Made by a program: the position numbers and the translations under genes
NCBI RefSeq assembly: GCF_016591715.1
Contig: NZ_AP024109.1
Location: 1,674,001-1,738,000 of the forward strand
Source: Mesorhizobium sp. J8
GTDB lineage: Bacteria > Pseudomonadota > Alphaproteobacteria > Rhizobiales > Rhizobiaceae
DNA length: 64,000 nucleotides
Direction of reading: 5' to 3'
Part shown: positions 1 through 64,000 of the stretch, piece after piece
Layout: every line of letters begins with the position of its first letter
How positions within the stretch are numbered: the first letter of the stretch is position 1
Notes under the pieces: generated by a model
Seen by the model: only the letters and a program-made list of their open reading frames with translations
Told to the model about the DNA's origin: nothing
The model's database searches: none

Positions 1-995
1 TGAAGCAGTCCAGCCTGCTCGGCTTCGCGGCGCAGATTCTGGCGCGGCCGCGGACCGATTTGCTGGATCACCAGGCCGGCCGCCAGCGAGCCGAGATCAC
101 CGCAATCTTTAAGGCTGCGCCCGGTCGTGTAGCCGTAGAGGAAGCCCGCGGCATAGAGGTCACCGGCGCCGGTTGTGTCGACCAGTCCCCTGGTCTCCAT
201 GGCCTGGATGGTAACCGTCTCGTCGCCGCGCACGATCACCGAACCCTTTTCCGAACGGGTCACGGCGGCTATTCTACAATCTTTGCGTATCGCCGCCAGC
301 GCGTTCTCGAAGGAGGAGGTCTGGTAGAGCGACTTGATCTCGTGGCTGTTGGCGAAAACGATGTCGACCTTGCCCGAACGCATCAGCTCCAGGAATTCAT
401 CGCGATAGCGGTCGACACAGAAGGAATCCGACAGCGTCATGGAGACTTCGCGCCCGGCCGCATGTGCCAGCCGCGCGGTCTGCCGGATTGCTTTCTTGGC
501 GCGTGGCGGATCCCACAGATAGCCCTCGAAATAGGTGACCTTGGCGCCGGCGGCCTTGTCTGCCTCAACATCCTCCGGTCCGAGCTCGACGCAGGCGCCG
601 AGATAGGTGTTCATCGAGCGCTCGCCGTCCGGCGTGACGAAGATCATCGAGCGCGCCGTCGGCGGTTCGCCCTGGAGCGGCCTGGTGTCGAAGGCCACGC
701 CCTGGGCGTGGATGTCGTGGGTATAGATGTCGCCGAGCGCATCGTTCGAAACCTTGCCGCAGAAGGCGGCGCGGCCACCGAAGCTCGCCACGCCCGCCGC
801 CGTGTTGCCGGCACTGCCGCCCGAAGCCTCGATGGCGGGCCCCATGCGGCTGTAGAGCAGCTCGGCGCGGCTTGTGTCGATGAGGTTCATCGCGCCCTTA
901 ACGATGCCATTGGCCTCCAGGAAGGCTTCGTCGCATTGGGCGATGATATCGACAATGGCATTGCCGATGCAGAGCACGTCATATTCCGGCAGCAA
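1..995 (-). CDS. Adenosine kinase, PfkB family (3' end off window)
   Basis: Sugar/nucleoside kinase of the PfkB family, most like rhizobial adenosine kinase, which phosphorylates adenosine released by the SAM cycle. Seen: N-terminal [16 protein letters not shown], the [11 protein letters not shown] nucleoside-binding stretch and the C-terminal PfkB signature [13 protein letters not shown]. The frame is open to base 1, so the C-terminus lies at or just past the edge. There is no ATG near the conserved N-terminus: the usual Met is replaced by CTG, leaving TTG (995) or GTG (1007) as possible starts, so the start is uncertain. Just upstream is a fragment of a metK 3' end, which suggests this copy once followed a metK gene. 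Confidence 0.85.
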
Positions 996-1075
996 GATCT
1001 CTGGCACGAACGGGCGCGGGTTCGGCCGGCTGGTGTGGGCGTTTCGAGCGCAGATTATCTGGCGTGGAGTCCCTC

Positions 1076-1170
1076 CGGGCTGCGACTCCTGCGTCGCGCC
1101 GCAAGTCGTTGGCTCCGCCGGTCCTCTCCCAGGTGAATTCAGGCTCGTCACGGCCGAGGTTCCGATAGAT
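1076..1170 (-). pseudogene. metK 3'-end fragment
   Basis: On the minus strand this translates to [18 protein letters not shown] and then [11 protein letters not shown], closely matching the last 30 residues of the intact metK ending at 3234. No other part of metK is present here. It sits about 70 bases before the adenosine kinase, the same order and spacing as the metK / kinase-fragment pair near 3150-3234. Confidence 0.8.
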
Positions 1171-1771
1171 CGCGGTAGGAGAACAAGCGGCCCCCTAGCG
1201 ACTTTGATTTCAACCAGATCGTGAACATAGGCCTACCATTCACAGCGACTTGGAACTGCTAAGACTCTGCAAATTTGTTTGAAGGGTCTGTTGCAAGGCT
1301 CTGTCGAAAACGCATGGGATTGGCCACGTGCGAGCAGGCAGTGGACCAACATACCGTTCGGCCGGAGAATCCGAGGGAGTCGGCTGACAGTGCCACGCGA
1401 GCGTGCGGTATCAAGCGCCTGTTTGACCGGTTTGCGCTCCGCCTATGCTAGCCGTGATTGGATCAAGCACGCTTAAGGCAGGTGGTCGTATCCGTCTTAT
1501 CCCGGCAGAGACAAAGCGCGAGGCCGAGAATGTTTGCCCTCACGTCACAATGCGGCTGGCAAGGCCGACACACCCGACCAGTGCGACCGTGTTCGTCTAT
1601 CTCACTTCAAGCAGCAGGGCTGTGGGAATCGCTTCCGCTGCTGGCGCTCAGTGCCCACCTGATTCTTCTTAGATGCAAGCCTGTCCGGGCGTTGGGAAAG
1701 GCTATTCCAGACAGACGCTTTTTTCTAAGCTTTTTGTGGCTCCAGATTCGAAGCGTAAGATCTCCACTGGT
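1171..1771. other. Non-coding, decayed stretch
   Basis: No convincing gene on either strand. It holds only the short IS6-like end at 1284. The reading frames here have no recognisable domains. Confidence 0.5.
1284..1296 (+). repeat. Possible IS6-family terminal repeat remnant
   Basis: GGGTCTGTTGCAA matches the usual outer end of IS6-family elements (GGNNCTGTTGCAA). No transposase follows it, so it would be a solo end. A decayed IS6-type transposase lies at 15.9-16.1 kb. Confidence 0.35.
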
Positions 1772-2626
1772 TTAATCCCGAGCCTCTACAGCATCTCCTA
1801 CTTTAGCTCTACGCCAGCGACGTCGATCGAACGGGAACATAATGTAGTCGCGCACGGTGAGCGGCTCGGGTTGGTTTCGCATGCCAACCTCCGGCCACTC
1901 ATTCTTTTTTGGCCAGTATGCAGTTAGAAAAATCGTGTCCCAAATCGTTGTAAAGAAGCCATAGTTTCGATGCCGGTGATGCGCTTCCATCGAGTGGTGA
2001 ATGCGGTGGAATTTGTTGTCGCCAATGATGTATCGAAGCGGCCCAAGATTGATGCGGGTACTGGAGTGCGAAAGATGGGCCTGAAAGGTGATCAGCGTCA
2101 TGGCCACAATGGGCACTACGCCAGATTCAAAATGGATCAGAGCGAGTGGTAGTGCGACCAAGGCTGCGTAAACGAGTGGCTCGGTGATGTGATGATTGCA
2201 ATTCCATGCCGTCAATTCGCGGATCGAGTGGTGAGTCGCGTGCAGGCGCCAGAGGAATGGAACAGCATGCTGAGCGCGGTGCATCCAATAGTAGAAGAAG
2301 TCGCCTGCAATCGCGACTAAAACTCCCGAAAGAACCGCCAATCCACTGTTGACGATCGCATTGTCGGAGTGAAGCATTCCGAAATTGATCGTTACGAGCG
2401 GCTTTATTCCTATCCAAGCCAGGCCAACAGCGAAGAAGTGCCAAACAAACGCGCCGAGTCCGAGCCGAATAAGCCAATTCCGCACGCCGCGAACATATGA
2501 GGCAAGACTGTATCGATAAGCCGGAAAGGTGAGTTCCAGCGCGGCGCAAATGGTAGCGAAGACCACAACCAACTCGAGCGATTTCACGAAAATCTGGGTT
2601 ATCTGATTAAAATCGAGAATTTGCAT
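1772..2626 (-). CDS. Sterol desaturase / fatty acid hydroxylase family membrane protein behind a nod box
   Basis: 284-residue integral membrane di-iron oxygenase of the fatty acid hydroxylase/sterol desaturase superfamily, which uses O2 to hydroxylate or desaturate a lipid. Seen: three histidine clusters, H116RAQH120, H129ATHH133 and HRIHHSMEAHHRHRN at about 207-221, plus hydrophobic segments near 15-35, 58-75, 90-112 and 150-180. The ATG at 2626 has GGAG 8 bases upstream. The gene stands alone. A nod box lies 269 bp upstream in the correct orientation, so NodD-flavonoid control is likely. The substrate is unknown. The acyl chain of the Nod factor, a hopanoid or a membrane lipid are all possible; this is inference. 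It matches no nod gene I can name. Confidence 0.88.
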   Translation of the reverse strand: MQILDFNQITQIFVKSLELVVVFATICAALELTFPAYRYSLASYVRGVRNWLIRLGLGAFVWHFFAVGLAWIGIKPLVTINFGMLHSDNAIVNSGLAVLSGVLVAIAGDFFYYWMHRAQHAVPFLWRLHATHHSIRELTAWNCNHHITEPLVYAALVALPLALIHFESGVVPIVAMTLITFQAHLSHSSTRINLGPLRYIIGDNKFHRIHHSMEAHHRHRNYGFFTTIWDTIFLTAYWPKKNEWPEVGMRNQPEPLTVRDYIMFPFDRRRWRRAKVGDAVEARD

Positions 2627-2894
2627 TTGTTTGCTCCGGCGAATCGTTCAAAATGCGCCAGCTTCAGGTCGGATCTTCGAGGCGGTCATCTTCGTCATCA
2701 GGGCGAATCCAATAGTTATGAATCTCCAGCGCCGCCCGACAAATTCGAGCTCGGCAGCCGAATCTATACCCGCGCAGAACGTATGAATTGCACGGTGGTC
2801 GGCCATGCAACTTGCGTTTCGCTGCGCATCCAAACGGTGATTATTCCGCCGGCACGGCGGGGCACCGCGGGAGCGGACTATGCGAGGTTCTCCC
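2627..2894. promoter_or_regulatory. Leader between nod box and desaturase gene
   Basis: 269 bp on the minus strand from the nod box to the ATG at 2626. I see no other gene. nod-box transcripts usually start about 25 bp past the box, which would give a leader of roughly 240 nt. Confidence 0.4.
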
Positions 2895-2943
2895 GGATTG
2901 GTAAAATTGATTGTTTGGATAAGCCGTATCCATTTCCCAAATG
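2895..2943 (-). promoter_or_regulatory. nod box (NodD binding site) facing the desaturase gene
   Basis: Read on the minus strand, the right half contains ATCC followed by AAACAATCAATTTTACCAAT and CC, which fits the nod-box consensus at every fixed position. Left of it, GATA-N4-TT-ATC fits the middle part with one mismatch. The far left keeps only CAT and ATG GAT and is degenerate. Downstream on the same strand is the sterol-desaturase gene. Confidence 0.82.
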
Positions 2944-3050
2944 AGTCGGAGAAGCAGAGGAGCGACGTGGATTGTCCGCCTGAGGTTGCAAGCTATGCGC
3001 CATTGTGTTGCGGCGGCGACCCGCTATGGCAAAAGAACTTTGTGAACCAG

Positions 3051-3147
3051 CAGCTCGGCGGGTCGGGCGTTGTTGAGGTTCATCGCGCCCTTACTGAGGC
3101 GATGATTTCGGCGATGGCATTGCCGATGAAAAGCGCATCAACGTCTC
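3051..3147 (-). pseudogene. Adenosine kinase 5'-end fragment
   Basis: On the minus strand it reads GDVDALFIGNAIAEIIAS, matching the N-terminus of the kinase at 1-995. An internal deletion removes about 12 codons, and the sequence then rejoins at the KGAMNL region in another frame before similarity ends. It lies just downstream of metK, where an intact kinase gene would be expected. Confidence 0.75.
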
Positions 3148-3233
3148 CGCAACAGACCTCCCGGCCTTCTGCCATGCCGGCTGCGCGAGGTCTGGTCATG
3201 ACATGGTGTTCCGCTTCCATTTTGCGTTGGCTC

Positions 3234-4430
3234 TCAAGGGGCGGCGAGCCCTGCCTCGCGCCGCAAGTCGTCGGCTCTGTCAGTCCTCTCCCAGGTGAAC
3301 TCAGGCTCTTCACGGCCGAAATGCCCATAGGTCGCGGTCTTGCGGTAAATCGGGCGTAAGAGATCAAGCATCTTGATAATGCCCTTCGGTCTGAGATCGA
3401 ACAGCTCAAGAACGAGCCGCTCGATCGTTCTTTCCTCAATCCTTGCGGTGCCGAAAGTGTTGACCATGACAGACACCGGACTTGCCACGCCGATCGCGTA
3501 AGCAACCTGCACCTCGCAGACGTCCGCAAGGCCGCTCGCCACGATATTCTTGGCGACATACCGGGCGGCATAGGCTGCCGAGCGGTCAACCTTGGACGGG
3601 TCCTTGCCCGAAAAGGCGCCGCCGCCGTGGCGCCCCATTCCACCATAGGAATCGACGATGATCTTGCGTCCAGTGAGGCCGCAGTCGCCGCGCGGCCCAC
3701 CGACTACGAACCGACCCGTTGGGTTGACCAGAATTCTGATGCCTTCCGCGTCCAGGTCGGGCGGCAGAACCGGCTTTATGATTTCCTCAATGACGCCCTC
3801 GCGGACCGTCTCCTGCGAAACCTGCTCATCGTGCTGCGTCGACACGACGATGGTGTCCAGGGCGATAGGGCGCAAACCCTCATAGCGCACCGACACTTGC
3901 GACTTCACGTCAGGACGCAACCAGCTAAGCTCTCCTGCCTTGCGGACATCCGCCTGCCTTTTCGTCAAACGGTGGGCGAGCTGGATTGGCAAAGGCATCA
4001 GCGTGTCGGTCTCGCGGCATGCATAGCCGAACATGAGGCCCTGATCTCCCGCTCCCTGTTCGAGGTCCTGCCCCCGACCTTCGTCAACGCCTTGGCTAAT
4101 GTCGGGCGACTGCTCGGTGAGGGCATGAACGACTGAGCAATGCCGGCCATCAAAGCCAACGGCCTCATCGTCGTATCCAACATCAATGATCGTATCGCGG
4201 GCAACCTGGCTGTAGTCGACATTTGCGTCGCTGGTAATCTCGCCGGCCAGAACGACTGTCCCTGTCTTCACCAAGGCTTCACATGTCTTCACCAGGGTTT
4301 CACAAGCGACGCGCGCCTTCGGATCGAAGCGGAGCACCGCATCGAGGATAGCATCCGAGATGTTGTCGGCCAGCTTATCCGGGTGTCCCGCGCCTACCGA
4401 TTCGGAAGAGAATACGAACTGCCTAGCCAT
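3234..4430 (-). CDS. metK: S-adenosylmethionine synthetase
   Basis: 398-residue methionine adenosyltransferase making SAM from methionine and ATP in the cytosol. Seen: [26 protein letters not shown] at the N-terminus, the hexapeptide GAGDQG, and the [19 protein letters not shown] loop. The ATG at 4430 was chosen because [12 protein letters not shown] is the usual family N-terminus; the longer reading to 4604 runs into glyA. It is the last intact gene of arsR-glyA-metK, 52 bp after glyA. Odd: residues [10 protein letters not shown] contain a 7-residue insertion from a 21-bp tandem duplication. The reading frame is otherwise intact, so the enzyme may still work. Confidence 0.95.
4263..4304 (-). 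repeat. 21-bp tandem duplication inside metK
   Basis: Two adjacent 21-bp units, 4263-4283 and 4284-4304, differ at only two bases. They add CEALVKT after CETLVKT. Typical MetK has a single copy followed by G-x-V-x-x-AGE. Confidence 0.9.
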
Positions 4431-4482
4431 GAAATGCCTCGCGTCGGATGTTAGAGTTGCGTGGGCGCGTGCTCGAGCTGCC

Positions 4483-5820
4483 TTACCTGTCGGTGATGCC
4501 TGGCACCTCGAACGCCGCGCACAACTCGGCAACGTTTCTTCGCACGCCGGCATGAAGATCTTCGTCGTCTGGCCGCCGGAGAACGGAGTCAATGAAGCCG
4601 GCAATTTGCACCATTTCCCCCTCGCGCATGCCCATTGACGTCACTGCCGGCGATCCCAAGCGAATTCCGCTCGTAACCGCCGGGTCGCGCGGATCGCCCG
4701 GCACCATGTTAAAGTTCGCAATGATGCCCGCCCTTGCTAATCGCTCGGCATAGGCCTTGCCGGACAGTGGTCGATCGCGCAGATCAAGGATGAGCATGTG
4801 ATTGTCGGTCCCGCCGGTGACCAGGTCATAGCCTCGCTCTAGCAACGCCTGGGCCAGGGTCTTGGCATTCTTGACGATCTGTTGGCCGTAGCTACGGAAG
4901 GACGGGGTCGCGGCTTCTTGTAAGGCGACCGCTAGCGCAGCGATAACATTCATATGCGGCCCGCCTTGCAGGTGAGGGAAGACCGCGCGATCTATCCGCC
5001 TGGCTAGATTGTGTTTGCTCTTCGGATGATACAGAGCCTGATAGCGATCTTCCTTCTTGGACAAAATGAAGCCACCGCGGGGGCCGCGGATCGATTTGTG
5101 CGAGGTGCTGCTGACGACGTCGCAATGGCGCACGGGGTTCGGGTGTACTTCTGCAGCAATCAGGCCGCTGATGTGCGCAATGTCGGCTACAAGGTAGGAG
5201 TCCGCCTCCACAGCGATTTCTGCCATTGCCGCATAGTCAAAGAGACGCGGATAAGCAGTTCCGCCCACCCAAATGAGCCGCGGCCGTTCCCGCTTGGCTG
5301 TCTCGCGCAAGCGGTCATAGTCAATTTGCTGCGTTGTTTCGTGCAGCCCGTAGGGGACTCGTCGATAGTCAGTTCCGGAAAAGTTGATGGCCCAACCATG
5401 GGTCAGATGCCCCCCTTCCGGAATGGGCAAGCCCATGACTTTGTCGCAGGGCTTCAAAAGCGCGCGGTACACAGCCTGATTGGCCGGCGAGCCGGAATAA
5501 GGCTGGACGTTGGCGTGTTCGCTGCCAAATAGTTCCTTCAAGCGCTCAATGGCGAGGTTCTCAAGCTCATCGACGATCTCGTTTCCCGCGTAGTAGCGCG
5601 CACCGGGGTACCCCTCGGCATACTTGTTTGTGAAAATCGACCCGGTCGCTTCCAGAACTGCCGATGAGGCAAAGTTTTCAGAAGCGATTAGTTTGAGCGT
5701 CGTGCGCTCCTGTCGCTCTTGTCTCAGAAGCAGTTCGTGAACACGGCTATCAACCGCGGCTAAGGAAGAGCGCTCGCAAGTGTCGGGCTGCTCGATGGCG
5801 AGATCGGCGGAGTTGTCCAT
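4483..5820 (-). CDS. glyA: Serine hydroxymethyltransferase
   Basis: About 445-residue PLP enzyme converting serine and tetrahydrofolate to glycine and 5,10-methylene-THF, feeding one-carbon units to methionine and SAM synthesis. Seen: [30 protein letters not shown], the PLP-lysine region [14 protein letters not shown] (usually TTTHKTLRGPRGG) and the C-terminal [10 protein letters not shown]. The start is either ATG 5820 (GGAG 12 bases upstream) or TTG 5847, one base after the arsR stop, which would be translationally coupled. It is probably a second, island-borne copy; the divergent PLP-lysine region supports this. Confidence 0.93.
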
Positions 5821-5848
5821 CGTGGGTTCGCGCTCCAATTGGATCAAT

Positions 5849-6205
5849 CTATTTCGCGATTAGGCAGGCTGCCCCCTTCGGCTGCTCGTCTCGTATCGCT
5901 TCGAGTCGTTGTAGGTCTCGTTCATGATGGCCATCGCAGTGGGGCAGGAGATCGACTAGTAATTGGATCAGACCGCCGTCCTTGCCTCGTGCTTTGAGTT
6001 GATAGGAGCGCCACGGACGTTGTTCGTTGCAACAAAGAAAGTCCGCTCTGGCGAGTAGCCGGACATGTCGCACAACGCGATCGCGACGTAGATCCAAAAT
6101 GTCTGCCAGCTCGCAGACAGTTAGGTCTGCATGCGCGCAAAGGCCCAGGATTCGAAGGCGATCAAGATGCGCTGCCGTCCGTAAGCGACTGACCAGTGTC
6201 ATCAT
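5849..6205 (-). CDS. ArsR-family winged-helix regulator of the SAM-cycle operon
   Basis: 118 residues. Residues 1-80 form an ArsR-type winged helix: RLRILGLCAHADLTVCELADIL, then a recognition region (RDRVVRHVRLLARADFL) and a wing (NEQRPWRSYQL). No metal-binding Cys pair is seen. ArsR-type regulators next to metF, metK or ahcY genes usually sense SAM-cycle metabolites (SahR-like), and many alphaproteobacterial members carry a C-terminal methyltransferase; here the protein ends soon after the winged helix. First gene of arsR-glyA-metK, so autoregulation is likely. Function is inferred from fold and context. Confidence 0.75.
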   Translation of the reverse strand: MMTLVSRLRTAAHLDRLRILGLCAHADLTVCELADILDLRRDRVVRHVRLLARADFLCCNEQRPWRSYQLKARGKDGGLIQLLVDLLPHCDGHHERDLQRLEAIRDEQPKGAACLIAK

Positions 6206-6247
6206 TGTTCAGCATCATCGAGCCATATGGAAAGACTGGATACTCTT

Positions 6248-6263
6248 TGCATTGAATTTGCCA
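6248..6263 (-). promoter_or_regulatory. Candidate sigma-54 promoter for arsR-glyA-metK
   Basis: Minus strand TGGCAAATTCAATGCA has GG-N10-GC spacing and a good -24 element, but ATGC instead of TTGC at -12. A start near 6237 would be about 30 bp before arsR. Upstream at 6304-6320 is TGT-N11-ACA, one base longer than the NifA consensus, so NifA control is not established. Confidence 0.4.
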
Positions 6264-6503
6264 TCTGGCGCTCTCCGCAGATGCAGCAGCTTTCAAACCA
6301 AATTGTTCCACAACTGGACACTCTCGGTGCACGCAAGCAGACGTATAATTAGGACGAGCGCTCTTGTTGCCATGGCCTGTAGCCATAGATTGGGTCCAGT
6401 TCGGCGGTCGGAGATCAGGGGAACCGCGGTATTGAATCCTCTCACTGACCTCAGACGTTGAGATATGCTATCACCCACAGCGATTTCTGGTTGCTAAGTG
6501 TCT

Positions 6504-6743
6504 ATGAACTTCTTTGAAGAAACTGTTGCAACTGCTCGCCGAGATGCCGGTCAAGATGGGTCGAGCCGCATGGTTTCAAGCCAACGGGGCGGCATGGTGG
6601 GGATTCGAAGGATGCCAGACATCCTTGGGTCGAAGTGCACCGGCTGGGGTGACGCGGCCTGCGCCATTGATGGCGTGAGCTTAGAAGACCTGCTCGACAG
6701 GATCGAGGCCAGCCGTCGCGACAGCGCTGAGATGTGCTCTTAG
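6504..6743 (+). CDS. Small hypothetical ORF
   Basis: 79 codons from ATG 6504 (or 81 from GTG 6498). No recognised domain. The C-terminal SLEDLLDRIEASRRDSAEM could form a helix. There is no clear Shine-Dalgarno sequence. It may be a remnant rather than a gene. Confidence 0.25.
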   Translation: MNFFEETVATARRDAGQDGSSRMVSSQRGGMVGIRRMPDILGSKCTGWGDAACAIDGVSLEDLLDRIEASRRDSAEMCS

Positions 6744-6769
6744 GGTATGAGAGCGCTTGGTATCCTTGG

Positions 6770-7159
6770 CTAGGCTCCAGGCAAAGTGCCCGTCGATGCC
6801 ACTTCGAATAGGTCGAGCAGAATTGCCACCCCGACGCCGCAGGCGGTCACGATGAGGCCTGCCATGAAAGTGCGGTTGGCGCGCACGTAGGCGCGGCGTC
6901 GCAGCGAACTCATGTCGAGCAACATCCATAGCGCCCGCAACTGCGATGCTATCCCGACCAGGATCGGGATCACTGCGAACAGGTCGTAAAATTGCCACGG
7001 CACCGGGTTTGCCGCCCAATGTGTGACGAAACCCAGTGAAAACGCCAGCAATATGCCGACGACGGTGATTGTGCCGTTTCGGAAGACGGTCTCGATCGGT
7101 TCTTCCTTGGGATTATGCTCGTCCAATCGCCTCTCTCTGCAGGTCTGCGCAGTCATCAC
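6770..7159 (-). CDS. Small membrane protein, three predicted TM helices
   Basis: 129 residues with hydrophobic segments near 30-47 (TITVVGILLAFSLGFVTHW), 58-80 (FYDLFAVIPILVGIASQL) and 100-121 (AGLIVTACGVGVAILLDLF), separated by short Arg-rich loops. No catalytic motif is seen. It looks like a genuine membrane protein, but I cannot name a family. GTG 7159 or ATG 7156 are possible starts. It stands alone between decayed stretches. Confidence 0.65.
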   Translation of the reverse strand: MMTAQTCRERRLDEHNPKEEPIETVFRNGTITVVGILLAFSLGFVTHWAANPVPWQFYDLFAVIPILVGIASQLRALWMLLDMSSLRRRAYVRANRTFMAGLIVTACGVGVAILLDLFEVASTGTLPGA

Positions 7160-8003
7160 ACAGCATGTGAACTGATCTATGGATCCTCCGAAGACTGGAG
7201 TTTGCCGACTTCAGGCTAGTGGCGTCATCGGATTCATCCGTGAGCCCATCTCTTGATACGAGAAAGAAGCAAAACTAAGTCGGCATGGACGCGCGATGCT
7301 GACGCCGCAGCGTTTGCCTGTCTTACGTGAAAGGCTGGTCAGCCTGCTCGCAAGATCCATAGGGCGGGTTTCTCTAACTCATCGATAGCAGCGGAATTTT
7401 GAATTATCGCCTGAGACTCGGTGCCTCAGTACGGGGTCACAATGCCTTGGCGGAAGGTGAGGGGCTTTGCCCCGAGCTCTGACAGAGGCGCGGTCTTCCG
7501 AGGTTCAGTGTGCGCGCGCCTGCCCCGCTGATCCTTATCCGCCAGCCCTCATTCTCGGCGAAGCGAAGCGGTTCAGGAAACCTGAGTTCCAGATAAAGAG
7601 AGGTGGGACTACTACTTGGCCGGATTGCGAAATGGCGCCCCCGGTGGCGCCAGACCCTTGCCCGCAAACCCGGTGCAGGAGCCTCCGGTTGAATCCTTCG
7701 GCAGCGCGCTTGGCCAAGCTCTCCTTGAACCAAGGTTTCACCGCCATTTCCCCGATGACCAGGCGACGCTGGAGGCTTGCGTGCTGTAAGTGAACAGCTC
7801 GCGACCAGCCTGCAGCGGCCTTTAGCCGAGAGCGACGACCTTTATCTCCAGCCATAGGGTGCTTGGCTCCTGCCGATTATTGTCCGCTTAACCGAGGATC
7901 ATTCACCGAATACCAGCCAGCGCCACAAAAGCGGTCAGGATCCAGATGCTTTCGTCACGAGGCACCGGCCGCGAACATGATCCTCAAGGCGAAGCACGGG
8001 CGA
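7160..8003. other. No convincing gene; carries a groESL-like promoter element
   Basis: About 840 bp. Open frames at 7437-7855 on both strands lack domains and a good start signal. The only notable element is the block at 7248-7300, shared with the region upstream of groES. Confidence 0.45.
7248..7300 (+). repeat. About 50-bp element shared with the groES upstream region
   Basis: Aligns with 20163-20213: CTCTTGA, then GAAAG, CAAAA, AGT, CGGCATG and CGCGATGC are kept with the same spacing give or take one base. The CTTGA-N17 layout resembles a heat-shock or housekeeping -35/-10 pair. No groES-like sequence follows here. Confidence 0.55.
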
Positions 8004-8771
8004 CTATCGCGAGTCCGATCCAGCTTTCGAAATCTTCTCGAAAATAAGCCGCTTGCCTTCGCTCACGCTCTCCTCGAGCGACTTCTCACCGGCCAGATGC
8101 GCGGCTATCGCGCTCGCCAGCATGCAGCCCGTCCCGCGCATCGATCCTGCAAGCCTGGGCACGTCGAAGCGGATGGACTCCTGTCCGGAGCTCAACAGGA
8201 CGTCCGTTGATCTGGGTCCCGTCGTATGGCCGCCCTTGATGAGCAGCGCCTGCGGCCCGGCCGCAAGCAATCGTTCTCCCTGCCGCAGCGCATCATCGTC
8301 GTCCACGGCCAGATCCGAGTCGGTCAGGATCGCCAGCTCGACGAGATTTGGCGTGACAAGACGGCAAAGCGGCATGAGATCGCGCTTCAAGACTCCGACC
8401 GCCCCCGGTTCCAGCAGTTGCCTGCCCGACGAGGAAGCCAGCACCGGATCGAGGACTGCCGGTATCCGCGGATTTTCGCGCAGTACGGCGGCAACCGCCG
8501 CGATGACACGTCCCGTCGAAAGCATGCCGATCTTTATCGCCGACACGCTGTTGGCCCGCAGCGCCGCGCGCATCTGATCGGCGACCAGGCCGGGCTGCAT
8601 ATGGTGGACTGCCGTGACTGATTGGTGTGTCTGCACCGTCACGGCGGTAACGGCAAGACAGGTCCGCAGGCCGATCGAGGAAATCGTCTCGATGTCGCGC
8701 GCGATCCCGGCGCCTCCGCTGGAATCCGATCCGCCGACGACAAGCACATGCGGGTCTCGGTTCAGCGCCAT
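8004..8771 (-). CDS. thiD: Hydroxymethylpyrimidine (phosphate) kinase
   Basis: 255-residue ribokinase-fold enzyme that phosphorylates HMP and HMP-P to HMP-PP for thiamine synthesis. Seen: VLVVGGSDSSGGAGIARDIE at the N-terminus, TPNLVE in the middle and the anion-hole loop GSMRGTGCMLASAI near residue 220. The ATG at 8771 overlaps the end of thiE by 10 bp, which supports the start over the much longer open frame. Last gene of thiCOSGED. Confidence 0.93.
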   Translation of the reverse strand: MALNRDPHVLVVGGSDSSGGAGIARDIETISSIGLRTCLAVTAVTVQTHQSVTAVHHMQPGLVADQMRAALRANSVSAIKIGMLSTGRVIAAVAAVLRENPRIPAVLDPVLASSSGRQLLEPGAVGVLKRDLMPLCRLVTPNLVELAILTDSDLAVDDDDALRQGERLLAAGPQALLIKGGHTTGPRSTDVLLSSGQESIRFDVPRLAGSMRGTGCMLASAIAAHLAGEKSLEESVSEGKRLIFEKISKAGSDSR

Positions 8772-9367
8772 CGCGCCGTCTTTCCGATCCAGTCCCTGGT
8801 GCGCGCCTCGGGATCCGGGTTCAGCGTTATGTCCGTCACCACCGCGGCGCTGTCGGCGCCGGCCTCGAAGACGCCGTCGAGCCGCTCGGGATTGAGGCCG
8901 CCGATGGCGACCAGCGGAATGGGTGCGACAGCGTCCTTCCACGCGCGAACCCTTTCGAGCCCCTGCGGCGCCCATTTCATCTTCTTCAGGATGGTCGGAT
9001 AGACGGGACCCAGCGCGACGTAGTCGGGCCTGGCTGCCAGGGCGGTTGCCAGTTCGGCATGATCGTGGGTGCTCAGTCCGAGCCTGATGCCGGACGCCCG
9101 TATCTCCGGGAGGTTGGCGGCCTGCAGATCCTCCTGGCCGAGATGGACGAAGTTGCAGCGCTCCTCGATCGCCAGCCGCCAATGATCGTTGACGATGAGC
9201 TGGCAGTCGTGTCTTGCGCACAAGGCCTTTGCCTTGCGGATTTCCGCGCGCAGCCTGTCCTCGTCCTTGTCCTTGATGCGAAGCTGCACCAACCTGACGC
9301 CGAGCGGCACCAGCCGCTCGATCCAGGCCGCGCTGTCGACGATCAGGTAGAAGGGATCGAGCTTCAT
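8762..9367 (-). CDS. thiE: Thiamine-phosphate synthase
   Basis: 201-residue TIM-barrel enzyme joining HMP-PP and the thiazole phosphate to thiamine phosphate. Seen: [14 protein letters not shown] (usual LRxK), a HLGQEDL motif and [27 protein letters not shown] near the C-terminus. It overlaps thiG by 4 bp (ATGA) and thiD by 10 bp. Confidence 0.93.
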
Positions 9368-10137
9368 GAAAAAACCGCCCTGCCGATTGTAGGCGTCGAT
9401 GGCACGGCGACGTCGCGCGGCTCGAGCAGTCCCGAACCATACGCTTCCCGACCGGCATCGACCGCCTTGCTGAAAGCCCGCGCCATGCCCACTGGATCGG
9501 CAGCCTTGGCGACCGCCGTGTTGAGGAGCACGGCGTCAAAACCGAGCTCCATGACGGTTGCCGCGTGCGACGGCCGCCCGAGCCCCGCATCCACGATCAG
9601 CGGAACGCCGGGGAAACGCCCGCGCAACGAGCGCAGCGCCATGATGTTGACCGGTCCGAGCGCCGAACCGATCGGCGCGCACCACGGCATCAGCACCTTG
9701 CAGCCCGCCTCGAGCAGCCGCTCCGCGACGACGAGGTCGTCGGTGGTATAGGGGAATACGCTGAAGCCGTCTTCGCACAGGATGCGTGCCGCCTCGACTA
9801 GGCCGAACACATCGGGCTGCAGCGTGTCGTGGTTGCCGATCACTTCGAGCTTGATCCAGGACGTGCCGAAGACCTCGCGCGCCATCTTCGCGGTCGTCAC
9901 GGCTTCCTTGACCGAATGGCAGCCGGCGGTGTTGGGCAGCACCCTCACTCCGAGCGAGCGGATCAGCGACCAGAATTGTTCGCCGGCCCTGCCGCCAGCC
10001 ATTTCCCGGCGCAGCGAGACGGTGACCACCGAAGTGCCAGACGACTTGACCGCATCGGCAAGGATCGCCGGCGAAGGGTATTGGGCGGTGCCCAGTAGCA
10101 GGCGCGAGGCAAGCTTTGTCCCGAGAAGATCGAACAT
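9364..10137 (-). CDS. thiG: Thiazole synthase
   Basis: 257-residue ThiG forming the thiazole ring from deoxyxylulose phosphate, dehydroglycine and ThiS-thiocarboxylate. Seen: [12 protein letters not shown], the Schiff-base lysine region [23 protein letters not shown] and the [15 protein letters not shown] phosphate site. Sits 3 bp after thiS and overlaps thiE. Confidence 0.95.
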
Positions 10138-10140
10138 CGG

Positions 10141-10338
10141 CTAACCTCCCTGCATGGGCGACAGGATTTCGATCCGATCACCGTCATTCAGCCGGAATTC
10201 CGCCCGTTCGGCCGCAGGCACCACGTCGCCGTTCAGCGCGGTGGCGAGCCAGCCGCCCTCATAGTCGAGCTCCCTCAAAAGGGCGTCGAGCGTCGTAGCC
10301 TTGGCCTCAAGCGCTTCGCCGTTGACGATCAGCTTCAT
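10141..10338 (-). CDS. thiS: Sulfur carrier protein ThiS
   Basis: 65-residue ubiquitin-like carrier ending in the required Gly-Gly (SPMQGG), which is adenylated and thiocarboxylated to deliver sulfur to ThiG. The ATG at 10338 starts MKLIVNGE, the normal N-terminus, and lies 32 bp inside the end of thiO. Confidence 0.93.
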   Translation of the reverse strand: MKLIVNGEALEAKATTLDALLRELDYEGGWLATALNGDVVPAAERAEFRLNDGDRIEILSPMQGG

Positions 10339-11314
10339 TGTCAGACTCCAGATTGGCAGATGAATTGAAGAGAAGGCTGGCAGCCTGATCGGCCATGGCC
10401 GGTGAAAGCAGGAAACCGTGCCGGTAGAGACCGTTGACCGTGATCGTGCCATCCTTCCGACGCATCACGCGCGGCAGATTGTCGGGATAGGCAGGACGTA
10501 CGCCCACCCCTGTCTCGACGATTTCGGCCTCGCCGAACGCCGGATGGACCGCGTAGGCCGCATTGAGGAGTTCCATCAGCGAACGGGCGGTGATCGGTCC
10601 GTCGTGGTCGCTTTCGATCATGGTCGCGCCGACCATGAAGTGATGATCGGCCCGCGGCACGATATAGATCGGGTGGCGCGGATGGAGGAGACGCACTGGC
10701 CGGGCCAGCGAGACCTCGCACGTGTGGAGGAGCAGCATTTCACCGCGCACCCCGCGTAAATCGTCGTCGGTTCGCGCGATGCCCGTGCAGTCGATCACCT
10801 GATCAAAGCCGGAAAGCGCAGCCTCGCCCGCCTCGAAAAGAAAGACGACGCCCATCGCTCGCAGTTCGCCGGCGAGGGCCTCGAGCGCCCGGCGGGGATC
10901 GAGGTGGGCTTCGCCGACAAAGAACAGGCCCTGGCGAAAGCGGCCGGCAAGGTCGGGTTCGAGGGCGGCAATCGTTTCCTCGTTGACGGACTCATAGGCA
11001 CGCGTTCGAGCCGCAAAGCGGGCAAGCTCGAAGGCGTCGCGCGCATGGGCAACGACGAGAGTGCCTGCCCTTGTCACCAGCCCGGGCAGTGTCCTTTCCC
11101 ACCAGTCGGCCGAGGTTTTGCCGAGGGTGACAACCGCCTCCTCCGCGCTTTCGCGTTCGCACCAAGGGGCGAGCATGCCGCCAGCCAGCCAGGAGGCATT
11201 GCCGCCGATCTGGCTCCGGATTTCGGCAACCGTGACGGACGCACCCCGCGCGGCCAATTCATGGGCGACGGTGAGACCTGCCACACCGGCACCTTTAACA
11301 AGAATGCGGCGCAT
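10307..11314 (-). CDS. thiO: Glycine oxidase ThiO
   Basis: 335-residue FAD oxidase that converts glycine to the imine used by ThiG in aerobic bacteria. Seen: the Rossmann motif GAGVAGLTVAHELAARGA at the N-terminus, GGNASWLAGGMLAPWCE and a C-terminal NGLYRHGFLLSPAMAD. Starts 4 bp after thiC ends, which indicates tight coupling. Confidence 0.92.
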   Translation of the reverse strand: MRRILVKGAGVAGLTVAHELAARGASVTVAEIRSQIGGNASWLAGGMLAPWCERESAEEAVVTLGKTSADWWERTLPGLVTRAGTLVVAHARDAFELARFAARTRAYESVNEETIAALEPDLAGRFRQGLFFVGEAHLDPRRALEALAGELRAMGVVFLFEAGEAALSGFDQVIDCTGIARTDDDLRGVRGEMLLLHTCEVSLARPVRLLHPRHPIYIVPRADHHFMVGATMIESDHDGPITARSLMELLNAAYAVHPAFGEAEIVETGVGVRPAYPDNLPRVMRRKDGTITVNGLYRHGFLLSPAMADQAASLLFNSSANLESDNEADRQRRSA

Positions 11315-11317
11315 GGC

Positions 11318-13192
<1,875 letters not shown>

Positions 13193-13296
13193 TCAGCTGC
13201 ATTGGAGACCCAGTTCTGTGCCGGAAGGATGTAGGACGCTTTGGTCTGCCTGCTCGACACAGGTCTTCGGGCATGTAGTCCCGCAAAGCGCTTGCA

Positions 13297-13392
13297 CCGT
13301 CCCTACGCCAGTATGAACTGGATCAGGTTCAACGGGTCACTGCGCCGCGAAAGCCAGCAGTATCTCAGCCCCTTGCCGGGACTCCCCTGGTG
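13297..13392 (-). ncRNA. TPP riboswitch (thi-box)
   Basis: On the minus strand the order is CACCAGGGGAGTCCC, then GGGGCTGAGATACTG, ACCCGTTGAACCTGATC and GTTCATACTGGCGTAGGGA. These are the P1 arm, CUGAGA loop and ACCYGAUC-type segments of the TPP aptamer. It ends about 120 bp before thiC and would repress thiCOSGED when TPP is abundant. Confidence 0.96.
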
Positions 13393-14019
13393 AATGCTTC
13401 AAGTTGAACGGGCTGTCCTCCTGTTGTCAAGCGCATATGCCGGCGGCGACCGGCGCGATCGATTTAAACGTCAGTGGAAAAACGCGCCCAAGTGACGGCG
13501 ACAAATCACTCCCGGCACAAACCGCAGGGATAACGAAATTGCCAGACCGTCGGAAAGAAGCTCGATCGCATGATGATCACCCCGTCAATCGGCACCAAAG
13601 GTTTTCACATCACATCGGTGGGCTGCGCCGCATTCGGCCGACCAAAAAGTATGAAAAATGGTCCTGCTGCCTGAAAATTGATTCTGGCCGGACACGCTTC
13701 CGAAATCGGATACTCAAGCACGCTGGAATGTCGATCGCAAAGCATTCCGCTATCGATTCAAGAAAACCACTTCAGATACAAATGCGGCGGGCACCGCATG
13801 TTATATAATGGCCCCGCTTATCGGCGCGAACGACCTGCGCTGCGCGATGCGGAAATCCTCACCCCGACCACCAGTCTCTTCGCGACCAGCCCGGACCGGC
13901 GGGATGAACGGCTATCGGCTCAAGGATCTGGCGCTACGAAGGCGGTGCTTTGTGTGGGCAGTCGCTCATGGCCTCGGTTTCGCACAATCGGGCCGCTGAG
14001 ATGCAACTTTTTTCATCCG
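13393..14019. other. No convincing gene
   Basis: About 630 bp between the thi riboswitch and the porin terminus. Open frames (for example 13404-13808 and 13678-14391 on the plus strand) have no domains and the second runs antisense through the porin. Confidence 0.5.
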
Positions 14020-15183
14020 CTAGAACGAGCGTTGGAAACGCAGTATGCCGCCGACGCTGTTCTTTTTGTCCGCCTTAGTCCAGTTAACCTTGGAAGGGTC
14101 CGCCATGCCGACGCCGAAGTCGCCGCAGCGGTCATAGTCGACTTCGGCTGTAACCGTGAAATCTGGAACGAGCGTATAGGCGACATTCATAGCGACGCCA
14201 TAGTTCTTGAGCTGATCACCCGAGACCTGAAGATTGAACGAAGTCGTCTCGTTGAACTTGTAAGTGGCGCCAGCCCAGAAAGCCCAGTTGCCGCCCCAAA
14301 TTTTATAGAAGCCGCGACCATGAGCGTCGATTGCGTTAGCGGAATCATCATTGAGCTTGCCAATGGAGCCGAAACCCAACATTCCGAATAGGGACAGATC
14401 GTCGGTGACATTAAGGTCGACGCGGACCTTACTGGCTACCGCTTTGTAATTGCTATCATAAGCAACAACCCCGGTGATCGCGCCCCAGTGTTGTGTGTAT
14501 TTCACACCGCCGACTACGTGTGGAACGTAGCTGTCGATTGTGCCGGCCGCGCCTTTGCCTTCTTCAAGCGAGACCACGGCTGAAAATCCGTTAGCGGCAT
14601 CGAAGTAGTACTGGACGACGTTGGTTTCGAACTCACCATAGGGAACGAGCAGCTGATTGAGCACGTTGCCAGGATAGCCGATAAACATATCGAATGCCGA
14701 CCAGTCCTTGCCAACTCGGAAGTCACCAAGCTGAATCCAGGCGAATGTCAAGCTGAGGTCTTTGTTGATGGCATAGTTTTGACTGTCCGGACCCGGATAA
14801 GCATTGCGGTTTCCAAAGTCCATATGCGTCTCGGTATAGGTCTTCAACGTGCCGAGCTCGGTTTCCTGATTGGTCCAGGTCTTCAGCGCGAAGCGGGCAT
14901 TCTTTTGCCAAGTAGCGTTGGTGCTGCCGTCGTCGTGGTCGGTTGCCTTTGCGCCTTCCAAAGAGCCGACGTCACCTAAGCCGATGTCGTAGCGGATGTA
15001 ACCGCCGACGCGCAGGCATGTTTCGGTGCCTGGGATATAAAAATAGCCTGCGCCATAGACGTCGCAGATCTTGACGTATTCTCCCGCGTCTGGCTCGGCG
15101 ACGATGATCGCGTCGACGGCGCGGGCGTCGGAAACTGCGAGCAGGGTCGCAGCTGAGCCGAGAAGAAGGCCCATTGTGTTCAT
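14020..15183 (-). CDS. Rhizobial general porin (Omp2/RopA-like)
   Basis: 387-residue outer-membrane porin of the alphaproteobacterial Omp2 family. Seen: a signal peptide (LLLGSAATLLAVSDARA) ending near residue 22, the family N-terminus EYVKICDVYGAGYFYIPGTETCLRVGG split by a Cys pair (KIC...ETC), alternating beta-strands and a C-terminal Phe (RFQRSF). The ATG at 15183 with GGAG upstream is preferred over the longer frame to 15318. Stands alone. A role in nutrient uptake or envelope adaptation is inferred. Confidence 0.9.
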   Translation of the reverse strand: MNTMGLLLGSAATLLAVSDARAVDAIIVAEPDAGEYVKICDVYGAGYFYIPGTETCLRVGGYIRYDIGLGDVGSLEGAKATDHDDGSTNATWQKNARFALKTWTNQETELGTLKTYTETHMDFGNRNAYPGPDSQNYAINKDLSLTFAWIQLGDFRVGKDWSAFDMFIGYPGNVLNQLLVPYGEFETNVVQYYFDAANGFSAVVSLEEGKGAAGTIDSYVPHVVGGVKYTQHWGAITGVVAYDSNYKAVASKVRVDLNVTDDLSLFGMLGFGSIGKLNDDSANAIDAHGRGFYKIWGGNWAFWAGATYKFNETTSFNLQVSGDQLKNYGVAMNVAYTLVPDFTVTAEVDYDRCGDFGVGMADPSKVNWTKADKKNSVGGILRFQRSF

Positions 15184-15895
15184 TCTTGATCTCCGTTCAA
15201 AGGCAAAAAAATGGCAGGACGCCAAAAGCGAACCTGGCCCCCCCGGACTAACAACGACGAGCACGGCGCTGCGCCTCTTCCGGTCTGACGAGCCCGGCAC
15301 GAGATGGTCCAAGAACAAAGGCGATGGTGACTAAGTCATATTCTGAAATAATAAGCCGCTGTGCCTATGTTACTTTCTGCAATACCGCATGAGAAATTCA
15401 GCATTTCAGAGCCAATCGCCACAGTCATTTCCGCCAGTTGTGGGCAACCTCACAACGGCTTCCAGAGCTGACTGCGCAAATGACGTGCCATCTAGGCGAC
15501 GCAGCTGCGATTTGACGCTCAATGTGCTGGCGGACCTTGGTTTGCGCTCCCTTCCTGTTTGCCCTGGAGATCGAGCCGAGCAAGAAAAGGAAATGTTTTC
15601 GATATGGTTCGTGTGTTCGATACGCGACAGGTTTCGTTCAATGGCGACAGCATTTGTTTGCTGAGCGCCTCGACATCGAGAGACCATGCGGCCGCACCGC
15701 TCGGTATATCGGGCCGGGTGCGCACGACGCCGACATAATAGTCACGAGCGAGACCGGGCATGCTATCCTTGCAGCTTGGCCCGGGCGGCGAGCGTCATCG
15801 TTAGGCCGGAGACCACCGTCGGCGAGGCGAAGCTGGTCAGCTTCCGTTGCAATCTTTCGATGGGGAACGACGAGATCGGCAGCGACGGTGTCGGA
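15184..15895. other. Non-coding or decayed stretch
   Basis: No convincing gene. The piece GTTGCAATCTTTCG at about 15848 resembles an IS6-family inner end and lies where the right end of the decayed transposase next door would be. Confidence 0.4.
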
Positions 15896-16080
15896 TCAAG
15901 CAACTGCGGGGATTTCGAACTGCTCGGCGATCGAAGAATTAGGGATGAAAGCAACCCACGCCGACCCTCGCGCATCACGTGAACCATTTCGATGTCGGAC
16001 CCGCCTTGAAGCAACCGACGACGTGAAAGCGAGCAATAGCTGCATCCGAGCCTTTAACCACCGGTGGTTTTGCTCGATGG
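15896..16080 (-). pseudogene. IS6-family transposase C-terminal remnant, frameshifted
   Basis: Minus strand: IEQNHRWLKARMQ contains the final catalytic Glu motif (usually IEQDHRxIKRR). After a frameshift come GSDIEMVHVMREG (usually GIEIMHMIRKG) and, in a third frame, NSSIAEQFEIPAVA-stop (usually PSLAEQFxxLAA). Three frames are needed, so it is dead. The N-terminal part is not recognisable. Confidence 0.65.
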
Positions 16081-16300
16081 ACTATCCAGGAACCGGTTCC
16101 GGCAAATCGAATGGCTCAGCTATCAGCGGGGTCGACCCTGCAATCGACGTGTCGTTCGTCCGTGGTGGTCCTCAAAGGCGCCGAAGTTGCCGACGAATAA
16201 GCGGCGGTTGGCGTAACATCGTCGAACGGACTGACATAGCGCAAGGACGGAGGAACGCGCAGCGGTAAGGATGGCAGTTATCAGCATAGGACGGTAACTG

Positions 16301-17635
16301 TTGCAGACCTCAACACTGACAAGATATCGCCAGGCCCGCCTGCCTTGGTACACCATCTATCCGACAGTTCCGGACTTCTCTGAGGCGGTCGGCGCCGAGG
16401 CTTATAAGGAATGGCTCAGGAAACTGCCGGCTGACGATCCGGTGTCACTCTATCTCCACGTTCCGTTCTGCCGATCCAGGTGCTGGTATTGTGGCTTCCC
16501 TACCGCCATCGCCCGCCATAATGCGCCGATCCTCAATTATCTGGCGATGCTGCGTGAGGAGATCCGTTTGGTCTCGGAGCAGGCGCCACAGGCGCTACCC
16601 GTGAAAGACGTGCATTTCGGCGGCGGAACGCCGACACTCATTGGGTCAGCCGAGTTCCTCGCTTTGATGAAATTCCTGCGACGCCGCTTCGCTCTCGATA
16701 AGACAGCTACGATCGCCGTCGAGATCGATCCACGCACATTCACGGGGGAGATGGCCGAAGCTTTAGGAGAAGCTGGCGTGACTCGCGCGAGCCTCGGCGT
16801 CCAGACCTTCGATCCCATCGTTCAAAAGGCGATCAACCGGGTCCAGAGCGTGGAGCAGACGGCGGCTGCCGTCGAAATGCTGCGCCGGCACGGAGTAAGC
16901 CGCATTAACTTCGACCTTATGTTCAGTCTCCCGCATCAAACGGTGCAATCCTGCGTCGAGACCGCGAGGGCGGCAGTCGCCATGCGGCCCAACCGGCTTG
17001 CGGTGTTCTGCTACTCGCACATTCCGGCCCTTATAGAGAACCAGCGCCTCATCGAGGAAGCATCTCTTCCGGATAGCGAAGCTCGCGCCGAACAGGATGC
17101 AGCCGTGGCCGTGACCCTGATTGCCGCCGGCTATCGCGAGATCGGGCTCGACCATTTCGCGTTGCCGGACGACGAGCTCGCGCTTGGTCAGAAAACCGGG
17201 CGCCTGCGGCGCAACTCCCTCGGTTACTCGGCCGACACCTGCAAAACTCTAGTCGGTTTTGGCGCGGCGGCTATTGGCCGTGTCGGCGAAGGATACATCC
17301 AGAACGAAGTTACACGGGATGCCTACATGCAGCGTATCGCAGTTGGTCGTCTGGCGACGTCAAAGGGCTGGCGCCTAACCGACGACGACCGGGTGAGAGC
17401 TGCAATCATCGAGCGACTAATGTGCGATCTCGAGGCCGATGTGCCGTCAATTTGTGCCGCTCATGGATCTGATCCGATCCGTTTTCTCGATTCAACTGAA
17501 CGCTTGGCGATTTTGGCCGAGGACGGGATAGTAGACGTCGAAAATGGTCGTATTCGCGTAAGGCGGCAGCATCGCTTTGTACTTCGCGCGGTTGCTGCCG
17601 CATTCGATGCTTTTCTCGACCGGGCTGCTCCTTAA
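16301..17635 (+). CDS. Radical-SAM coproporphyrinogen III oxidase-like protein (HemN variant)
   Basis: 444 residues, similar in length and order to HemN, which decarboxylates coproporphyrinogen III without O2. Seen: ARLPWYTIYPTVPDF, the radical-SAM motif C57RSRC61WYC64GF, HFGGGTPT and the HemN C-terminal part (VRAAIIERLMCDLEAD). Odd: true HemN has CxxxCxxCxC, but here the fourth Cys is Phe66, as in HemW-type proteins. The start is TTG 16301, chosen because MQTSTLTRYRQARLPWYT matches HemN; AGGACGG lies 8 bases upstream. It may have reduced or altered activity. No FNR box is seen upstream. Confidence 0.85.
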   Translation: MQTSTLTRYRQARLPWYTIYPTVPDFSEAVGAEAYKEWLRKLPADDPVSLYLHVPFCRSRCWYCGFPTAIARHNAPILNYLAMLREEIRLVSEQAPQALPVKDVHFGGGTPTLIGSAEFLALMKFLRRRFALDKTATIAVEIDPRTFTGEMAEALGEAGVTRASLGVQTFDPIVQKAINRVQSVEQTAAAVEMLRRHGVSRINFDLMFSLPHQTVQSCVETARAAVAMRPNRLAVFCYSHIPALIENQRLIEEASLPDSEARAEQDAAVAVTLIAAGYREIGLDHFALPDDELALGQKTGRLRRNSLGYSADTCKTLVGFGAAAIGRVGEGYIQNEVTRDAYMQRIAVGRLATSKGWRLTDDDRVRAAIIERLMCDLEADVPSICAAHGSDPIRFLDSTERLAILAEDGIVDVENGRIRVRRQHRFVLRAVAAAFDAFLDRAAP

Positions 17636-17918
17636 CGAGAGGCGCGAGTGCGAGGGTAAACAGCGCAACTGTGAACGGCCGAGACCGAGCGCCGCCCACG
17701 TGCCGACCACCTTTGACTTGGCAGGGCGTGGCATGCTGCTGGGCGCAGCGATGTGACCTTCGTCCGACTTCGTTGACTGGGGTTGAGGGAGCATGCGTTG
17801 CCCGCGAGCCTCTTGGTTGCCGCTCCATCCACGAGACTCAGCCATTTGTGGCAGTTGAGGCCGAATTCGATTATGCCGCTTCTTTCAGGACTATGCGACT
17901 GGCGCTGGCGGTGCTTTT

Positions 17919-18866
17919 TCAGTTGAATTTGATGCTCGCCTGCGCGAACACGCCGTAGCGCTCAGCCTCCCAATGCAGGCGCTGCGGTCTGCCACCACCC
18001 GCCGTTTCCTCGAAATGAGCGGCGCCAGTCGATGTCGCGCGCCAATAGCGGGTGCCGATGCCGATATTGAACAAATCCGTGACCTTGTAATTCAACATTG
18101 CCTCGAGCTGGACGCCATGCCCGGTGCCGTCTTCGGGTTGGGGATTGATCTCGGGGCGCAAATGGTGCTGATCTTTGCCGTCAAGCCGCGTGAACAGCAC
18201 CGCAACGTCACCAGAAAGACTGAGCCGTTCGGTGAGTTGCGTCTGCCCGGTCAGCCCGAGTCGCAGCGAATGCCAATCGTTATCCTGGCTGATGCCGACC
18301 GTATTGGTCGCAATGGCTGGCACGCAAACCTCCGGGTTGGCCGCCTGCTGCTCGCAACCGGCGGCGTGGTAGCTCTCGTTCCAGAAATTGTAGCCGACAA
18401 GAGCACCGATGCGGTAGCGCGGCGTGTCCCAGAAATTGTATCCGAGATCGGCGGTGAAATAGGAAATGCGGCCGCTTTGTTGATCGGACAACGTGTTCGA
18501 ATAGATGTGATTTTTAAGCTGGAAATCCTCGTCGGTAAGGGAGCCCTGGGCGATTCCGCCCGCACCGAGAAAACCCTTGATGAAGATGTTAGTCGGATTG
18601 TGGGTCGCGTTGAAGAAGACTTCGCCAGAACGCGCATCCAGATCGTTGTATGTGAGCCGCGAGACCAGAACAGCGCCGTGGGTGCCGTAGAGGTCCTTCG
18701 ATGCTTTGCCGCTGCTGTACCAGTAGCGCAGCCCGCCCTCGAATGAAAAGACCGGGGACTGAGCGCCGGCGACTGCCGCCGGTTCGGTGACCGCCGGAGC
18801 GTCGGCAGCGGCGGCACCGACGGACAGACAGCAGAACGCGATATATGTCAAAACCACTCGCCGCAT
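17919..18866 (-). CDS. Outer-membrane beta-barrel protein with NifA/sigma-54-type promoter
   Basis: About 315 residues. N-terminal signal peptide (VVLTYIAFCCLSVGAAAADA), then a barrel with Trp/Tyr-rich strands: FEGGLRYWYSSGK, FTADLGYNFWDTPRYRIGALVGYNFW, LRLGLTGQTQLTERLSLSGDVAVLF, and a last strand YGVFAQASIKFN. Two Cys (CEQQAANPEVC) may form a loop disulfide. The ATG at 18866 is preferred over TTG 18872 because GGAG sits 10 bases upstream of it. About 240 bp upstream is a textbook sigma-54 promoter with a NifA site on the same strand, so expression in nodules is expected. Function unknown; possibly host-facing surface modification or transport. Confidence 0.8.
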   Translation of the reverse strand: MRRVVLTYIAFCCLSVGAAAADAPAVTEPAAVAGAQSPVFSFEGGLRYWYSSGKASKDLYGTHGAVLVSRLTYNDLDARSGEVFFNATHNPTNIFIKGFLGAGGIAQGSLTDEDFQLKNHIYSNTLSDQQSGRISYFTADLGYNFWDTPRYRIGALVGYNFWNESYHAAGCEQQAANPEVCVPAIATNTVGISQDNDWHSLRLGLTGQTQLTERLSLSGDVAVLFTRLDGKDQHHLRPEINPQPEDGTGHGVQLEAMLNYKVTDLFNIGIGTRYWRATSTGAAHFEETAGGGRPQRLHWEAERYGVFAQASIKFN

Positions 18867-19118
18867 CGGCAAATTTCTCCTTTTGTGTTGATTTTCCGGT
18901 CCTGTCGCGGGACATGCAGAAATTGACCAGGTCGGTCAGACTGCAGAGTTGGTCTCCAGGCAAGAGCATCATGCTCAGAAAGTGCCGGGCAGGCGCTTGG
19001 CCCGGCTGCGGTTTTGCAATGCTGCCGCTGCTCCATCAGAGGTCTGCTACCCTGATCCCGGGAGACAACATCGTCCACATTGCGACACCCTCCGCGTGAG
19101 GCGTTTAGCGACACCCGA

Positions 19119-19134
19119 AGCAACATGCGTGCCA
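19119..19134 (-). promoter_or_regulatory. Sigma-54 promoter for the beta-barrel gene
   Basis: Minus strand TGGCACGCATGTTGCT is a perfect match to TGGCACG-N4-TTGCT with GG-N10-GC spacing. Transcription would start near 19107 and run left to the gene starting at 18866. Confidence 0.85.
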
Positions 19135-19187
19135 AAGACCGGAACTCTTTAAATGCATGGGAACTCGATTGCGGCATGTCCGACATT

Positions 19188-19203
19188 TGTCGCACCTCGG
19201 ACA
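19188..19203 (-). promoter_or_regulatory. NifA upstream activator site
   Basis: TGTCGCACCTCGGACA is TGT-N10-ACA. Its centre is about 89 bp upstream of the start predicted from the sigma-54 promoter at 19119, a normal distance for NifA. Confidence 0.75.
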
Positions 19204-19658
19204 ATGCCAAAGGATCCTGTCGCAAATTCCCGGTGAGAAGGTTGAGGAGCCATGCCGCGGAAGCCCCTCGCTTGGATCCGGGCTTCCCCGCCATGACACG
19301 CCCGCTCGGTGCGACCAGCGGCGCCGGCTGTATCTGACTGGTGCTGTGTCTGCCGGGACAGGTTCTGGGTGCCGATTATTCGAGCGCGCCAGGATCGCCT
19401 GTTGGCTTTGATTTACAGCAGTCCACGTCTGCCACCATTCTAGAGCATGATTGTTGCCGCTCGCGTCTCCAAACCGTGACTTCCCGCTCGCGAACGTCAA
19501 CGAGGCATCTCGCGTCTTCGGCGTCCCGGGCAGATATGAAAGAACCCTCGACGGGTTTCCTTCAAAATTCTGCAAGGAATTCGACAAAATAGCGACACGC
19601 TTGCGCCGCAAGCCGCGCAAGAGTTGGTAACTGATTGAAATTCAAGTATCAATGCATC
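19204..19658. other. No gene seen between two divergent sigma-54 promoters
   Basis: 455 bp without a supported gene. It separates the leftward sigma-54 promoter at 19119 from the rightward one at 19659. Confidence 0.45.
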
Positions 19659-19674
19659 TGGCGCGACTTTTGCT
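19659..19674 (+). promoter_or_regulatory. Sigma-54 promoter upstream of small ORF and groESL
   Basis: TGGCGCGACTTTTGCT fits TGGCACG-N4-TTGCT with one change and exact GG-N10-GC spacing. The start would be near 19686. I found no TGT-N10-ACA site within 150 bp upstream. Confidence 0.65.
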
Positions 19675-19764
19675 CTCTGCAGTTTAACATGCGTTATATG
19701 ACTATAACGCGTGCGCGGTCTAATTTATTTAAAGGCGCGAAACAATCCGGAATGGAGCAAGACA

Positions 19765-19989
19765 ATGACATGTACTATGGCGGCAACGATCTTCCTTATG
19801 GTTTCGACATTGACTTTCGCATTGGAAACAAAAGAAGCCAACAGTTTGCGGAGCCTGCATTGCTGGGCACATCAGCACGCATCCGTGGCAGCCGCAAAAA
19901 TGCGCACGTCCCCTCTGTCAAAGGAGACAGTGGATGCTTCTTTCGTTTCATATCGTTGCCGTAAGTTGAATCCGTCCTGCCTGATGTGA
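19765..19989 (+). CDS. Small secreted-type protein, unknown
   Basis: 74 residues. MTCTMAATIFLMVSTLTFA looks like a signal peptide. The mature part is short and has three Cys (HCW, RCR, SCLM). The ATG at 19765 follows GGAG by 8 bases. It lies 79 bp after the predicted sigma-54 start and 310 bp before groES. No family is recognised. It could be a nodule-expressed peptide, but coding status is unproven. Confidence 0.4.
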   Translation: MTCTMAATIFLMVSTLTFALETKEANSLRSLHCWAHQHASVAAAKMRTSPLSKETVDASFVSYRCRKLNPSCLM

Positions 19990-20162
19990 CGTGCGTCTAA
20001 CAACTATGAATGCCAGACCCAATAGGCGTCAAACATCTATTTGGCAGTGCTTAGCGTGGTGCCGGACCGAACCTTGGTCTGCCCTTCCGCGACGAGCTTC
20101 AAGCGTCCCATTGCACAATCACAGGAGGCATGACCTTCGAAAATTCTCCTGAGTCAGTCCAC

Positions 20163-20213
20163 CTCTTGAAACATGAAAGGAACAAAATCAGTTCGGCATG
20201 CGCACGCGATGCC
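20163..20213 (+). promoter_or_regulatory. groESL promoter-region element, also found at 7248
   Basis: CTTGAA, 17 bases, then TCAGTT, followed by CGGCATG and CGCGATGC, about 90 bp before groES. The -35 fits the RpoH or housekeeping type. No CIRCE repeat is seen. Conservation with 7248-7300 suggests a functional unit. Confidence 0.5.
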
Positions 20214-20299
20214 GCAATAGTCTCGCGAACCCCATTCTGGTCCCGACAGCCTGAATCGGGGGAGGCTCTCGCAATCTGTCTGTTCTAAAGGAGAACGAA

Positions 20300-20614
20300 A
20301 TGACGTTCCGTCCATTGCATGACCGTATCCTGGTCCGCCGCATTGAGGCCGAGGAGAAGACGGCCGGAGGCATCATCATCCCCGACACCGCCAAGGAAAA
20401 GCCGCAGGAGGGCGAAGTCATCGCTGTCGGCCCAGGCGCCCGCGACGAAAGCGGGAAGCTCGTGCCCCTCGATGTGAAGGTCGACGACCGCATCCTGTTC
20501 GGCAAGTGGTCCGGCACCGACATCAAGCTCAATGGCGAGGACCTGCTCATCATGAAGGAAAGCGACATCCTGGGTGTGATTGACGTTTCGGCGCCGGCCA
20601 GGCAAGCCGCGTGA
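20300..20614 (+). CDS. groES: Co-chaperonin GroES
   Basis: 104-residue cpn10 that caps the GroEL cavity. Seen: [33 protein letters not shown] split across the mobile-loop region and the C-terminal [12 protein letters not shown] 20300 follows AAGGAG. Forms an operon with groEL 57 bp downstream. Probably an island copy additional to the housekeeping one. Confidence 0.97.
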
Positions 20615-22303
<1,689 letters not shown>

Positions 22304-22338
22304 CGAGGCTCACCTTTTTTCTGTGGGAGAGGGCGGAG

Positions 22339-22475
22339 CTACCTTACCAATGGTCCATTCGCCCTCTTCCAAGCGTCGATTCCGCCCTCGATGTGGCAGG
22401 CTGACGTGAGGCCCTGATCCTGGGCGGCCTGAACCGCCATGGCCGAACGCTCGCCGAAGGCTGCCGCAAGCAAAT
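22339..22475 (-). pseudogene. Rhodanese-domain C-terminal remnant
   Basis: Minus strand ERSAMAVQAAQDQGL, then TSACHIEGGIDAWKRANGP and LVR-stop, is the typical end of a rhodanese-type sulfurtransferase. The catalytic-loop half is missing. Confidence 0.6.
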
Positions 22476-22563
22476 GACCGATTGGGCGGATCAAGATGCT
22501 ACCGCGTGGACCAATATGGCGACGGGAAACAAGCGCATTGGGTCACGCTTGCGTTAGGGAAAG

Positions 22564-23016
22564 TCACGCCCGGGAAACGAGCGCAGGTATTTCCAAAGCC
22601 TCATTGGCCCCATCATGGATTGAGAAACTGTAACGGCCATATGCGTCAAGATCGACCGAGTAGCTCAGGCGGTCGCGTATGTGGTTGTCTTGGTCGAACG
22701 TGATGATCCGCGGCTTCAGCGACGTGATATGCGCTTCGTTCAGGTAGATGGAGCTGCAGACGATGATCGGGTCGCCAGGCTGGCAGGTGCGGGCGGCAGC
22801 ACCATTGAGAATGCAGCATCGTGATCCACGCTCGCCGAGAATGACATAGGTCGAAATCCGCGCGCCGGAATTCTTGTTCCAAATTTCCACGAATTCCATC
22901 GGCAGGATCCCGGCTGCCTCGCAGTGATCAGGATCGAGCGTTATCGAACCATGGTAGTTGAGGTTTGCTTCGGTGACGTGGATGCCGTGAAGCTTGCCGG
23001 CGACTATTTTTCGCAT
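22564..23016 (-). CDS. panD: Aspartate 1-decarboxylase
   Basis: 150-residue pro-enzyme that makes beta-alanine for pantothenate. Seen: MRKIVAGKLHGIHVTEANLNYHG split before the self-cleavage site Gly24-Ser25 (YHGSIT), the FVEIWNKNSGARISTYVI strand and the NGAAAR motif. Longer than most PanD by about 20 C-terminal residues. Lies 60 bp after bioZ at the end of the nad-bio block, apart from panBC. Confidence 0.93.
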   Translation of the reverse strand: MRKIVAGKLHGIHVTEANLNYHGSITLDPDHCEAAGILPMEFVEIWNKNSGARISTYVILGERGSRCCILNGAAARTCQPGDPIIVCSSIYLNEAHITSLKPRIITFDQDNHIRDRLSYSVDLDAYGRYSFSIHDGANEALEIPALVSRA

Positions 23017-23076
23017 TGGTCTGTTGTCCTCATCCGTCTCGCATGACTTGATGTCTTGTCGGCAACGGCCGCTTGG

Positions 23077-24060
23077 CTAAATTCCAACCACCAGCGCGCC
23101 GCCGCTCAATCCAGCACCTGCCGCCGCCAGGAGTATTTTCTCGCCGGCCCGGAATGGCTCGTTCTGGTTGGCGAGCGACAGGGAGAGCGGAATCGTCGCG
23201 GCGGACGAGTTGCCGTATTCGGCGATCGACTTAACGATCGCATGATCGGCAATGCCGAGGTTTCTGCCGACCGCGTCGAAGATGCGGGCATTGGCCTGAT
23301 GCGGGACGAAGCGGTTGATCTCTTGCGGCTTCAATAGGGCCGCGCCCAGCGCCTCCTGCGAGCAAGCGGTCATCATCTCGACGGCCTTGCTGAACACTTC
23401 ACGGCCGTCGGTGATCGTCATCCGGGTCTGCTCGATATCGAGACCATCGTGGAACGGTCTGTTGCTGCCGCCTGCGGGGATCTGGATCAGGCCGTAGCGC
23501 GAACCGTCCGAGTCCACCGAGGCGCCTAGAATGCCGCGATCGTCATCCTCGCACGGACCGATCACCACCGCGCCAGCGGCATCTGCGAACAGCACGGCAC
23601 TGGCGCGCTCGGCCGGATTGATGCGGCGGCTGAGGATGTTGGCGGCAATGACAAGCGCCGGCCTGCCATGCAGGCGTGTGAACCCGTCGGCGAACATCAG
23701 CGCATAGATGAAGCCGGCGCAGGCGCCGGTCAGGTCGATCGCCCCGGAACGGCTAAGGCCGAGCCTGTGCGCGACCAGCGGCGCGCTGGGCGGTAGCAGG
23801 TGGTCGGGGGTCGAGGTGGCAAGCAGCAGCAGGCCGACATCGGCGCGGTCGATGCCGGCATTCGCCAGCGCCATGTCGCCGGCCTGCGCGGCGAGGCCAG
23901 ACAGCGTGTCTTCATCGGTCGCCCAGAAGCGTGAGCGGATCCCGGTGCGCCGCTCGATCCAGCCCGGCTCGAGGCCGAGATTGTTCTCGATCTCGGCATT
24001 GGCGACCTTGCGCCCAGGCGCATGATGGCCAAGCCCGAGGATGCGGGACGACCTGCTCAT
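23077..24060 (-). CDS. bioZ: 3-oxoacyl-ACP synthase III-like BioZ
   Basis: 327-residue FabH-fold condensing enzyme. Seen: the active-site Cys in [13 protein letters not shown], His in [13 protein letters not shown] and Asn in [14 protein letters not shown]. It overlaps bioA by 4 bp inside the biotin operon. In Mesorhizobium and Agrobacterium BioZ supplies the pimelate moiety by condensing glutaryl-CoA with malonyl-ACP, replacing BioC/BioH; this role comes from established work on the family and the position here. Confidence 0.93.
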
Positions 24061-25322
24061 GGCTTCGAGCCGAACCGTTCGCCGGCCTCCGCGATGGCGT
24101 CATAGAGCCGGTCGAGCTCGTCGCCGGTGATGCAATAGGGCGGCAGCAAATAGAGGACATTGCCGAGAGGACGCACCAGCAGTCCCCGCTCGAGGAAGAA
24201 GGCGCGCAGCTTCGGACCGATCTCGGCAAGATAACCAGATGACCCGGTACGCAGATCGAGCGCCGCTATCGTGCCGGTAAGCCGGCAGTCGATGAAGCAG
24301 GGATTGTCGCGAAAGCGGCGAAGTGCCGCGGCCTGCAGCGCGCTCAAGGCGGCGATCCGCTCGGCGACGGGCTCGTCGTTCCAGATCTCGACATTGGCGA
24401 GTGCTGCCGCGCAGGCAATCGGGTTGGCCGTGTAGGAGCTCGAGTGGAAAAAGGTCTTCTTCCGGTCGAGCGAATAGTGGGCCTGGAAGATGGCATCGGT
24501 CGCCAGCGTCGCGGCGAGCGGGATGGTGCCGCCGGTCAAGCCCTTCGAGGTGCACAATATGTCGGGCGAGATGTTCGCCTGCGCGCAGGCGAACATGGTT
24601 CCGGTGCGTCCCCAGCCGGTCATCACTTCGTCGGCGATCAGCAGCGTGCCGAAGGTTTCGGCGATCCTCTTCAATTCGGTCAAAACCCAGGCCGGATACA
24701 TCAGCATGCCGCCGGCGCCGAGCACCAGCGGCTCGACGATCAGCGCGGCTGCCCGCTTGTCGCGCGCGACAGCCTCGAACCGATCGAGCGTTTCCTGCTC
24801 GCGGCCGGGAGCCGGGAAGGGGATGGTGTCGACCTCGAACAGCAGCGGCTCGTAGGCGGCGTTGAACACGCCGCGCGCGCCAACGCTCATCGTGCCGATG
24901 GTGTCGCCATGGTAGCTGTGCTCCATGACGACGATGCGCGAACGCGGCGCGCCGATATTGCGGAAATAGCCAAGCGCCATCTTGAGCGCCACCTCGACCG
25001 AGGTCGAGCCGCTGTCGGAATAAAACACCCAGTCGAGCCGCGGCGGCGCAAGGTCGACAAGCGCGCTGGCGAGGCGCTCGGCCGGCTCGTGCGTGAAGCC
25101 GGCGAAGATGATCTGATCGAGGCTCGCAGCAGTCGTCTCGATGGCCCTGACGATGCGCGGATGACGGTGGCCATGGGTGACGACCCACCAGGACGAAATG
25201 GCGTCGAGGATGCTCGTGCCATCAGCCTTGTGGAGGTAGGCACCCTCCGCCCTGACGATCTCCGGGATCGCCGGCTCGAGGGCGTGCTGGGTGAAAGGGT
25301 GCCACACACGGGACCGGGACAT
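24057..25322 (-). CDS. bioA: Adenosylmethionine-8-amino-7-oxononanoate aminotransferase
   Basis: About 421-residue class III PLP aminotransferase converting KAPA to DAPA with SAM as amino donor. Seen: [59 protein letters not shown], the PLP-lysine region [17 protein letters not shown] and [21 protein letters not shown] 25322 overlaps the bioD stop by one base (TGATG); GTG 25325 is the alternative. Confidence 0.95.
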
Positions 25323-25957
25323 CACTGATCCCCTGCAACCGGCGCGAGATCGAAGTTGGCAATCATCGCGTCCTTCAGTGTTTCATCCGTTAGCGGATTG
25401 AGGAAGGGCAATCTGCCGAGTTGCGGCACGCCGCTGAATTCCGTGATCGTCCTTTGGTTGTCCGCCATCTCCTTGCCAATGAAGACTATGCCGAGGAGCG
25501 GGATGGAGCGCGCTCGCAGCGCCTCGATCGACAACAGTGTGTGATTGATGGTGCCGAGCGCGGTGCGCGCGCACAAGATGACGGGCAGTTGCCATTCCCG
25601 GAAAACGTCGATGAATTTTGTCTGCCGATTGAGCGGCACCATCAGCCCCCCAGCACCTTCGATGATGAGCGGACCAGGCAAGTGTGGAAGCGAGAGCTTT
25701 GCCGCCTCGATCGCGACGTCGTCGATTTCGGCGGAACGGTGCGGCGAAAGCGGCGCCCTCAAGCGATAAACTTCCGGCAGCACGCGCCCGGCCGGTAGCC
25801 CGGAAAGGCGGGCAACGACCTCGCTGTCCGTCTCCTCGTCGAGGCCCGATTGTACCGGCTTCCAGTAGAAGCCGTCGAGCACGCCGGCGAGGCCCGCTGA
25901 AAACACCGTCTTGCCGATGCCGGTGTCCGTCCCGGTGATGACAATGCCTGCGGTCAT
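25322..25957 (-). CDS. bioD: Dethiobiotin synthetase
   Basis: 211-residue P-loop enzyme closing the ureido ring of dethiobiotin with CO2 and ATP. Seen: [20 protein letters not shown] (P-loop), [15 protein letters not shown] and [12 protein letters not shown]. The ATG at 25957 was chosen because [17 protein letters not shown] is the usual N-terminus. It lies 10 bp after bioF. Confidence 0.94.
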
Positions 25958-25967
25958 GGTGCTCTGG

Positions 25968-27122
25968 TCATGTCGCCATTCTTCGGGTTTCGGCCAAAGC
26001 ATCGACAAGCGCATCCATCATTGCCGAGGTGGCGGCTTCATCGACATTGAGCGTCAGCGATATGCGCAGGCGCGATGTTCCCTCCGGCACCGTCGGCGGC
26101 CGAATGCCGCGAATGTCGAAGCCGTGTGCTTGCAGTTCCGCCGCCACCGCCATGGTCCGCCTGACGTCGCCGATGACAACTGGCTGGATCTGCGTCCCGC
26201 TGGCCCTTACCCCGCAGCGCTCCGCAAATTGACGGCCAGCGAAAGCTACGCGCTCATGCAGATCAACGCGGCGCATCGGCTCGTCGACGAGCACTGCGAG
26301 CGCTTCACGCGCGGCCACGGCCATCAGCGGCGATGGCGCGGTGGCGTAGATGAATGGCCGGGAGCGATTGACGAGATAGTCGCACAGCGTCCTCGGTCCG
26401 GTGACGAGCGCGCCAGACGCGCCGAGCGCTTTGCCGCATGTGTGGAGCGCAACAATATTGTCGCGGCCTTTGAAAGCGGCAGCCAACCCCCGGCCATCCG
26501 GCCCCCAGATGCCGGTAGCGTGAGCCTCGTCGACGACGATGAACGCCTCGTTCCGATCGGCGAGCGCGATCAGGCTCTCCAACGGCGCGCGGTCGCCATC
26601 CATGCTGTAGAGGCTTTCGACAGCGATCCAGATCCGCCCCATGCCGCCACTGGCGCGCCAGCGCCTGATTGCATCCTCGAGGGCGTCGGCGTCGTTGTGC
26701 ACGACCGGCACGAACTCCGCGCGCCCGGCGCGCGCACCTTCATGCATGCTGGCATGGGCAAGCTCGTCGAGAACCAGCAGGTCGCCCTTCTGAGGCAGGG
26801 CGGTCAGCAGTGCGAAATTGGCGATGTAGCCGCCGCCGAAGAAGAGCGCGCGCTCGGCGCCGAAGAACGCAGCCGCGTCGGCCTCCAGTTCCTCATGCTC
26901 CGGTGCGTTGCCGCGCAGCAGCCGCGACCCTGTGGCCCCCACCGGGGTTCCGCGGGCAATGGCCGCCGCAACCGCGTTGCCAAGCCTCCCGCAGCTGGCA
27001 AGCCCGAGATAGTCGTTCGACGAGAAGTCGAGACCGGAGCGCGGAGCAAGCCGCCGTAGCCGGTCCTTGCGCGCCAGCCCCTGCAAGGTCGCCTCATACC
27101 GGGCGAGGGGAGGCCCGTTCAT
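25968..27122 (-). CDS. bioF: 8-amino-7-oxononanoate synthase
   Basis: 384-residue PLP enzyme joining a pimeloyl thioester to alanine. Seen: [55 protein letters not shown] and the lysine region [17 protein letters not shown]. The ATG at 27122 overlaps the end of bioB by 4 bp, fixing the start despite the longer frame. Confidence 0.95.
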
Positions 27123-28117
27123 TGCGCCTCGAGTTCCATCGGCTCGATGCCAAGACGCCGGAACAGAAGCGTGTCCTTGTCCTCGCCGGGATTTTCCGCC
27201 GTCAGCAGCGTGTCGCCGACGAAGATCGAATTGGCGCCGGCAAAAAAGCACAACGCCTGCATCTCGTCGGTCATGGCGGTGCGGCCGGCCGAAAGCCGGA
27301 CACGCGATTTCGGCATCATGATGCGCGCCAGTGCGATCACGCGCACGAACTCTATCGGCTCGATCGGCGTGGCTTCGGCAAGCGGCGTGCCGGCGACCGG
27401 GATGAGCATGTTGATCGGAACGCTTTCTGGATGCTCAGGCAGATTGGCCAGCGTCACCAGCATGTCGATCCGGTCCACCTTCTCCTCGCCCATGCCGACA
27501 ATGCCGCCGCAGCAGACCTTGATGCCCGATTGGCGAACGTTCTCCAGCGTCTCGAGCCGATCGGCAAAGCTGCGCGTGCTGACGATCTCGCTGTAGTAGC
27601 GTTCCGACGTGTCGATGTTGTGGTTGTAGTAGTCGAGCCCCGCCTGCTTCAGCCGCGCTGCCTGGTCGAGGTCGAGCATGCCGAGCGTCATGCAGGTCTC
27701 CATGCCGAGCGCCTTGACGCCTTCGACCATGGCGACCACCGCATCCATGTCGCGCGGCTTGGGATTGCGCCAGGCCGCACCCATGCAATAGCGGGTGGCG
27801 CCGGCGTCCCGCGCCTTGATCGCCTCGGCGATGACGCGGTTGACTTCCATCAGCTTCGAGGCCTTCAGCCCCGTTTCGTGATGCGCCGACTGGCTACAAT
27901 AGCCGCAATCCTCCGGGCAGCCGCCGGTCTTGATGCTGAGAAGCCGGCTGAGCTGGACCTTGTTGGGATCGAAATTCTGACGGTGAACGGTATGTGCCAG
28001 GAAGAGCAGATTGTTGAAAGGTGCGTCGTGAAGGGCCCGAGCCTTCTCCAGGGTCCACATCCCGCCATCAGCGCATTGCGTCCGTGGCATCGTCTCAGTC
28101 GGATCGGTGTCGTGCAT
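27119..28117 (-). CDS. bioB: Biotin synthase
   Basis: About 332-residue radical-SAM enzyme inserting sulfur into dethiobiotin. Seen: [19 protein letters not shown] (CxxxCxxC cluster), [26 protein letters not shown] and RLSAGRTAM. First of bioBFDAZ. ATG 28117 with AGGACGG upstream is preferred to longer starts. No BioR palindrome (TTATCTATAA type) is seen upstream, so it is probably read through from nadABC. Confidence 0.95.
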
Positions 28118-28209
28118 ATCCGTCCTGCTTCTCAGCTTCTTTGCTTGCCGTGACTCTTCGTCTGATTCATGCCGGTTTGATTGTCGATCCCCGACCGTTT
28201 CGCTGCGGA

Positions 28210-29061
28210 TCATGTGTAATAGTCCAGTCCGATATCGAGAATTGGCGCACTATGGGTCAGCCAGCCGACGGACATAAGGTCGATGCCGGTGGCCGCGATG
28301 GCTGGCGCCGTCGTGGCTGTGATCCTGCCCGACGCCTCAGTGATCGCCCGGCCGGCAACAATGATCACCGCCTGCCGAAGCTTATCGAGCGACATGTTGT
28401 CGAGCAGGACGGCATCTGGGGCGAGCGAGAGGGCTTCTTCCAACTGGGTCAGCGTGTCGACCTCGACTTCGATCTTGACGAGATGGCCGACGCTCTCTCG
28501 CGCGCGCTTGATGGCGGAGCGGATGCCGCCGGCAACCGCAATGTGGTTGTCCTTGATCAGCACGGCGTCATCGAGGCCGAAGCGGTGATTGGCGCCCCCG
28601 CCGGCGCGTACGGCGTATTTTTCGACAGTCCGCAACCCGGGGGTCGTCTTACGGGTGCAGGTGACCTTGGCGCGGTGCTCGCAAATCGCTGCGACAATCG
28701 AAGCGGTTGCCGTGGCAATGCCACTGAGATGACATAAGAAATTCAGCGCCGTGCGTTCAGCGGTGAGAATGGCCCGGGTCGGACCACTTACCGATGCAAT
28801 TATCTCCCCTTCCGCGACTTTGCTGCCGTCCGCCCGGTTTACGTCCATCTTGATATTTTGGTCGATCAACCTGAATGCGAGGCTCACCAGATCGAGCCCG
28901 GCGACAACCCCGGGCTGGCGTGCGGCAAGCACTGTCGTGGCGTGGTGATACTTCGCTACGGTCGCCTCGGTGGTGACGTCACCGGCTCTGCCCAGGTCTT
29001 CGAGAAGGGCTGACCGTACCAGCGGCTCGAGCATAATTGCGGGAAGCGGTGACAGGTTCAT
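28210..29061 (-). CDS. nadC: Nicotinate-nucleotide pyrophosphorylase
   Basis: 283-residue quinolinate phosphoribosyltransferase forming NaMN. Seen: [69 protein letters not shown] and [17 protein letters not shown] 29061 overlaps the nadB stop (TGATG). The gap to bioB is 92 bp. Confidence 0.96.
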
Positions 29062-30602
29062 CAGGTGGTGCTTTCCAGCGTTGGCGAGTGTGCCAGTTCC
29101 CGCGCTGCGGCCAAGGCGGCTTCGAGAGTGATTTCGGACCGTCGCGCAACAGCCGCATGATGGGGAAAGTCCTCGCGGTAATGAGCGCCGCGGCTCTCTC
29201 GGCGCCGCAAGGCGGAAATAGCAATCATCAGACCGACAGCCGCCGGATCGGATGCCGCGGCCTCGCATTCGGCGAGCGGCAACAACTCCTGAGCGGCTGC
29301 TTTTAAAGCTTCGCCATTGCGCACGATGCCGAGCGCGCGCGACAGGGAAGGACGCACACGTATCGGATCTGGCGATGGATAAGCGCCCGCAAACATTGGC
29401 TTTGTTCTGCGAGCAGGCGTTCCGGCCACGCTTTCAGCGACCCAGCGCGCGCACACGACGGCCTCGGTCAAGGAATTGCTGGCGAGCCTGTTGGCGCCAT
29501 GCAGTCCAGTCGAGGCAACTTCACCACAGGCCCACAACCCCTTGACCGACGTCCTACCGGAGCCGTCCACAGCAACACCACCCATGTGATAGTGCTGGGC
29601 AGGACGAATGGGAATGAGAGCGCGCGCGGGATTGATGCCGAATTTACGACAGGCAGACGCGATTGTGGGGAAGCGTCGTTGAAATTCCGGGCCAGGGCGT
29701 TTGCGCGCGTCGAGGAAAACCTGATGGCCGCCAGCCAGATGGCTCCAGACTGCGCGGGCAACGACGTCGCGTGGCGCAAGTTCGGCGCCCGGCACGCCAT
29801 CAAGGAAGCGCCGACCCGTCTCGTCGACTAGGACAGCACCTTCGCCTCGAACAGCCTCGCTGACCAGAGCCATGGGGCGTCGCCGGCACTCAAGCGCGGT
29901 CGGGTGGAACTGGATGAACTCGAGGTCGGCAAGGACAGCTCCCGCGCGGGCCGCAAGTGCCAGGCCCTGTCCGCAACTGCCCGAAGGATTGGTCGTATCG
30001 AGAAAGAGCCCGCCGATCCCACCGGTGGCAAGGACGACCCGCCGTGAGCCGAAGAAGACAGGTCCCAGCGCGCAGCTCGCCCAGACGCCTCGGATGGCAT
30101 TCTCCTTGACCGCCAGTCGGCGCGCTTCCACGCCCTCTACGACAACGATCGAGGGTGTGGAGCGCACGGCCCCAATCAGTGCACGCATGATCTCACGCCC
30201 ACTGCCGTCGCCATGCGCATGAACGATGCGACGCCGGCTGTGCGCGGCCTCCAATCCGAGGCACAGTGGTCCTTTCGGCGTACGGTCGAAGGGAACCCCA
30301 AAGCGCGCAAGCCCTTCGATCGCCCCTGGCGCGGCTTGGAGGATGCGGCTCGCCATGTCTGTGTCACACAGACCGTCTCCCGCGGCGAGCGTGTCGGCCA
30401 AGTGCAATTGCGGATCGTCGTCTTGACCGAAACTCGCAGCCAGCCCCCCCTGTGCCGAGGTGCTCGATGTGTCTGCTCCCAAGAGCGTCCTGGACAAAAG
30501 AAGCACCGGCTCCGGCGCCAATTGAAGCGCGGTCATCAGCCCGGCTATTCCGCCGCCGATGATGATGGGCCGCCCGGAGAAGCTGCGGATATTGGCGCTC
30601 AA
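29061..30602 (-). CDS. nadB: L-aspartate oxidase
   Basis: 513-residue FAD enzyme oxidising aspartate to iminoaspartate for NadA. Seen: [57 protein letters not shown] split over the FAD region, FIQFHPTAL and [24 protein letters not shown]. The start is TTG 30602, overlapping the nadA stop as TTGA, which supports it. Confidence 0.95.
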
Positions 30603-31573
30603 ATTGCCAGCATCCGTTCGACCGCAAGCCGCGCGCGTCCGGCTATTCCCGGCTCGATGGTTACGACATGGCGGTTTTGCTCAAGCGCCGCGCGGATGTT
30701 GGCAAGCGTGATCCGCTTCATGTGCGGGCACAAATTGCAGGGCCGGATGAACTCGACATCTGGATGCGCTAACGCGACGTTGTCGCTCATCGAGCATTCC
30801 GTCATCAGCACCACACGTGGCGGCTTTTGCTTTTCGACATAGTCGCACATGGCTGCCGTCGAACCGGAAAAATCGGCCTCGGCCACGACCTCGGGCGGGC
30901 ATTCGGGATGGGCCAGCACGCTCACGCCGGGATGGCTTTCGCGCAACTCGCGGATATCGGCCGGCGTGAAGCGCTCATGCACCTCGCAATGGCCTTTCCA
31001 GGCGATGATCTCGACGTCGGTCTGGGCGGCGATATTGTGGGCCAGATATTCATCCGGCAACATAATGACCCTGGGGGTACCAAGGGATTCGACGACCTTC
31101 CTGGCGTTGCCCGACGTACAGCAGATATCCGACTCGGCTTTCACTTCGGCCGACGTGTTGACATAGGTTACGATCGGCACGCCGGGATATCGCTGGCGCA
31201 TCAAGCGGACATCTTGTGCCGTGATCGAGTCAGCTAGCGAGCAACCAGCCCAGAGATCGGGTATGAGGACCGTCTTGTCCGGATTAAGGAGCTTGGCCGT
31301 TTCGGCCATGAAGTGCACGCCGGCCAGCACGATGACCTGCGCCTCGACCGTCATAGCCTTGCGGGCGAGCGCCAAGCTGTCGCCGACGATGTCGGCCACA
31401 CAGTGGAAGATCTCGGGGGTTTGATAGTTGTGGGCCAGGACGACGGCATTGCGCTCGCGCTTCAGCGCCAGAATGGCCTCGATATCATCGCTGAAAGCCG
31501 CCCATTCCCCCGGCGGGATGACGCGCCAGACGCGTCGATACAGAGAGGCGGCCGAAGGTAACGCCCCGCTCAT
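30599..31573 (-). CDS. nadA: Quinolinate synthase
   Basis: 324-residue [4Fe-4S] enzyme making quinolinate. Seen: [47 protein letters not shown] and three cluster Cys ([24 protein letters not shown]). First of nadABC, behind nadQ and a repeat-containing upstream region. Confidence 0.96.
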
Positions 31574-31598
31574 CGGCGCCTCCCCATTTATAATCCAT

Positions 31599-31631
31599 TT
31601 GACTATAAGGAGTATATATCTAGGTTGACTA
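31599..31631. promoter_or_regulatory. Direct repeats upstream of nadA, possible NadQ operator
   Basis: TTGACTA occurs at 31599 and again at 31625, 26 bp apart, flanking an AT-rich core (AGTATATATC). It lies between nadQ and nadA and is a candidate binding site for the NadQ regulator or part of the promoter. Confidence 0.4.
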
Positions 31632-31639
31632 CAAGCCTG

Positions 31640-32608
31640 TCAACCCCGCGCGACCGGCAATTTTGTGCCGACCATCGCCGTTTCGTCGAGGACCGCATGG
31701 CGGAAACGATAGAGCCTTGCCGGTCGCCCGCCCGTGTCGACGGAAGTCTCACCGGTCTCCTCGACCAGCTCCTGCTGCTCTATGAGGCGACGAAAATTGG
31801 GCTTGTTGATCAGCCTGCCGGCGAGCGCCTCGACGGTTCGTTGCAGCTGTAACAGCGTAAAAGATTGCGGCATCAGCTCAAAGACGACCGGCCGATATTT
31901 GATCTTGGAGCGCAGTCGCGCGATGCCCGTCGCCACGATGCGGCGATGATCGGCAACCATGGACTTGCTGGGCACCAGCGATGGCCGCGTCGCATCGCGT
32001 CCGCTTGCCGCCTCTTGGACCAGCCCTGCTTCGTAGACCAACTCATAGCGCTGAAGCGTAAGTTCCTCGTTCCAATGGCGGTCGTCGAAGCCGAAGGCCT
32101 TCGCCGCCCGCTGCCGACGTTCGCGTCGCATGGCCGCGTCGCCGGCACTATCTGCCCATTCAATCAAGCGGGGCCGCAATACGTCCAGCACCACCGGCGG
32201 TGCGCCGGAGCGGTGATCCTCCCATGGAAAATATTCGTACCAGCTTCGCCAGCCGCACTTGGACGAGTCCGCACCCTGTTCCTTGCGCGTCAGTGCCAGA
32301 TAGCTGATGGAGATGGCGCGCTGCCGGCGCTCGCCGCCGATGCGGTCTCGATCTGCGAAGGTGTAGAGTTGTTCGATGTAGCCCAGCGGATGGCCGGTCT
32401 GCTGCTCGACCCACCCTCTCAAACCGGATTGCAGCGATCGGTGCTCAAGCGCAAATGGTCCGGAAGGCAATGTGTCCGCCTGCCCGATTGTGAGGACACA
32501 GGGTTCATTGCCGGATACGGCGACGACAAAGGCGATCAGGTCAACTTTGGCTTCGTCCGCCGTGACGGCGGTTCTGTGTTTCCTTGTTCCTTTTGCCTGA
32601 TTGTCCAT
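31640..32608 (-). CDS. nadQ: NadQ-type Nudix-related NAD regulator
   Basis: About 322 residues. The N-terminal 150 resemble a degenerate Nudix domain (ADEAKVDLIAFVVAVSGNEPCVLTI, LRGWVEQQTGHPLGYIEQLYTFADRDR). The C-terminus is an NrtR-like winged helix (FELMPQSFTLLQLQRTVEALAGRLINKPNFRR). Such proteins repress nad genes in alphaproteobacteria according to NAD status. Immediately upstream of and codirectional with nadABC. ATG 32608 was chosen over TTG 32701, but SD support is poor. Confidence 0.82.
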   Translation of the reverse strand: MDNQAKGTRKHRTAVTADEAKVDLIAFVVAVSGNEPCVLTIGQADTLPSGPFALEHRSLQSGLRGWVEQQTGHPLGYIEQLYTFADRDRIGGERRQRAISISYLALTRKEQGADSSKCGWRSWYEYFPWEDHRSGAPPVVLDVLRPRLIEWADSAGDAAMRRERRQRAAKAFGFDDRHWNEELTLQRYELVYEAGLVQEAASGRDATRPSLVPSKSMVADHRRIVATGIARLRSKIKYRPVVFELMPQSFTLLQLQRTVEALAGRLINKPNFRRLIEQQELVEETGETSVDTGGRPARLYRFRHAVLDETAMVGTKLPVARG

Positions 32609-32780
32609 GTTCGCGAAGTGGTTTGCAGGCGCTCGGCGCCTTAATCGATTTAGTTTAAGCACGGCTGTCTGCACGTCAACAGCGCGCAGCTGCACGGCCA
32701 ATTTTTAGCTCTTCGCACTTGCACAAAAACATGCCAAACGCGACACCTGCGGTGGGTAACGCTGCGGAAGGAAGAATGCC

Positions 32781-33641
32781 TTGAGCATAACTGGCGATTC
32801 AAAGGCGATTACACCGACCGATATTCGGGCGCGTAAGGGCGGCGTCCCGCTCGTCTGCCTCACGGCCTATACGACGCCGATTGCAAAGCTGGTCGATCGA
32901 CATTGCGACATCGTTCTTGTCGGCGACAGCGTCGGCATGGTGCTGCACGGCCTGCCGTCGACGCTCGGCGTCACGCTCGACATGATGATTCTGCACGGCA
33001 AGGCGGTGCGGCGTGGCCTGGAGCAGGCGCTGTTCGTCATTGACTTGCCGTTCGGTTCCTACGAGGCAAGTCCCGAGCAGGCGTTCCGCAACGCGGCTCG
33101 ACTGATGGCGGAGACCGGTTGCGCGGCTGTCAAGCTGGAGGGCGGCGAGGCGATGGCCGCTACTATCCAATTCCTCGCCGCTCGTGGCATTCCTGTCATG
33201 GCCCATGTCGGCTTGACGCCGCAGGCAGTCAACGCCTTGGGTGGTTACCGCGTGCAGGGCAGGGGAGAGGACGCCGCACGGATCAGGCGCGATGCGCTGT
33301 CGGTCGCGCAAGCCGGCGCCTTTTCGGTCGTGCTTGAAAAGATGCCAGAGCACCTCGCGCGGCGGATCACTGGCGAGATCGAAATCCCCACTATCGGCAT
33401 CGGCGCCTCACCGGCCTGCGACGGCCAGATCCTGGTGAGTGACGACATGCTCGGCCTGTTCTCCGCGTTCAGGCCGAAATTCGTCAAGCGCTACGCAGAG
33501 CTCGGCGATCAGGCCAGCGCCGCGATCGCGGCCTATGCGGACGAAGTGCGCAGCAGGCGCTTCCCCGCCGCCGAGCACGTCTTTGCCGACGCGGCCAAGG
33601 GGGCCGACGTAGGTCCGGCAGGAATCGGAGGAGCGGCGTGA
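32781..33641 (+). CDS. panB: 3-methyl-2-oxobutanoate hydroxymethyltransferase
   Basis: 286-residue enzyme making ketopantoate. Seen: [61 protein letters not shown] and [22 protein letters not shown]. The start is TTG 32781 after AAGGAAG. Divergent from nadQ; overlaps panC by GTGA. Confidence 0.96.
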
Positions 33642-34501
33642 GCGTGCCGATTGCCAGGACCGTTGCCGGACTTCGCCAAATACTCGCCGGGTGGCGCCGA
33701 AACGGCGCCAGCGTTGCCGTCGTGCCGACCATGGGCGCCTTGCATGAAGGGCATTTGAGCCTCGTACGTGCCGCGCTCCAGACCGCTGATCGTGTGATCG
33801 TGACGCTGTTCGTCAATCCGAAGCAGTTCAACAGTGCCGCCGACCTTGCCGCCTATCCTCGCACGGAAAACGAGGATGCCGCAAAGCTCGTGCCGCTGGG
33901 AGCGCATCTGCTCTATGCGCCGCATGGCGAGGAGATGTATCCGGCAGGCTTTGCCACGACGGTTTCGGTGTCCGGCGTTAGCGAGGGCCTGTGCGGTGCT
34001 TTTCGGCCGGGTCATTTCGAGGGCGTGGCGACTGTGGTGGCCAAACTCTTCCTGCAGACAGGCGCCGACTTCGGCTTCTTTGGCGAAAAGGACTTTCAGC
34101 AGCTTCAGCTCGTCAGGCGCATGGTACGGGATCTGGATATTCCAATTACCGTCGTTGCCTGTCCGACTGTCCGCGAAGCCGACGGTCTTGCACTGTCATC
34201 GCGCAATGTCCGGCTTTCGCCAGCCGAGCGCGCTGTTGCTCCCAAGCTGCCATCGGTCTTGAGTGAGACGGCCGAGCTGCTTGCCCGCGGCTCACCCGTC
34301 CTGTCAACGCTTGCCGCAGCGCGCGAAGCAATTCTGGCTGCAGGCTATCGCGAGGTCGAATACCTGGAACTCTGTGACGAGGCAGAGCTGCGACCCACGA
34401 CACTCCTTGAGCGACCGGCACGCTTGCTTGTCGCGGCCTGGCTTGGCGGCACTAGGCTTATCGACAACGTCGCAGTATCACCGGTTGGTTCAACGGATTA
34501 A
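33638..34501 (+). CDS. panC: Pantothenate synthetase
   Basis: 287-residue ligase joining pantoate and beta-alanine with ATP. Seen: [62 protein letters not shown] and [15 protein letters not shown] 33638 overlaps the panB stop. Confidence 0.97.
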
Positions 34502-34676
34502 CGAGGTTCTCCGCGTTGCATAGCAGTCTTGAAAGAGGCTTCTTCAAGGTAAGGCTGGACACAACGGCGGTGATGACTGTGAAAACGTCGCGCGCATTGC
34601 ATCGGCGCGGGGTCGTTTAGTCCAAGGCTATGACTTGGTATCGAAGCGAGATTCGCGGAGGTCACGCAAAGCGCAA

Positions 34677-35402
34677 ATGCATCGCGTATTTGAAAACTTC
34701 GTCGAGCAACTGTCTGCAAGTGTAGATACTGTCGATCTGCATGAGGCCATGGCGTGCGTCGCCGCCGGCTTCGACTTCCCGCTCTTTGCCTATTTCAGTT
34801 ATCCGTCGGTATCCGGCGACGCCCCGCGATTGATCTCAAATTACCCCTCATCCTGGACATCACTTTACCTGCAACAGCGCTACCACGATCTTGATCCGGT
34901 CATCCTGCGTGGGCTGCAGGGCTGGGATACCTTTGATTGGGGCGTGGAGCTCGGTCGACAGTATCTGCCGACTTCGCAGCAGCAAATTCTGGAGAGTGCG
35001 GCTGAGCTTGGCATCCGCGGCGGATTGACGATATCCATGCACGATCATCGCGGCCGTTTTGCTGCCCTGACCTTTGCTTCCGACGAGTCACGTCCGGCTC
35101 TTTTGCAGTCATTGGCACGTTACGAAAAAGCACTGCAGTTGATGGCTATCAACTTTCACATCCATGTCAGGCACAGGCTCGCCGACGATCGCGTGGTGGA
35201 CGGTGTAACGCTCACCCCGCGGGAGTTCGAGTGTCTGAAATGGGCGGCGCGCGGCAAGTCGGCTTGGGATATCAGCCAGCTACTCGGGCTCTCGAAGCGC
35301 ACCGTGACCTTCCACCAGGAAAACGCCAAAGCAAAGCTTGGCGTTCGAACGACCAATCAGGCCGTTGCGCGGCTAGCTGCCTCAGGGCGGGCGAGATCCT
35401 AA
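34677..35402 (+). CDS. traR: LuxR-family AHL-responsive activator (TraR-like)
   Basis: About 241 residues. Residues 10-165 form an autoinducer-binding domain (FPLFAYFSYPS, SSWTSLYLQQRYHDLDPVILRGLQGWDTFDWG with the usual W, Y, D and W positions). Residues 178-235 are a LuxR HTH (LTPREFECLKWAARGKSAWDIS, then KRTVTFHQENAKAKLGV). ATG 34677 gives normal family length; TTG 34635 is possible. Directly upstream of a LuxI gene with a lux-type box between them, and followed by the fseA pair, the same order as traR-traI1-msi172-msi171 on ICEMlSymR7A, where TraR with AHL activates transfer genes. Confidence 0.88.
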   Translation: MHRVFENFVEQLSASVDTVDLHEAMACVAAGFDFPLFAYFSYPSVSGDAPRLISNYPSSWTSLYLQQRYHDLDPVILRGLQGWDTFDWGVELGRQYLPTSQQQILESAAELGIRGGLTISMHDHRGRFAALTFASDESRPALLQSLARYEKALQLMAINFHIHVRHRLADDRVVDGVTLTPREFECLKWAARGKSAWDISQLLGLSKRTVTFHQENAKAKLGVRTTNQAVARLAASGRARS

Positions 35403-35419
35403 TTCTTCTGCCACGATAG

Positions 35420-35435
35420 CTGTAAACGTCTACAG
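35420..35435 (+). promoter_or_regulatory. lux/tra-type box upstream of traI1
   Basis: CTGTAAACGTCTACAG is a 16-bp inverted repeat with an ACGT core, only one pair of positions breaking symmetry. It lies 62 bp before traI1 and is the expected TraR binding site. Confidence 0.75.
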
Positions 35436-35497
35436 GCTGCATTGCTGTCGCCTTTGCCCTCCGATGACGGCAACACATCCCGCACGGAGGCGCGACC

Positions 35498-36130
35498 ATG
35501 ATGCAGCTGATAACACCGGCCTTTTACGGCGAGTTCGCAAGCGAGCTCAAGGAGATGCACGGGCTCAGATATCGAGTCTTCAAGGAAAGACTAGATTGGG
35601 AAGTTGACTCCAAGGACCAAATGGAAGCGGACGCGTTTGATGGCTACATGCCTGTCTATCTGCTTCTCAAGGGATCCGATTGGCGAACTTGCGGTTGTGT
35701 GCGTCTTTTGCCCAGCACCGGACCCACAATGTTGCGCGATACGTTCCCTGTGCTGCTGGGTGCTGACATTGTGCCCTCGACGCCTGACATATGGGAGAGC
35801 AGTCGTTTCGCGCTCGATCTTCCTTCCTCCGCGCCCAAGGCAGCCGGCGGGTTGGCGCAAGCAACCTACGAGCTCTTTGCCGGCATGATCGAGTTCGGCT
35901 TGGCCAATGATCTCACCCGGATCGTCACGGTGACCGATACGCGCATGGAACGGATCCTTCGCCTCGCAACGTGGCCATTGTCACGCATCGGACAACCCAG
36001 GCCCGTCGGCAACACGCAGGCGGTGGCCGGATTTCTCGAGATTTCCCAATCGAGCCTTTTGCGCATCCGCGACAGGGGACGTCTGAGCGGACCGGTCCTG
36101 TGGAAACCGGTTCTAGGCGTTTCGATATAG
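35498..36130 (+). CDS. traI1: N-acyl-homoserine lactone synthase (LuxI family)
   Basis: 210 residues. Seen: LRYRVFKERLDWEV (conserved R, F, W), DAFDGYMPVYLLL with the catalytic Asp, CGCVRLLPSTGPTMLRDTFP and WESSRFAL (ExSRF). Makes AHL from SAM and an acyl-ACP. ATG 35498 has GGAGG 7 bases upstream. The lux box upstream implies positive feedback with TraR. The symbol is by analogy with R7A gene order. Confidence 0.9.
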   Translation: MMQLITPAFYGEFASELKEMHGLRYRVFKERLDWEVDSKDQMEADAFDGYMPVYLLLKGSDWRTCGCVRLLPSTGPTMLRDTFPVLLGADIVPSTPDIWESSRFALDLPSSAPKAAGGLAQATYELFAGMIEFGLANDLTRIVTVTDTRMERILRLATWPLSRIGQPRPVGNTQAVAGFLEISQSSLLRIRDRGRLSGPVLWKPVLGVSI

Positions 36131-36152
36131 CGCGATTGCGGGCGCCTGAGCC

Positions 36153-36506
36153 GTGACGAATGCACGCCTGCTCCAGGACGCCACGGCCGCTCGCGCATTC
36201 TGGCCGGACTGGCGTCGTCACGAAACTTACCACTACACGAGACGATTGCCGCGTACGGGCTGGGCCTGGGAATTTCTTCGGCGCAATCCGCAGTTCCAGC
36301 GCGATCACGCCAAAATGGCAGCGCCCGCCTCCACTGTCGGGGCCGGCGGTACGAATGTAATCGAGCTGACGACGGGATCACTTTTCCTCAGCCAATGGAG
36401 CCTCCTTTTTCGCCGACGAGCCAAAATTGGACGCCACGTCGGCAAGGGTCTTCTGGGACCCGCGCTACTGCGCCCGCGTCCTGCGAGCGGCCGCCGAGCC
36501 GGCTGA
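36153..36506 (+). CDS. FseA N-terminal ORF (msi172-like)
   Basis: 117 residues as read, of which about the first 85 match the N-terminal domain of DUF2285 proteins (DWRRHETYHYTRR, GWAWEFLRRNPQFQRDHAK). After about 36408 the frame gives an Arg-rich tail (RPRPASGRRAG) that looks unnatural. Starts GTG 22 bp after traI1, so it is probably in the same transcript. In R7A the equivalent ORF is fused to the next one by a +1 ribosomal frameshift, giving FseA, the activator of island excision and transfer. That mechanism is assigned here by order and sequence. Confidence 0.8.
   Translation: MTNARLLQDATAARAFWPDWRRHETYHYTRRLPRTGWAWEFLRRNPQFQRDHAKMAAPASTVGAGGTNVIELTTGSLFLSQWSLLFRRRAKIGRHVGKGLLGPALLRPRPASGRRAG
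36402..36411 (+). other. Probable +1 programmed frameshift site in fseA
   Basis: CTCCTTTTTC: frame 0 reads CTC CTT TTT CGC. A Phe-tRNA slipping from TTT to TTC would resume in frame +1 as GCC GAC GAG CCA, joining QWSLLF to FADEPKLDATSARVFW. The +1 frame is closed upstream by TGA at 36367 and frame 0 ends with TGA at 36504, so the shift must lie between them. A second T-run at 36382 is an alternative. Confidence 0.6.
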
Positions 36507-36993
36507 TCTCGATCACGATTTTGAACCGCTTGATCTTGCCTCGCTCGCATGCGGCAAGGACATCCTGCTGACGCCGGCCGATGTCCAGCAAGTTTTGCTG
36601 AGACAGGACTGCCGGGCTCTGCAGATCGCCGTTTCCGGCGCCTCCGTTCTGCGCCCGTTGCGGCTATACGTAGACGCAATCGTGCCGCCGCGGCACTTGA
36701 AGTTCCATGTCGCTGCCCTTCAGTTCCTCAACGACATCAAGTGTAGCGGCCGCCCGGCAGCCGCTTGCTTTCCGCCGGAACCCCGCGGCGGACGCCTGCG
36801 TATCGTGCTCCAGGCTTTGGATGGTTCGCTTGCGGCAGCATCCCATCAGGAGATCGCCATTGCGCTGTTCGGGCGAGGACGTGTCGAAGAAGACTGGGCT
36901 CATCCGGGCGGCCATCTTCGCGATCGAGTGCGGCGCGCCATCCAGCGTGGCCGATACCTGATGGGCGGGGGTTACAGGCATTTTCTGACGTAG
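36427..36993 (+). CDS. FseA C-terminal ORF with DUF2285 domain (msi171-like)
   Basis: 188 residues from TTG 36427, though the +1 frame is open from 36370 and the native N-terminus probably comes from frameshift fusion. The last 65 residues are a typical DUF2285 domain (RLRIVLQALDGSLAAASHQE, HLRDRVRRAIQRGRYLMGGGYRHFL). No SD sequence precedes the TTG, which supports expression by fusion. QseM at 60.1 kb has a related DUF2285 domain and in R7A binds and blocks FseA. Confidence 0.82.
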   Translation: MDATSARVFWDPRYCARVLRAAAEPADLDHDFEPLDLASLACGKDILLTPADVQQVLLRQDCRALQIAVSGASVLRPLRLYVDAIVPPRHLKFHVAALQFLNDIKCSGRPAAACFPPEPRGGRLRIVLQALDGSLAAASHQEIAIALFGRGRVEEDWAHPGGHLRDRVRRAIQRGRYLMGGGYRHFLT

Positions 36994-37040
36994 CCACTGT
37001 GATCGCCTCGTAAGGCTTGTTCGACAGGCGCGCAGTGACG

Positions 37041-37076
37041 TGTGCATTGCCGGTGAGGTAATTGTGCGTTGCACAA
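37041..37076. promoter_or_regulatory. Repeat pair and palindrome upstream of the PhyH gene
   Basis: TGTGCATTGC (37041) and TGTGCGTTGC (37063) are direct repeats 22 bp apart. The second lies inside the palindrome TTGTGC-GTT-GCACAA (37062-37076). This arrangement suggests an operator 115-150 bp before the gene at 37191. The regulator is unknown. Confidence 0.5.
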
Positions 37077-37190
37077 AAGTTGACGCGCGGCTAGCGTTCT
37101 ACCGCTGCGGGAATCGGGCTTGGGTAATACGGGACGAAGCAGTCAGGACCAATGCTTCGTCGATAGTGCATTCATACGCTGAGGATCCTG

Positions 37191-38162
37191 ATGACAGTTA
37201 CGAAACCCGACAAAGCCGATGCTGCAAGCCTCGAGGCGATCGCGCGAAATGGCAGTATTCTACGTCGCATCGCGGTACGTATTCCGACCTATCTGTCGGA
37301 TATTCGCGAGAACCCAGCGTGGCTGCCGATGTTCGTGCTCGCCCGGACCATGCCGGCACGCAGACTGCACTGGCGTGGTGCAAAGCCCGTTCGAGCGAAG
37401 AAGGTCCAGGACACGATGTTTGCCGGCGTCAATCGCCAGGACGTTGTGGACGCGCTGCAGTCGGATGGACTTTTTTCCGGTCTCGTCTTGCCGAAATTTA
37501 TCCATGAGGAAATCGCAGCTTTCGTCCGGTGCACACCTTGCTTTGGCAATTTCGATCGCCGTCTCGAATTCATGCCGACGGAGCATGAGCAGGCTGAGGC
37601 TCGGTTCGGCGTTCCGTTGCTCAGCGGCCACTATTTCGAGCGCATTCTCGCCTGCAAGGCGGCACTTGCCATCCAAAACGACCCGCTGCTCACGGATATC
37701 GCTGCACACTATCTCGGCGGCCAGGCGAAACTGATCACAACGCGTGTTTGGTGGAGCTTCCCCACAGGGCAGGCTTCCGACGCCGACAAGAACCTGGCAT
37801 CGCTAGGAAAATACCACTTTGACCTCGACGACTGGCGAATGTTGAAGTTCTTCTTCTACCTGCTGCCGGTCGACGAGGGCACCGGTCCGCATGTCTACGT
37901 CCGCGGCAGCCACAAGCGCCGCGCGCTCAAGCACCAGCTGACGCTTCTCGTCGGCCACCCCGCGGAAGAGGTTCTCGACGTCTATGGCGAGCAAAGCCCC
38001 GTGACTCTTACCGGAGAGGCGGGGCTTGGCTTCGTTGAGGATCCTTTCGGCTTTCACATGGGCACCGTCCCGGCGCACACGCCGCGGCTGATGATGGAAG
38101 TGGGCTTCGGCGTTTCGCCGCCCTCGCGCCGACGCTTCCACGGCGAGCCCGTTATTCGCTGA
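37191..38162 (+). CDS. Phytanoyl-CoA dioxygenase (PhyH) family protein
   Basis: 323-residue Fe(II)/2-oxoglutarate oxygenase candidate. The likely iron ligands are His209-x-Asp211 (KYHFDLDDW) and His289 (GFHMGTVP), with Arg299 (TPRLMMEV) for the co-substrate. The first 100 residues are a family-specific extension. ATG 37191 has GAGG 6 bases upstream. About 200 bp after fseA; may be co-regulated or have its own operator. The substrate is unknown; many relatives act on small secondary metabolites. Confidence 0.8.
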   Translation: MTVTKPDKADAASLEAIARNGSILRRIAVRIPTYLSDIRENPAWLPMFVLARTMPARRLHWRGAKPVRAKKVQDTMFAGVNRQDVVDALQSDGLFSGLVLPKFIHEEIAAFVRCTPCFGNFDRRLEFMPTEHEQAEARFGVPLLSGHYFERILACKAALAIQNDPLLTDIAAHYLGGQAKLITTRVWWSFPTGQASDADKNLASLGKYHFDLDDWRMLKFFFYLLPVDEGTGPHVYVRGSHKRRALKHQLTLLVGHPAEEVLDVYGEQSPVTLTGEAGLGFVEDPFGFHMGTVPAHTPRLMMEVGFGVSPPSRRRFHGEPVIR

Positions 38163-38548
38163 TTTCGAAGAAGTCCCGAGACAGCTTTTCCCAGACCGAA
38201 GACCAGTATCTCGCGGGCAAATAAGCAACGGCCCCATCCCGGAAAAATCCCGTTTCCGCCGCATGGTGCCGTTGCAACTATTTTTCATGCCTAGGCAGTC
38301 CACCTCGCGAAGACCCCCCTAGGACGCCGGCGCAACGAAACCCAATCGACTGATAAAGCTCCGGTTTCTGCGCTTTGTGAGCTGACAAACTTGTCCAGAA
38401 ATTGGCTCTTGTGTACCCGGGTTTGGCTGCCGACACGGCCTTGCATTCGCGCACCGCTATTACGGCAATACGAAGGGCACCGGGACGCTGTTGGGTTGAC
38501 TATGGGTGTCGGAACCGCGAAAAGGGACGCGCTCTTCGTGAGTGGCGT

Positions 38549-38595
38549 GCGCCGGCGGTCTAAACCCCCCAAGCCCCCCGCCAGACCGCCGGCGC
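38549..38595. repeat. 13-bp perfect inverted repeat with C-run loop
   Basis: GCGCCGGCGGTCT (38549-38561) and AGACCGCCGGCGC (38583-38595) are perfect complements. The 21-base loop contains two CCCCCC runs. No T-run follows, so a terminator is unlikely. Confidence 0.7.
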
Positions 38596-38828
38596 GCTTC
38601 TAGGAATGTCGAGGAGACCGCGCCCAAGGCACCTTGTCCGACTATGCTTGATCGGATTCTCAATCGGTGTAACCGTCGCATGCGGCTCTACTGGCGAACT
38701 AATCCTTGCGCTTCCTCAAGCGAGGAAAGCCGATCACCATGAGTGCGTCAGTTTGGTGTTTGTCCACCTGCCGTCTGCGATCTCGTGTCCACGTCGCCGA
38801 GTTAAAAGTGGAAGCTCCTGTTGATCGA

Positions 38829-38857
38829 AAAAGGGCAGGCCGGCTTGGTGCCCTTTT
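38829..38857. terminator. Bidirectional terminator-like hairpin
   Basis: AAAAGGGC (38829-38836) pairs with GCCCTTTT (38850-38857) around a 13-base loop. On either strand the stem runs into T residues, and another TTTTTT occurs at 38867 on the plus strand. Confidence 0.5.
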
Positions 38858-39209
38858 GTCGGCTCCTTTTTTGCTTCGTTCGAGTTTTGCCCCGCGTCGG
38901 GACGCTCGACTTCCGACAAGAGGAGGCGATTGAGCTCGATACTCACGCCAAACAACTCAGCGCGGTAAGCTCCATCCCGGGGAGCTAGGACGCAGTCAGA
39001 CTTGCGCTTGCGAACCGCCTGTAGACTTGCTCGAAGCCAGCTAGAGACTTGATCTAAACGATCCAGCAACGATATTGGCGCGCATTCGCCTAGTTGCTCG
39101 CCGCCATCGCTTTGGCGCGATCACCGCAGCCGTTTCGAACACAACAGTCACGCCGACAATGTCGGCACCGGATGCCACAAAAAGTCACAAGATGCATTTC
39201 AGCAAAACG

Positions 39210-39704
39210 CTAGCTGACCAGCATATGTCCGGCCTTTCGCAACGCGTCCAGGAAGAGAGTGGCATGGCCGTCGACATTAATCTTGGCCTGCATCGAGAGG
39301 GGCATGCTGGTCCAATTCTCCAATGGCGCAATGAAACCCGAGAAAATTCCACCGACAATGCAATGGCGGATAACAGAGCCTTGTCTGTCCAAAGCCAGCA
39401 CGCCGGTCCGGTCGCTTGGATATCGTATGGCCGCGATCCGCTGCACCGCCGCGTCACCGTCGACCCGCACGTCGAAAAGCAGGATACCGCGGCTCCTGGC
39501 GGCTATCGCCGCAGCTTTTTCAGTGAAGCTTAAAGAGAGTGAGCGGGCGCTTTCGACCGCCATCTGGAAAACCAGCGAATCCAGTTCATGCGCAGCCATG
39601 GGGGTAATTGCCCGCAACACAGGAGTGATTGCAACCGACCCAAACGGCTTGTTCACAGATGTCGGCCCACGGCCGATCATTTGGTTTGGTTGACGATCGG
39701 CCAT
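39210..39704 (-). CDS. Hypothetical protein, possibly decayed
   Basis: Open frame of 164 codons. The middle (ELDSLVFQMAVESARSLSLS, GILLFDVRVDGDAAVQRIAA, GVLALDRQGSVIRH) has protein-like composition, but no family is recognised. No clear SD sequence at 39704; an internal start is possible. May be a remnant of a longer gene. Confidence 0.35.
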   Translation of the reverse strand: MADRQPNQMIGRGPTSVNKPFGSVAITPVLRAITPMAAHELDSLVFQMAVESARSLSLSFTEKAAAIAARSRGILLFDVRVDGDAAVQRIAAIRYPSDRTGVLALDRQGSVIRHCIVGGIFSGFIAPLENWTSMPLSMQAKINVDGHATLFLDALRKAGHMLVS

Positions 39705-40014
39705 CGATCGACGGCGTGCTCCGATTCGAACCGATCCTGAGATGGAAGACGCGGGGTGTTAGCGTTGGCATCGGCTCGGCGGCTACGAACTCCGTTCGCT
39801 TCCATCGTCCAAGCTAGGCACTACTTGGCGCTTGATCGAAGCGTCGAGAATCTTGGTTCCGAAGGTCCTGGCCTGCCTCAGAGCCTATTTTGGCACGGCT
39901 TCGAAATGCGGTGAATTGGGCCGGTTCGCAGCTTAGTGTTTCTTGCAGGCTGGCCGGCCTGAGCACAGCGGTGCGTCAGCGCATCAACTTCGTCCCGGTT
40001 CACAAACGAGACTC
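39705..40014. other. No gene seen
   Basis: 310 bp upstream of the queC leader with no supported ORF. A TTTTGGCACGG piece at about 39890 looks like a sigma-54 -24 element, but the nearest TGC is spaced wrongly. Confidence 0.4.
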
Positions 40015-40082
40015 CGTAGGGTAGTGGGAGCGCAGAGAAATCTCCGGTCGCAGCCTACCCGGTCAAAACAGGAAACCCCACC
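40015..40082 (+). promoter_or_regulatory. Foldable leader of queCDE, possible riboswitch
   Basis: GGGTAG (40019-40024) can pair with CTACCC (40055-40060) and GGAG (40027-40030) with CTCC (40042-40045), giving nested stems. Alternatively GTGGG (40024-40028) can pair with CCCAC (40077-40081), next to the ATG and overlapping the ribosome footprint. The two folds exclude each other. It does not match the preQ1-I pattern I know. Confidence 0.4.
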
Positions 40083-40781
40083 ATGAAGACTCTCGTCGTC
40101 TGCTCCGGCGGATTGGACTCCGTTTCCCTTGCTCACAAGGTGGCAGCGGAGCAAGAACTCGCCGGCCTCCTATCGTTCGATTACGGCCAACGGCACAGAA
40201 AGGAATTGGGCTTCGCTGCCCTTTGCGCGGAGCGACTGAGGGTTCCACACCGAATCATCGACGTTCGCGAAATCGGCAGCGGCCTTTCCGGCTCCGCGTT
40301 GACCGACAATATCGACGTGCCCGAGGGCCATTACGCCGAAGACACGATGAAGGTCACGGTGGTGCCGAACCGAAACGCCATCATGTTAGCCATCGCCTTC
40401 GGCTTCGCCGCCGCGCGCAGCGCTGACGCGGTGGCGATGGCCGTGCATGGTGGTGATCGTTTCATCTATCCGGACTGTCGGCCAGCCTTCATCGACGCTT
40501 TCCAGGTGATGCAAGACCGAGCGCTCGACGGCTACGGCAACGTTCGTCTTTATGCGCCTTATGTGAATCTCACGAAGGCGGACATAGTCGAGGATGGAGC
40601 TCGACACGGCACGCCATTTGCGCAGACCTGGTCCTGCTACAAGGGCGGCGAGCGCCACTGTGGGCGATGCGGGACATGTGTCGAGCGGCGCGAGGCGTTT
40701 GATCTCTCTGGCCAGGCAGACCCCACCGATTACGACGACGCCGACTTCTGGCTCGGCGCGTTGCGCAGGAGGGGCGTGTAA
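40083..40781 (+). CDS. queC: 7-cyano-7-deazaguanine (preQ0) synthase
   Basis: 232-residue ATP-dependent enzyme converting CDG to preQ0. Seen: the PP-loop VVCSGGLDSVSLAHK, VPNRNAIMLAIAFGFA and Zn-binding Cys in SCYKGGERHCGRCGTCVER. ATG 40083 opens a tightly overlapped queC-queD-queE operon. PreQ0 feeds queuosine in tRNA or 7-deazaguanine DNA modification; no modification gene is seen nearby. Confidence 0.95.
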   Translation: MKTLVVCSGGLDSVSLAHKVAAEQELAGLLSFDYGQRHRKELGFAALCAERLRVPHRIIDVREIGSGLSGSALTDNIDVPEGHYAEDTMKVTVVPNRNAIMLAIAFGFAAARSADAVAMAVHGGDRFIYPDCRPAFIDAFQVMQDRALDGYGNVRLYAPYVNLTKADIVEDGARHGTPFAQTWSCYKGGERHCGRCGTCVERREAFDLSGQADPTDYDDADFWLGALRRRGV

Positions 40782-41137
40782 TGTTTCGCATCACCAAGGA
40801 ATTCCACTTCTCGGCCTCCCATCAGCTCACGTCCTTGCCGCCTGATCACCAGTGCGCCCGCCTGCACGGGCATAACTACATCGTCGAAGTGGAGCTTTCG
40901 GCAAAGGAACTGAACGAGCACGGCTTTGTGCGCGACTATCACGATTTGGCGCCCCTCAAACGCTATATCGACGATAACTTCGACCACCGTCATCTCAACG
41001 ACGTACTGGGACATGAGCAGGTCACGGCGGAATGTCTGGCCAGACATTTTTATGAATGGTGCAAGGCACGCCTGCCCGAAACCTCGGCCGTGCGGGTGAG
41101 CGAAACGCCGAAAACATGGGCGGAATGCCGGCCATGA
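40781..41137 (+). CDS. queD: 6-carboxytetrahydropterin synthase QueD
   Basis: 118-residue T-fold enzyme making carboxytetrahydropterin. Seen: [25 protein letters not shown] (zinc His) and [12 protein letters not shown] overlaps the queC stop (TAATG) with GGAGG upstream, and its end overlaps queE by 4 bp. Confidence 0.94.
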
Positions 41138-41868
41138 CCGATACGCATCCCGCAATCCGCGTGAGTGAGATTTTCGGGCCGACGATCCAGGGCGAGGGCG
41201 TGCTCATCGGTCTGCCGACGGTCTTCGTAAGAACCGGCGGGTGTGACTATCGCTGTTCCTGGTGCGACAGCCTGCATGCGGTGGACAACCAATTCCGCCA
41301 TGAATGGGAGATGATGTCCTCCGACGCGGTGTGGCAAAACGTGGTCGCGCTTTCCGGCGGCCGCCCGTTGATGGTCTCGCTGTCAGGCGGCAATCCGGCT
41401 ATCCAGCCTTTCGGTGCGCTCATCAAGCGAGGCCATAATGAAGGCTACCGATTTGCGCTCGAAACCCAAGGTTCCGTGGCCAGGGAATGGTTTGCCGACC
41501 TCGACGTGCTGGTCCTCAGTCCAAAGCCGCCGTCAAGCGAAATGACCACCGATTGGGAAGCTGTCGAGGCGTGCCTCCAGGCGGCACGGGACAAGCCGGA
41601 AATCGTGCTCAAGCTCGTTGTTTTCAACGAAAGTGACTACGCCTACGCGAAAGAGGCCGCCGCGAGATTTCCGCGACTTCCGATCTATCTGCAACCGGGC
41701 AATCATACGCCGCCACGTCCCGGAAATGAAGACGCGCCTGTCGACCTTGACGGAATAACAAAACGTATGGAGTGGCTGGTTGATAGCGTGACCCGTGACA
41801 GATGGTTCGAAGCCCGCGTGTTGCCACAGCTGCACGTTATGCTCTGGGGTAACAAAAGAGGCGTCTAA
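41134..41868 (+). CDS. queE: 7-carboxy-7-deazaguanine synthase QueE
   Basis: 244-residue radical-SAM enzyme forming CDG. Seen: [14 protein letters not shown], the cluster motif [25 protein letters not shown] and [12 protein letters not shown] 41134 overlaps the queD stop (ATGA). Completes queCDE; the folE-type first step is not encoded here. Confidence 0.94.
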
Positions 41869-41880
41869 CCAGCGCCGACT

Positions 41881-41898
41881 GGGGCGACGGCTCGCCCC
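41881..41898 (+). terminator. Hairpin 13 bp after queE
   Basis: GGGGCGA-CGGC-TCGCCCC, a perfect 7-bp stem with a 4-base loop. No T-run follows, so it may stabilise the 3' end or pause rather than terminate fully. Confidence 0.45.
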
Positions 41899-42091
41899 GC
41901 GTGGCGAACGGCGGTCGCGGCTGAGCAGATCGCGTGAAGCCCGCTCAGGGACTGGGGCAGGGCGGAAAAGCCGTCATAGAGGAACCGCCAGCGGGTGTCC
42001 GCGTCGAATCACCATAAGCCCACAACTCCTGTGCCACGGAACTGCAGGGCAATCGGATCAAACGCGATGGCTCGGTTTACGCTCAAAATGC

Positions 42092-43441
42092 TCAGACTGC
42101 AGCTGAGTGCCTGGCCGTTCCGCTTTCGAAATATTTATCGAACTTGACCGCAATGCTCCTCACGAAGGGACGGTTTTCCGCCGGCACGACGAAACTGTCT
42201 CCTTGGAGTTCAAGCAGTCGAGCAGGATCCTCAAGGGCGATGGAGCTTGCCTGACGAAGGAGCCTTTGGCCGGCTTTACCGAAGCTCTCCACCAGGTCGA
42301 TCGCCGAGAAAGCGAAGTCGCACATCAGTCGCTCGATGATCCAGCCCCTCACGCGATCGTCTTCCGAAAATGCTATGCCACGGACGGCGGCCAACTCCCC
42401 ATCTTCCACCCTGCGCCGATAATCGCCGGTCGAGGTCATATTCTGCACGTAGCCCTGGCGAAACCGGCCGATGGATGAAGAGCCAAGTCCAATTATCGTC
42501 TCGCAGCGATCCTCGGTGTAGCCTTGAAAATTGCGATGCAACGCCCCCGCACGGGCCGCTATCGCCAATGCATCGCCCGGCTTTGCGAAGTGGTCGAGCC
42601 CGATTGATTCGTAGCCCTTATCCTCGATCGTTCGCGCGGCAAGTCGCGATTGAGCAAACCGCTCCGAAGGACCGGGGAGCCATGCCTCATCGATCATCGT
42701 CTGATGTTTTTTGAACCAAGGCACGTGAGCATAGCCGAACAGCGCCATCCTGTCCGGTTCCAGGGTCAGCGCCTGCTCCACGGTGGAACGCACGCTCTCG
42801 CTGCTTTGATGCGGCAGGCCATAGAGCAGATCAAGATTCACGGAATCCACTCCCCGGGAACGAAGCCCGTCGACGACTGCCTTGGTCTGCAAAAAGCTTT
42901 GCTCGCGGTTGATCGCCTTTTGTACTTTCGGATCGAAATCCTGCACGCCGAGGCTCGCCCGCGTCATGCCGATTTGGGCAAGCGCGTCGAGGCGGGCTCC
43001 GTCCATATCGTTCGGATCGATCTCGACGCTGATCTTGGCATCGTGAACAAAGTCGAAATTGTCCCGCAGCGCCTTTCCCAATATCACCATATGCTGCGGC
43101 CTCAGCATCGTCGGCGAACCGCCTCCCAAATGAACCGCGCGAACTCGGCCCCTGCCGCTGACAAGGCGGCCAACCGTCGCGAACTCCGCATGCAGCGAAC
43201 GCAGATATGCGGCCACCGGCTCATAGTGCCGCGTGTGTTTAGTGTGGCACGCGCAGAACCAGCAGAGCCTGTCGCAATAGGGAATATGCAGGTAAAGCGA
43301 TATCTCGCCGCCGCCTTCGAGCGCCTCTAGCCAGCCGCGGTAAACGACAGCATCGATACCCGCATGGAAATGCGGCGCGCTCGGGTAGCTGGTATAGCGC
43401 GGGACGTTCTCGCCCAGTCTGGCAGCAAGTTCCGGTCGCAT
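42092..43441 (-). CDS. hemN: Oxygen-independent coproporphyrinogen III oxidase
   Basis: 449-residue radical-SAM enzyme for anaerobic heme synthesis. Seen: NVPRYTSYPSAPHF, C56DRLC60WFC63AC65 with all four Cys, HLGGGSPTML, DPKVQKAINR and RGWIIERLMCDFAFS. ATG 43441 has AGGTGG 8 bases upstream, better than GTG 43453. Divergent from fnrN, with a candidate anaerobox between them, as is common in rhizobia. Likely the functional HemN, in contrast to the variant at 16301. Confidence 0.95.
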   Translation of the reverse strand: MRPELAARLGENVPRYTSYPSAPHFHAGIDAVVYRGWLEALEGGGEISLYLHIPYCDRLCWFCACHTKHTRHYEPVAAYLRSLHAEFATVGRLVSGRGRVRAVHLGGGSPTMLRPQHMVILGKALRDNFDFVHDAKISVEIDPNDMDGARLDALAQIGMTRASLGVQDFDPKVQKAINREQSFLQTKAVVDGLRSRGVDSVNLDLLYGLPHQSSESVRSTVEQALTLEPDRMALFGYAHVPWFKKHQTMIDEAWLPGPSERFAQSRLAARTIEDKGYESIGLDHFAKPGDALAIAARAGALHRNFQGYTEDRCETIIGLGSSSIGRFRQGYVQNMTSTGDYRRRVEDGELAAVRGIAFSEDDRVRGWIIERLMCDFAFSAIDLVESFGKAGQRLLRQASSIALEDPARLLELQGDSFVVPAENRPFVRSIAVKFDKYFESGTARHSAAV

Positions 43442-43499
43442 GTCGTGGTCCACCTGTTTGCGTTGCCGTGGACTGTGGACTCACAGGCGAGGCAGAACC

Positions 43500-43513
43500 C
43501 TGATTTCGGTCAG
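43500..43513. promoter_or_regulatory. Candidate anaerobox between hemN and fnrN
   Basis: CTGAT-TTCG-GTCAG resembles TTGAT-N4-ATCAA with changes at the outer bases and one inner base. It lies 58 bp before hemN and 96 bp before fnrN, so it could serve both, including FnrN autoregulation. Confidence 0.5.
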
Positions 43514-43608
43514 TCTCCAGCACGACAAACTGCCGCAAGGATTTTTCTACCGTCGATTGTTATCGTGCCGGCGGTTGGGCCGGGCGAGCAGATCGGGAGA
43601 GCGATCAA

Positions 43609-44373
43609 ATGACAGTACGGCACGACATTCACCATTCCGGCATCCCCGTTTATTGCTTGTCTTGCCAGGCTCGGCAACGCGGCCTCTGCAGCGCGCTCGA
43701 TGCAGATCGCTTGGCCAAGCTCGCCAAGACTTCGTCGCGGCACAGGGTCGAAGCGGGCGTCCAGCTGATCGGCGATACCGAGGCCGTAAACAGCTATTCA
43801 AACGTGCTCTCGGGCGTGGTGAAGCTGACGAAGAGCCTTTCCGATGGCCGCCAGCAAATCGTCGGCCTCCAGTTCGCGCCGGATTTTCTGGGACAGCCCT
43901 TCAAGGTGAAAAGCGCAACCCATGCAGAAGCGGCAACGACTGTCTCGCTGTGTTCGTTTCCGAAGGCGGCAATCGAACAGATGATCAAGCAATCACCGGA
44001 GCTCGAGCATCGTCTGCTTAAGCAGACGCTGTACGAACTGGACGAGGCACGCGAATGGATGGTGACTCTGGGCTGCAAGACCGCGCCTGAGAAGGTAGCG
44101 AGCTTTCTTCTTATGATCGCCCGCAATATTGGCTCCAGTGTTGGCCCGACGGCCACATCGACGTGCTTCGATCTGCCGCTGACGCGTGCCGACATCTCTG
44201 ATTTCCTTGGAATTACAAACGAGACGGTGAGCCGCCAGCTGACCCGACTGAGAATGGACGGGGTGATCCGGATCGAGAACAACCGCCATGTCACGGTAGA
44301 CAACATGAGCCGGCTGGAACAGCGTTGCGGTGGGCGCGGGCCGAGGCGCAACCGCCACGTCAACAAGATCTGA
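43609..44373 (+). CDS. fnrN: FnrN-type oxygen-sensing Crp/Fnr regulator
   Basis: 254 residues. Cys16, Cys19, Cys27 (YCLSCQARQRGLC) and central Cys115 (VSLCSFP) match the four [4Fe-4S] ligands of FNR. Then come a cAMP-type beta-roll, a long dimer helix and an HTH (TRADISDFLGITNETVSRQLTRL, with E..SR as in FNR, recognising TTGAT-N4-ATCAA). Activates fixNOQP, fixGHIS and hemN at low O2. ATG 43609. Confidence 0.93.
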   Translation: MTVRHDIHHSGIPVYCLSCQARQRGLCSALDADRLAKLAKTSSRHRVEAGVQLIGDTEAVNSYSNVLSGVVKLTKSLSDGRQQIVGLQFAPDFLGQPFKVKSATHAEAATTVSLCSFPKAAIEQMIKQSPELEHRLLKQTLYELDEAREWMVTLGCKTAPEKVASFLLMIARNIGSSVGPTATSTCFDLPLTRADISDFLGITNETVSRQLTRLRMDGVIRIENNRHVTVDNMSRLEQRCGGRGPRRNRHVNKI

Positions 44374-44709
44374 GCGGCTGATCCTGCCTCGCTTACCGTG
44401 GCCCGGGACTTGCGGGATTTCGCCTGGGCCGCAACTCTACCGTTGGCCGCCGGCTTGTTGTTGTCCCTTCAACGATGTGTCGACAGGTCTTGTTCATCAA
44501 CCTGCGGCGCAACTTCTGTCGTCTCGGCGGCCATGGACGACTCCGGCCCGTAGATCACGTCGGTGAACCGAAAGCGCCCATGTTTGACGAACGATTTGCG
44601 TCGATCTGACCGATACACTTCCGATGTCCTTGATCACACGCAGGATGCACCGCCGATCCCACTCATACCATTTGGCGCATGACACCGCAGTTCACACGGG
44701 TACAGCAGA
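44374..44709. other. No gene seen
   Basis: 336 bp between the fnrN and gabD 3' ends (convergent). No ORF or clear terminator is supported. Confidence 0.4.
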
Positions 44710-46185
44710 CTAAAGACCACCCATGCAGAGATATTTCATCTCAAGATAATCCTCGAGCCCGTGGCGTGACCCCTCACGTCCGATGCCCGATTGCTTCAAA
44801 CCGCCAAACGGCGCCGCCTCAGATGACATTCGTCCGGTGTTGATACCGACCATGCCATATTCGAGGGCTTCGGCCACGCGCCAGACCCGCTTGAGATTGG
44901 AAGCATAGAAATAGGCGGCAAGCCCGTAGATGGTGTCGTTCGCCGCGCGTACCACCTCGTCGGGATCATCAAAGCGGATGATTGGCGCCAGCGGTCCGAA
45001 AGTCTCCTCTTGGGCGATCTGCATCGTACTGATCACACCGGTGATCACCGTGGGCTCGAAAAATGTCCCGGACTGACCGATCCGGTTGCCGCCGCAACGG
45101 ATCGTAGCCCCTTTCAACACAGCGTCGCTGACATGAGCTTCGATTTTCCGGAGCGCATGGATGTCGATCAGCGGACCGATCGCCACGTCCGCTTCGAAGC
45201 CGTCACCAACACGCAAGGCCTGCACCAGCTCGGCGAACTTTTCGGCAAACACATCATGCACACTGGAATGGACGTAAAGCCGGTTTGCCGAAACGCAGGT
45301 CTGGCCGGCATTTCGAAACTTCGCTTGGATTGCGCCCTCGACGGCGGCATCGACATCCGCATCATCGAAGACGATAAAGGGTGCGTTGCCGCCAAGCTCG
45401 AAGCTGACTTTCTTGATTTGTCCGGAGCATTGCCGCATTAAGAGCCGGCCGACCTCCGTCGACCCGGTGAAACTGATCTTGCGGACCTTCGGATTGGCGC
45501 AGAGTTCGCGTCCGACTCCGTCGCCTTCCGACGCATAGACCAGGTTGAGTACGCCGTCCGGGAAGCCGGCCAGTCGGGCGAGCGCGAACATGGCGCCGGC
45601 AACGAGCGGCGTTTGCTCGGCGGGTTTCAGGACGACTGTGCAGCCGGCGGCAAGCGCCGGAGAGATCTTGCGCGCCACCATCGAAGCGGGAAAGTTCCAG
45701 GGTGTGATCGCACCCACAACTCCGATCGGCTGCTTGATCACCAGCATCCGACGATCCTTGGATGGCGCTGAAATGGTCTCGCCATAGATTCGGTTTGCTT
45801 CCTCGGCATACCATTGCAGATAGGCCGCGGCATGGGCAATTTCGGATTTCGCCTCGGCAAGCGGCTTGCCCATCTCGGCCGTCAGGATCGCCGCGAGATC
45901 ATCGCTGTGTTCGAGGATCAGCTGGTGCCATTGCCACAGGGCATCGGAGCGCTCGCGCGCGGTGAGACCCGCCCAACATGCTCTCGCGGCGTCCGCCCGA
46001 TCGATCGCCACGGCGACATCCGCCGTCTCCATGTCGGGAAGCTCTGCCAGAAGCTCACCGGTGGAGGGGTTGTGAACCGCAAAGCGCCCGGCGCCACTTG
46101 TGGCGCTGAGGTGGGGGACGGATGCCAGATCGAAGAAGAGCGCGGGGTTCTTGAGATGCCCGGTCAGTCGCTGCGTCAGCGTCAA
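44710..46185 (-). CDS. gabD: NAD(P)-dependent succinate-semialdehyde dehydrogenase
   Basis: 491-residue aldehyde dehydrogenase. Seen: TPWNFPASMVARKISPALAAG (coenzyme), SFTGSTEVGRLL, the general base Glu in KVSFELGGNAPFIV, the catalytic Cys in NAGQTCVSANRLYV and EETFGPLAP. The start is TTG 46185, set by AGGAGG 7 bases upstream; the frame extends to 46221 without such a signal. Converts succinate semialdehyde to succinate, linking GABA use to the TCA cycle. Substrate assigned by family similarity. Confidence 0.87.
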   Translation of the reverse strand: MTLTQRLTGHLKNPALFFDLASVPHLSATSGAGRFAVHNPSTGELLAELPDMETADVAVAIDRADAARACWAGLTARERSDALWQWHQLILEHSDDLAAILTAEMGKPLAEAKSEIAHAAAYLQWYAEEANRIYGETISAPSKDRRMLVIKQPIGVVGAITPWNFPASMVARKISPALAAGCTVVLKPAEQTPLVAGAMFALARLAGFPDGVLNLVYASEGDGVGRELCANPKVRKISFTGSTEVGRLLMRQCSGQIKKVSFELGGNAPFIVFDDADVDAAVEGAIQAKFRNAGQTCVSANRLYVHSSVHDVFAEKFAELVQALRVGDGFEADVAIGPLIDIHALRKIEAHVSDAVLKGATIRCGGNRIGQSGTFFEPTVITGVISTMQIAQEETFGPLAPIIRFDDPDEVVRAANDTIYGLAAYFYASNLKRVWRVAEALEYGMVGINTGRMSSEAAPFGGLKQSGIGREGSRHGLEDYLEMKYLCMGGL

Positions 46186-46312
46186 GGGTGATCCTCCTAA
46201 TGGCTTTGAAGCTTGCCGCAATCTCTAGCCGGTCGTCCTGAAAACGCCAGCACCGAAGCGATCCTTGCAAGGATCGTTCCGGTTATGGAGCGTGATAGGT
46301 GACCTGCGCGGA

Positions 46313-46430
46313 TCAGTCGACCGCGATAACGGCTCCGATCTCGATCTTGGCCCCCTTCGGCAAGGCCTTGACCTCGTAGCAGGCCGGGCTGGGAGCCGAA
46401 AAGGTGCTGGTCATCTTCCGGCCTCTGGAC
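46313..46430 (-). pseudogene. RidA/YjgF-family C-terminal remnant
   Basis: Minus strand PACYEVKALPKGAKIEIGAV matches the end of RidA proteins (xVxxLPKGALVEIEAIA). The catalytic first two-thirds is absent. Confidence 0.55.
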
Positions 46431-46588
46431 GGCGCAAAACACACGAAATAACCGCTGACCAAGCTCACGAATCTGTGCTCGAAACGAGCAAGGACGAGAA
46501 CAGATCCGCATGATATTTCACGATTTGAAGCATTCTTCGATGACCGCTTTAGACAATTCGGCCGCAGTATCCTAAGGCTGCTGCGCGT

Positions 46589-46873
46589 CCCGGAAGCGGC
46601 ATATGCGATGCCGGCCTGCGCCAGATCGGCGCCGTCCCTTCGGCCGTCTTCGGCGGCTTCTCGCCGGAAGCGCTCGCCGGCCGCATCATCGACTGCCAGT
46701 CGACCTTCGTCATCACATGCGACGAGGCGTGCGCCGTGACAAGCCGGTGCCGCTGCCACATCTCCGCCTGCCAGCAGGTCAATATCAGCAAGGTACTGGG
46801 GCGACGCACCGGCGGCAAGACCGGCGGGGCGCCGGGCCCGGATCTCTGGTAGCACCAGGAGATCGCCACGGTA
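46589..46873 (+). pseudogene. Acetyl-CoA synthetase fragment, frameshifted
   Basis: Contains [12 protein letters not shown], then one frame over [19 protein letters not shown] and [15 protein letters not shown], then [19 protein letters not shown] followed by a stop. These are consecutive Acs segments with at least one frameshift and a stop codon. Confidence 0.75.
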
Positions 46874-47128
46874 AGGCCGAGTGCCCACCGGCAAAGATGA
46901 AGGCGCAAGATGATCCGCCGTCGCACCTATGTCGTGCGCATCTTCGCCGCTGCCCGCGCCTGGTCAGGGGCGCTCGCCGTCGAAACCCACGAGAACTGGA
47001 TGGAAGCCAAGCGCTAGATGACCAGCTCCATGCTGCCCTTTTTGCAAAACGTGACGCACATCAACCTGCTGCGTTTCCTCGTTCAACTGCCACCGTCTGA
47101 TCGCACCTGAAGCAAAAATCGCGCTGCT
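46874..47128. other. Short decayed stretch before fixN
   Basis: Two short frames (MIRRRTYVVRIFAAARAWSG and MTSSMLPFLQNVTHINLLRF) have no recognised family. The region ends at the fixN anaerobox. Confidence 0.35.
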
Positions 47129-47142
47129 CTGACATGGATCAG
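47129..47142 (+). promoter_or_regulatory. Anaerobox upstream of fixN
   Basis: CTGAC-ATGG-ATCAG fits the FixK/FnrN pattern TTGAY-N4-RTCAA except at the outermost bases. It is 77 bp before fixN. Confidence 0.65.
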
Positions 47143-47218
47143 GGCAAACAGGCCGCGACTGCGCAATTTATGCGCTGCGGATTTGGCGTCCGCCGGAATT
47201 TCCAGATCGGGACTGGCA

Positions 47219-48850
47219 ATGAAATTCGGCACCGAGATCGTCCTTCTAAGCCTGTTTGCTTTCGCAGCCGTGGTGGCTGCCGGCTTCGGCGTGGATGAGC
47301 CTTTTCGCCAGCACATGTGGGTCCTGTTCTTCGCCTTGGCTGGATTCAATGCGATGCTGATGCGCAACACCGAGTTCAAGCCGGCGGTTCCGATCGACCC
47401 CGCAGCTTACATGGATGGACCAATCCGCTACGGAGCCATCGCCACGGTATTCTGGGGCGTTGTCGGCATGCTGGTGGGCGTTGTCATCGCGCTTCAGCTT
47501 GCCTACCCGAATCTCAACGTCGGGCCCTGGTTCAATTTTGGCCGCTTGCGGCCGCTGCACACTTCCGGCGTCATCTTCGCTTTCGGCGGCAATGCGCTGA
47601 TTTCCACGTCGCTCTACGTCGTCCAGCGCAGCTGCCGCGCCCGGCTGTTCGGCGGCAAGCTCGCCTGGTTCGTCTTCTGGGGCTACCAGCTCTTCATCGT
47701 CATGGCCGCCACCGGCTATCTGCTGGGCATCACCGAAGGCCGCGAATATGCCGAGCCGGAATGGTATGTCGACCTCTGGCTGACGATCGTCTGGGTCGCG
47801 TATCTGATCCTTTTCCTCGGCACCATTCTGAAGCGCAAGGAACCGCATATCTACGTCGCCAACTGGTTCTACCTGTCCTTCATCGTCACCATTGCGATGC
47901 TGCATGTCGTCAACAATCTGTCGATGCCGGTCTCGTTCCTCGGCTCGAAGAGCTACTCCGCTTTCTCGGGTGTTCAGGACGCGCTGACGCAGTGGTGGTA
48001 CGGCCATAATGCGGTCGGGTTCTTCCTGACGGCGGGCTTCCTCGGCATGATGTATTATTTCGTGCCAAAGCAGGCGAACCGGCCGGTCTATTCATACCGG
48101 CTGTCGATCATCCACTTCTGGGCGCTGATCTTCCTCTATATCTGGGCCGGACCGCATCACCTCCATTATACCGCCCTTCCAGATTGGGCGCAGACGCTCG
48201 GCATGGCGTTCTCGATCATGCTGTGGATGCCTTCCTGGGGCGGCATGATCAACGGCCTGATGACCCTCTCCGGCGCCTGGGACAAGCTGCGCACCGACCC
48301 GATCATCCGCATGATGGTAACTGCCATCGCCTTCTACGGCATGTCGACCTTCGAAGGTCCCATCATGTCGATCAAGACGGTCAACTCGCTGTCGCATTAC
48401 ACCGACTGGACCATCGGCCATGTCCACTCCGGCGCGCTCGGCTGGGTCGGCATGATCTCGTTCGGCGCGATCTACTACATGGTACCGAGGCTCTGGAATC
48501 GCGAGCGCCTCTATTCGCTGCGCCTCGTCACCTGGCACTTCTGGCTGGCGACGCTCGGGATCGTCGTCTACGCCGCGGCCATGTGGGTGTCCGGCATCAT
48601 GCAGGGGCTGATGTGGCGCGAATACGACGAGCAAGGCTTCCTGGTCTACTCCTTCGCCGAAACCGTTGCCGCTGTGCATCCCTACTACATCATGCGCGCG
48701 GTCGGCGGCGCAATGTATCTGTCCGGCATGCTGATCATGGCCTGGAACATCACCAAGACCATCTTTGGCTACCAACGTGAGGAGGATTCGATGCCCGGCT
48801 CCATCTCCGCCCTGAAGCCCGTGCGATCAGGAGCCAGAAAATGGGCTTGA
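47219..48850 (+). CDS. fixN: cbb3 cytochrome oxidase subunit I
   Basis: 543-residue catalytic membrane subunit of the high-affinity oxidase carrying heme b, heme b3 and CuB. Seen: about 12 TM helices, [18 protein letters not shown] (heme His), [31 protein letters not shown] (CuB His pair) and [20 protein letters not shown] (heme His pair). ATG 47219 was chosen because [15 protein letters not shown] is the family start. Behind an anaerobox; overlaps fixO by 10 bp. Confidence 0.98.
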
Positions 48851-49572
48851 TGGACAGACACGCGGCCATTGAGAGGAACGCCACGCTGCTGCTCGTCGGG
48901 TCCCTGCTCGTGGTGACCGTCGGTGGCATCGTCGAGATCGCCCCGCTCTTCTATCTCGACAACACGATCGAGAAAGTCGAGGGCATGCGCCCCTACTCGC
49001 CGCTCGAGCTCGCCGGACGCAACATCTATGTGCGCGAGGGATGCTATCTCTGCCACAGCCAGATGATCAGGCCCTTCCGCGACGAGGTCGAGCGCTATGG
49101 CCACTACAGCCTGGCGGCCGAGTCGATGTACGACCACCCGTTCCAGTGGGGCTCCAAGCGCACAGGACCTGACCTGGCGCGCGTCGGCGATCGCTACTCG
49201 AACAGTTGGCACGTCCAGCATCTCACCGATCCGCGTTCGGTGGTGCCGGAATCCATCATGCCGACCTACGCCTTCCTGAAAGAGAGGCCGATCGAGGTGA
49301 AGGATTTCTCCACGCAGCTCGTCGCCAACCGGCGCGTCGGTGTCCCCTACACCGACGACATGGTCTCGCACGCGAACGCCGATCTGATGGCGCAGGCTGA
49401 TCCCAACGTCGACACATCAGGCCTTGAGGCCCGCTACCCGAAAGCCAGGATCGGCGACTTTGACGGCGACCCGCAACAGGTGACCGAAATGGATGCCCTG
49501 GTCGCCTATCTGCAGATGCTCGGCACACTCGTCGACTTCAACAACTACGACGACGCCGCCGGCTACCGCTAA
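48841..49572 (+). CDS. fixO: cbb3 oxidase monoheme cytochrome c subunit II
   Basis: 243 residues. N-terminal TM anchor ([22 protein letters not shown]) and one CxxCH site ([17 protein letters not shown]), with heme Met in the distal part. Transfers electrons within the oxidase. ATG 48841 has GGAG upstream and overlaps the fixN end. Confidence 0.97.
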
Positions 49573-49583
49573 GGAGAACCACG

Positions 49584-49733
49584 ATGGACTACAATTTGAT
49601 GCGGGAGTTTGTCGACAGCTGGGGCCTGCTCGCCATGGTGCTCTTCTTTGCTGGATGCGTTGCCATCGCGCTCCGACCGGGCGGTCGCGGCCAGGCTGAT
49701 GAAGCCGCCCGAATTCCCCTCAAAGACGACTGA
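49584..49733 (+). CDS. fixQ: cbb3 oxidase small subunit FixQ
   Basis: 49 residues: MDYNLMREFVDSWGLLAMV, then a single TM helix (LFFAGCVAIAL) and a charged tail ending PLKDD. AAGGAG lies 8 bases before the ATG. Stabilises the oxidase. Located between fixO (11 bp) and fixP (2 bp). Confidence 0.95.
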   Translation: MDYNLMREFVDSWGLLAMVLFFAGCVAIALRPGGRGQADEAARIPLKDD

Positions 49734-49735
49734 TC

Positions 49736-50599
49736 ATGAGCACACAGTATATCGATGAATTGTCGGGTGTCTCGACGACCGGTCATGAGTGGGACGGTAT
49801 CAAGGAACTCGACAACCCGCTTCCTCGCTGGTGGGTGGTCATTCTCTACATCACCATCGCCTGGGCGCTCGGCTACACCATCGCCTATCCGGCATGGCCG
49901 ATGCTGAGCTCGGCAACAAACGGCGCGCTCGGCTATTCGAGCCGCAACGAAGTCAAGAAGGAGTTGGCGGCGGCAGAGGCTGCCAAGGCCAAGTATGTCG
50001 CGGCTGTGAAATCGAAAACCGTGTCGGAGATTGTCGCCGACGACCCATTGCGCGAGTTCGCGGTCGCAGCCGGCTTTGCGGCGTTCAGGGTCAATTGCGT
50101 GCAGTGCCACGGCTCCGGCGCGCAAGGGTCGAGAGGATTTCCGAACCTCAATGACGACGATTGGCTGTGGGGCGGCAACGCCGATGAAATCCAGCAGACG
50201 ATCACCCACGGCGTCCGCTTTACCTCAGACCCCGACACGCGTGTGTCGGAAATGCCCGCTTTTGGCGACGTCATCACGCCTGAGCAGATCGCCCAGGTCA
50301 GCGCCTACGTCGCCAGCTTGTCGGGACCCGTCAGAAACGCCAGCCTGATCGAGCCCGGTGCCAAGGTCTTCGCGGAAAACTGCGTCGCTTGTCACGGTGA
50401 GAACGCAAAGGGCAACAGAGAATTCGGCGCACCCGATCTGACTGATGCGATCTGGCTCTATGGGCCGGGCGAGACGGCCATCGCCGCCCAGGTCCGCGCG
50501 CCGAAACAAGGCGTGATGCCGGCCTGGATCGGGCGTCTCGGCGAGATCAAGGTCAAGGAACTTGCAGTCTATGTCCATTCGCTTGGCGCTGGAGAATAG
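49736..50599 (+). CDS. fixP: cbb3 oxidase diheme cytochrome c subunit III
   Basis: 287 residues. N-terminal TM (WWVVILYITIAWALGYTIAY), then two class-I cytochrome c domains with CVQCHG and CVACHG. Accepts electrons from the bc1 pathway. Last gene of fixNOQP. Confidence 0.97.
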   Translation: MSTQYIDELSGVSTTGHEWDGIKELDNPLPRWWVVILYITIAWALGYTIAYPAWPMLSSATNGALGYSSRNEVKKELAAAEAAKAKYVAAVKSKTVSEIVADDPLREFAVAAGFAAFRVNCVQCHGSGAQGSRGFPNLNDDDWLWGGNADEIQQTITHGVRFTSDPDTRVSEMPAFGDVITPEQIAQVSAYVASLSGPVRNASLIEPGAKVFAENCVACHGENAKGNREFGAPDLTDAIWLYGPGETAIAAQVRAPKQGVMPAWIGRLGEIKVKELAVYVHSLGAGE

Positions 50600-50640
50600 G
50601 AACGGCGGCCTATTCTCGGCCCTCCCCCCCGCCAAGCGAC

Positions 50641-50664
50641 GAGGCCCGGCGAGAGCCGGGCCTC
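50641..50664 (+). terminator. Perfect hairpin between fixP and fixG
   Basis: GAGGCCCGGC-GAGA-GCCGGGCCTC is a 10-bp stem with a stable GAGA tetraloop. There is no T-run after it, so it may act as an mRNA 3'-end protector or partial terminator that makes fixNOQP more abundant than fixGHIS. Confidence 0.7.
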
Positions 50665-50687
50665 GACCATATTACGGCATCCCGCGA

Positions 50688-50701
50688 TTGACCTTCATCA
50701 A
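50688..50701 (+). promoter_or_regulatory. Anaerobox upstream of fixG
   Basis: TTGAC-CTTC-ATCAA is an exact match to the FixK/FnrN consensus, 102 bp before fixG. It gives fixGHIS a microaerobic promoter independent of fixN. Confidence 0.85.
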
Positions 50702-50802
50702 CGCGACGCCGCTCGCCATGCCGCAAAGCTTGCTCAACCGTCGGCCAGATCCGATGGTCGGGCGTCGGCCGCGAAAATCGTCGCTGGTGACCGGAGCTTC
50801 TC

Positions 50803-52362
50803 GTGCTTGATAAAAAGCCGATAGAACGGCTCGAAGCCGAAGCGGTCAACTCCGCCAGGATACGACAGCCGCTCTATGCCGCGCGCAAGAAGATTTTCCC
50901 CAAGCGCGCCTTCGGCCGCTTCCGTCGGTTCAAATGGCTGGTGATGGCGCTCACGCTCGGCATTTACTACTTGGCGCCCTGGCTGCGCTGGGATCGCGGG
51001 TCGTTTGCCCCCGACCAGGCCGTGCTGCTCGATCTTGCCAACCGCCGCTTCTACTTCTTCTTCATCGAGATATGGCCGCAAGAATTCTACTATGTGGCCG
51101 GCCTGCTGGTCATGGCCGGCGTCGGCCTTTTCCTGGTCACGTCGACGGTCGGGCGAGCCTGGTGCGGCTATACCTGCCTGCAGACGGTCTGGGTCGACCT
51201 GTTCCTTGTCGTCGAGCGCGCCGTCGAAGGCGATCGCAACGCCCGTATGAAACTCGACGTCGAACCATGGACCGCACGCAAGCTGGTCCTGCGTGCATCC
51301 AAGCACGCCATCTGGCTGGTCATCGCGGTGGCAACCGGCGGCGCCTGGATTTTCTATTTCGCTGACGCGCCGACACTGCTTGGCGAAGTCGTGACCGGCA
51401 CGGCGGCGCCCGTCGCCTACGCCACGATCGCCGTGCTCACCGGCACCACTTATGTGTTCGGCGGACTGATGCGCGAGCAGGTCTGTACGTACATGTGCCC
51501 GTGGCCGCGCATCCAGGCCGCCATGCTCGACGAAAATTCGTTGACCGTGACCTATAACGACTGGCGCGGCGAGCCGCGTTCACGCCATCCCAAAAAGGCC
51601 TCGGCCGCCGGACAATCGGTCGGCGACTGCGTCGATTGCAAGGCCTGCGTCGCCGTCTGCCCTATGGGGATCGACATTCGCGACGGCCAGCAGCTGGAAT
51701 GCATCACCTGCGCGCTCTGCGCGGACGCCTGCGACGGCGTCATGGACAAGCTCGGCAAGGAGCGCGGGCTGATCTCCTATGCGACGCTTTCCGACTACAA
51801 CGCCAACATGGCCACAGCGATGGCAGGCGGTACCCGCCCGATCGATCCCGCACTCGTTCGGACTGCCGGCGGCGCTCTGTCCGACAAATTGGCGCATTTC
51901 CATCCCGGCAAGATCTTTCGGCCGCGCACCTTCGTCTACATGGGCTTGTGGTCACTGGTCGGCATCGGACTGCTCTATTCGCTGATGACCCGCAACCGGC
52001 TCGAGGTGAACGTGCTTCACGACCGCAACCCGCAATTCGTGACGCTCTCCGATGGATCCATCCGCAACGGCTACACCGTGAAGCTGCTCAACATGACCCC
52101 TGAGCCGCGAACCATCGTCGTCACGATGCAGGGCCTGGAAGGCGCGCAAATGAGCCTCGTTGGCTCTGACCTGCCTGCAGGTCGTTCCTTCGCTGTCCCG
52201 GTCGAGCCCGACCGCCTGAAAACGTTGAAAATCTTCGTCCGCCAGCCCCTCAGTCAGATCCAGGACCAGACGCAGACCTTCACATTCATCGCAAACGACA
52301 AGGCCGGTTCGGAGTCGGACCGATACCTCGCCACCTTCAACACGCCGGAGACGACCAAGTGA
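50803..52362 (+). CDS. fixG: Ferredoxin-like oxidase-assembly protein FixG (CcoG)
   Basis: 519 residues. Five or so TM helices, cysteines in WCGYTCLQTVW and CTYMCPWPR, two ferredoxin-type motifs (CVDCKACVAVCPMGID and CITCALCADACD) and a C-terminal periplasmic Ig-like domain. Needed for copper delivery to the cbb3 oxidase. GTG 50803 has GGAG 7 bases upstream. Confidence 0.96.
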   Translation: MLDKKPIERLEAEAVNSARIRQPLYAARKKIFPKRAFGRFRRFKWLVMALTLGIYYLAPWLRWDRGSFAPDQAVLLDLANRRFYFFFIEIWPQEFYYVAGLLVMAGVGLFLVTSTVGRAWCGYTCLQTVWVDLFLVVERAVEGDRNARMKLDVEPWTARKLVLRASKHAIWLVIAVATGGAWIFYFADAPTLLGEVVTGTAAPVAYATIAVLTGTTYVFGGLMREQVCTYMCPWPRIQAAMLDENSLTVTYNDWRGEPRSRHPKKASAAGQSVGDCVDCKACVAVCPMGIDIRDGQQLECITCALCADACDGVMDKLGKERGLISYATLSDYNANMATAMAGGTRPIDPALVRTAGGALSDKLAHFHPGKIFRPRTFVYMGLWSLVGIGLLYSLMTRNRLEVNVLHDRNPQFVTLSDGSIRNGYTVKLLNMTPEPRTIVVTMQGLEGAQMSLVGSDLPAGRSFAVPVEPDRLKTLKIFVRQPLSQIQDQTQTFTFIANDKAGSESDRYLATFNTPETTK

Positions 52363-52856
52363 GCGCAAAAACAGAACGACCTCGCGCATTCACCGGCCGG
52401 CACATGTTTTTCATCGTCTTGGCCTTTTTCGGCGTGGTCGTCAGCGTCGATGCGCTGATGGCGATGCTTGCCAATACAAGCTGGACCGGCCTCGTCGCCG
52501 AAAACACCTATGTGGCGAGCCAGGAATTCAACAAGAACGCGGAGGAGGGCCGGGCTCAGGCGGCACTTGGCTGGAAGAGCCGCTTGACCATTGCCGGTGG
52601 CGAGGTGCGCTACAGCCTCGCCGATGCGGCTGGCAGGCCCATCGCATTGCATGGCGTCAAGGTGCTCTTTCGTCATCCCGCCTACGAAGCTGAAGACCGG
52701 TCCATTACCTTGGCTCTTGCCTCCGGCCAGGAATATGTGGCCCGACATACGCCCCGCAATGGCGTCTGGATCATTGAGGTGGACGCGGACGCAGATCTCG
52801 CGAAGCCCTATCGGGAAGTTCGCCGTGTCATCATTTCCAATGGGGCCTTGCAATGA
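52359..52856 (+). CDS. fixH: Oxidase-assembly membrane protein FixH
   Basis: 165 residues. One N-terminal TM (HMFFIVLAFFGVVVSVDALMA) with the typical YVASQEFN segment after it, then a periplasmic domain. Works with FixG and FixI. GTG overlaps fixG by GTGA; its stop overlaps fixI. Confidence 0.95.
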   Translation: MSAKTERPRAFTGRHMFFIVLAFFGVVVSVDALMAMLANTSWTGLVAENTYVASQEFNKNAEEGRAQAALGWKSRLTIAGGEVRYSLADAAGRPIALHGVKVLFRHPAYEAEDRSITLALASGQEYVARHTPRNGVWIIEVDADADLAKPYREVRRVIISNGALQ

Positions 52857-55126
52857 GTTGCTGTGCACCCGGCGCCGAGATGGATACTGGCAGAGTGAAG
52901 CCAGACCTGCCCTCAGATCAGGAAATCAGGCTGGCGAGCCGCCGTCTTGGCAACGGCATCATTCAGACTGACCTGACGGTCCCGACGGTCCACTGCGGTG
53001 CCTGCATCCGGGCGATCGAGACGGCACTTGCAGATCTCGACCGCGTCGAGACGGCCCGCGTCAACCTATCGACGAAACGGGTGTCGGTGCGATGGCGCGA
53101 AGGCGAGGCGCCGCCGATCGTAGCCACGCTCGAAGGACTGGGCTATGCGGCGCATCTGTTCGACCCCGACGGCGACGAAAAGGACGGGACACTGTTGCAA
53201 CTGGTCCGAGCAGTCGCGGTCGCAGGCTTCGCGGCGGGCAATATCATGCTGCTCTCGGTCTCTGTCTGGTCGGGCGCTGAAGGGGCAACCCGCGATCTGT
53301 TCCACTGGGTCTCTGCGCTGATCGCCATCCCGGCGCTTGCATTCGCCGGCGGCATCTTCTTCCAGCCGGGCTGGAATGCGCTGCGACATGGTCGCATGAA
53401 CATGGACGTCCCGATCGCCGTCGGAGTTTCGCTCGCTTACGCGATGAGCCTTTACGAGACAGTCAATCATGGCGAGCACGCCTATTTCGACGCGTCGGTA
53501 TCGTTGCTGTTCTTTCTGCTGATCGGCCGGACGCTGGACCACGTGATGCGCGAGCGGGCCCGAACCGCGGTCAAGGGCCTGTCGCGGCTTGCTGCCCGCG
53601 GCGCCACGGTGCTGCGCGAGGACGGTGCACGCGACTATCTGCCGGTCGACGAGATCGAACCGGGCATGCGTGTGTTGGTCGCCGCTGGCCAACGGATACC
53701 CCTCGACGGCACGGTCGTCCGGGGCTCATCGGATCTCGATTGCTCACTGGTCTCGGGCGAGAGCACACCACGAAATGCCGAGGCGGGAGAGATGGTCCAG
53801 GCCGGTATGCTCAACCTGACCGGCCCGCTGACCGTCGAGGCGACTGCAGCCGCCAAGGATTCCTTCCTGGCGGAAATGGTCCGTCTGCTGGAGGCCGCCG
53901 AGGGCGGCCGCGCCCACTACCGCCAGATCGCCGACCGCGTCGCCGCGCTTTATGCGCCAGTGGTACACCTGACGGCGTTCGCGACGTTTCTTGGTTGGAT
54001 GGCCGCAAGCGGGGACTGGCACAGGACGATGACGATCGCCATCGCCGTGCTGATCATCACCTGTCCCTGCGCGCTTGGGCTTGCGGTGCCGATCGTCCAG
54101 GTCGTCGCCGCGCGAAGACTGTTCGACAACGGCATCATGGTCAAGGATGGGTCGGCTCTTGAGCGCTTGGCGGCGGTCGACACGGCTGTGTTCGACAAGA
54201 CGGGCACTCTGACGCTGGGAAAGCCCCGGCTCGTCAACAGGTCATCCATCGATCCGGCTATGCTGGCCATCGCCGCCGCGATAGGCGCGCATTCCCGTCA
54301 TCCGCTTTCGCAGGCAATCAGCGGCCTGGCGAGCCCGGCCGGACTACCGACATTCAATGACGTGAGAGAGCATCCGGGTTTCGGCATCGAAGCGACAGCC
54401 GCGGGCAACACCTGGCGCCTGGGCCGGCGGGGATGGGCCGGGTGCAAGGGTCAGACCGGCGCCGAAGGCAAAGCAGGCGCAACAGTGCTGACCCGAAACG
54501 AAAGGATCGTCGCATCCTTTGAATTCGAGGACGCCTTGCGGGCGGATGCGGACACGGCCATTGCGCAGTTGAAACATGCCGGGTTGACGGTGGAAATGTT
54601 GTCCGGCGATACGGCCGTGGCATGCGCCGAGGTCGCCGGCGCGCTACAGCTTGACCGTTTTAGCCCCGCTCTCGTTCCGTCAGGAAAGGTCGAGCGGATC
54701 ATGCGGCTGACCAATGACGGTCACCGGGTCCTCATGGTCGGCGATGGTCTGAACGACACGCCCGCCCTGGGCGCGGCACATGTCTCGATCGCCCCGGCCA
54801 CCGCCGCCGACATTGGCCGCAATGCCGCGGATTTCGTATTCCTTCGCGAGAGCCTGCAGGCGGTACCCCTTGCCTTGGACGTCTCGCGGAAGGCCCGGCA
54901 ATTGGTCCGCCAGAACATCGCTATCGCAACCGTCTACAACGCCATAGCCGTGCCGATCGCCATCCTTGGACAGGTCACTCCGCTGATCGCGTCCATCGCC
55001 ATGTCCGCCTCGTCGTTGCTTGTCATTGGAAATGCGCTACGCCTGCAAGGCTTTGCAGGTAGCGAGGTCACGACGACTGTTTCGTCAACGGGCTCAGGCA
55101 TTCGCGCACCAGTGCAGCCGTCATGA
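52853..55126 (+). CDS. fixI: Copper-exporting P1B-type ATPase FixI (CcoI)
   Basis: 757 residues. An HMA domain with VHCGACIRAIE, eight TM helices, the CPC metal site (ITCPCALGLAVP), phosphorylation site DKTGTLT, and MVGDGLNDTPALGAA. Moves copper to the periplasmic side for cbb3 assembly. Overlaps fixH and fixS by 4 bp each. Confidence 0.97.
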   Translation: MSCCAPGAEMDTGRVKPDLPSDQEIRLASRRLGNGIIQTDLTVPTVHCGACIRAIETALADLDRVETARVNLSTKRVSVRWREGEAPPIVATLEGLGYAAHLFDPDGDEKDGTLLQLVRAVAVAGFAAGNIMLLSVSVWSGAEGATRDLFHWVSALIAIPALAFAGGIFFQPGWNALRHGRMNMDVPIAVGVSLAYAMSLYETVNHGEHAYFDASVSLLFFLLIGRTLDHVMRERARTAVKGLSRLAARGATVLREDGARDYLPVDEIEPGMRVLVAAGQRIPLDGTVVRGSSDLDCSLVSGESTPRNAEAGEMVQAGMLNLTGPLTVEATAAAKDSFLAEMVRLLEAAEGGRAHYRQIADRVAALYAPVVHLTAFATFLGWMAASGDWHRTMTIAIAVLIITCPCALGLAVPIVQVVAARRLFDNGIMVKDGSALERLAAVDTAVFDKTGTLTLGKPRLVNRSSIDPAMLAIAAAIGAHSRHPLSQAISGLASPAGLPTFNDVREHPGFGIEATAAGNTWRLGRRGWAGCKGQTGAEGKAGATVLTRNERIVASFEFEDALRADADTAIAQLKHAGLTVEMLSGDTAVACAEVAGALQLDRFSPALVPSGKVERIMRLTNDGHRVLMVGDGLNDTPALGAAHVSIAPATAADIGRNAADFVFLRESLQAVPLALDVSRKARQLVRQNIAIATVYNAIAVPIAILGQVTPLIASIAMSASSLLVIGNALRLQGFAGSEVTTTVSSTGSGIRAPVQPS

Positions 55127-55278
55127 CGATGCTCGCCTACCTGATACCGGCAGCTCTGTTCCTTGGCGCGCTTGGGCTGTCCGGCTTTCTGTGGGCTTTG
55201 AGCAGTGGTCAATATGAGGATCTTCAAGGGGCAGCTGAGCGGATCCTCATCGACTGCGACGACGATCCGGAATGCTGA
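55123..55278 (+). CDS. fixS: Oxidase maturation protein FixS
   Basis: 51 residues: one TM helix (LAYLIPAALFLGALGLSGFLW), then SGQYEDLQGAAERIL and an acidic tail, the standard FixS/CcoS layout. ATG 55123 overlaps fixI by ATGA. Confidence 0.95.
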   Translation: MTMLAYLIPAALFLGALGLSGFLWALSSGQYEDLQGAAERILIDCDDDPEC

Positions 55279-55379
55279 CTCGATCCCGCCCGCGCCTGCC
55301 GGCTTTGCTCTGGCTGATCCAGATCAAGGCTATCTGCTCACCGGCAAGTTACCTCCACCAATGTCTCAAGGGAGAAAGC

Positions 55380-55655
55380 ATGTCTAACGCACAGTTTGGT
55401 CGGCATCGTCAGCGAACCGCCGGGATGAGAAGCCCGCTTGCTTGCTGGCTGGCTGGCCGGATTGGCGCAGACAAGGGCTCGCCCTATCGGCTGCGTTCCC
55501 GGCTGCATCCCTCGTTGCGGATTTCTGCGGATTTTCATGCCCAGCGGCTTGAGGCGATACGGCGCGTACTGGTGGCAAGGGTGATCGCTCCACGGCTTGT
55601 GGCTCAATTCAACCAGCATCTCACGCAGATGGCCGACGCGATGGCGGCGCGCTGA
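55380..55655 (+). CDS. Hypothetical basic protein after fixS
   Basis: 91 residues with many Arg and His. No TM segment or known motif. The C-terminal half (AQRLEAIRRVLVARVIAPRLVAQFNQHLTQM) is predicted helical and amphipathic. ATG 55380 follows GGGAG by 6 bases and its stop overlaps the next gene's ATG, so it is probably translated in the fix transcript. Function unknown; a role next to the UbiM-like gene is possible. Confidence 0.65.
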   Translation: MSNAQFGRHRQRTAGMRSPLACWLAGRIGADKGSPYRLRSRLHPSLRISADFHAQRLEAIRRVLVARVIAPRLVAQFNQHLTQMADAMAAR

Positions 55656-56836
55656 TGGCCGACTGCGACGATAGTTTCGACATCATTGTCGCAGGAGCCG
55701 GTCCGGTCGGACTTTCCTTCGCTGCAACGCTTGCAAAGAGCGATCTCAAAGTCGCGGTGGTTGAACAGCAGACTTTAGAAGCGCTGGCGAATCCGCCTTT
55801 TGATGGTCGCGAGATCGCGCTGACCTATGCCTCGATCAGGATCCTTCGCGAGCTCGGCGCCTGGGACGCCATCTCCGCTTGTCACAAATCACCCCTACAT
55901 GGCGCGCGCGTGCTCAACGGATCGAGCCCTTTCGCTCTGTGTTTCGATCCTCCAAGAGGATCTGCAGAACCGCTCGGATATCTGGTCCCAAATTGTCGGA
56001 TCCGCGACGCCCTGTTCAAGATCGTCCGCTTGAACGACCGTGCCCAGCTGCTATGCGGCCACTCGGTCGTTGGTGTAACCAACAGCCACAAAGGAGTGGT
56101 CATAGAGCTTTCCGACGGCAGGCGGTTGGGCGCTCGGCTTCTCGTTGCAGCGGATTCGCGGCTATCGCGCACGCGCGACCTGCTAGGTATCGCGGCCGAT
56201 ATCAATCGGCTTGGCAGCTCGATGTTGATTTGCCGGGTGAGGCACGAGCGCGCGCATCACCAGGTCGCAATCGAATGGTTCGATCACCATCAGACGATAG
56301 CTATGTTGCCGTTGATGGAAGGCGTGTCGTCGCTGCTTCTCACATTGCGCGCAAACGAGGCCAATAGACTTCTCGCTTTCGAAGACGATCTGTTCCTGAT
56401 GGAATTGACGGATAGGTGTCGAAAGCGGCTCGGAAAAATGACCCTGGCAAGCACCCGCCATGCCTATCCGCTGGTGACGACCTGGGCGCACAGGTTTTGG
56501 GCCCCGAGCGCCGCACTCATCGGCGACGCTGCCATTGGCATGCACCCGGTAACTGCGCATGGCTTCAACATCGGCCTCAGCGGCCAGAATCGACTCGCCC
56601 GCAGAATCCTGACCGCGCATCGCGACTGTCGCGACATTGCCGATCCCGAACTCCTCCGCAGATACGAAGGCTGCCTCAGGCTGTCAGCGGCACCGCTCTA
56701 TCATGCTACAAACCTAATCGTCGGACTCTATTCAGGCGAGCACGCAGCGGCACGGCTTGCAAGGCATGTGGGGCTTCGATTTGCTCAACATTTCCCCTTT
56801 GTCCGCTATGGCATCTCGGCCATGCTTAGGCGGTGA
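55655..56836 (+). CDS. UbiH/UbiM-family FAD hydroxylase
   Basis: 393-residue class A flavoprotein monooxygenase. Seen: FDIIVAGAGPVGLSFAATLA (Rossmann), DGREIALTYASIRILRELGAW, LVAADSRLSRTRDLLGI (DG-type) and ALIGDAAIGMHPVTAHGFNIGLSG (GD motif). Most like UbiM, which hydroxylates the ubiquinone ring at several positions. Positioned at the end of the fix block, so it may keep ubiquinone synthesis going at low O2. The UbiM assignment is from recalled sequence. Confidence 0.78.
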   Translation: MADCDDSFDIIVAGAGPVGLSFAATLAKSDLKVAVVEQQTLEALANPPFDGREIALTYASIRILRELGAWDAISACHKSPLHGARVLNGSSPFALCFDPPRGSAEPLGYLVPNCRIRDALFKIVRLNDRAQLLCGHSVVGVTNSHKGVVIELSDGRRLGARLLVAADSRLSRTRDLLGIAADINRLGSSMLICRVRHERAHHQVAIEWFDHHQTIAMLPLMEGVSSLLLTLRANEANRLLAFEDDLFLMELTDRCRKRLGKMTLASTRHAYPLVTTWAHRFWAPSAALIGDAAIGMHPVTAHGFNIGLSGQNRLARRILTAHRDCRDIADPELLRRYEGCLRLSAAPLYHATNLIVGLYSGEHAAARLARHVGLRFAQHFPFVRYGISAMLRR

Positions 56837-57152
56837 AACAGCTCATCACGAGCACGACGCCTTCGGGATCATTTCCCGCCGCTCGGCGGTGACGAAGCCG
56901 CCCGCGAGCCGAGCCCTTAACGGCGCTGAAGCGAGCGCCACTGCAGCGGAGGTCGCTACCGAACACCACCGCCCTATCGAGCCGCACCAGGTTTCTGGAC
57001 GTCACCATCGTGAGCCCCCGACTCGAGTTGCCCCCACCGGTTCCCCGCTACCGCAGCGGTGAGACACGACGCTTCAACCTCGGTTCGGCTTTGCATTTTC
57101 ACCTCGGTCTACGCAATTCGGACAGAGTCCGTTGCCTCTCCGACACGCCGTT
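56837..57152. other. No gene seen
   Basis: 316 bp between the UbiM-like gene and the NifA site at 57153. Small frames lack support. Confidence 0.45.
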
Positions 57153-57168
57153 TGTCAGCCTTCTGACA
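57153..57168 (+). promoter_or_regulatory. NifA upstream activator site
   Basis: TGTCAGCCTTCTGACA is TGT-N10-ACA with 6-bp perfect arms. Its centre is about 86 bp upstream of the start predicted from the sigma-54 promoter at 57221. Confidence 0.85.
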
Positions 57169-57220
57169 AGCATGTGCAACGCCGCTGGTGATTGAACAGG
57201 TTCTTGGCTGGTTTCCCGTT

Positions 57221-57236
57221 TGGTCCGGCAATTGCT
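57221..57236 (+). promoter_or_regulatory. Sigma-54 promoter before a short transcript and the omptin gene
   Basis: TGGTCCGGCAATTGCT keeps TGG, CG and TTGCT with GG-N10-GC spacing, two changes from consensus. With the NifA site at 57153 this is a complete NifA/RpoN promoter. Start near 57247. Confidence 0.75.
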
Positions 57237-57278
57237 TGGACAAAAGCAACCTATGTGGGCACGCACGAGCAGGAGCGC

Positions 57279-57446
57279 ATGACAGCCTCGCCAGTCAATC
57301 CAAACTACGGCGGCGCGTCCATCCGGCCAATATTTCTACCGCATCCGCGGCAAGGTCTGCGGTCCTCCGACATCTCTGTTGAGCCGTGCCTGCCAGATCG
57401 TCGCTCACCTGGCCGAAAAGAGGACTATTCCCTGCGCTCGCCGTGA
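57279..57446 (+). CDS. Possible small ORF in the NifA-driven transcript
   Basis: 55 codons from ATG 57279 with AGGAG 3 bases upstream (short spacing). Sequence begins MTASPVNPNYGGASIRPIF. No family or signal peptide. The transcript could equally be a small RNA. Confidence 0.3.
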   Translation: MTASPVNPNYGGASIRPIFLPHPRQGLRSSDISVEPCLPDRRSPGRKEDYSLRSP

Positions 57447-57552
57447 CCGCAAACCGGTTGGCCGATGCCAGGCATACTCGCATCGCGCCCATGCACGGCG
57501 TTCACGATCCCATATTTTTGTGAAACGAAGGACAACGACATGCTGCTTTCTC

Positions 57553-57585
57553 AAGAGCCCGTGAGTGGTGGAACACGGGCTTTTT
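57553..57585 (+). terminator. Intrinsic terminator before the omptin gene
   Basis: AGCCCGTG (57556-57563) pairs with CACGGGCT (57574-57581) around a 10-base loop and is followed by TTTT. It would end a transcript of about 340 nt from the NifA promoter. An ATG with a good AAGGA signal lies at 57540, in frame with the omptin gene, just before the hairpin. Confidence 0.75.
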
Positions 57586-57641
57586 CGCAACGGCGAGGCG
57601 CACCCAATCGGACAACAGCAGCGGCCCGCGGTTCAGGGGCG

Positions 57642-58655
57642 ATGAAGTCAAGCTCCCGTATCGATGTGCCGGATGAAAAAGCCCGTGATCGTGCAAGGCG
57701 CGTCACCTTCAAGGCCCTCACCACTTCTTGTGTCTTGTTGTCGGCGCCATCGTTCGCTGCGGACGGGAGAGGCCCATTTTATTTCGACAACGGGAACATC
57801 GCGGCTTTCGGCGAAATCGGTCTGGCCGATATCAGAGCCCAGAAATTTGTCTACTGGAACCACGACGACTGGCACCATCACAAGGTCAGCCAGCTGGATT
57901 GGAAGAGCATAGAGGTTACTCTGCTGACGTTTGGGGTGAACGCACGTATCGATAAGGAATGGAGTTTAAAGAGCAGATTTGATGTCGGTATTGGCGGCGA
58001 CGGGCACCTGCTCGATCGCGATTGGGCCAGCAAGCTCCATGACAGCTGGAGCGGCCGCGCGGTTCTGCCCGACACCGACCTCGATCACTATTTCGCCGGT
58101 TCGATCGAGGTTGACCGGATCGTCGCCAGCAATGACACAGGCAGTCTCGCGCTCGGTGCCGGCATGCGCTATACCGACGTCAAGTGGACAGCCTATGGGG
58201 GATACGGCACCGAATCGAGCGGCGATCCGCTCTTTCGCGACCTCCACCCGATCTGGGCGGGGGACCATAAAGTCATCACCAATCGGCAAAAAATTCCGGT
58301 TGGTTTCGTGAGCCTGAGCGGCGAACAAGTCCTCGGCGACCTTAGCATCAGTGGCGGCGTTCGAGCTGGCCTGAGCATCGGCTTCGAGGGCATAGACGAC
58401 CACTGGGGAGAACATCGCTTTTCCGACGATCTGTACACAGCGCCGACGATGGGAGCCGATATCGCCGTCAGTTACGCAGTAACGCCATGTGCCTCGCTCT
58501 ATCTGCGCGGGTCCTTCGATCGGGTGTTTCACACCGGCGGCGACGGACAAAGCTTCGACACTGCCAAGGGGCAGATCGAAGGTAGGTTCAAAGATGCTGT
58601 CGGGGCGACGTTCCAAGCCATGTCCGTCTCCTTTGGTTTGAAGGCCACCTTTTGA
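57642..58655 (+). CDS. Omptin-family outer-membrane protease
   Basis: 337 residues. Long n-region, then a signal peptide (FKALTTSCVLLSAPSFAADG). Mature part is a ten-strand-type barrel. Omptin catalytic groups are present: Asp125 and Asp127 (LLDRDW), the PDTDLDHYF segment, and Asp252-Asp253-His254 (GIDDHW), matching the Asp83/Asp85 and Asp210/His212 pairs of OmpT. Ends GLKATF. ATG 57642 has AGGGG close by; ATG 57540 has a better SD but would add an odd 34-residue extension. Cleaves peptides between basic residues in known members; in a nodule it might degrade antimicrobial plant peptides. That role is inference. Confidence 0.82.
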   Translation: MKSSSRIDVPDEKARDRARRVTFKALTTSCVLLSAPSFAADGRGPFYFDNGNIAAFGEIGLADIRAQKFVYWNHDDWHHHKVSQLDWKSIEVTLLTFGVNARIDKEWSLKSRFDVGIGGDGHLLDRDWASKLHDSWSGRAVLPDTDLDHYFAGSIEVDRIVASNDTGSLALGAGMRYTDVKWTAYGGYGTESSGDPLFRDLHPIWAGDHKVITNRQKIPVGFVSLSGEQVLGDLSISGGVRAGLSIGFEGIDDHWGEHRFSDDLYTAPTMGADIAVSYAVTPCASLYLRGSFDRVFHTGGDGQSFDTAKGQIEGRFKDAVGATFQAMSVSFGLKATF

Positions 58656-59216
58656 GTATGCTGAGATGCACCCTTGCCGAAGCGCCGGAAGAGCCGAGAC
58701 TGCCATGGGCACTCGATTGCTTCCAGCCAATGCCTGAGCCGAAGCGGCACGCTCGCCGAGCGACGTGTGCGCGATCTCTGGGCGCCGGCGCGGTTACGCC
58801 GTTGATTGTCGGGCGGTGTTTATCCATGATCGCGCCAGCGCCGACGGCGTTGCCAAAGCCCGCTGCCGACATTCGATGACAGCAGGATCGTTCACAAGAG
58901 GCTGTTGAATTGCGGCCACGCTTCACATAGCTCCGGCTGCAATCGGGGATGGTGTCTGGCGGGCCGATAAGGTGGCCCACAGCAACAAACCGCACTTCAT
59001 TGCGAGGCCCCGCGGTTCCGGGGCGCTGCAAAGTTCGGATTTGCCGTAATATGCGGCGCGGACATAACCCGCCCGGATCTTCATCGGCAGCGCGCTTCGC
59101 TGGGCGAACTCAGGACAGCGAAGCCGCCAGATCTTCGAAACACTCGAGATGGGGGCTCGAGTCCTCGTCCAAGACGCCATTTTCGGGCGGCAATTCCCTG
59201 GCAAGCCTTTAATGGA
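58656..59216. other. No convincing gene
   Basis: 560 bp. A minus-strand piece (ENGVLDEDSSPHLECFEDLA, ending in a stop at about 59120) looks like a decayed C-terminus, but its family is not recognised. Confidence 0.4.
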
Positions 59217-59543
59217 TCATGCTGCACGTCTCTTAGCTGCGTCATCCTCGTCGCCCCACTGGAGCCGGCCGGGCCTCCCGACCGCCGGTTCGATAATGAT
59301 GATCGCCTCTGGAGAATGGTTCTTGTTGTCGAGCGCGGCAGTCTCCACCGACTTGCCGTGTTCTACCTTTTGCCAATGGCCGGGACGCGGCCGAGCGATC
59401 TCGTGAGCATCGCAGGCCTGCGCGACATGTTGATCTCTGACGCCATACAGCCTTGCGATCTCGGTCATCGGTTTCGACCAGACCAACTCATGAAGCTCGG
59501 CACGCGTCATTCTCAGCACGTTTCTTCCTCTCGTATCAGTCAT
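59217..59543 (-). CDS. Short HTH-type hypothetical protein, probably truncated
   Basis: 108 residues. MTRAELHELVWSKPMTEIAR, then LYGVRDQHVAQACDAHEIARPRPGHW, resembles the N-terminal HTH-like part of larger uncharacterised bacterial proteins (LTREELYELVWSxPMTKLAxxxGVSD...PRPPRGYWAK). Such proteins are usually more than twice as long, so this copy appears cut short. ATG 59543 is a plausible start. Confidence 0.55.
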   Translation of the reverse strand: MTDTRGRNVLRMTRAELHELVWSKPMTEIARLYGVRDQHVAQACDAHEIARPRPGHWQKVEHGKSVETAALDNKNHSPEAIIIIEPAVGRPGRLQWGDEDDAAKRRAA

Positions 59544-60104
59544 CAGGATGCCAGCCTGCCTGTCGGCATGGCTATATGCTCCCCTGCCTTAACTGCACCA
59601 TATGAAGATTTTGTGGGTGCGCTCGGTCGCACCATCTATCCGTCAGCCTATCGATGTTCTCGTCGCATAGCGAAGCATGCCATCCTATGGATGAAGCGTG
59701 GGGAAAACAGAAATTGCCCGGTTATCATGTTTCCGGCGCGGAAGCTTCCGACCGATTGCGAGAGCCGAATTGCTGAATTGAATTCGGGTATGTTCGCCCC
59801 CCGACATCTCTCCCTCGGGTCGAACCGCCCGTCGCGGCGCTGGTCCAATCCGAACCTTGCTTCAACGTGAGGGGCGTCGCTAATCCTCATGCAAACGCAT
59901 CAGAACCAAGAGTGCCCAGTTCGAACGCCGCCTGCAAATTTGCATGCCGAGCGCCTGAGACAATCTTTCAGTTAATCCTGCCGCCCGGACCTTGTGCTCC
60001 GAATGAGGCAGTTGTGACCCGCCGCGCAGTCTCTCGCGGCCGCGGCTGTGAATGACGGTATCGTGATTTCCTCGTTTGAAAAGCGTCACGGTCGATGCCG
60101 TGCG
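59544..60104. other. No gene seen
   Basis: 560 bp with only overlapping frames on both strands and no domains or repeats that I recognise. Confidence 0.4.
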
Positions 60105-60386
60105 TCAGCTAGCAAATAGTTCCTTGTAGCCGCTCGTCACCATCCAGTTCGCGCGGTCGAGATGACTGCGAAGGACCTTGCGGGCGCGTACCGGTTCAAG
60201 GACCGGGTCGATGCCAAGAATGAGCTCGGCCATCTCCTCTTCGCTGGCATTGTCGGCGCAAGCATCCAGAATCCTCAGGTAAATCGTGAAGTGCTGTCTG
60301 TCGTAGGCCGTGACGGTGTCAGACCAGGGGACCTCATCGCTCAGGGTTGAGCTCGCGGTCTCATCTTTTCCCGTCGATCGATTCAT
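60105..60386 (-). CDS. qseM: QseM-like anti-activator (DUF2285 fold)
   Basis: 93 residues from ATG 60386 (longer to TTG 60437, which falls inside the operators and is unlikely). The C-terminal 65 residues (RQHFTIYLRILDACADNASE, EPVRARKVLRSHLDRANWMV, TSGYKELF) align with the DUF2285 end of the FseA C-terminal ORF. In R7A, QseM binds TraR and FseA and blocks quorum-sensing-driven transfer. Divergent from qseC with two operators between. Identity is from fold, size and arrangement. Confidence 0.8.
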   Translation of the reverse strand: MNRSTGKDETASSTLSDEVPWSDTVTAYDRQHFTIYLRILDACADNASEEEMAELILGIDPVLEPVRARKVLRSHLDRANWMVTSGYKELFAS

Positions 60387-60430
60387 GCCTGCTGCGAACC
60401 TCGCCTGTTGAGCGGTGGATCCAATAACAT

Positions 60431-60445
60431 ATCCCAAAATGGGAT
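60431..60445. promoter_or_regulatory. QseC operator 1
   Basis: ATCCCAAAATGGGAT is a perfect 6-bp inverted repeat around AAA, in the qseM-qseC intergenic region on the qseM side. Confidence 0.75.
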
Positions 60446-60446
60446 T

Positions 60447-60461
60447 ATCCGAAACCGGGAT
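60447..60461. promoter_or_regulatory. QseC operator 2
   Basis: ATCCGAAACCGGGAT has the same ATCC...GGGAT layout as operator 1 with imperfect arms. The centres are 16 bp apart. Unequal affinity of the two sites is the basis of the R7A qseC/qseM switch. Confidence 0.7.
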
Positions 60462-60500
60462 TACTCGCTCAGCCGGTCTTTACCCGACCGGTTCGCCTAC

Positions 60501-60734
60501 ATGCCCAAATCCCTTCGATCGCCCCGCCACCAGCGGTTCCTGGCTCAACTGGTTTCGCTGCGTGCGGCCAAAGGTCTAACCCAGGCGCAGGTGGCTGAGA
60601 TGCTTGGTCGTCCACAATCCTTTGTGGCCAAGTATGAAGGAGGAGAACGGCGTCTGGATGTCATTGAGTTTCTCGACGTAGCTGCGGCGCTTGACGCTGA
60701 CCCCTGCAAGATTCTGTCCAGCCTGCGGTCCTAG
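60501..60734 (+). CDS. qseC: QseC-like XRE-family repressor
   Basis: 77 residues. HTH_XRE fold covers almost the whole protein: QRFLAQLVSLRAAKGLTQAQ, then VAEMLGRPQSFVAKYEGGER and RLDVIEFLDVAAALDADP. ATG 60501 has no visible SD, so translation may be weak or from a leaderless mRNA. Expected to bind the two adjacent operators and control both itself and qseM. Confidence 0.85.
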   Translation: MPKSLRSPRHQRFLAQLVSLRAAKGLTQAQVAEMLGRPQSFVAKYEGGERRLDVIEFLDVAAALDADPCKILSSLRS

Positions 60735-61069
60735 CCGGCACGCAAAGCCTGACGACATGCCGGGCGGGCAGAAGTCTGTCGTTCGGCAGACGCTTCATGC
60801 TGCCTTCGCAACGGCCTGATCGGCCTAAGAACGAGCGGATCACAGAACGCTTGAGCCATGCTCTATTGAGCAGGCCTTGCGCCAGACGGGCATTGAAGGT
60901 GACACGGAGTTGCTTGAATTCGCTCTCGCGAATCTCGCGCTCGAAGACAATTTAGGCGACCATGAACAAGCTTGGGGGAACCATCGGTCCAGACATCAAA
61001 CTCGGCTTCGATTGAGGTCTGAGTGTCAGAATTCGATGGTGATGTAGCCCTTCGCTCCCTCCTCGGCTT
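60735..61069. other. No intact gene
   Basis: 335 bp. A plus-strand piece reading GIEGDTELLEFALANLALED at about 60890 looks like the end of a small antitoxin-type protein but lacks a start. Confidence 0.35.
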
Positions 61070-61600
61070 TCAAACCAAAATACTTGCTCGCCGACCTGAT
61101 GATCGTGCGTACGGCCTTCCGGTTCGACGGCGTCAAGGCACTCCTGGGTTACGAGATCGGCCTGCTGATAATGCGGACCCTGCGGAGACCGCGGAACTAC
61201 TGTTCACGCAGGTGTTTGACTACGAGGTTGTCCTCATGGTGCATGGCCGCTCATGCGTGGGGCCGCAAGATCTCCTGGACGAAGAACTGATTTCCGTGCC
61301 TGTCCCTTTGGAGCGCCCGGACGTTTACATGCGATTCCTTGTTCCGGCGCACTGCTGGCCCCGTCAGCATCGCACAGCCGAAACCATCGACCTGATGCTG
61401 CAACTGGTCTGCGCGGGCAGGGGCGTGACTTTCTTCCCGATTGGCTGCTCAACGAGGACGCTTCCGGACTGCCGATACGCGCACTGCGGCTGGGTGATAC
61501 CGGCTTCAGAAGAGCATCAATCTCGGTGTAGGGCGCGGCGAGGAGACGACCTCCTCTATCGACGGCTTCCTGAAGCTTGCCCGAGAACTGGACACTCGCC
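61070..61600 (+). pseudogene. LysR-family (MetR-like) regulator remnant
   Basis: Contains FRFDGVKALLGYEIGLLI, then after a frameshift DPAETAELLFTQVFDYEVVL, ELISVPVPLERPDVYMRFLV and MLQLVCAGRGVTFFP, and then further frame changes. This is the effector-binding half of a MetR-type LysR protein. The HTH half is missing. Confidence 0.75.
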
Positions 61601-61698
61601 CTTGCCAAACGGTGCCCCGGGATGCCCGATGTCGGCGGCATCATGCCCGAGCAAGTGGTAGCTGCTCGGCGGACGCACGAATCTCTTACCGCCGGGCT

Positions 61699-62379
61699 TC
61701 AATCCGGCATTGGCAACACGTCGGCATGCTGAAGAGGAGCGTCCTTGATCCAGATCCGGGCGCCCTGCGGGCCTGTCATTGCTTGAAGCGGTTCGCCTGC
61801 CGGCAACCTTCCCCAACTCTGCGGCTCCAGTTTCTCATCTCCGACAGCGAGGTTGCCGGACAGCACAAGAAACTCGAGGCCACGGCGATTTTTGACCGTT
61901 ACGGAGGAGTTGGCCTGCCAGTCCTCGATCGAAACACGTTCCTTGTCTTCGTTGAACAGGACACGTGCTTTTCCGACCCCCTTGCGCAACGGTGCTGCTT
62001 CACCCTCGCCAGGCTGACGGACGATTTGCACATCATCGCCCTTACGGAACTGCCAAAGACGCACGAAGATCGTGCACCCGTCTTGGGATGCCGGCACGTG
62101 GGAAGTGCCGGGCGGGTTACGGAAATAGCTTCCCGCCGGATAGTCCCCATGCTCGTCCTGGAACGTCCCCTCAAGCACGAGAATTTCCTCGCCGCCGGCA
62201 TGGACGTGGCGGGGAAAGGCGCTGCCCGGCGCGTAGCGCACGATCGAGGTCGCGCGGGCGACCTCGCCCCCAATGCGATAGAGCATGCGGCGATCGACGC
62301 CCGCGGCGGGACTCGGTACCCAGTCGAGCCTGGCCGCGTGGACGATCACAGGTTTCGTGAGGTCTTCATTGATGCGCAT
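61699..62379 (-). CDS. ChrR-like cupin-domain protein
   Basis: 226 residues with two cupin barrels. The first carries the metal site (FPRHVHAGGEEILVLEGTFQDEHGDYP, with His-x-His, Glu and PAGSYFRNPPGTSH). The second (GLEFLVLSGNLAVGDEKLEPQSWGRLPAG) lacks most ligands. Resembles the C-terminal domain of ChrR anti-sigma factors, without the zinc-finger N-terminus. ATG 62379 overlaps the upstream dehydrogenase by 14 bp, so they form one operon. Possible role in reactive-oxygen or aldehyde sensing; not certain. Confidence 0.75.
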   Translation of the reverse strand: MRINEDLTKPVIVHAARLDWVPSPAAGVDRRMLYRIGGEVARATSIVRYAPGSAFPRHVHAGGEEILVLEGTFQDEHGDYPAGSYFRNPPGTSHVPASQDGCTIFVRLWQFRKGDDVQIVRQPGEGEAAPLRKGVGKARVLFNEDKERVSIEDWQANSSVTVKNRRGLEFLVLSGNLAVGDEKLEPQSWGRLPAGEPLQAMTGPQGARIWIKDAPLQHADVLPMPD

Positions 62380-63403
62380 TGGGCTGGTCTCCCATTGTCA
62401 GGACTATTCGGAACTTCACATCGCCAGATCTCATTTTCTGGACCGCTTCCGCAGCCAGCTCCAGCGGCATGGTCTCGATCATCGGCCGCACTCCTGTCAG
62501 CACGCTGAAATCCAGCGTCTTCTCGTTTTCGAACGGCGATCCCGTAATGGAGCCGATGATGCCACGTTCGGCCCCTACCAGATATCCTGTCGAGACCGGC
62601 AGAGGATCCTTGCCGACGCCGAGCACGACAAGACGGCCCTCCGGCGCAAGGGCAGGCATGATCGCGGCGACGGCCGCTGAATCGGCGGTCGTCGTCAGGA
62701 TGGCTTTCGCGCCGCCCATGGTGTTCAGAACACCGGCTGCGTCTTCCTTGTTCGCGTCGATGTAGCGATGGGCGCCCAGTGTCATCGCTTCCGCTGCAAT
62801 GTCTTCGCCGCGTCCCACCGCCACCACCCGCAATCCCATCTTGCGGGCATATTGCAGCGCCATGTGGCCGAGGCCGCCAATGCCCAAAATTGCGACAGTA
62901 TCGCCCGCCTCGGCGCCCGACTTCTTCAGCGCGTTAAACGTGGCAATGCCCGCGCACAGGATGGGTGCTGCTTCTTGCGACGATAATTCGTCGGGGATGG
63001 AAATGAGGCCTGTAGCGCGCGCGATCATCATTTCGGCATAGCCGCCGTCGCAGGTGGAGCCGACTGTGGGCTGGTTTCGGCAAAGGTTGAAACGGCCGCG
63101 GCGGCATTCGCCACACTCGTTGCAATGGCCGCCGAGCCGGCCGACGCCGACACGCTGTCCGATTTTCCAGATCGAAGGTGTGTTTTCGCCGAGAGCCACG
63201 ATGCGGCCGACCACCTCGTGACCGGGAACGCGAGGCGGCTTCAGCGTCGGATCGGCCCTGTCGATGTCGCTGGGGTCTGCGCCGCAGACGCCGCAAGCTT
63301 CGACGGCGATCAGCACTTCATTCGCCTTTGGCGCAGGCGTTTGCCGCTCCACCAGTTCGAGGCTTCCCGATGCGATCTGCATCGCCTTATAGGCTGCTCT
63401 CAT
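62366..63403 (-). CDS. Zinc-dependent alcohol dehydrogenase
   Basis: 345-residue medium-chain dehydrogenase. Catalytic zinc region ACGVCGADPSDID and GHEVVGRIVALGE; structural zinc Cys in CNECGECRRGRFNLC; NAD site AILGIGGLGHMALQYA. Most like AdhP-type and related alcohol dehydrogenases. Overlaps the amine oxidase by 4 bp and the cupin by 14 bp, suggesting joint amine and aldehyde/alcohol metabolism. Confidence 0.87.
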   Translation of the reverse strand: MRAAYKAMQIASGSLELVERQTPAPKANEVLIAVEACGVCGADPSDIDRADPTLKPPRVPGHEVVGRIVALGENTPSIWKIGQRVGVGRLGGHCNECGECRRGRFNLCRNQPTVGSTCDGGYAEMMIARATGLISIPDELSSQEAAPILCAGIATFNALKKSGAEAGDTVAILGIGGLGHMALQYARKMGLRVVAVGRGEDIAAEAMTLGAHRYIDANKEDAAGVLNTMGGAKAILTTTADSAAVAAIMPALAPEGRLVVLGVGKDPLPVSTGYLVGAERGIIGSITGSPFENEKTLDFSVLTGVRPMIETMPLELAAEAVQKMRSGDVKFRIVLTMGDQPNAHQ

Positions 63404-64000
63404 GGCGTTTGTGCTCCTTCATTCAATAGCGGGAATGAAACTTTTCCCTTCTGTCGGTTGACCAGGCTGTCGGCGGCTCGTTCCCCCGCCTCGACGGCGC
63501 CAGCCAGATAACCGGGGTCGCGGGCGGCGGTTTCGCTGCCCGCCAGCGTGATCCACTCTCTCCAATCGCCATCCACCCACTCTCGCCGTCCGCCAGTTGG
63601 ATGGCCGCTGGCTGCCTGATCCAAAGATGTCGCCGTCAGTGGATCGGCAGCCCAATCCTTGTAGAGCGTCGCCGTCGGCTTCAGTGCGCCCGGGCCGAAC
63701 AACTGCCCAAGTTGCGCGACCGCAGCCCCGATGACGGCGTCGCGGCCAGCCTGCCTTCTGTACGGCGCAGGGACGCCGATGAAACCGAAGAGGGCAGCCT
63801 TGCCTGACGCGGTGGTGGCATCATGGATTTCGACGAGCGGGCCAGCCAGGCTCTGCGCCGCCCCTGAAAACCCTGCAGCACGCCAGAAGGGCGTGTTATA
63901 GAGAGCGAAGAACTTGGCATGCGGGGCCATCCAGGTCGGCGTGTCGCGCCACAGCCTCTGGAATGACCCGTCCGGCGCGGGATCGAATTCAACCGTCTCC
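63400..64000 (-). CDS. Flavin-containing amine oxidase, C-terminal part (runs off window)
   Basis: The frame is open to the window end. Seen from the right edge: FDPAPDGSFQRLWRDTPTWM, AKFFALYNTPFWRAAGFSG, then KDWAADPLTATSLDQA and TLAGSETAARDPGYLAGAVEAGERAA, the GSETA...GYLxGAVxAGxRAA segment of FAD monoamine oxidases. Likely oxidises an amine to an aldehyde that the next gene could reduce. N-terminus not in the window. Confidence 0.85.
   Translation of the reverse strand, partial: ETVEFDPAPDGSFQRLWRDTPTWMAPHAKFFALYNTPFWRAAGFSGAAQSLAGPLVEIHDATTASGKAALFGFIGVPAPYRRQAGRDAVIGAAVAQLGQLFGPGALKPTATLYKDWAADPLTATSLDQAASGHPTGGRREWVDGDWREWITLAGSETAARDPGYLAGAVEAGERAADSLVNRQKGKVSFPLLNEGAQTP

Follow-up and report, generated by a model that had tools for sequence, protein, structure and literature searches.

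The question raised by one locus of Mesorhizobium sp. J8 is what a gene for a membrane hydroxylase is doing behind a nod box and, should that box control it, on what its product would act. The stretch of DNA analysed (64,000 nt, here called the window) had given rise to an original prediction of a candidate new NodD-controlled gene, in a family for which no named nod gene was known; the substrate was guessed to be a membrane lipid, a hopanoid or the acyl chain of the Nod factor. The answer favoured here is a different one as regards the substrate. The gene is very probably noeM, under NodD control and acting on the reducing end of the Nod factor, an assignment that rests on genes from two Cupriavidus taiwanensis plasmids, neither of them from the type strain. 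The find is sound and mostly of a known kind, noeM being already named. Coordinates of the features are collected in Table 1.

Table 1. Features of the noeM region, in window coordinates
Feature	Position	Strand	Basis
noeM; product 284 aa, membrane protein, fatty acid hydroxylase superfamily	1772..2626	-	PF04116; clade; 72% identity to C. taiwanensis protein; structure model
nod box of noeM type with CATTT left end	2895..2943	-	resembles a NodD-binding site; consensus score, right-half match, conservation upstream of most orthologues
Leader, box to start codon, 268 nt	2627..2894	-	CGGAG, like a ribosome-binding site, just before ATG
Second metK (S-adenosylmethionine synthetase)	3234..4604	-	Pfam; upstream neighbour of noeM, outside the nod-box unit
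Copied remnant of the first part of the PfkB-kinase gene	3049..3140		parts of 856-981 directly repeated (self-BLAST, 84% in pieces of 45 bp and 43 bp)
Remnant copy of the metK 3' end	1077..1176		direct repeat of 3239-3338; 85% over 100 bp

The frame is without internal stop, and Pfam places PF04116 on residues 102-235 of its product (E 3.9e-25). In all 62 proteins compared (38/38 within the clade described below and 24/24 outside it) histidine is present at H116/H120, H129/H132/H133, H207/H210/H211, H145 and H187, and together with the domain match this upholds the prediction of a di-iron-type membrane hydroxylase with three histidine clusters. The structure model, a confident one (pLDDT 94.6), is helical, with long helices at 6-33, 41-72, 90-121, 149-162 and 171-187. 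A structural second look ranks first among solved structures, if weakly, the yeast fatty acid hydroxylase Scs7p (PDB 4zr0), a member of the di-iron hydroxylase superfamily. The ornithine lipid hydroxylase OlsE is of the same superfamily and can be aligned with the window protein over residues 99-269, but identity with OlsE is ruled out by a score of 80.2 bits, far below the NF052566 cut-off of 475.

Relatives at least 70% identical are found in 50 of 65 loci, the next row, from Pararobbsia alpina, being at 48%. Judged from the organism names, all 50 come from genera known to include nodulators (Mesorhizobium, Neorhizobium, Sinorhizobium/Ensifer, Allorhizobium, Rhizobium, Paraburkholderia, Trinickia and Cupriavidus). 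In a tree of 62 hand-chosen rows, 38 of the clade and 24 outside, the window protein and 37 rhizobial rows, including the two C. taiwanensis plasmid genes, form one clade (support 100/99), and in every one of 200 bootstrap trees the 38-row clade takes a single change; the rows just outside it are three metagenomic proteins (P0028, P0029 and P0031) at 55-63% identity. One of the C. taiwanensis proteins, SWF66294, is 72% identical to the window protein over 282 columns with one gap. Daubech and colleagues reportedly described noeM as coding for a transmembrane protein with a fatty acid hydroxylase domain, with a nod box upstream and with NodD and a flavonoid, luteolin, needed for full expression, and the NoeM clade is reportedly confined to rhizobia, its genes lying downstream of nod boxes.

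The passages on noeM in PMC10011098 and PMC7141107, both of which cite Daubech et al. (2019, MPMI 32:1635-1648), have it in C. taiwanensis opening and oxidising the reducing-end sugar of Nod factors. Because the window protein falls with the C. taiwanensis genes, matching noeM, its likely substrate is the reducing-end GlcNAc, and the acyl chain, hopanoid or membrane lipid that had been guessed at is improbable by comparison; the supposition that the family lacks a named nod gene is wrong. Action of a NodD-controlled hydroxylase on the acyl chain or a membrane lipid, as originally predicted, is a very unlikely reading, given the OlsE score, the presence of C. taiwanensis genes in the clade, and the report, in those same passages, of a reducing-end change and not of lipid hydroxylation. 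Two statements in these papers count against the noeM reading, namely that noeM is predominantly found in symbionts of Mimosa pudica (PMC10011098) and that the effect of inactivating it in C. taiwanensis was limited to nodulation competitiveness (PMC7141107).

With regard to control of the gene, the minus strand from 2943 to 2895 matches 35 of the 41 fixed positions of the 49-bp nod-box consensus used for scoring, and the runner-up among the 49-mers on both strands of the window matches 25. The right-half pattern, ATCNAAACAATCNATTTTACCAATC, is matched at 2896-2920 (minus strand) with 0 mismatches, in keeping with the claim that it fits the consensus at each fixed base, and the box is thereby confirmed. 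With up to 3 mismatches allowed, the window has no other match and 100 shuffles gave 0, and the whole genome (6,690,860 bp) has 3 such matches and 0 for the reversed control pattern. The exact 25-base right half occurs at 2 genome sites, the noeM box and a site before nodA at 1447122, while the third match (3 mismatches, 1545880) precedes by ~0.4 kb a NodS-like gene whose score, 175 bits, falls short of the cut-off of 300. Occurrence of the box by chance is ruled out by the shuffles, the genome-wide comparison with the control and the scores of 35 and 25. Its belonging to a different gene is ruled out by there being no gene between it and noeM on the minus strand.

The left end of the nod-box consensus is YATCCA, which the CATTTG present here does not match, and a degenerate left half had been put forward as a possible weakness. 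Among 38 distinct noeM boxes, however, no base of CATTT is retained in fewer than 90%, so that such a left half is the norm for boxes before noeM, and its conservation would appear to answer the objection. Mean pairwise identity among 38 distinct loci is 0.744 in the box (0.81 in its right half and 0.68 in its left), 0.636 in the leader and, over the 23 columns that precede the box, 0.415; each base of CGGAG is kept in at least 90%. The leader, in the window as in L010, L011, L020, L050 and L090, is in its own right fairly conserved. Short reading frames in it are common to close relatives and not to all 12 leaders examined.

Boxes before noeM can decay, and this bears on whether the one in J8 is a silent relic, with noeM not induced. 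In three loci (L022-L024) the box is one base short between its halves and the right half is altered. M. erdmanii, M. loti DSM 2626 and M. intechi have an intact noeM and a decayed box one base short; PMC7643969 places all three among the L2 Lotus islands, and it cites work in R. leguminosarum in which loss of one base from between the two conserved parts of the nod box inhibited induction. The box of the window, in contrast, has an intact right half with ungapped, canonical spacing to the left half, and boxes across the 38 loci are more conserved than their surroundings, so that a relic in J8 is hardly to be expected. At L022, L023, L024 and L103-L106, which are of Lotus-type Mesorhizobium, an intact noeM frame is kept behind a box of this decayed form.

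A search for the combination of nod box and this gene family in other rhizobia, which had been suggested, finds the two together across genera. Among 52 clade loci, drawn from the main relative list (50) and a second list (2), 38 have a box scoring at least 29 within 450 nt upstream of the gene; on the opposite strand 2/52 do, and downstream 0/52. Adding the window itself and six further plasmid loci brings the rows to 59, the second list having 28 clade records at its head, of which 9 were fetched and 8 counted, the truncated R. tropici copy being left out. At least 29 is reached in 44 of the 59, alpha- and beta-rhizobial, and at least 28 in 46, the two C. taiwanensis boxes scoring only 28; several rows are near-copies, and the distinct boxes number 38. 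From the end of the box to the start codon is 251-273 nt in 29 of the 46 rows and from 54 to 316 nt in the other 17. The next gene listed upstream of noeM in R. gallicum R602sp is nodD2, in a gene table that is incomplete.

The 13 rows without a box of at least 28 are of several kinds. In addition to the three decayed boxes of L022-L024, there are four betaproteobacterial loci (L038, L039, L048 and L060), of which all save L038 are from strains with another noeM copy that does have a box, and one, L048, has a box ~1.4 kb upstream. In five (L049 and L052-L055) the 5' part of noeM is unmatched, and the last is L089. On the pSym of Cupriavidus necator UYPR2.512 there are two noeM copies (L057 and L060); the frame of the copy with the nod box ends after 103 residues, and the open copy is without a nod box. 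In R. tropici CIAT 899 plasmid b (L085), and in L052-L055, the noeM match starts only at residue 73, and in CIAT 899 an IS110 transposase gene is directly upstream of the unannotated noeM remnant.

As box and gene stay together across genera, the nod box appears well placed to control the hydroxylase gene, and as far as can be judged from sequence the regulatory reading is right in outline. Whether control ends with noeM is another matter. The original prediction had the hydroxylase as the only gene downstream of the box. It is the first, but it is not provably the sole one, because a PfkB-family kinase gene starts on the same strand ~0.8 kb beyond its end (the exact start is not fixed). Read-through from the box into the kinase gene, tying the kinase to NodD, would fit with the shared strand, with the lack of an intrinsic-terminator-like site in 900-3400 and with the kinase-noeM-metK order, which is as in the window in seven Mesorhizobium loci (L010, L012-L016 and L058). 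Yet the gap is long, a terminator scan is a weak guide, and beside noeM in the remaining 17 loci no similarity to the kinase gene was found at DNA level, save for a 130-bp piece in L011; driving of more than noeM by the box is, on balance, unlikely.

These comparisons are of window 1-7000 with 24 alphaproteobacterial loci (BLASTN), and similarity includes the neighbours in the seven Mesorhizobium loci. In the other 17 it begins at 1742-1781, and in 12 of these it ends at 2942-3100, corresponding to a unit of gene and box, in some as several pieces; in the remaining five (L022-L024, L083 and L089) it ends before the box. The upstream neighbour in the window, metK, is 50% identical to another metK at 861911. 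PMC3538637 reports expression in nodules for a metK carried by the M. loti R7A island. Both the kinase gene and metK have remnant copies (Table 1), that of metK matching metK residues 422-455 at 68% when translated. We read the noeM unit as having been inserted at the metK-kinase junction, with duplication of the junction, and the flanking repeats as the probable trace of insertion or tandem duplication; an empty site, with metK directly joined to the kinase gene, was not seen among the loci compared. The M. huakuii noeM neighbourhood (L083) has a gene for a 321-aa hypothetical protein with a 71% identical counterpart at window 31643-32608.

In six Paraburkholderia loci (L042, L043, L044, L045, L047 and L056) a gene for a GH12-type glycosyl hydrolase follows noeM on the same strand after 91-97 nt, the assignment being by PF01670 as tested in the P. 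phymatum copy (L084). The gene has no nod box of its own in these six and, because of this, the strand and the short gap, may share that of noeM. The gap widens to 239-902 nt in another six loci and to ~9 kb in L038. A gene of the aldose 1-epimerase family, without a nod box and in varying orientation, is ~0.6-3.3 kb from noeM in L087, L088, L089 and L090; the four are 78-98% mutually identical, and Pfam was tested in L088.

Distribution is consistent with a role in nodulation. Among 146 Mesorhizobium genomes noeM is present in 15 and nodA in 101, and all 15 noeM genomes carry nodA, an overlap with a chance probability of 0.0028 if genomes are independent, which is only a rough figure because they are related. 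Ten of the 15 have a box of at least 32, four a decayed box of the Lotus type, and one, whose match starts at residue 42, has none. J8 itself carries nodB, nodC and nodU, together with two NodS-like genes, two nodA genes and a nodA remnant; around nodA and nodB, a 49-bp scan of three 20-kb stretches gives four boxes with scores of 34-38. The presence in one genome of two full nodA genes with a stop-bearing remnant, two NodS-like genes of different type and several nod boxes (G000:C1:1435713-1452000 and ~1544807-1545469) is an observation in itself.

If the gene is noeM, plant flavonoids would activate NodD, which would act at the nod box, with induction in J8 presumed, and transcription from there would run through the leader into noeM. 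The product, predicted to be integral to the membrane and bearing the histidine clusters typical of di-iron hydroxylases, would open and oxidise the reducing-end GlcNAc in the Nod-factor pathway, the chemistry being taken from the C. taiwanensis papers. Insertion of one oxygen at the anomeric C-H of that GlcNAc, and collapse of the resulting hydrated lactone to the open-chain aldonic acid (+16 Da), could account for it. Somewhat tentatively, and with rather less than even confidence, we suggest that NoeM is itself the di-iron monooxygenase that hydroxylates the anomeric C-H and so leads to opening to the aldonic acid, the clade being a carbohydrate branch of a mostly lipid-hydroxylating superfamily. 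Alternatively, NoeM could conceivably act on a lipid and change the sugar indirectly. For direct action on the sugar, attention is drawn to F23, R54, F264 and W271, which are in 38/38 clade rows, and A66, in 37/38, none of them being in the 24 outside rows; on alignment grounds they are candidates for a lipid-to-sugar switch and make a short list from which to study how the fold of a lipid hydroxylase might work on a sugar.

With noeM and an intact box of noeM type both present, J8 may produce Nod factors that are oxidised at the reducing end. What is new is the direct repeats at the metK-kinase junction, the decayed box in Lotus-type Mesorhizobium and the GH12 gene after Paraburkholderia noeM. 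The picture that emerges is testable: box and gene are paired in alpha- and beta-rhizobia, strains of the Lotus type have a decayed box, and those of the R. tropici type lack the 5' part of noeM.

Among known systems, the islands of Lotus-nodulating Mesorhizobium are likewise NodD regulons with nod boxes assigned to proximal genes, and the main text of PMC7643969, which describes them, has no occurrence of noeM, hydroxylase or desaturase. The closest parallel is noeM of C. taiwanensis, with a protein of the same clade, a nod box upstream and a genome with nod genes. The two differ in box score, 28 in the two C. taiwanensis plasmids as against 35 in the window, and in location, noeM being on a plasmid there and here on a single 6.69-Mb contig, beside a second metK.
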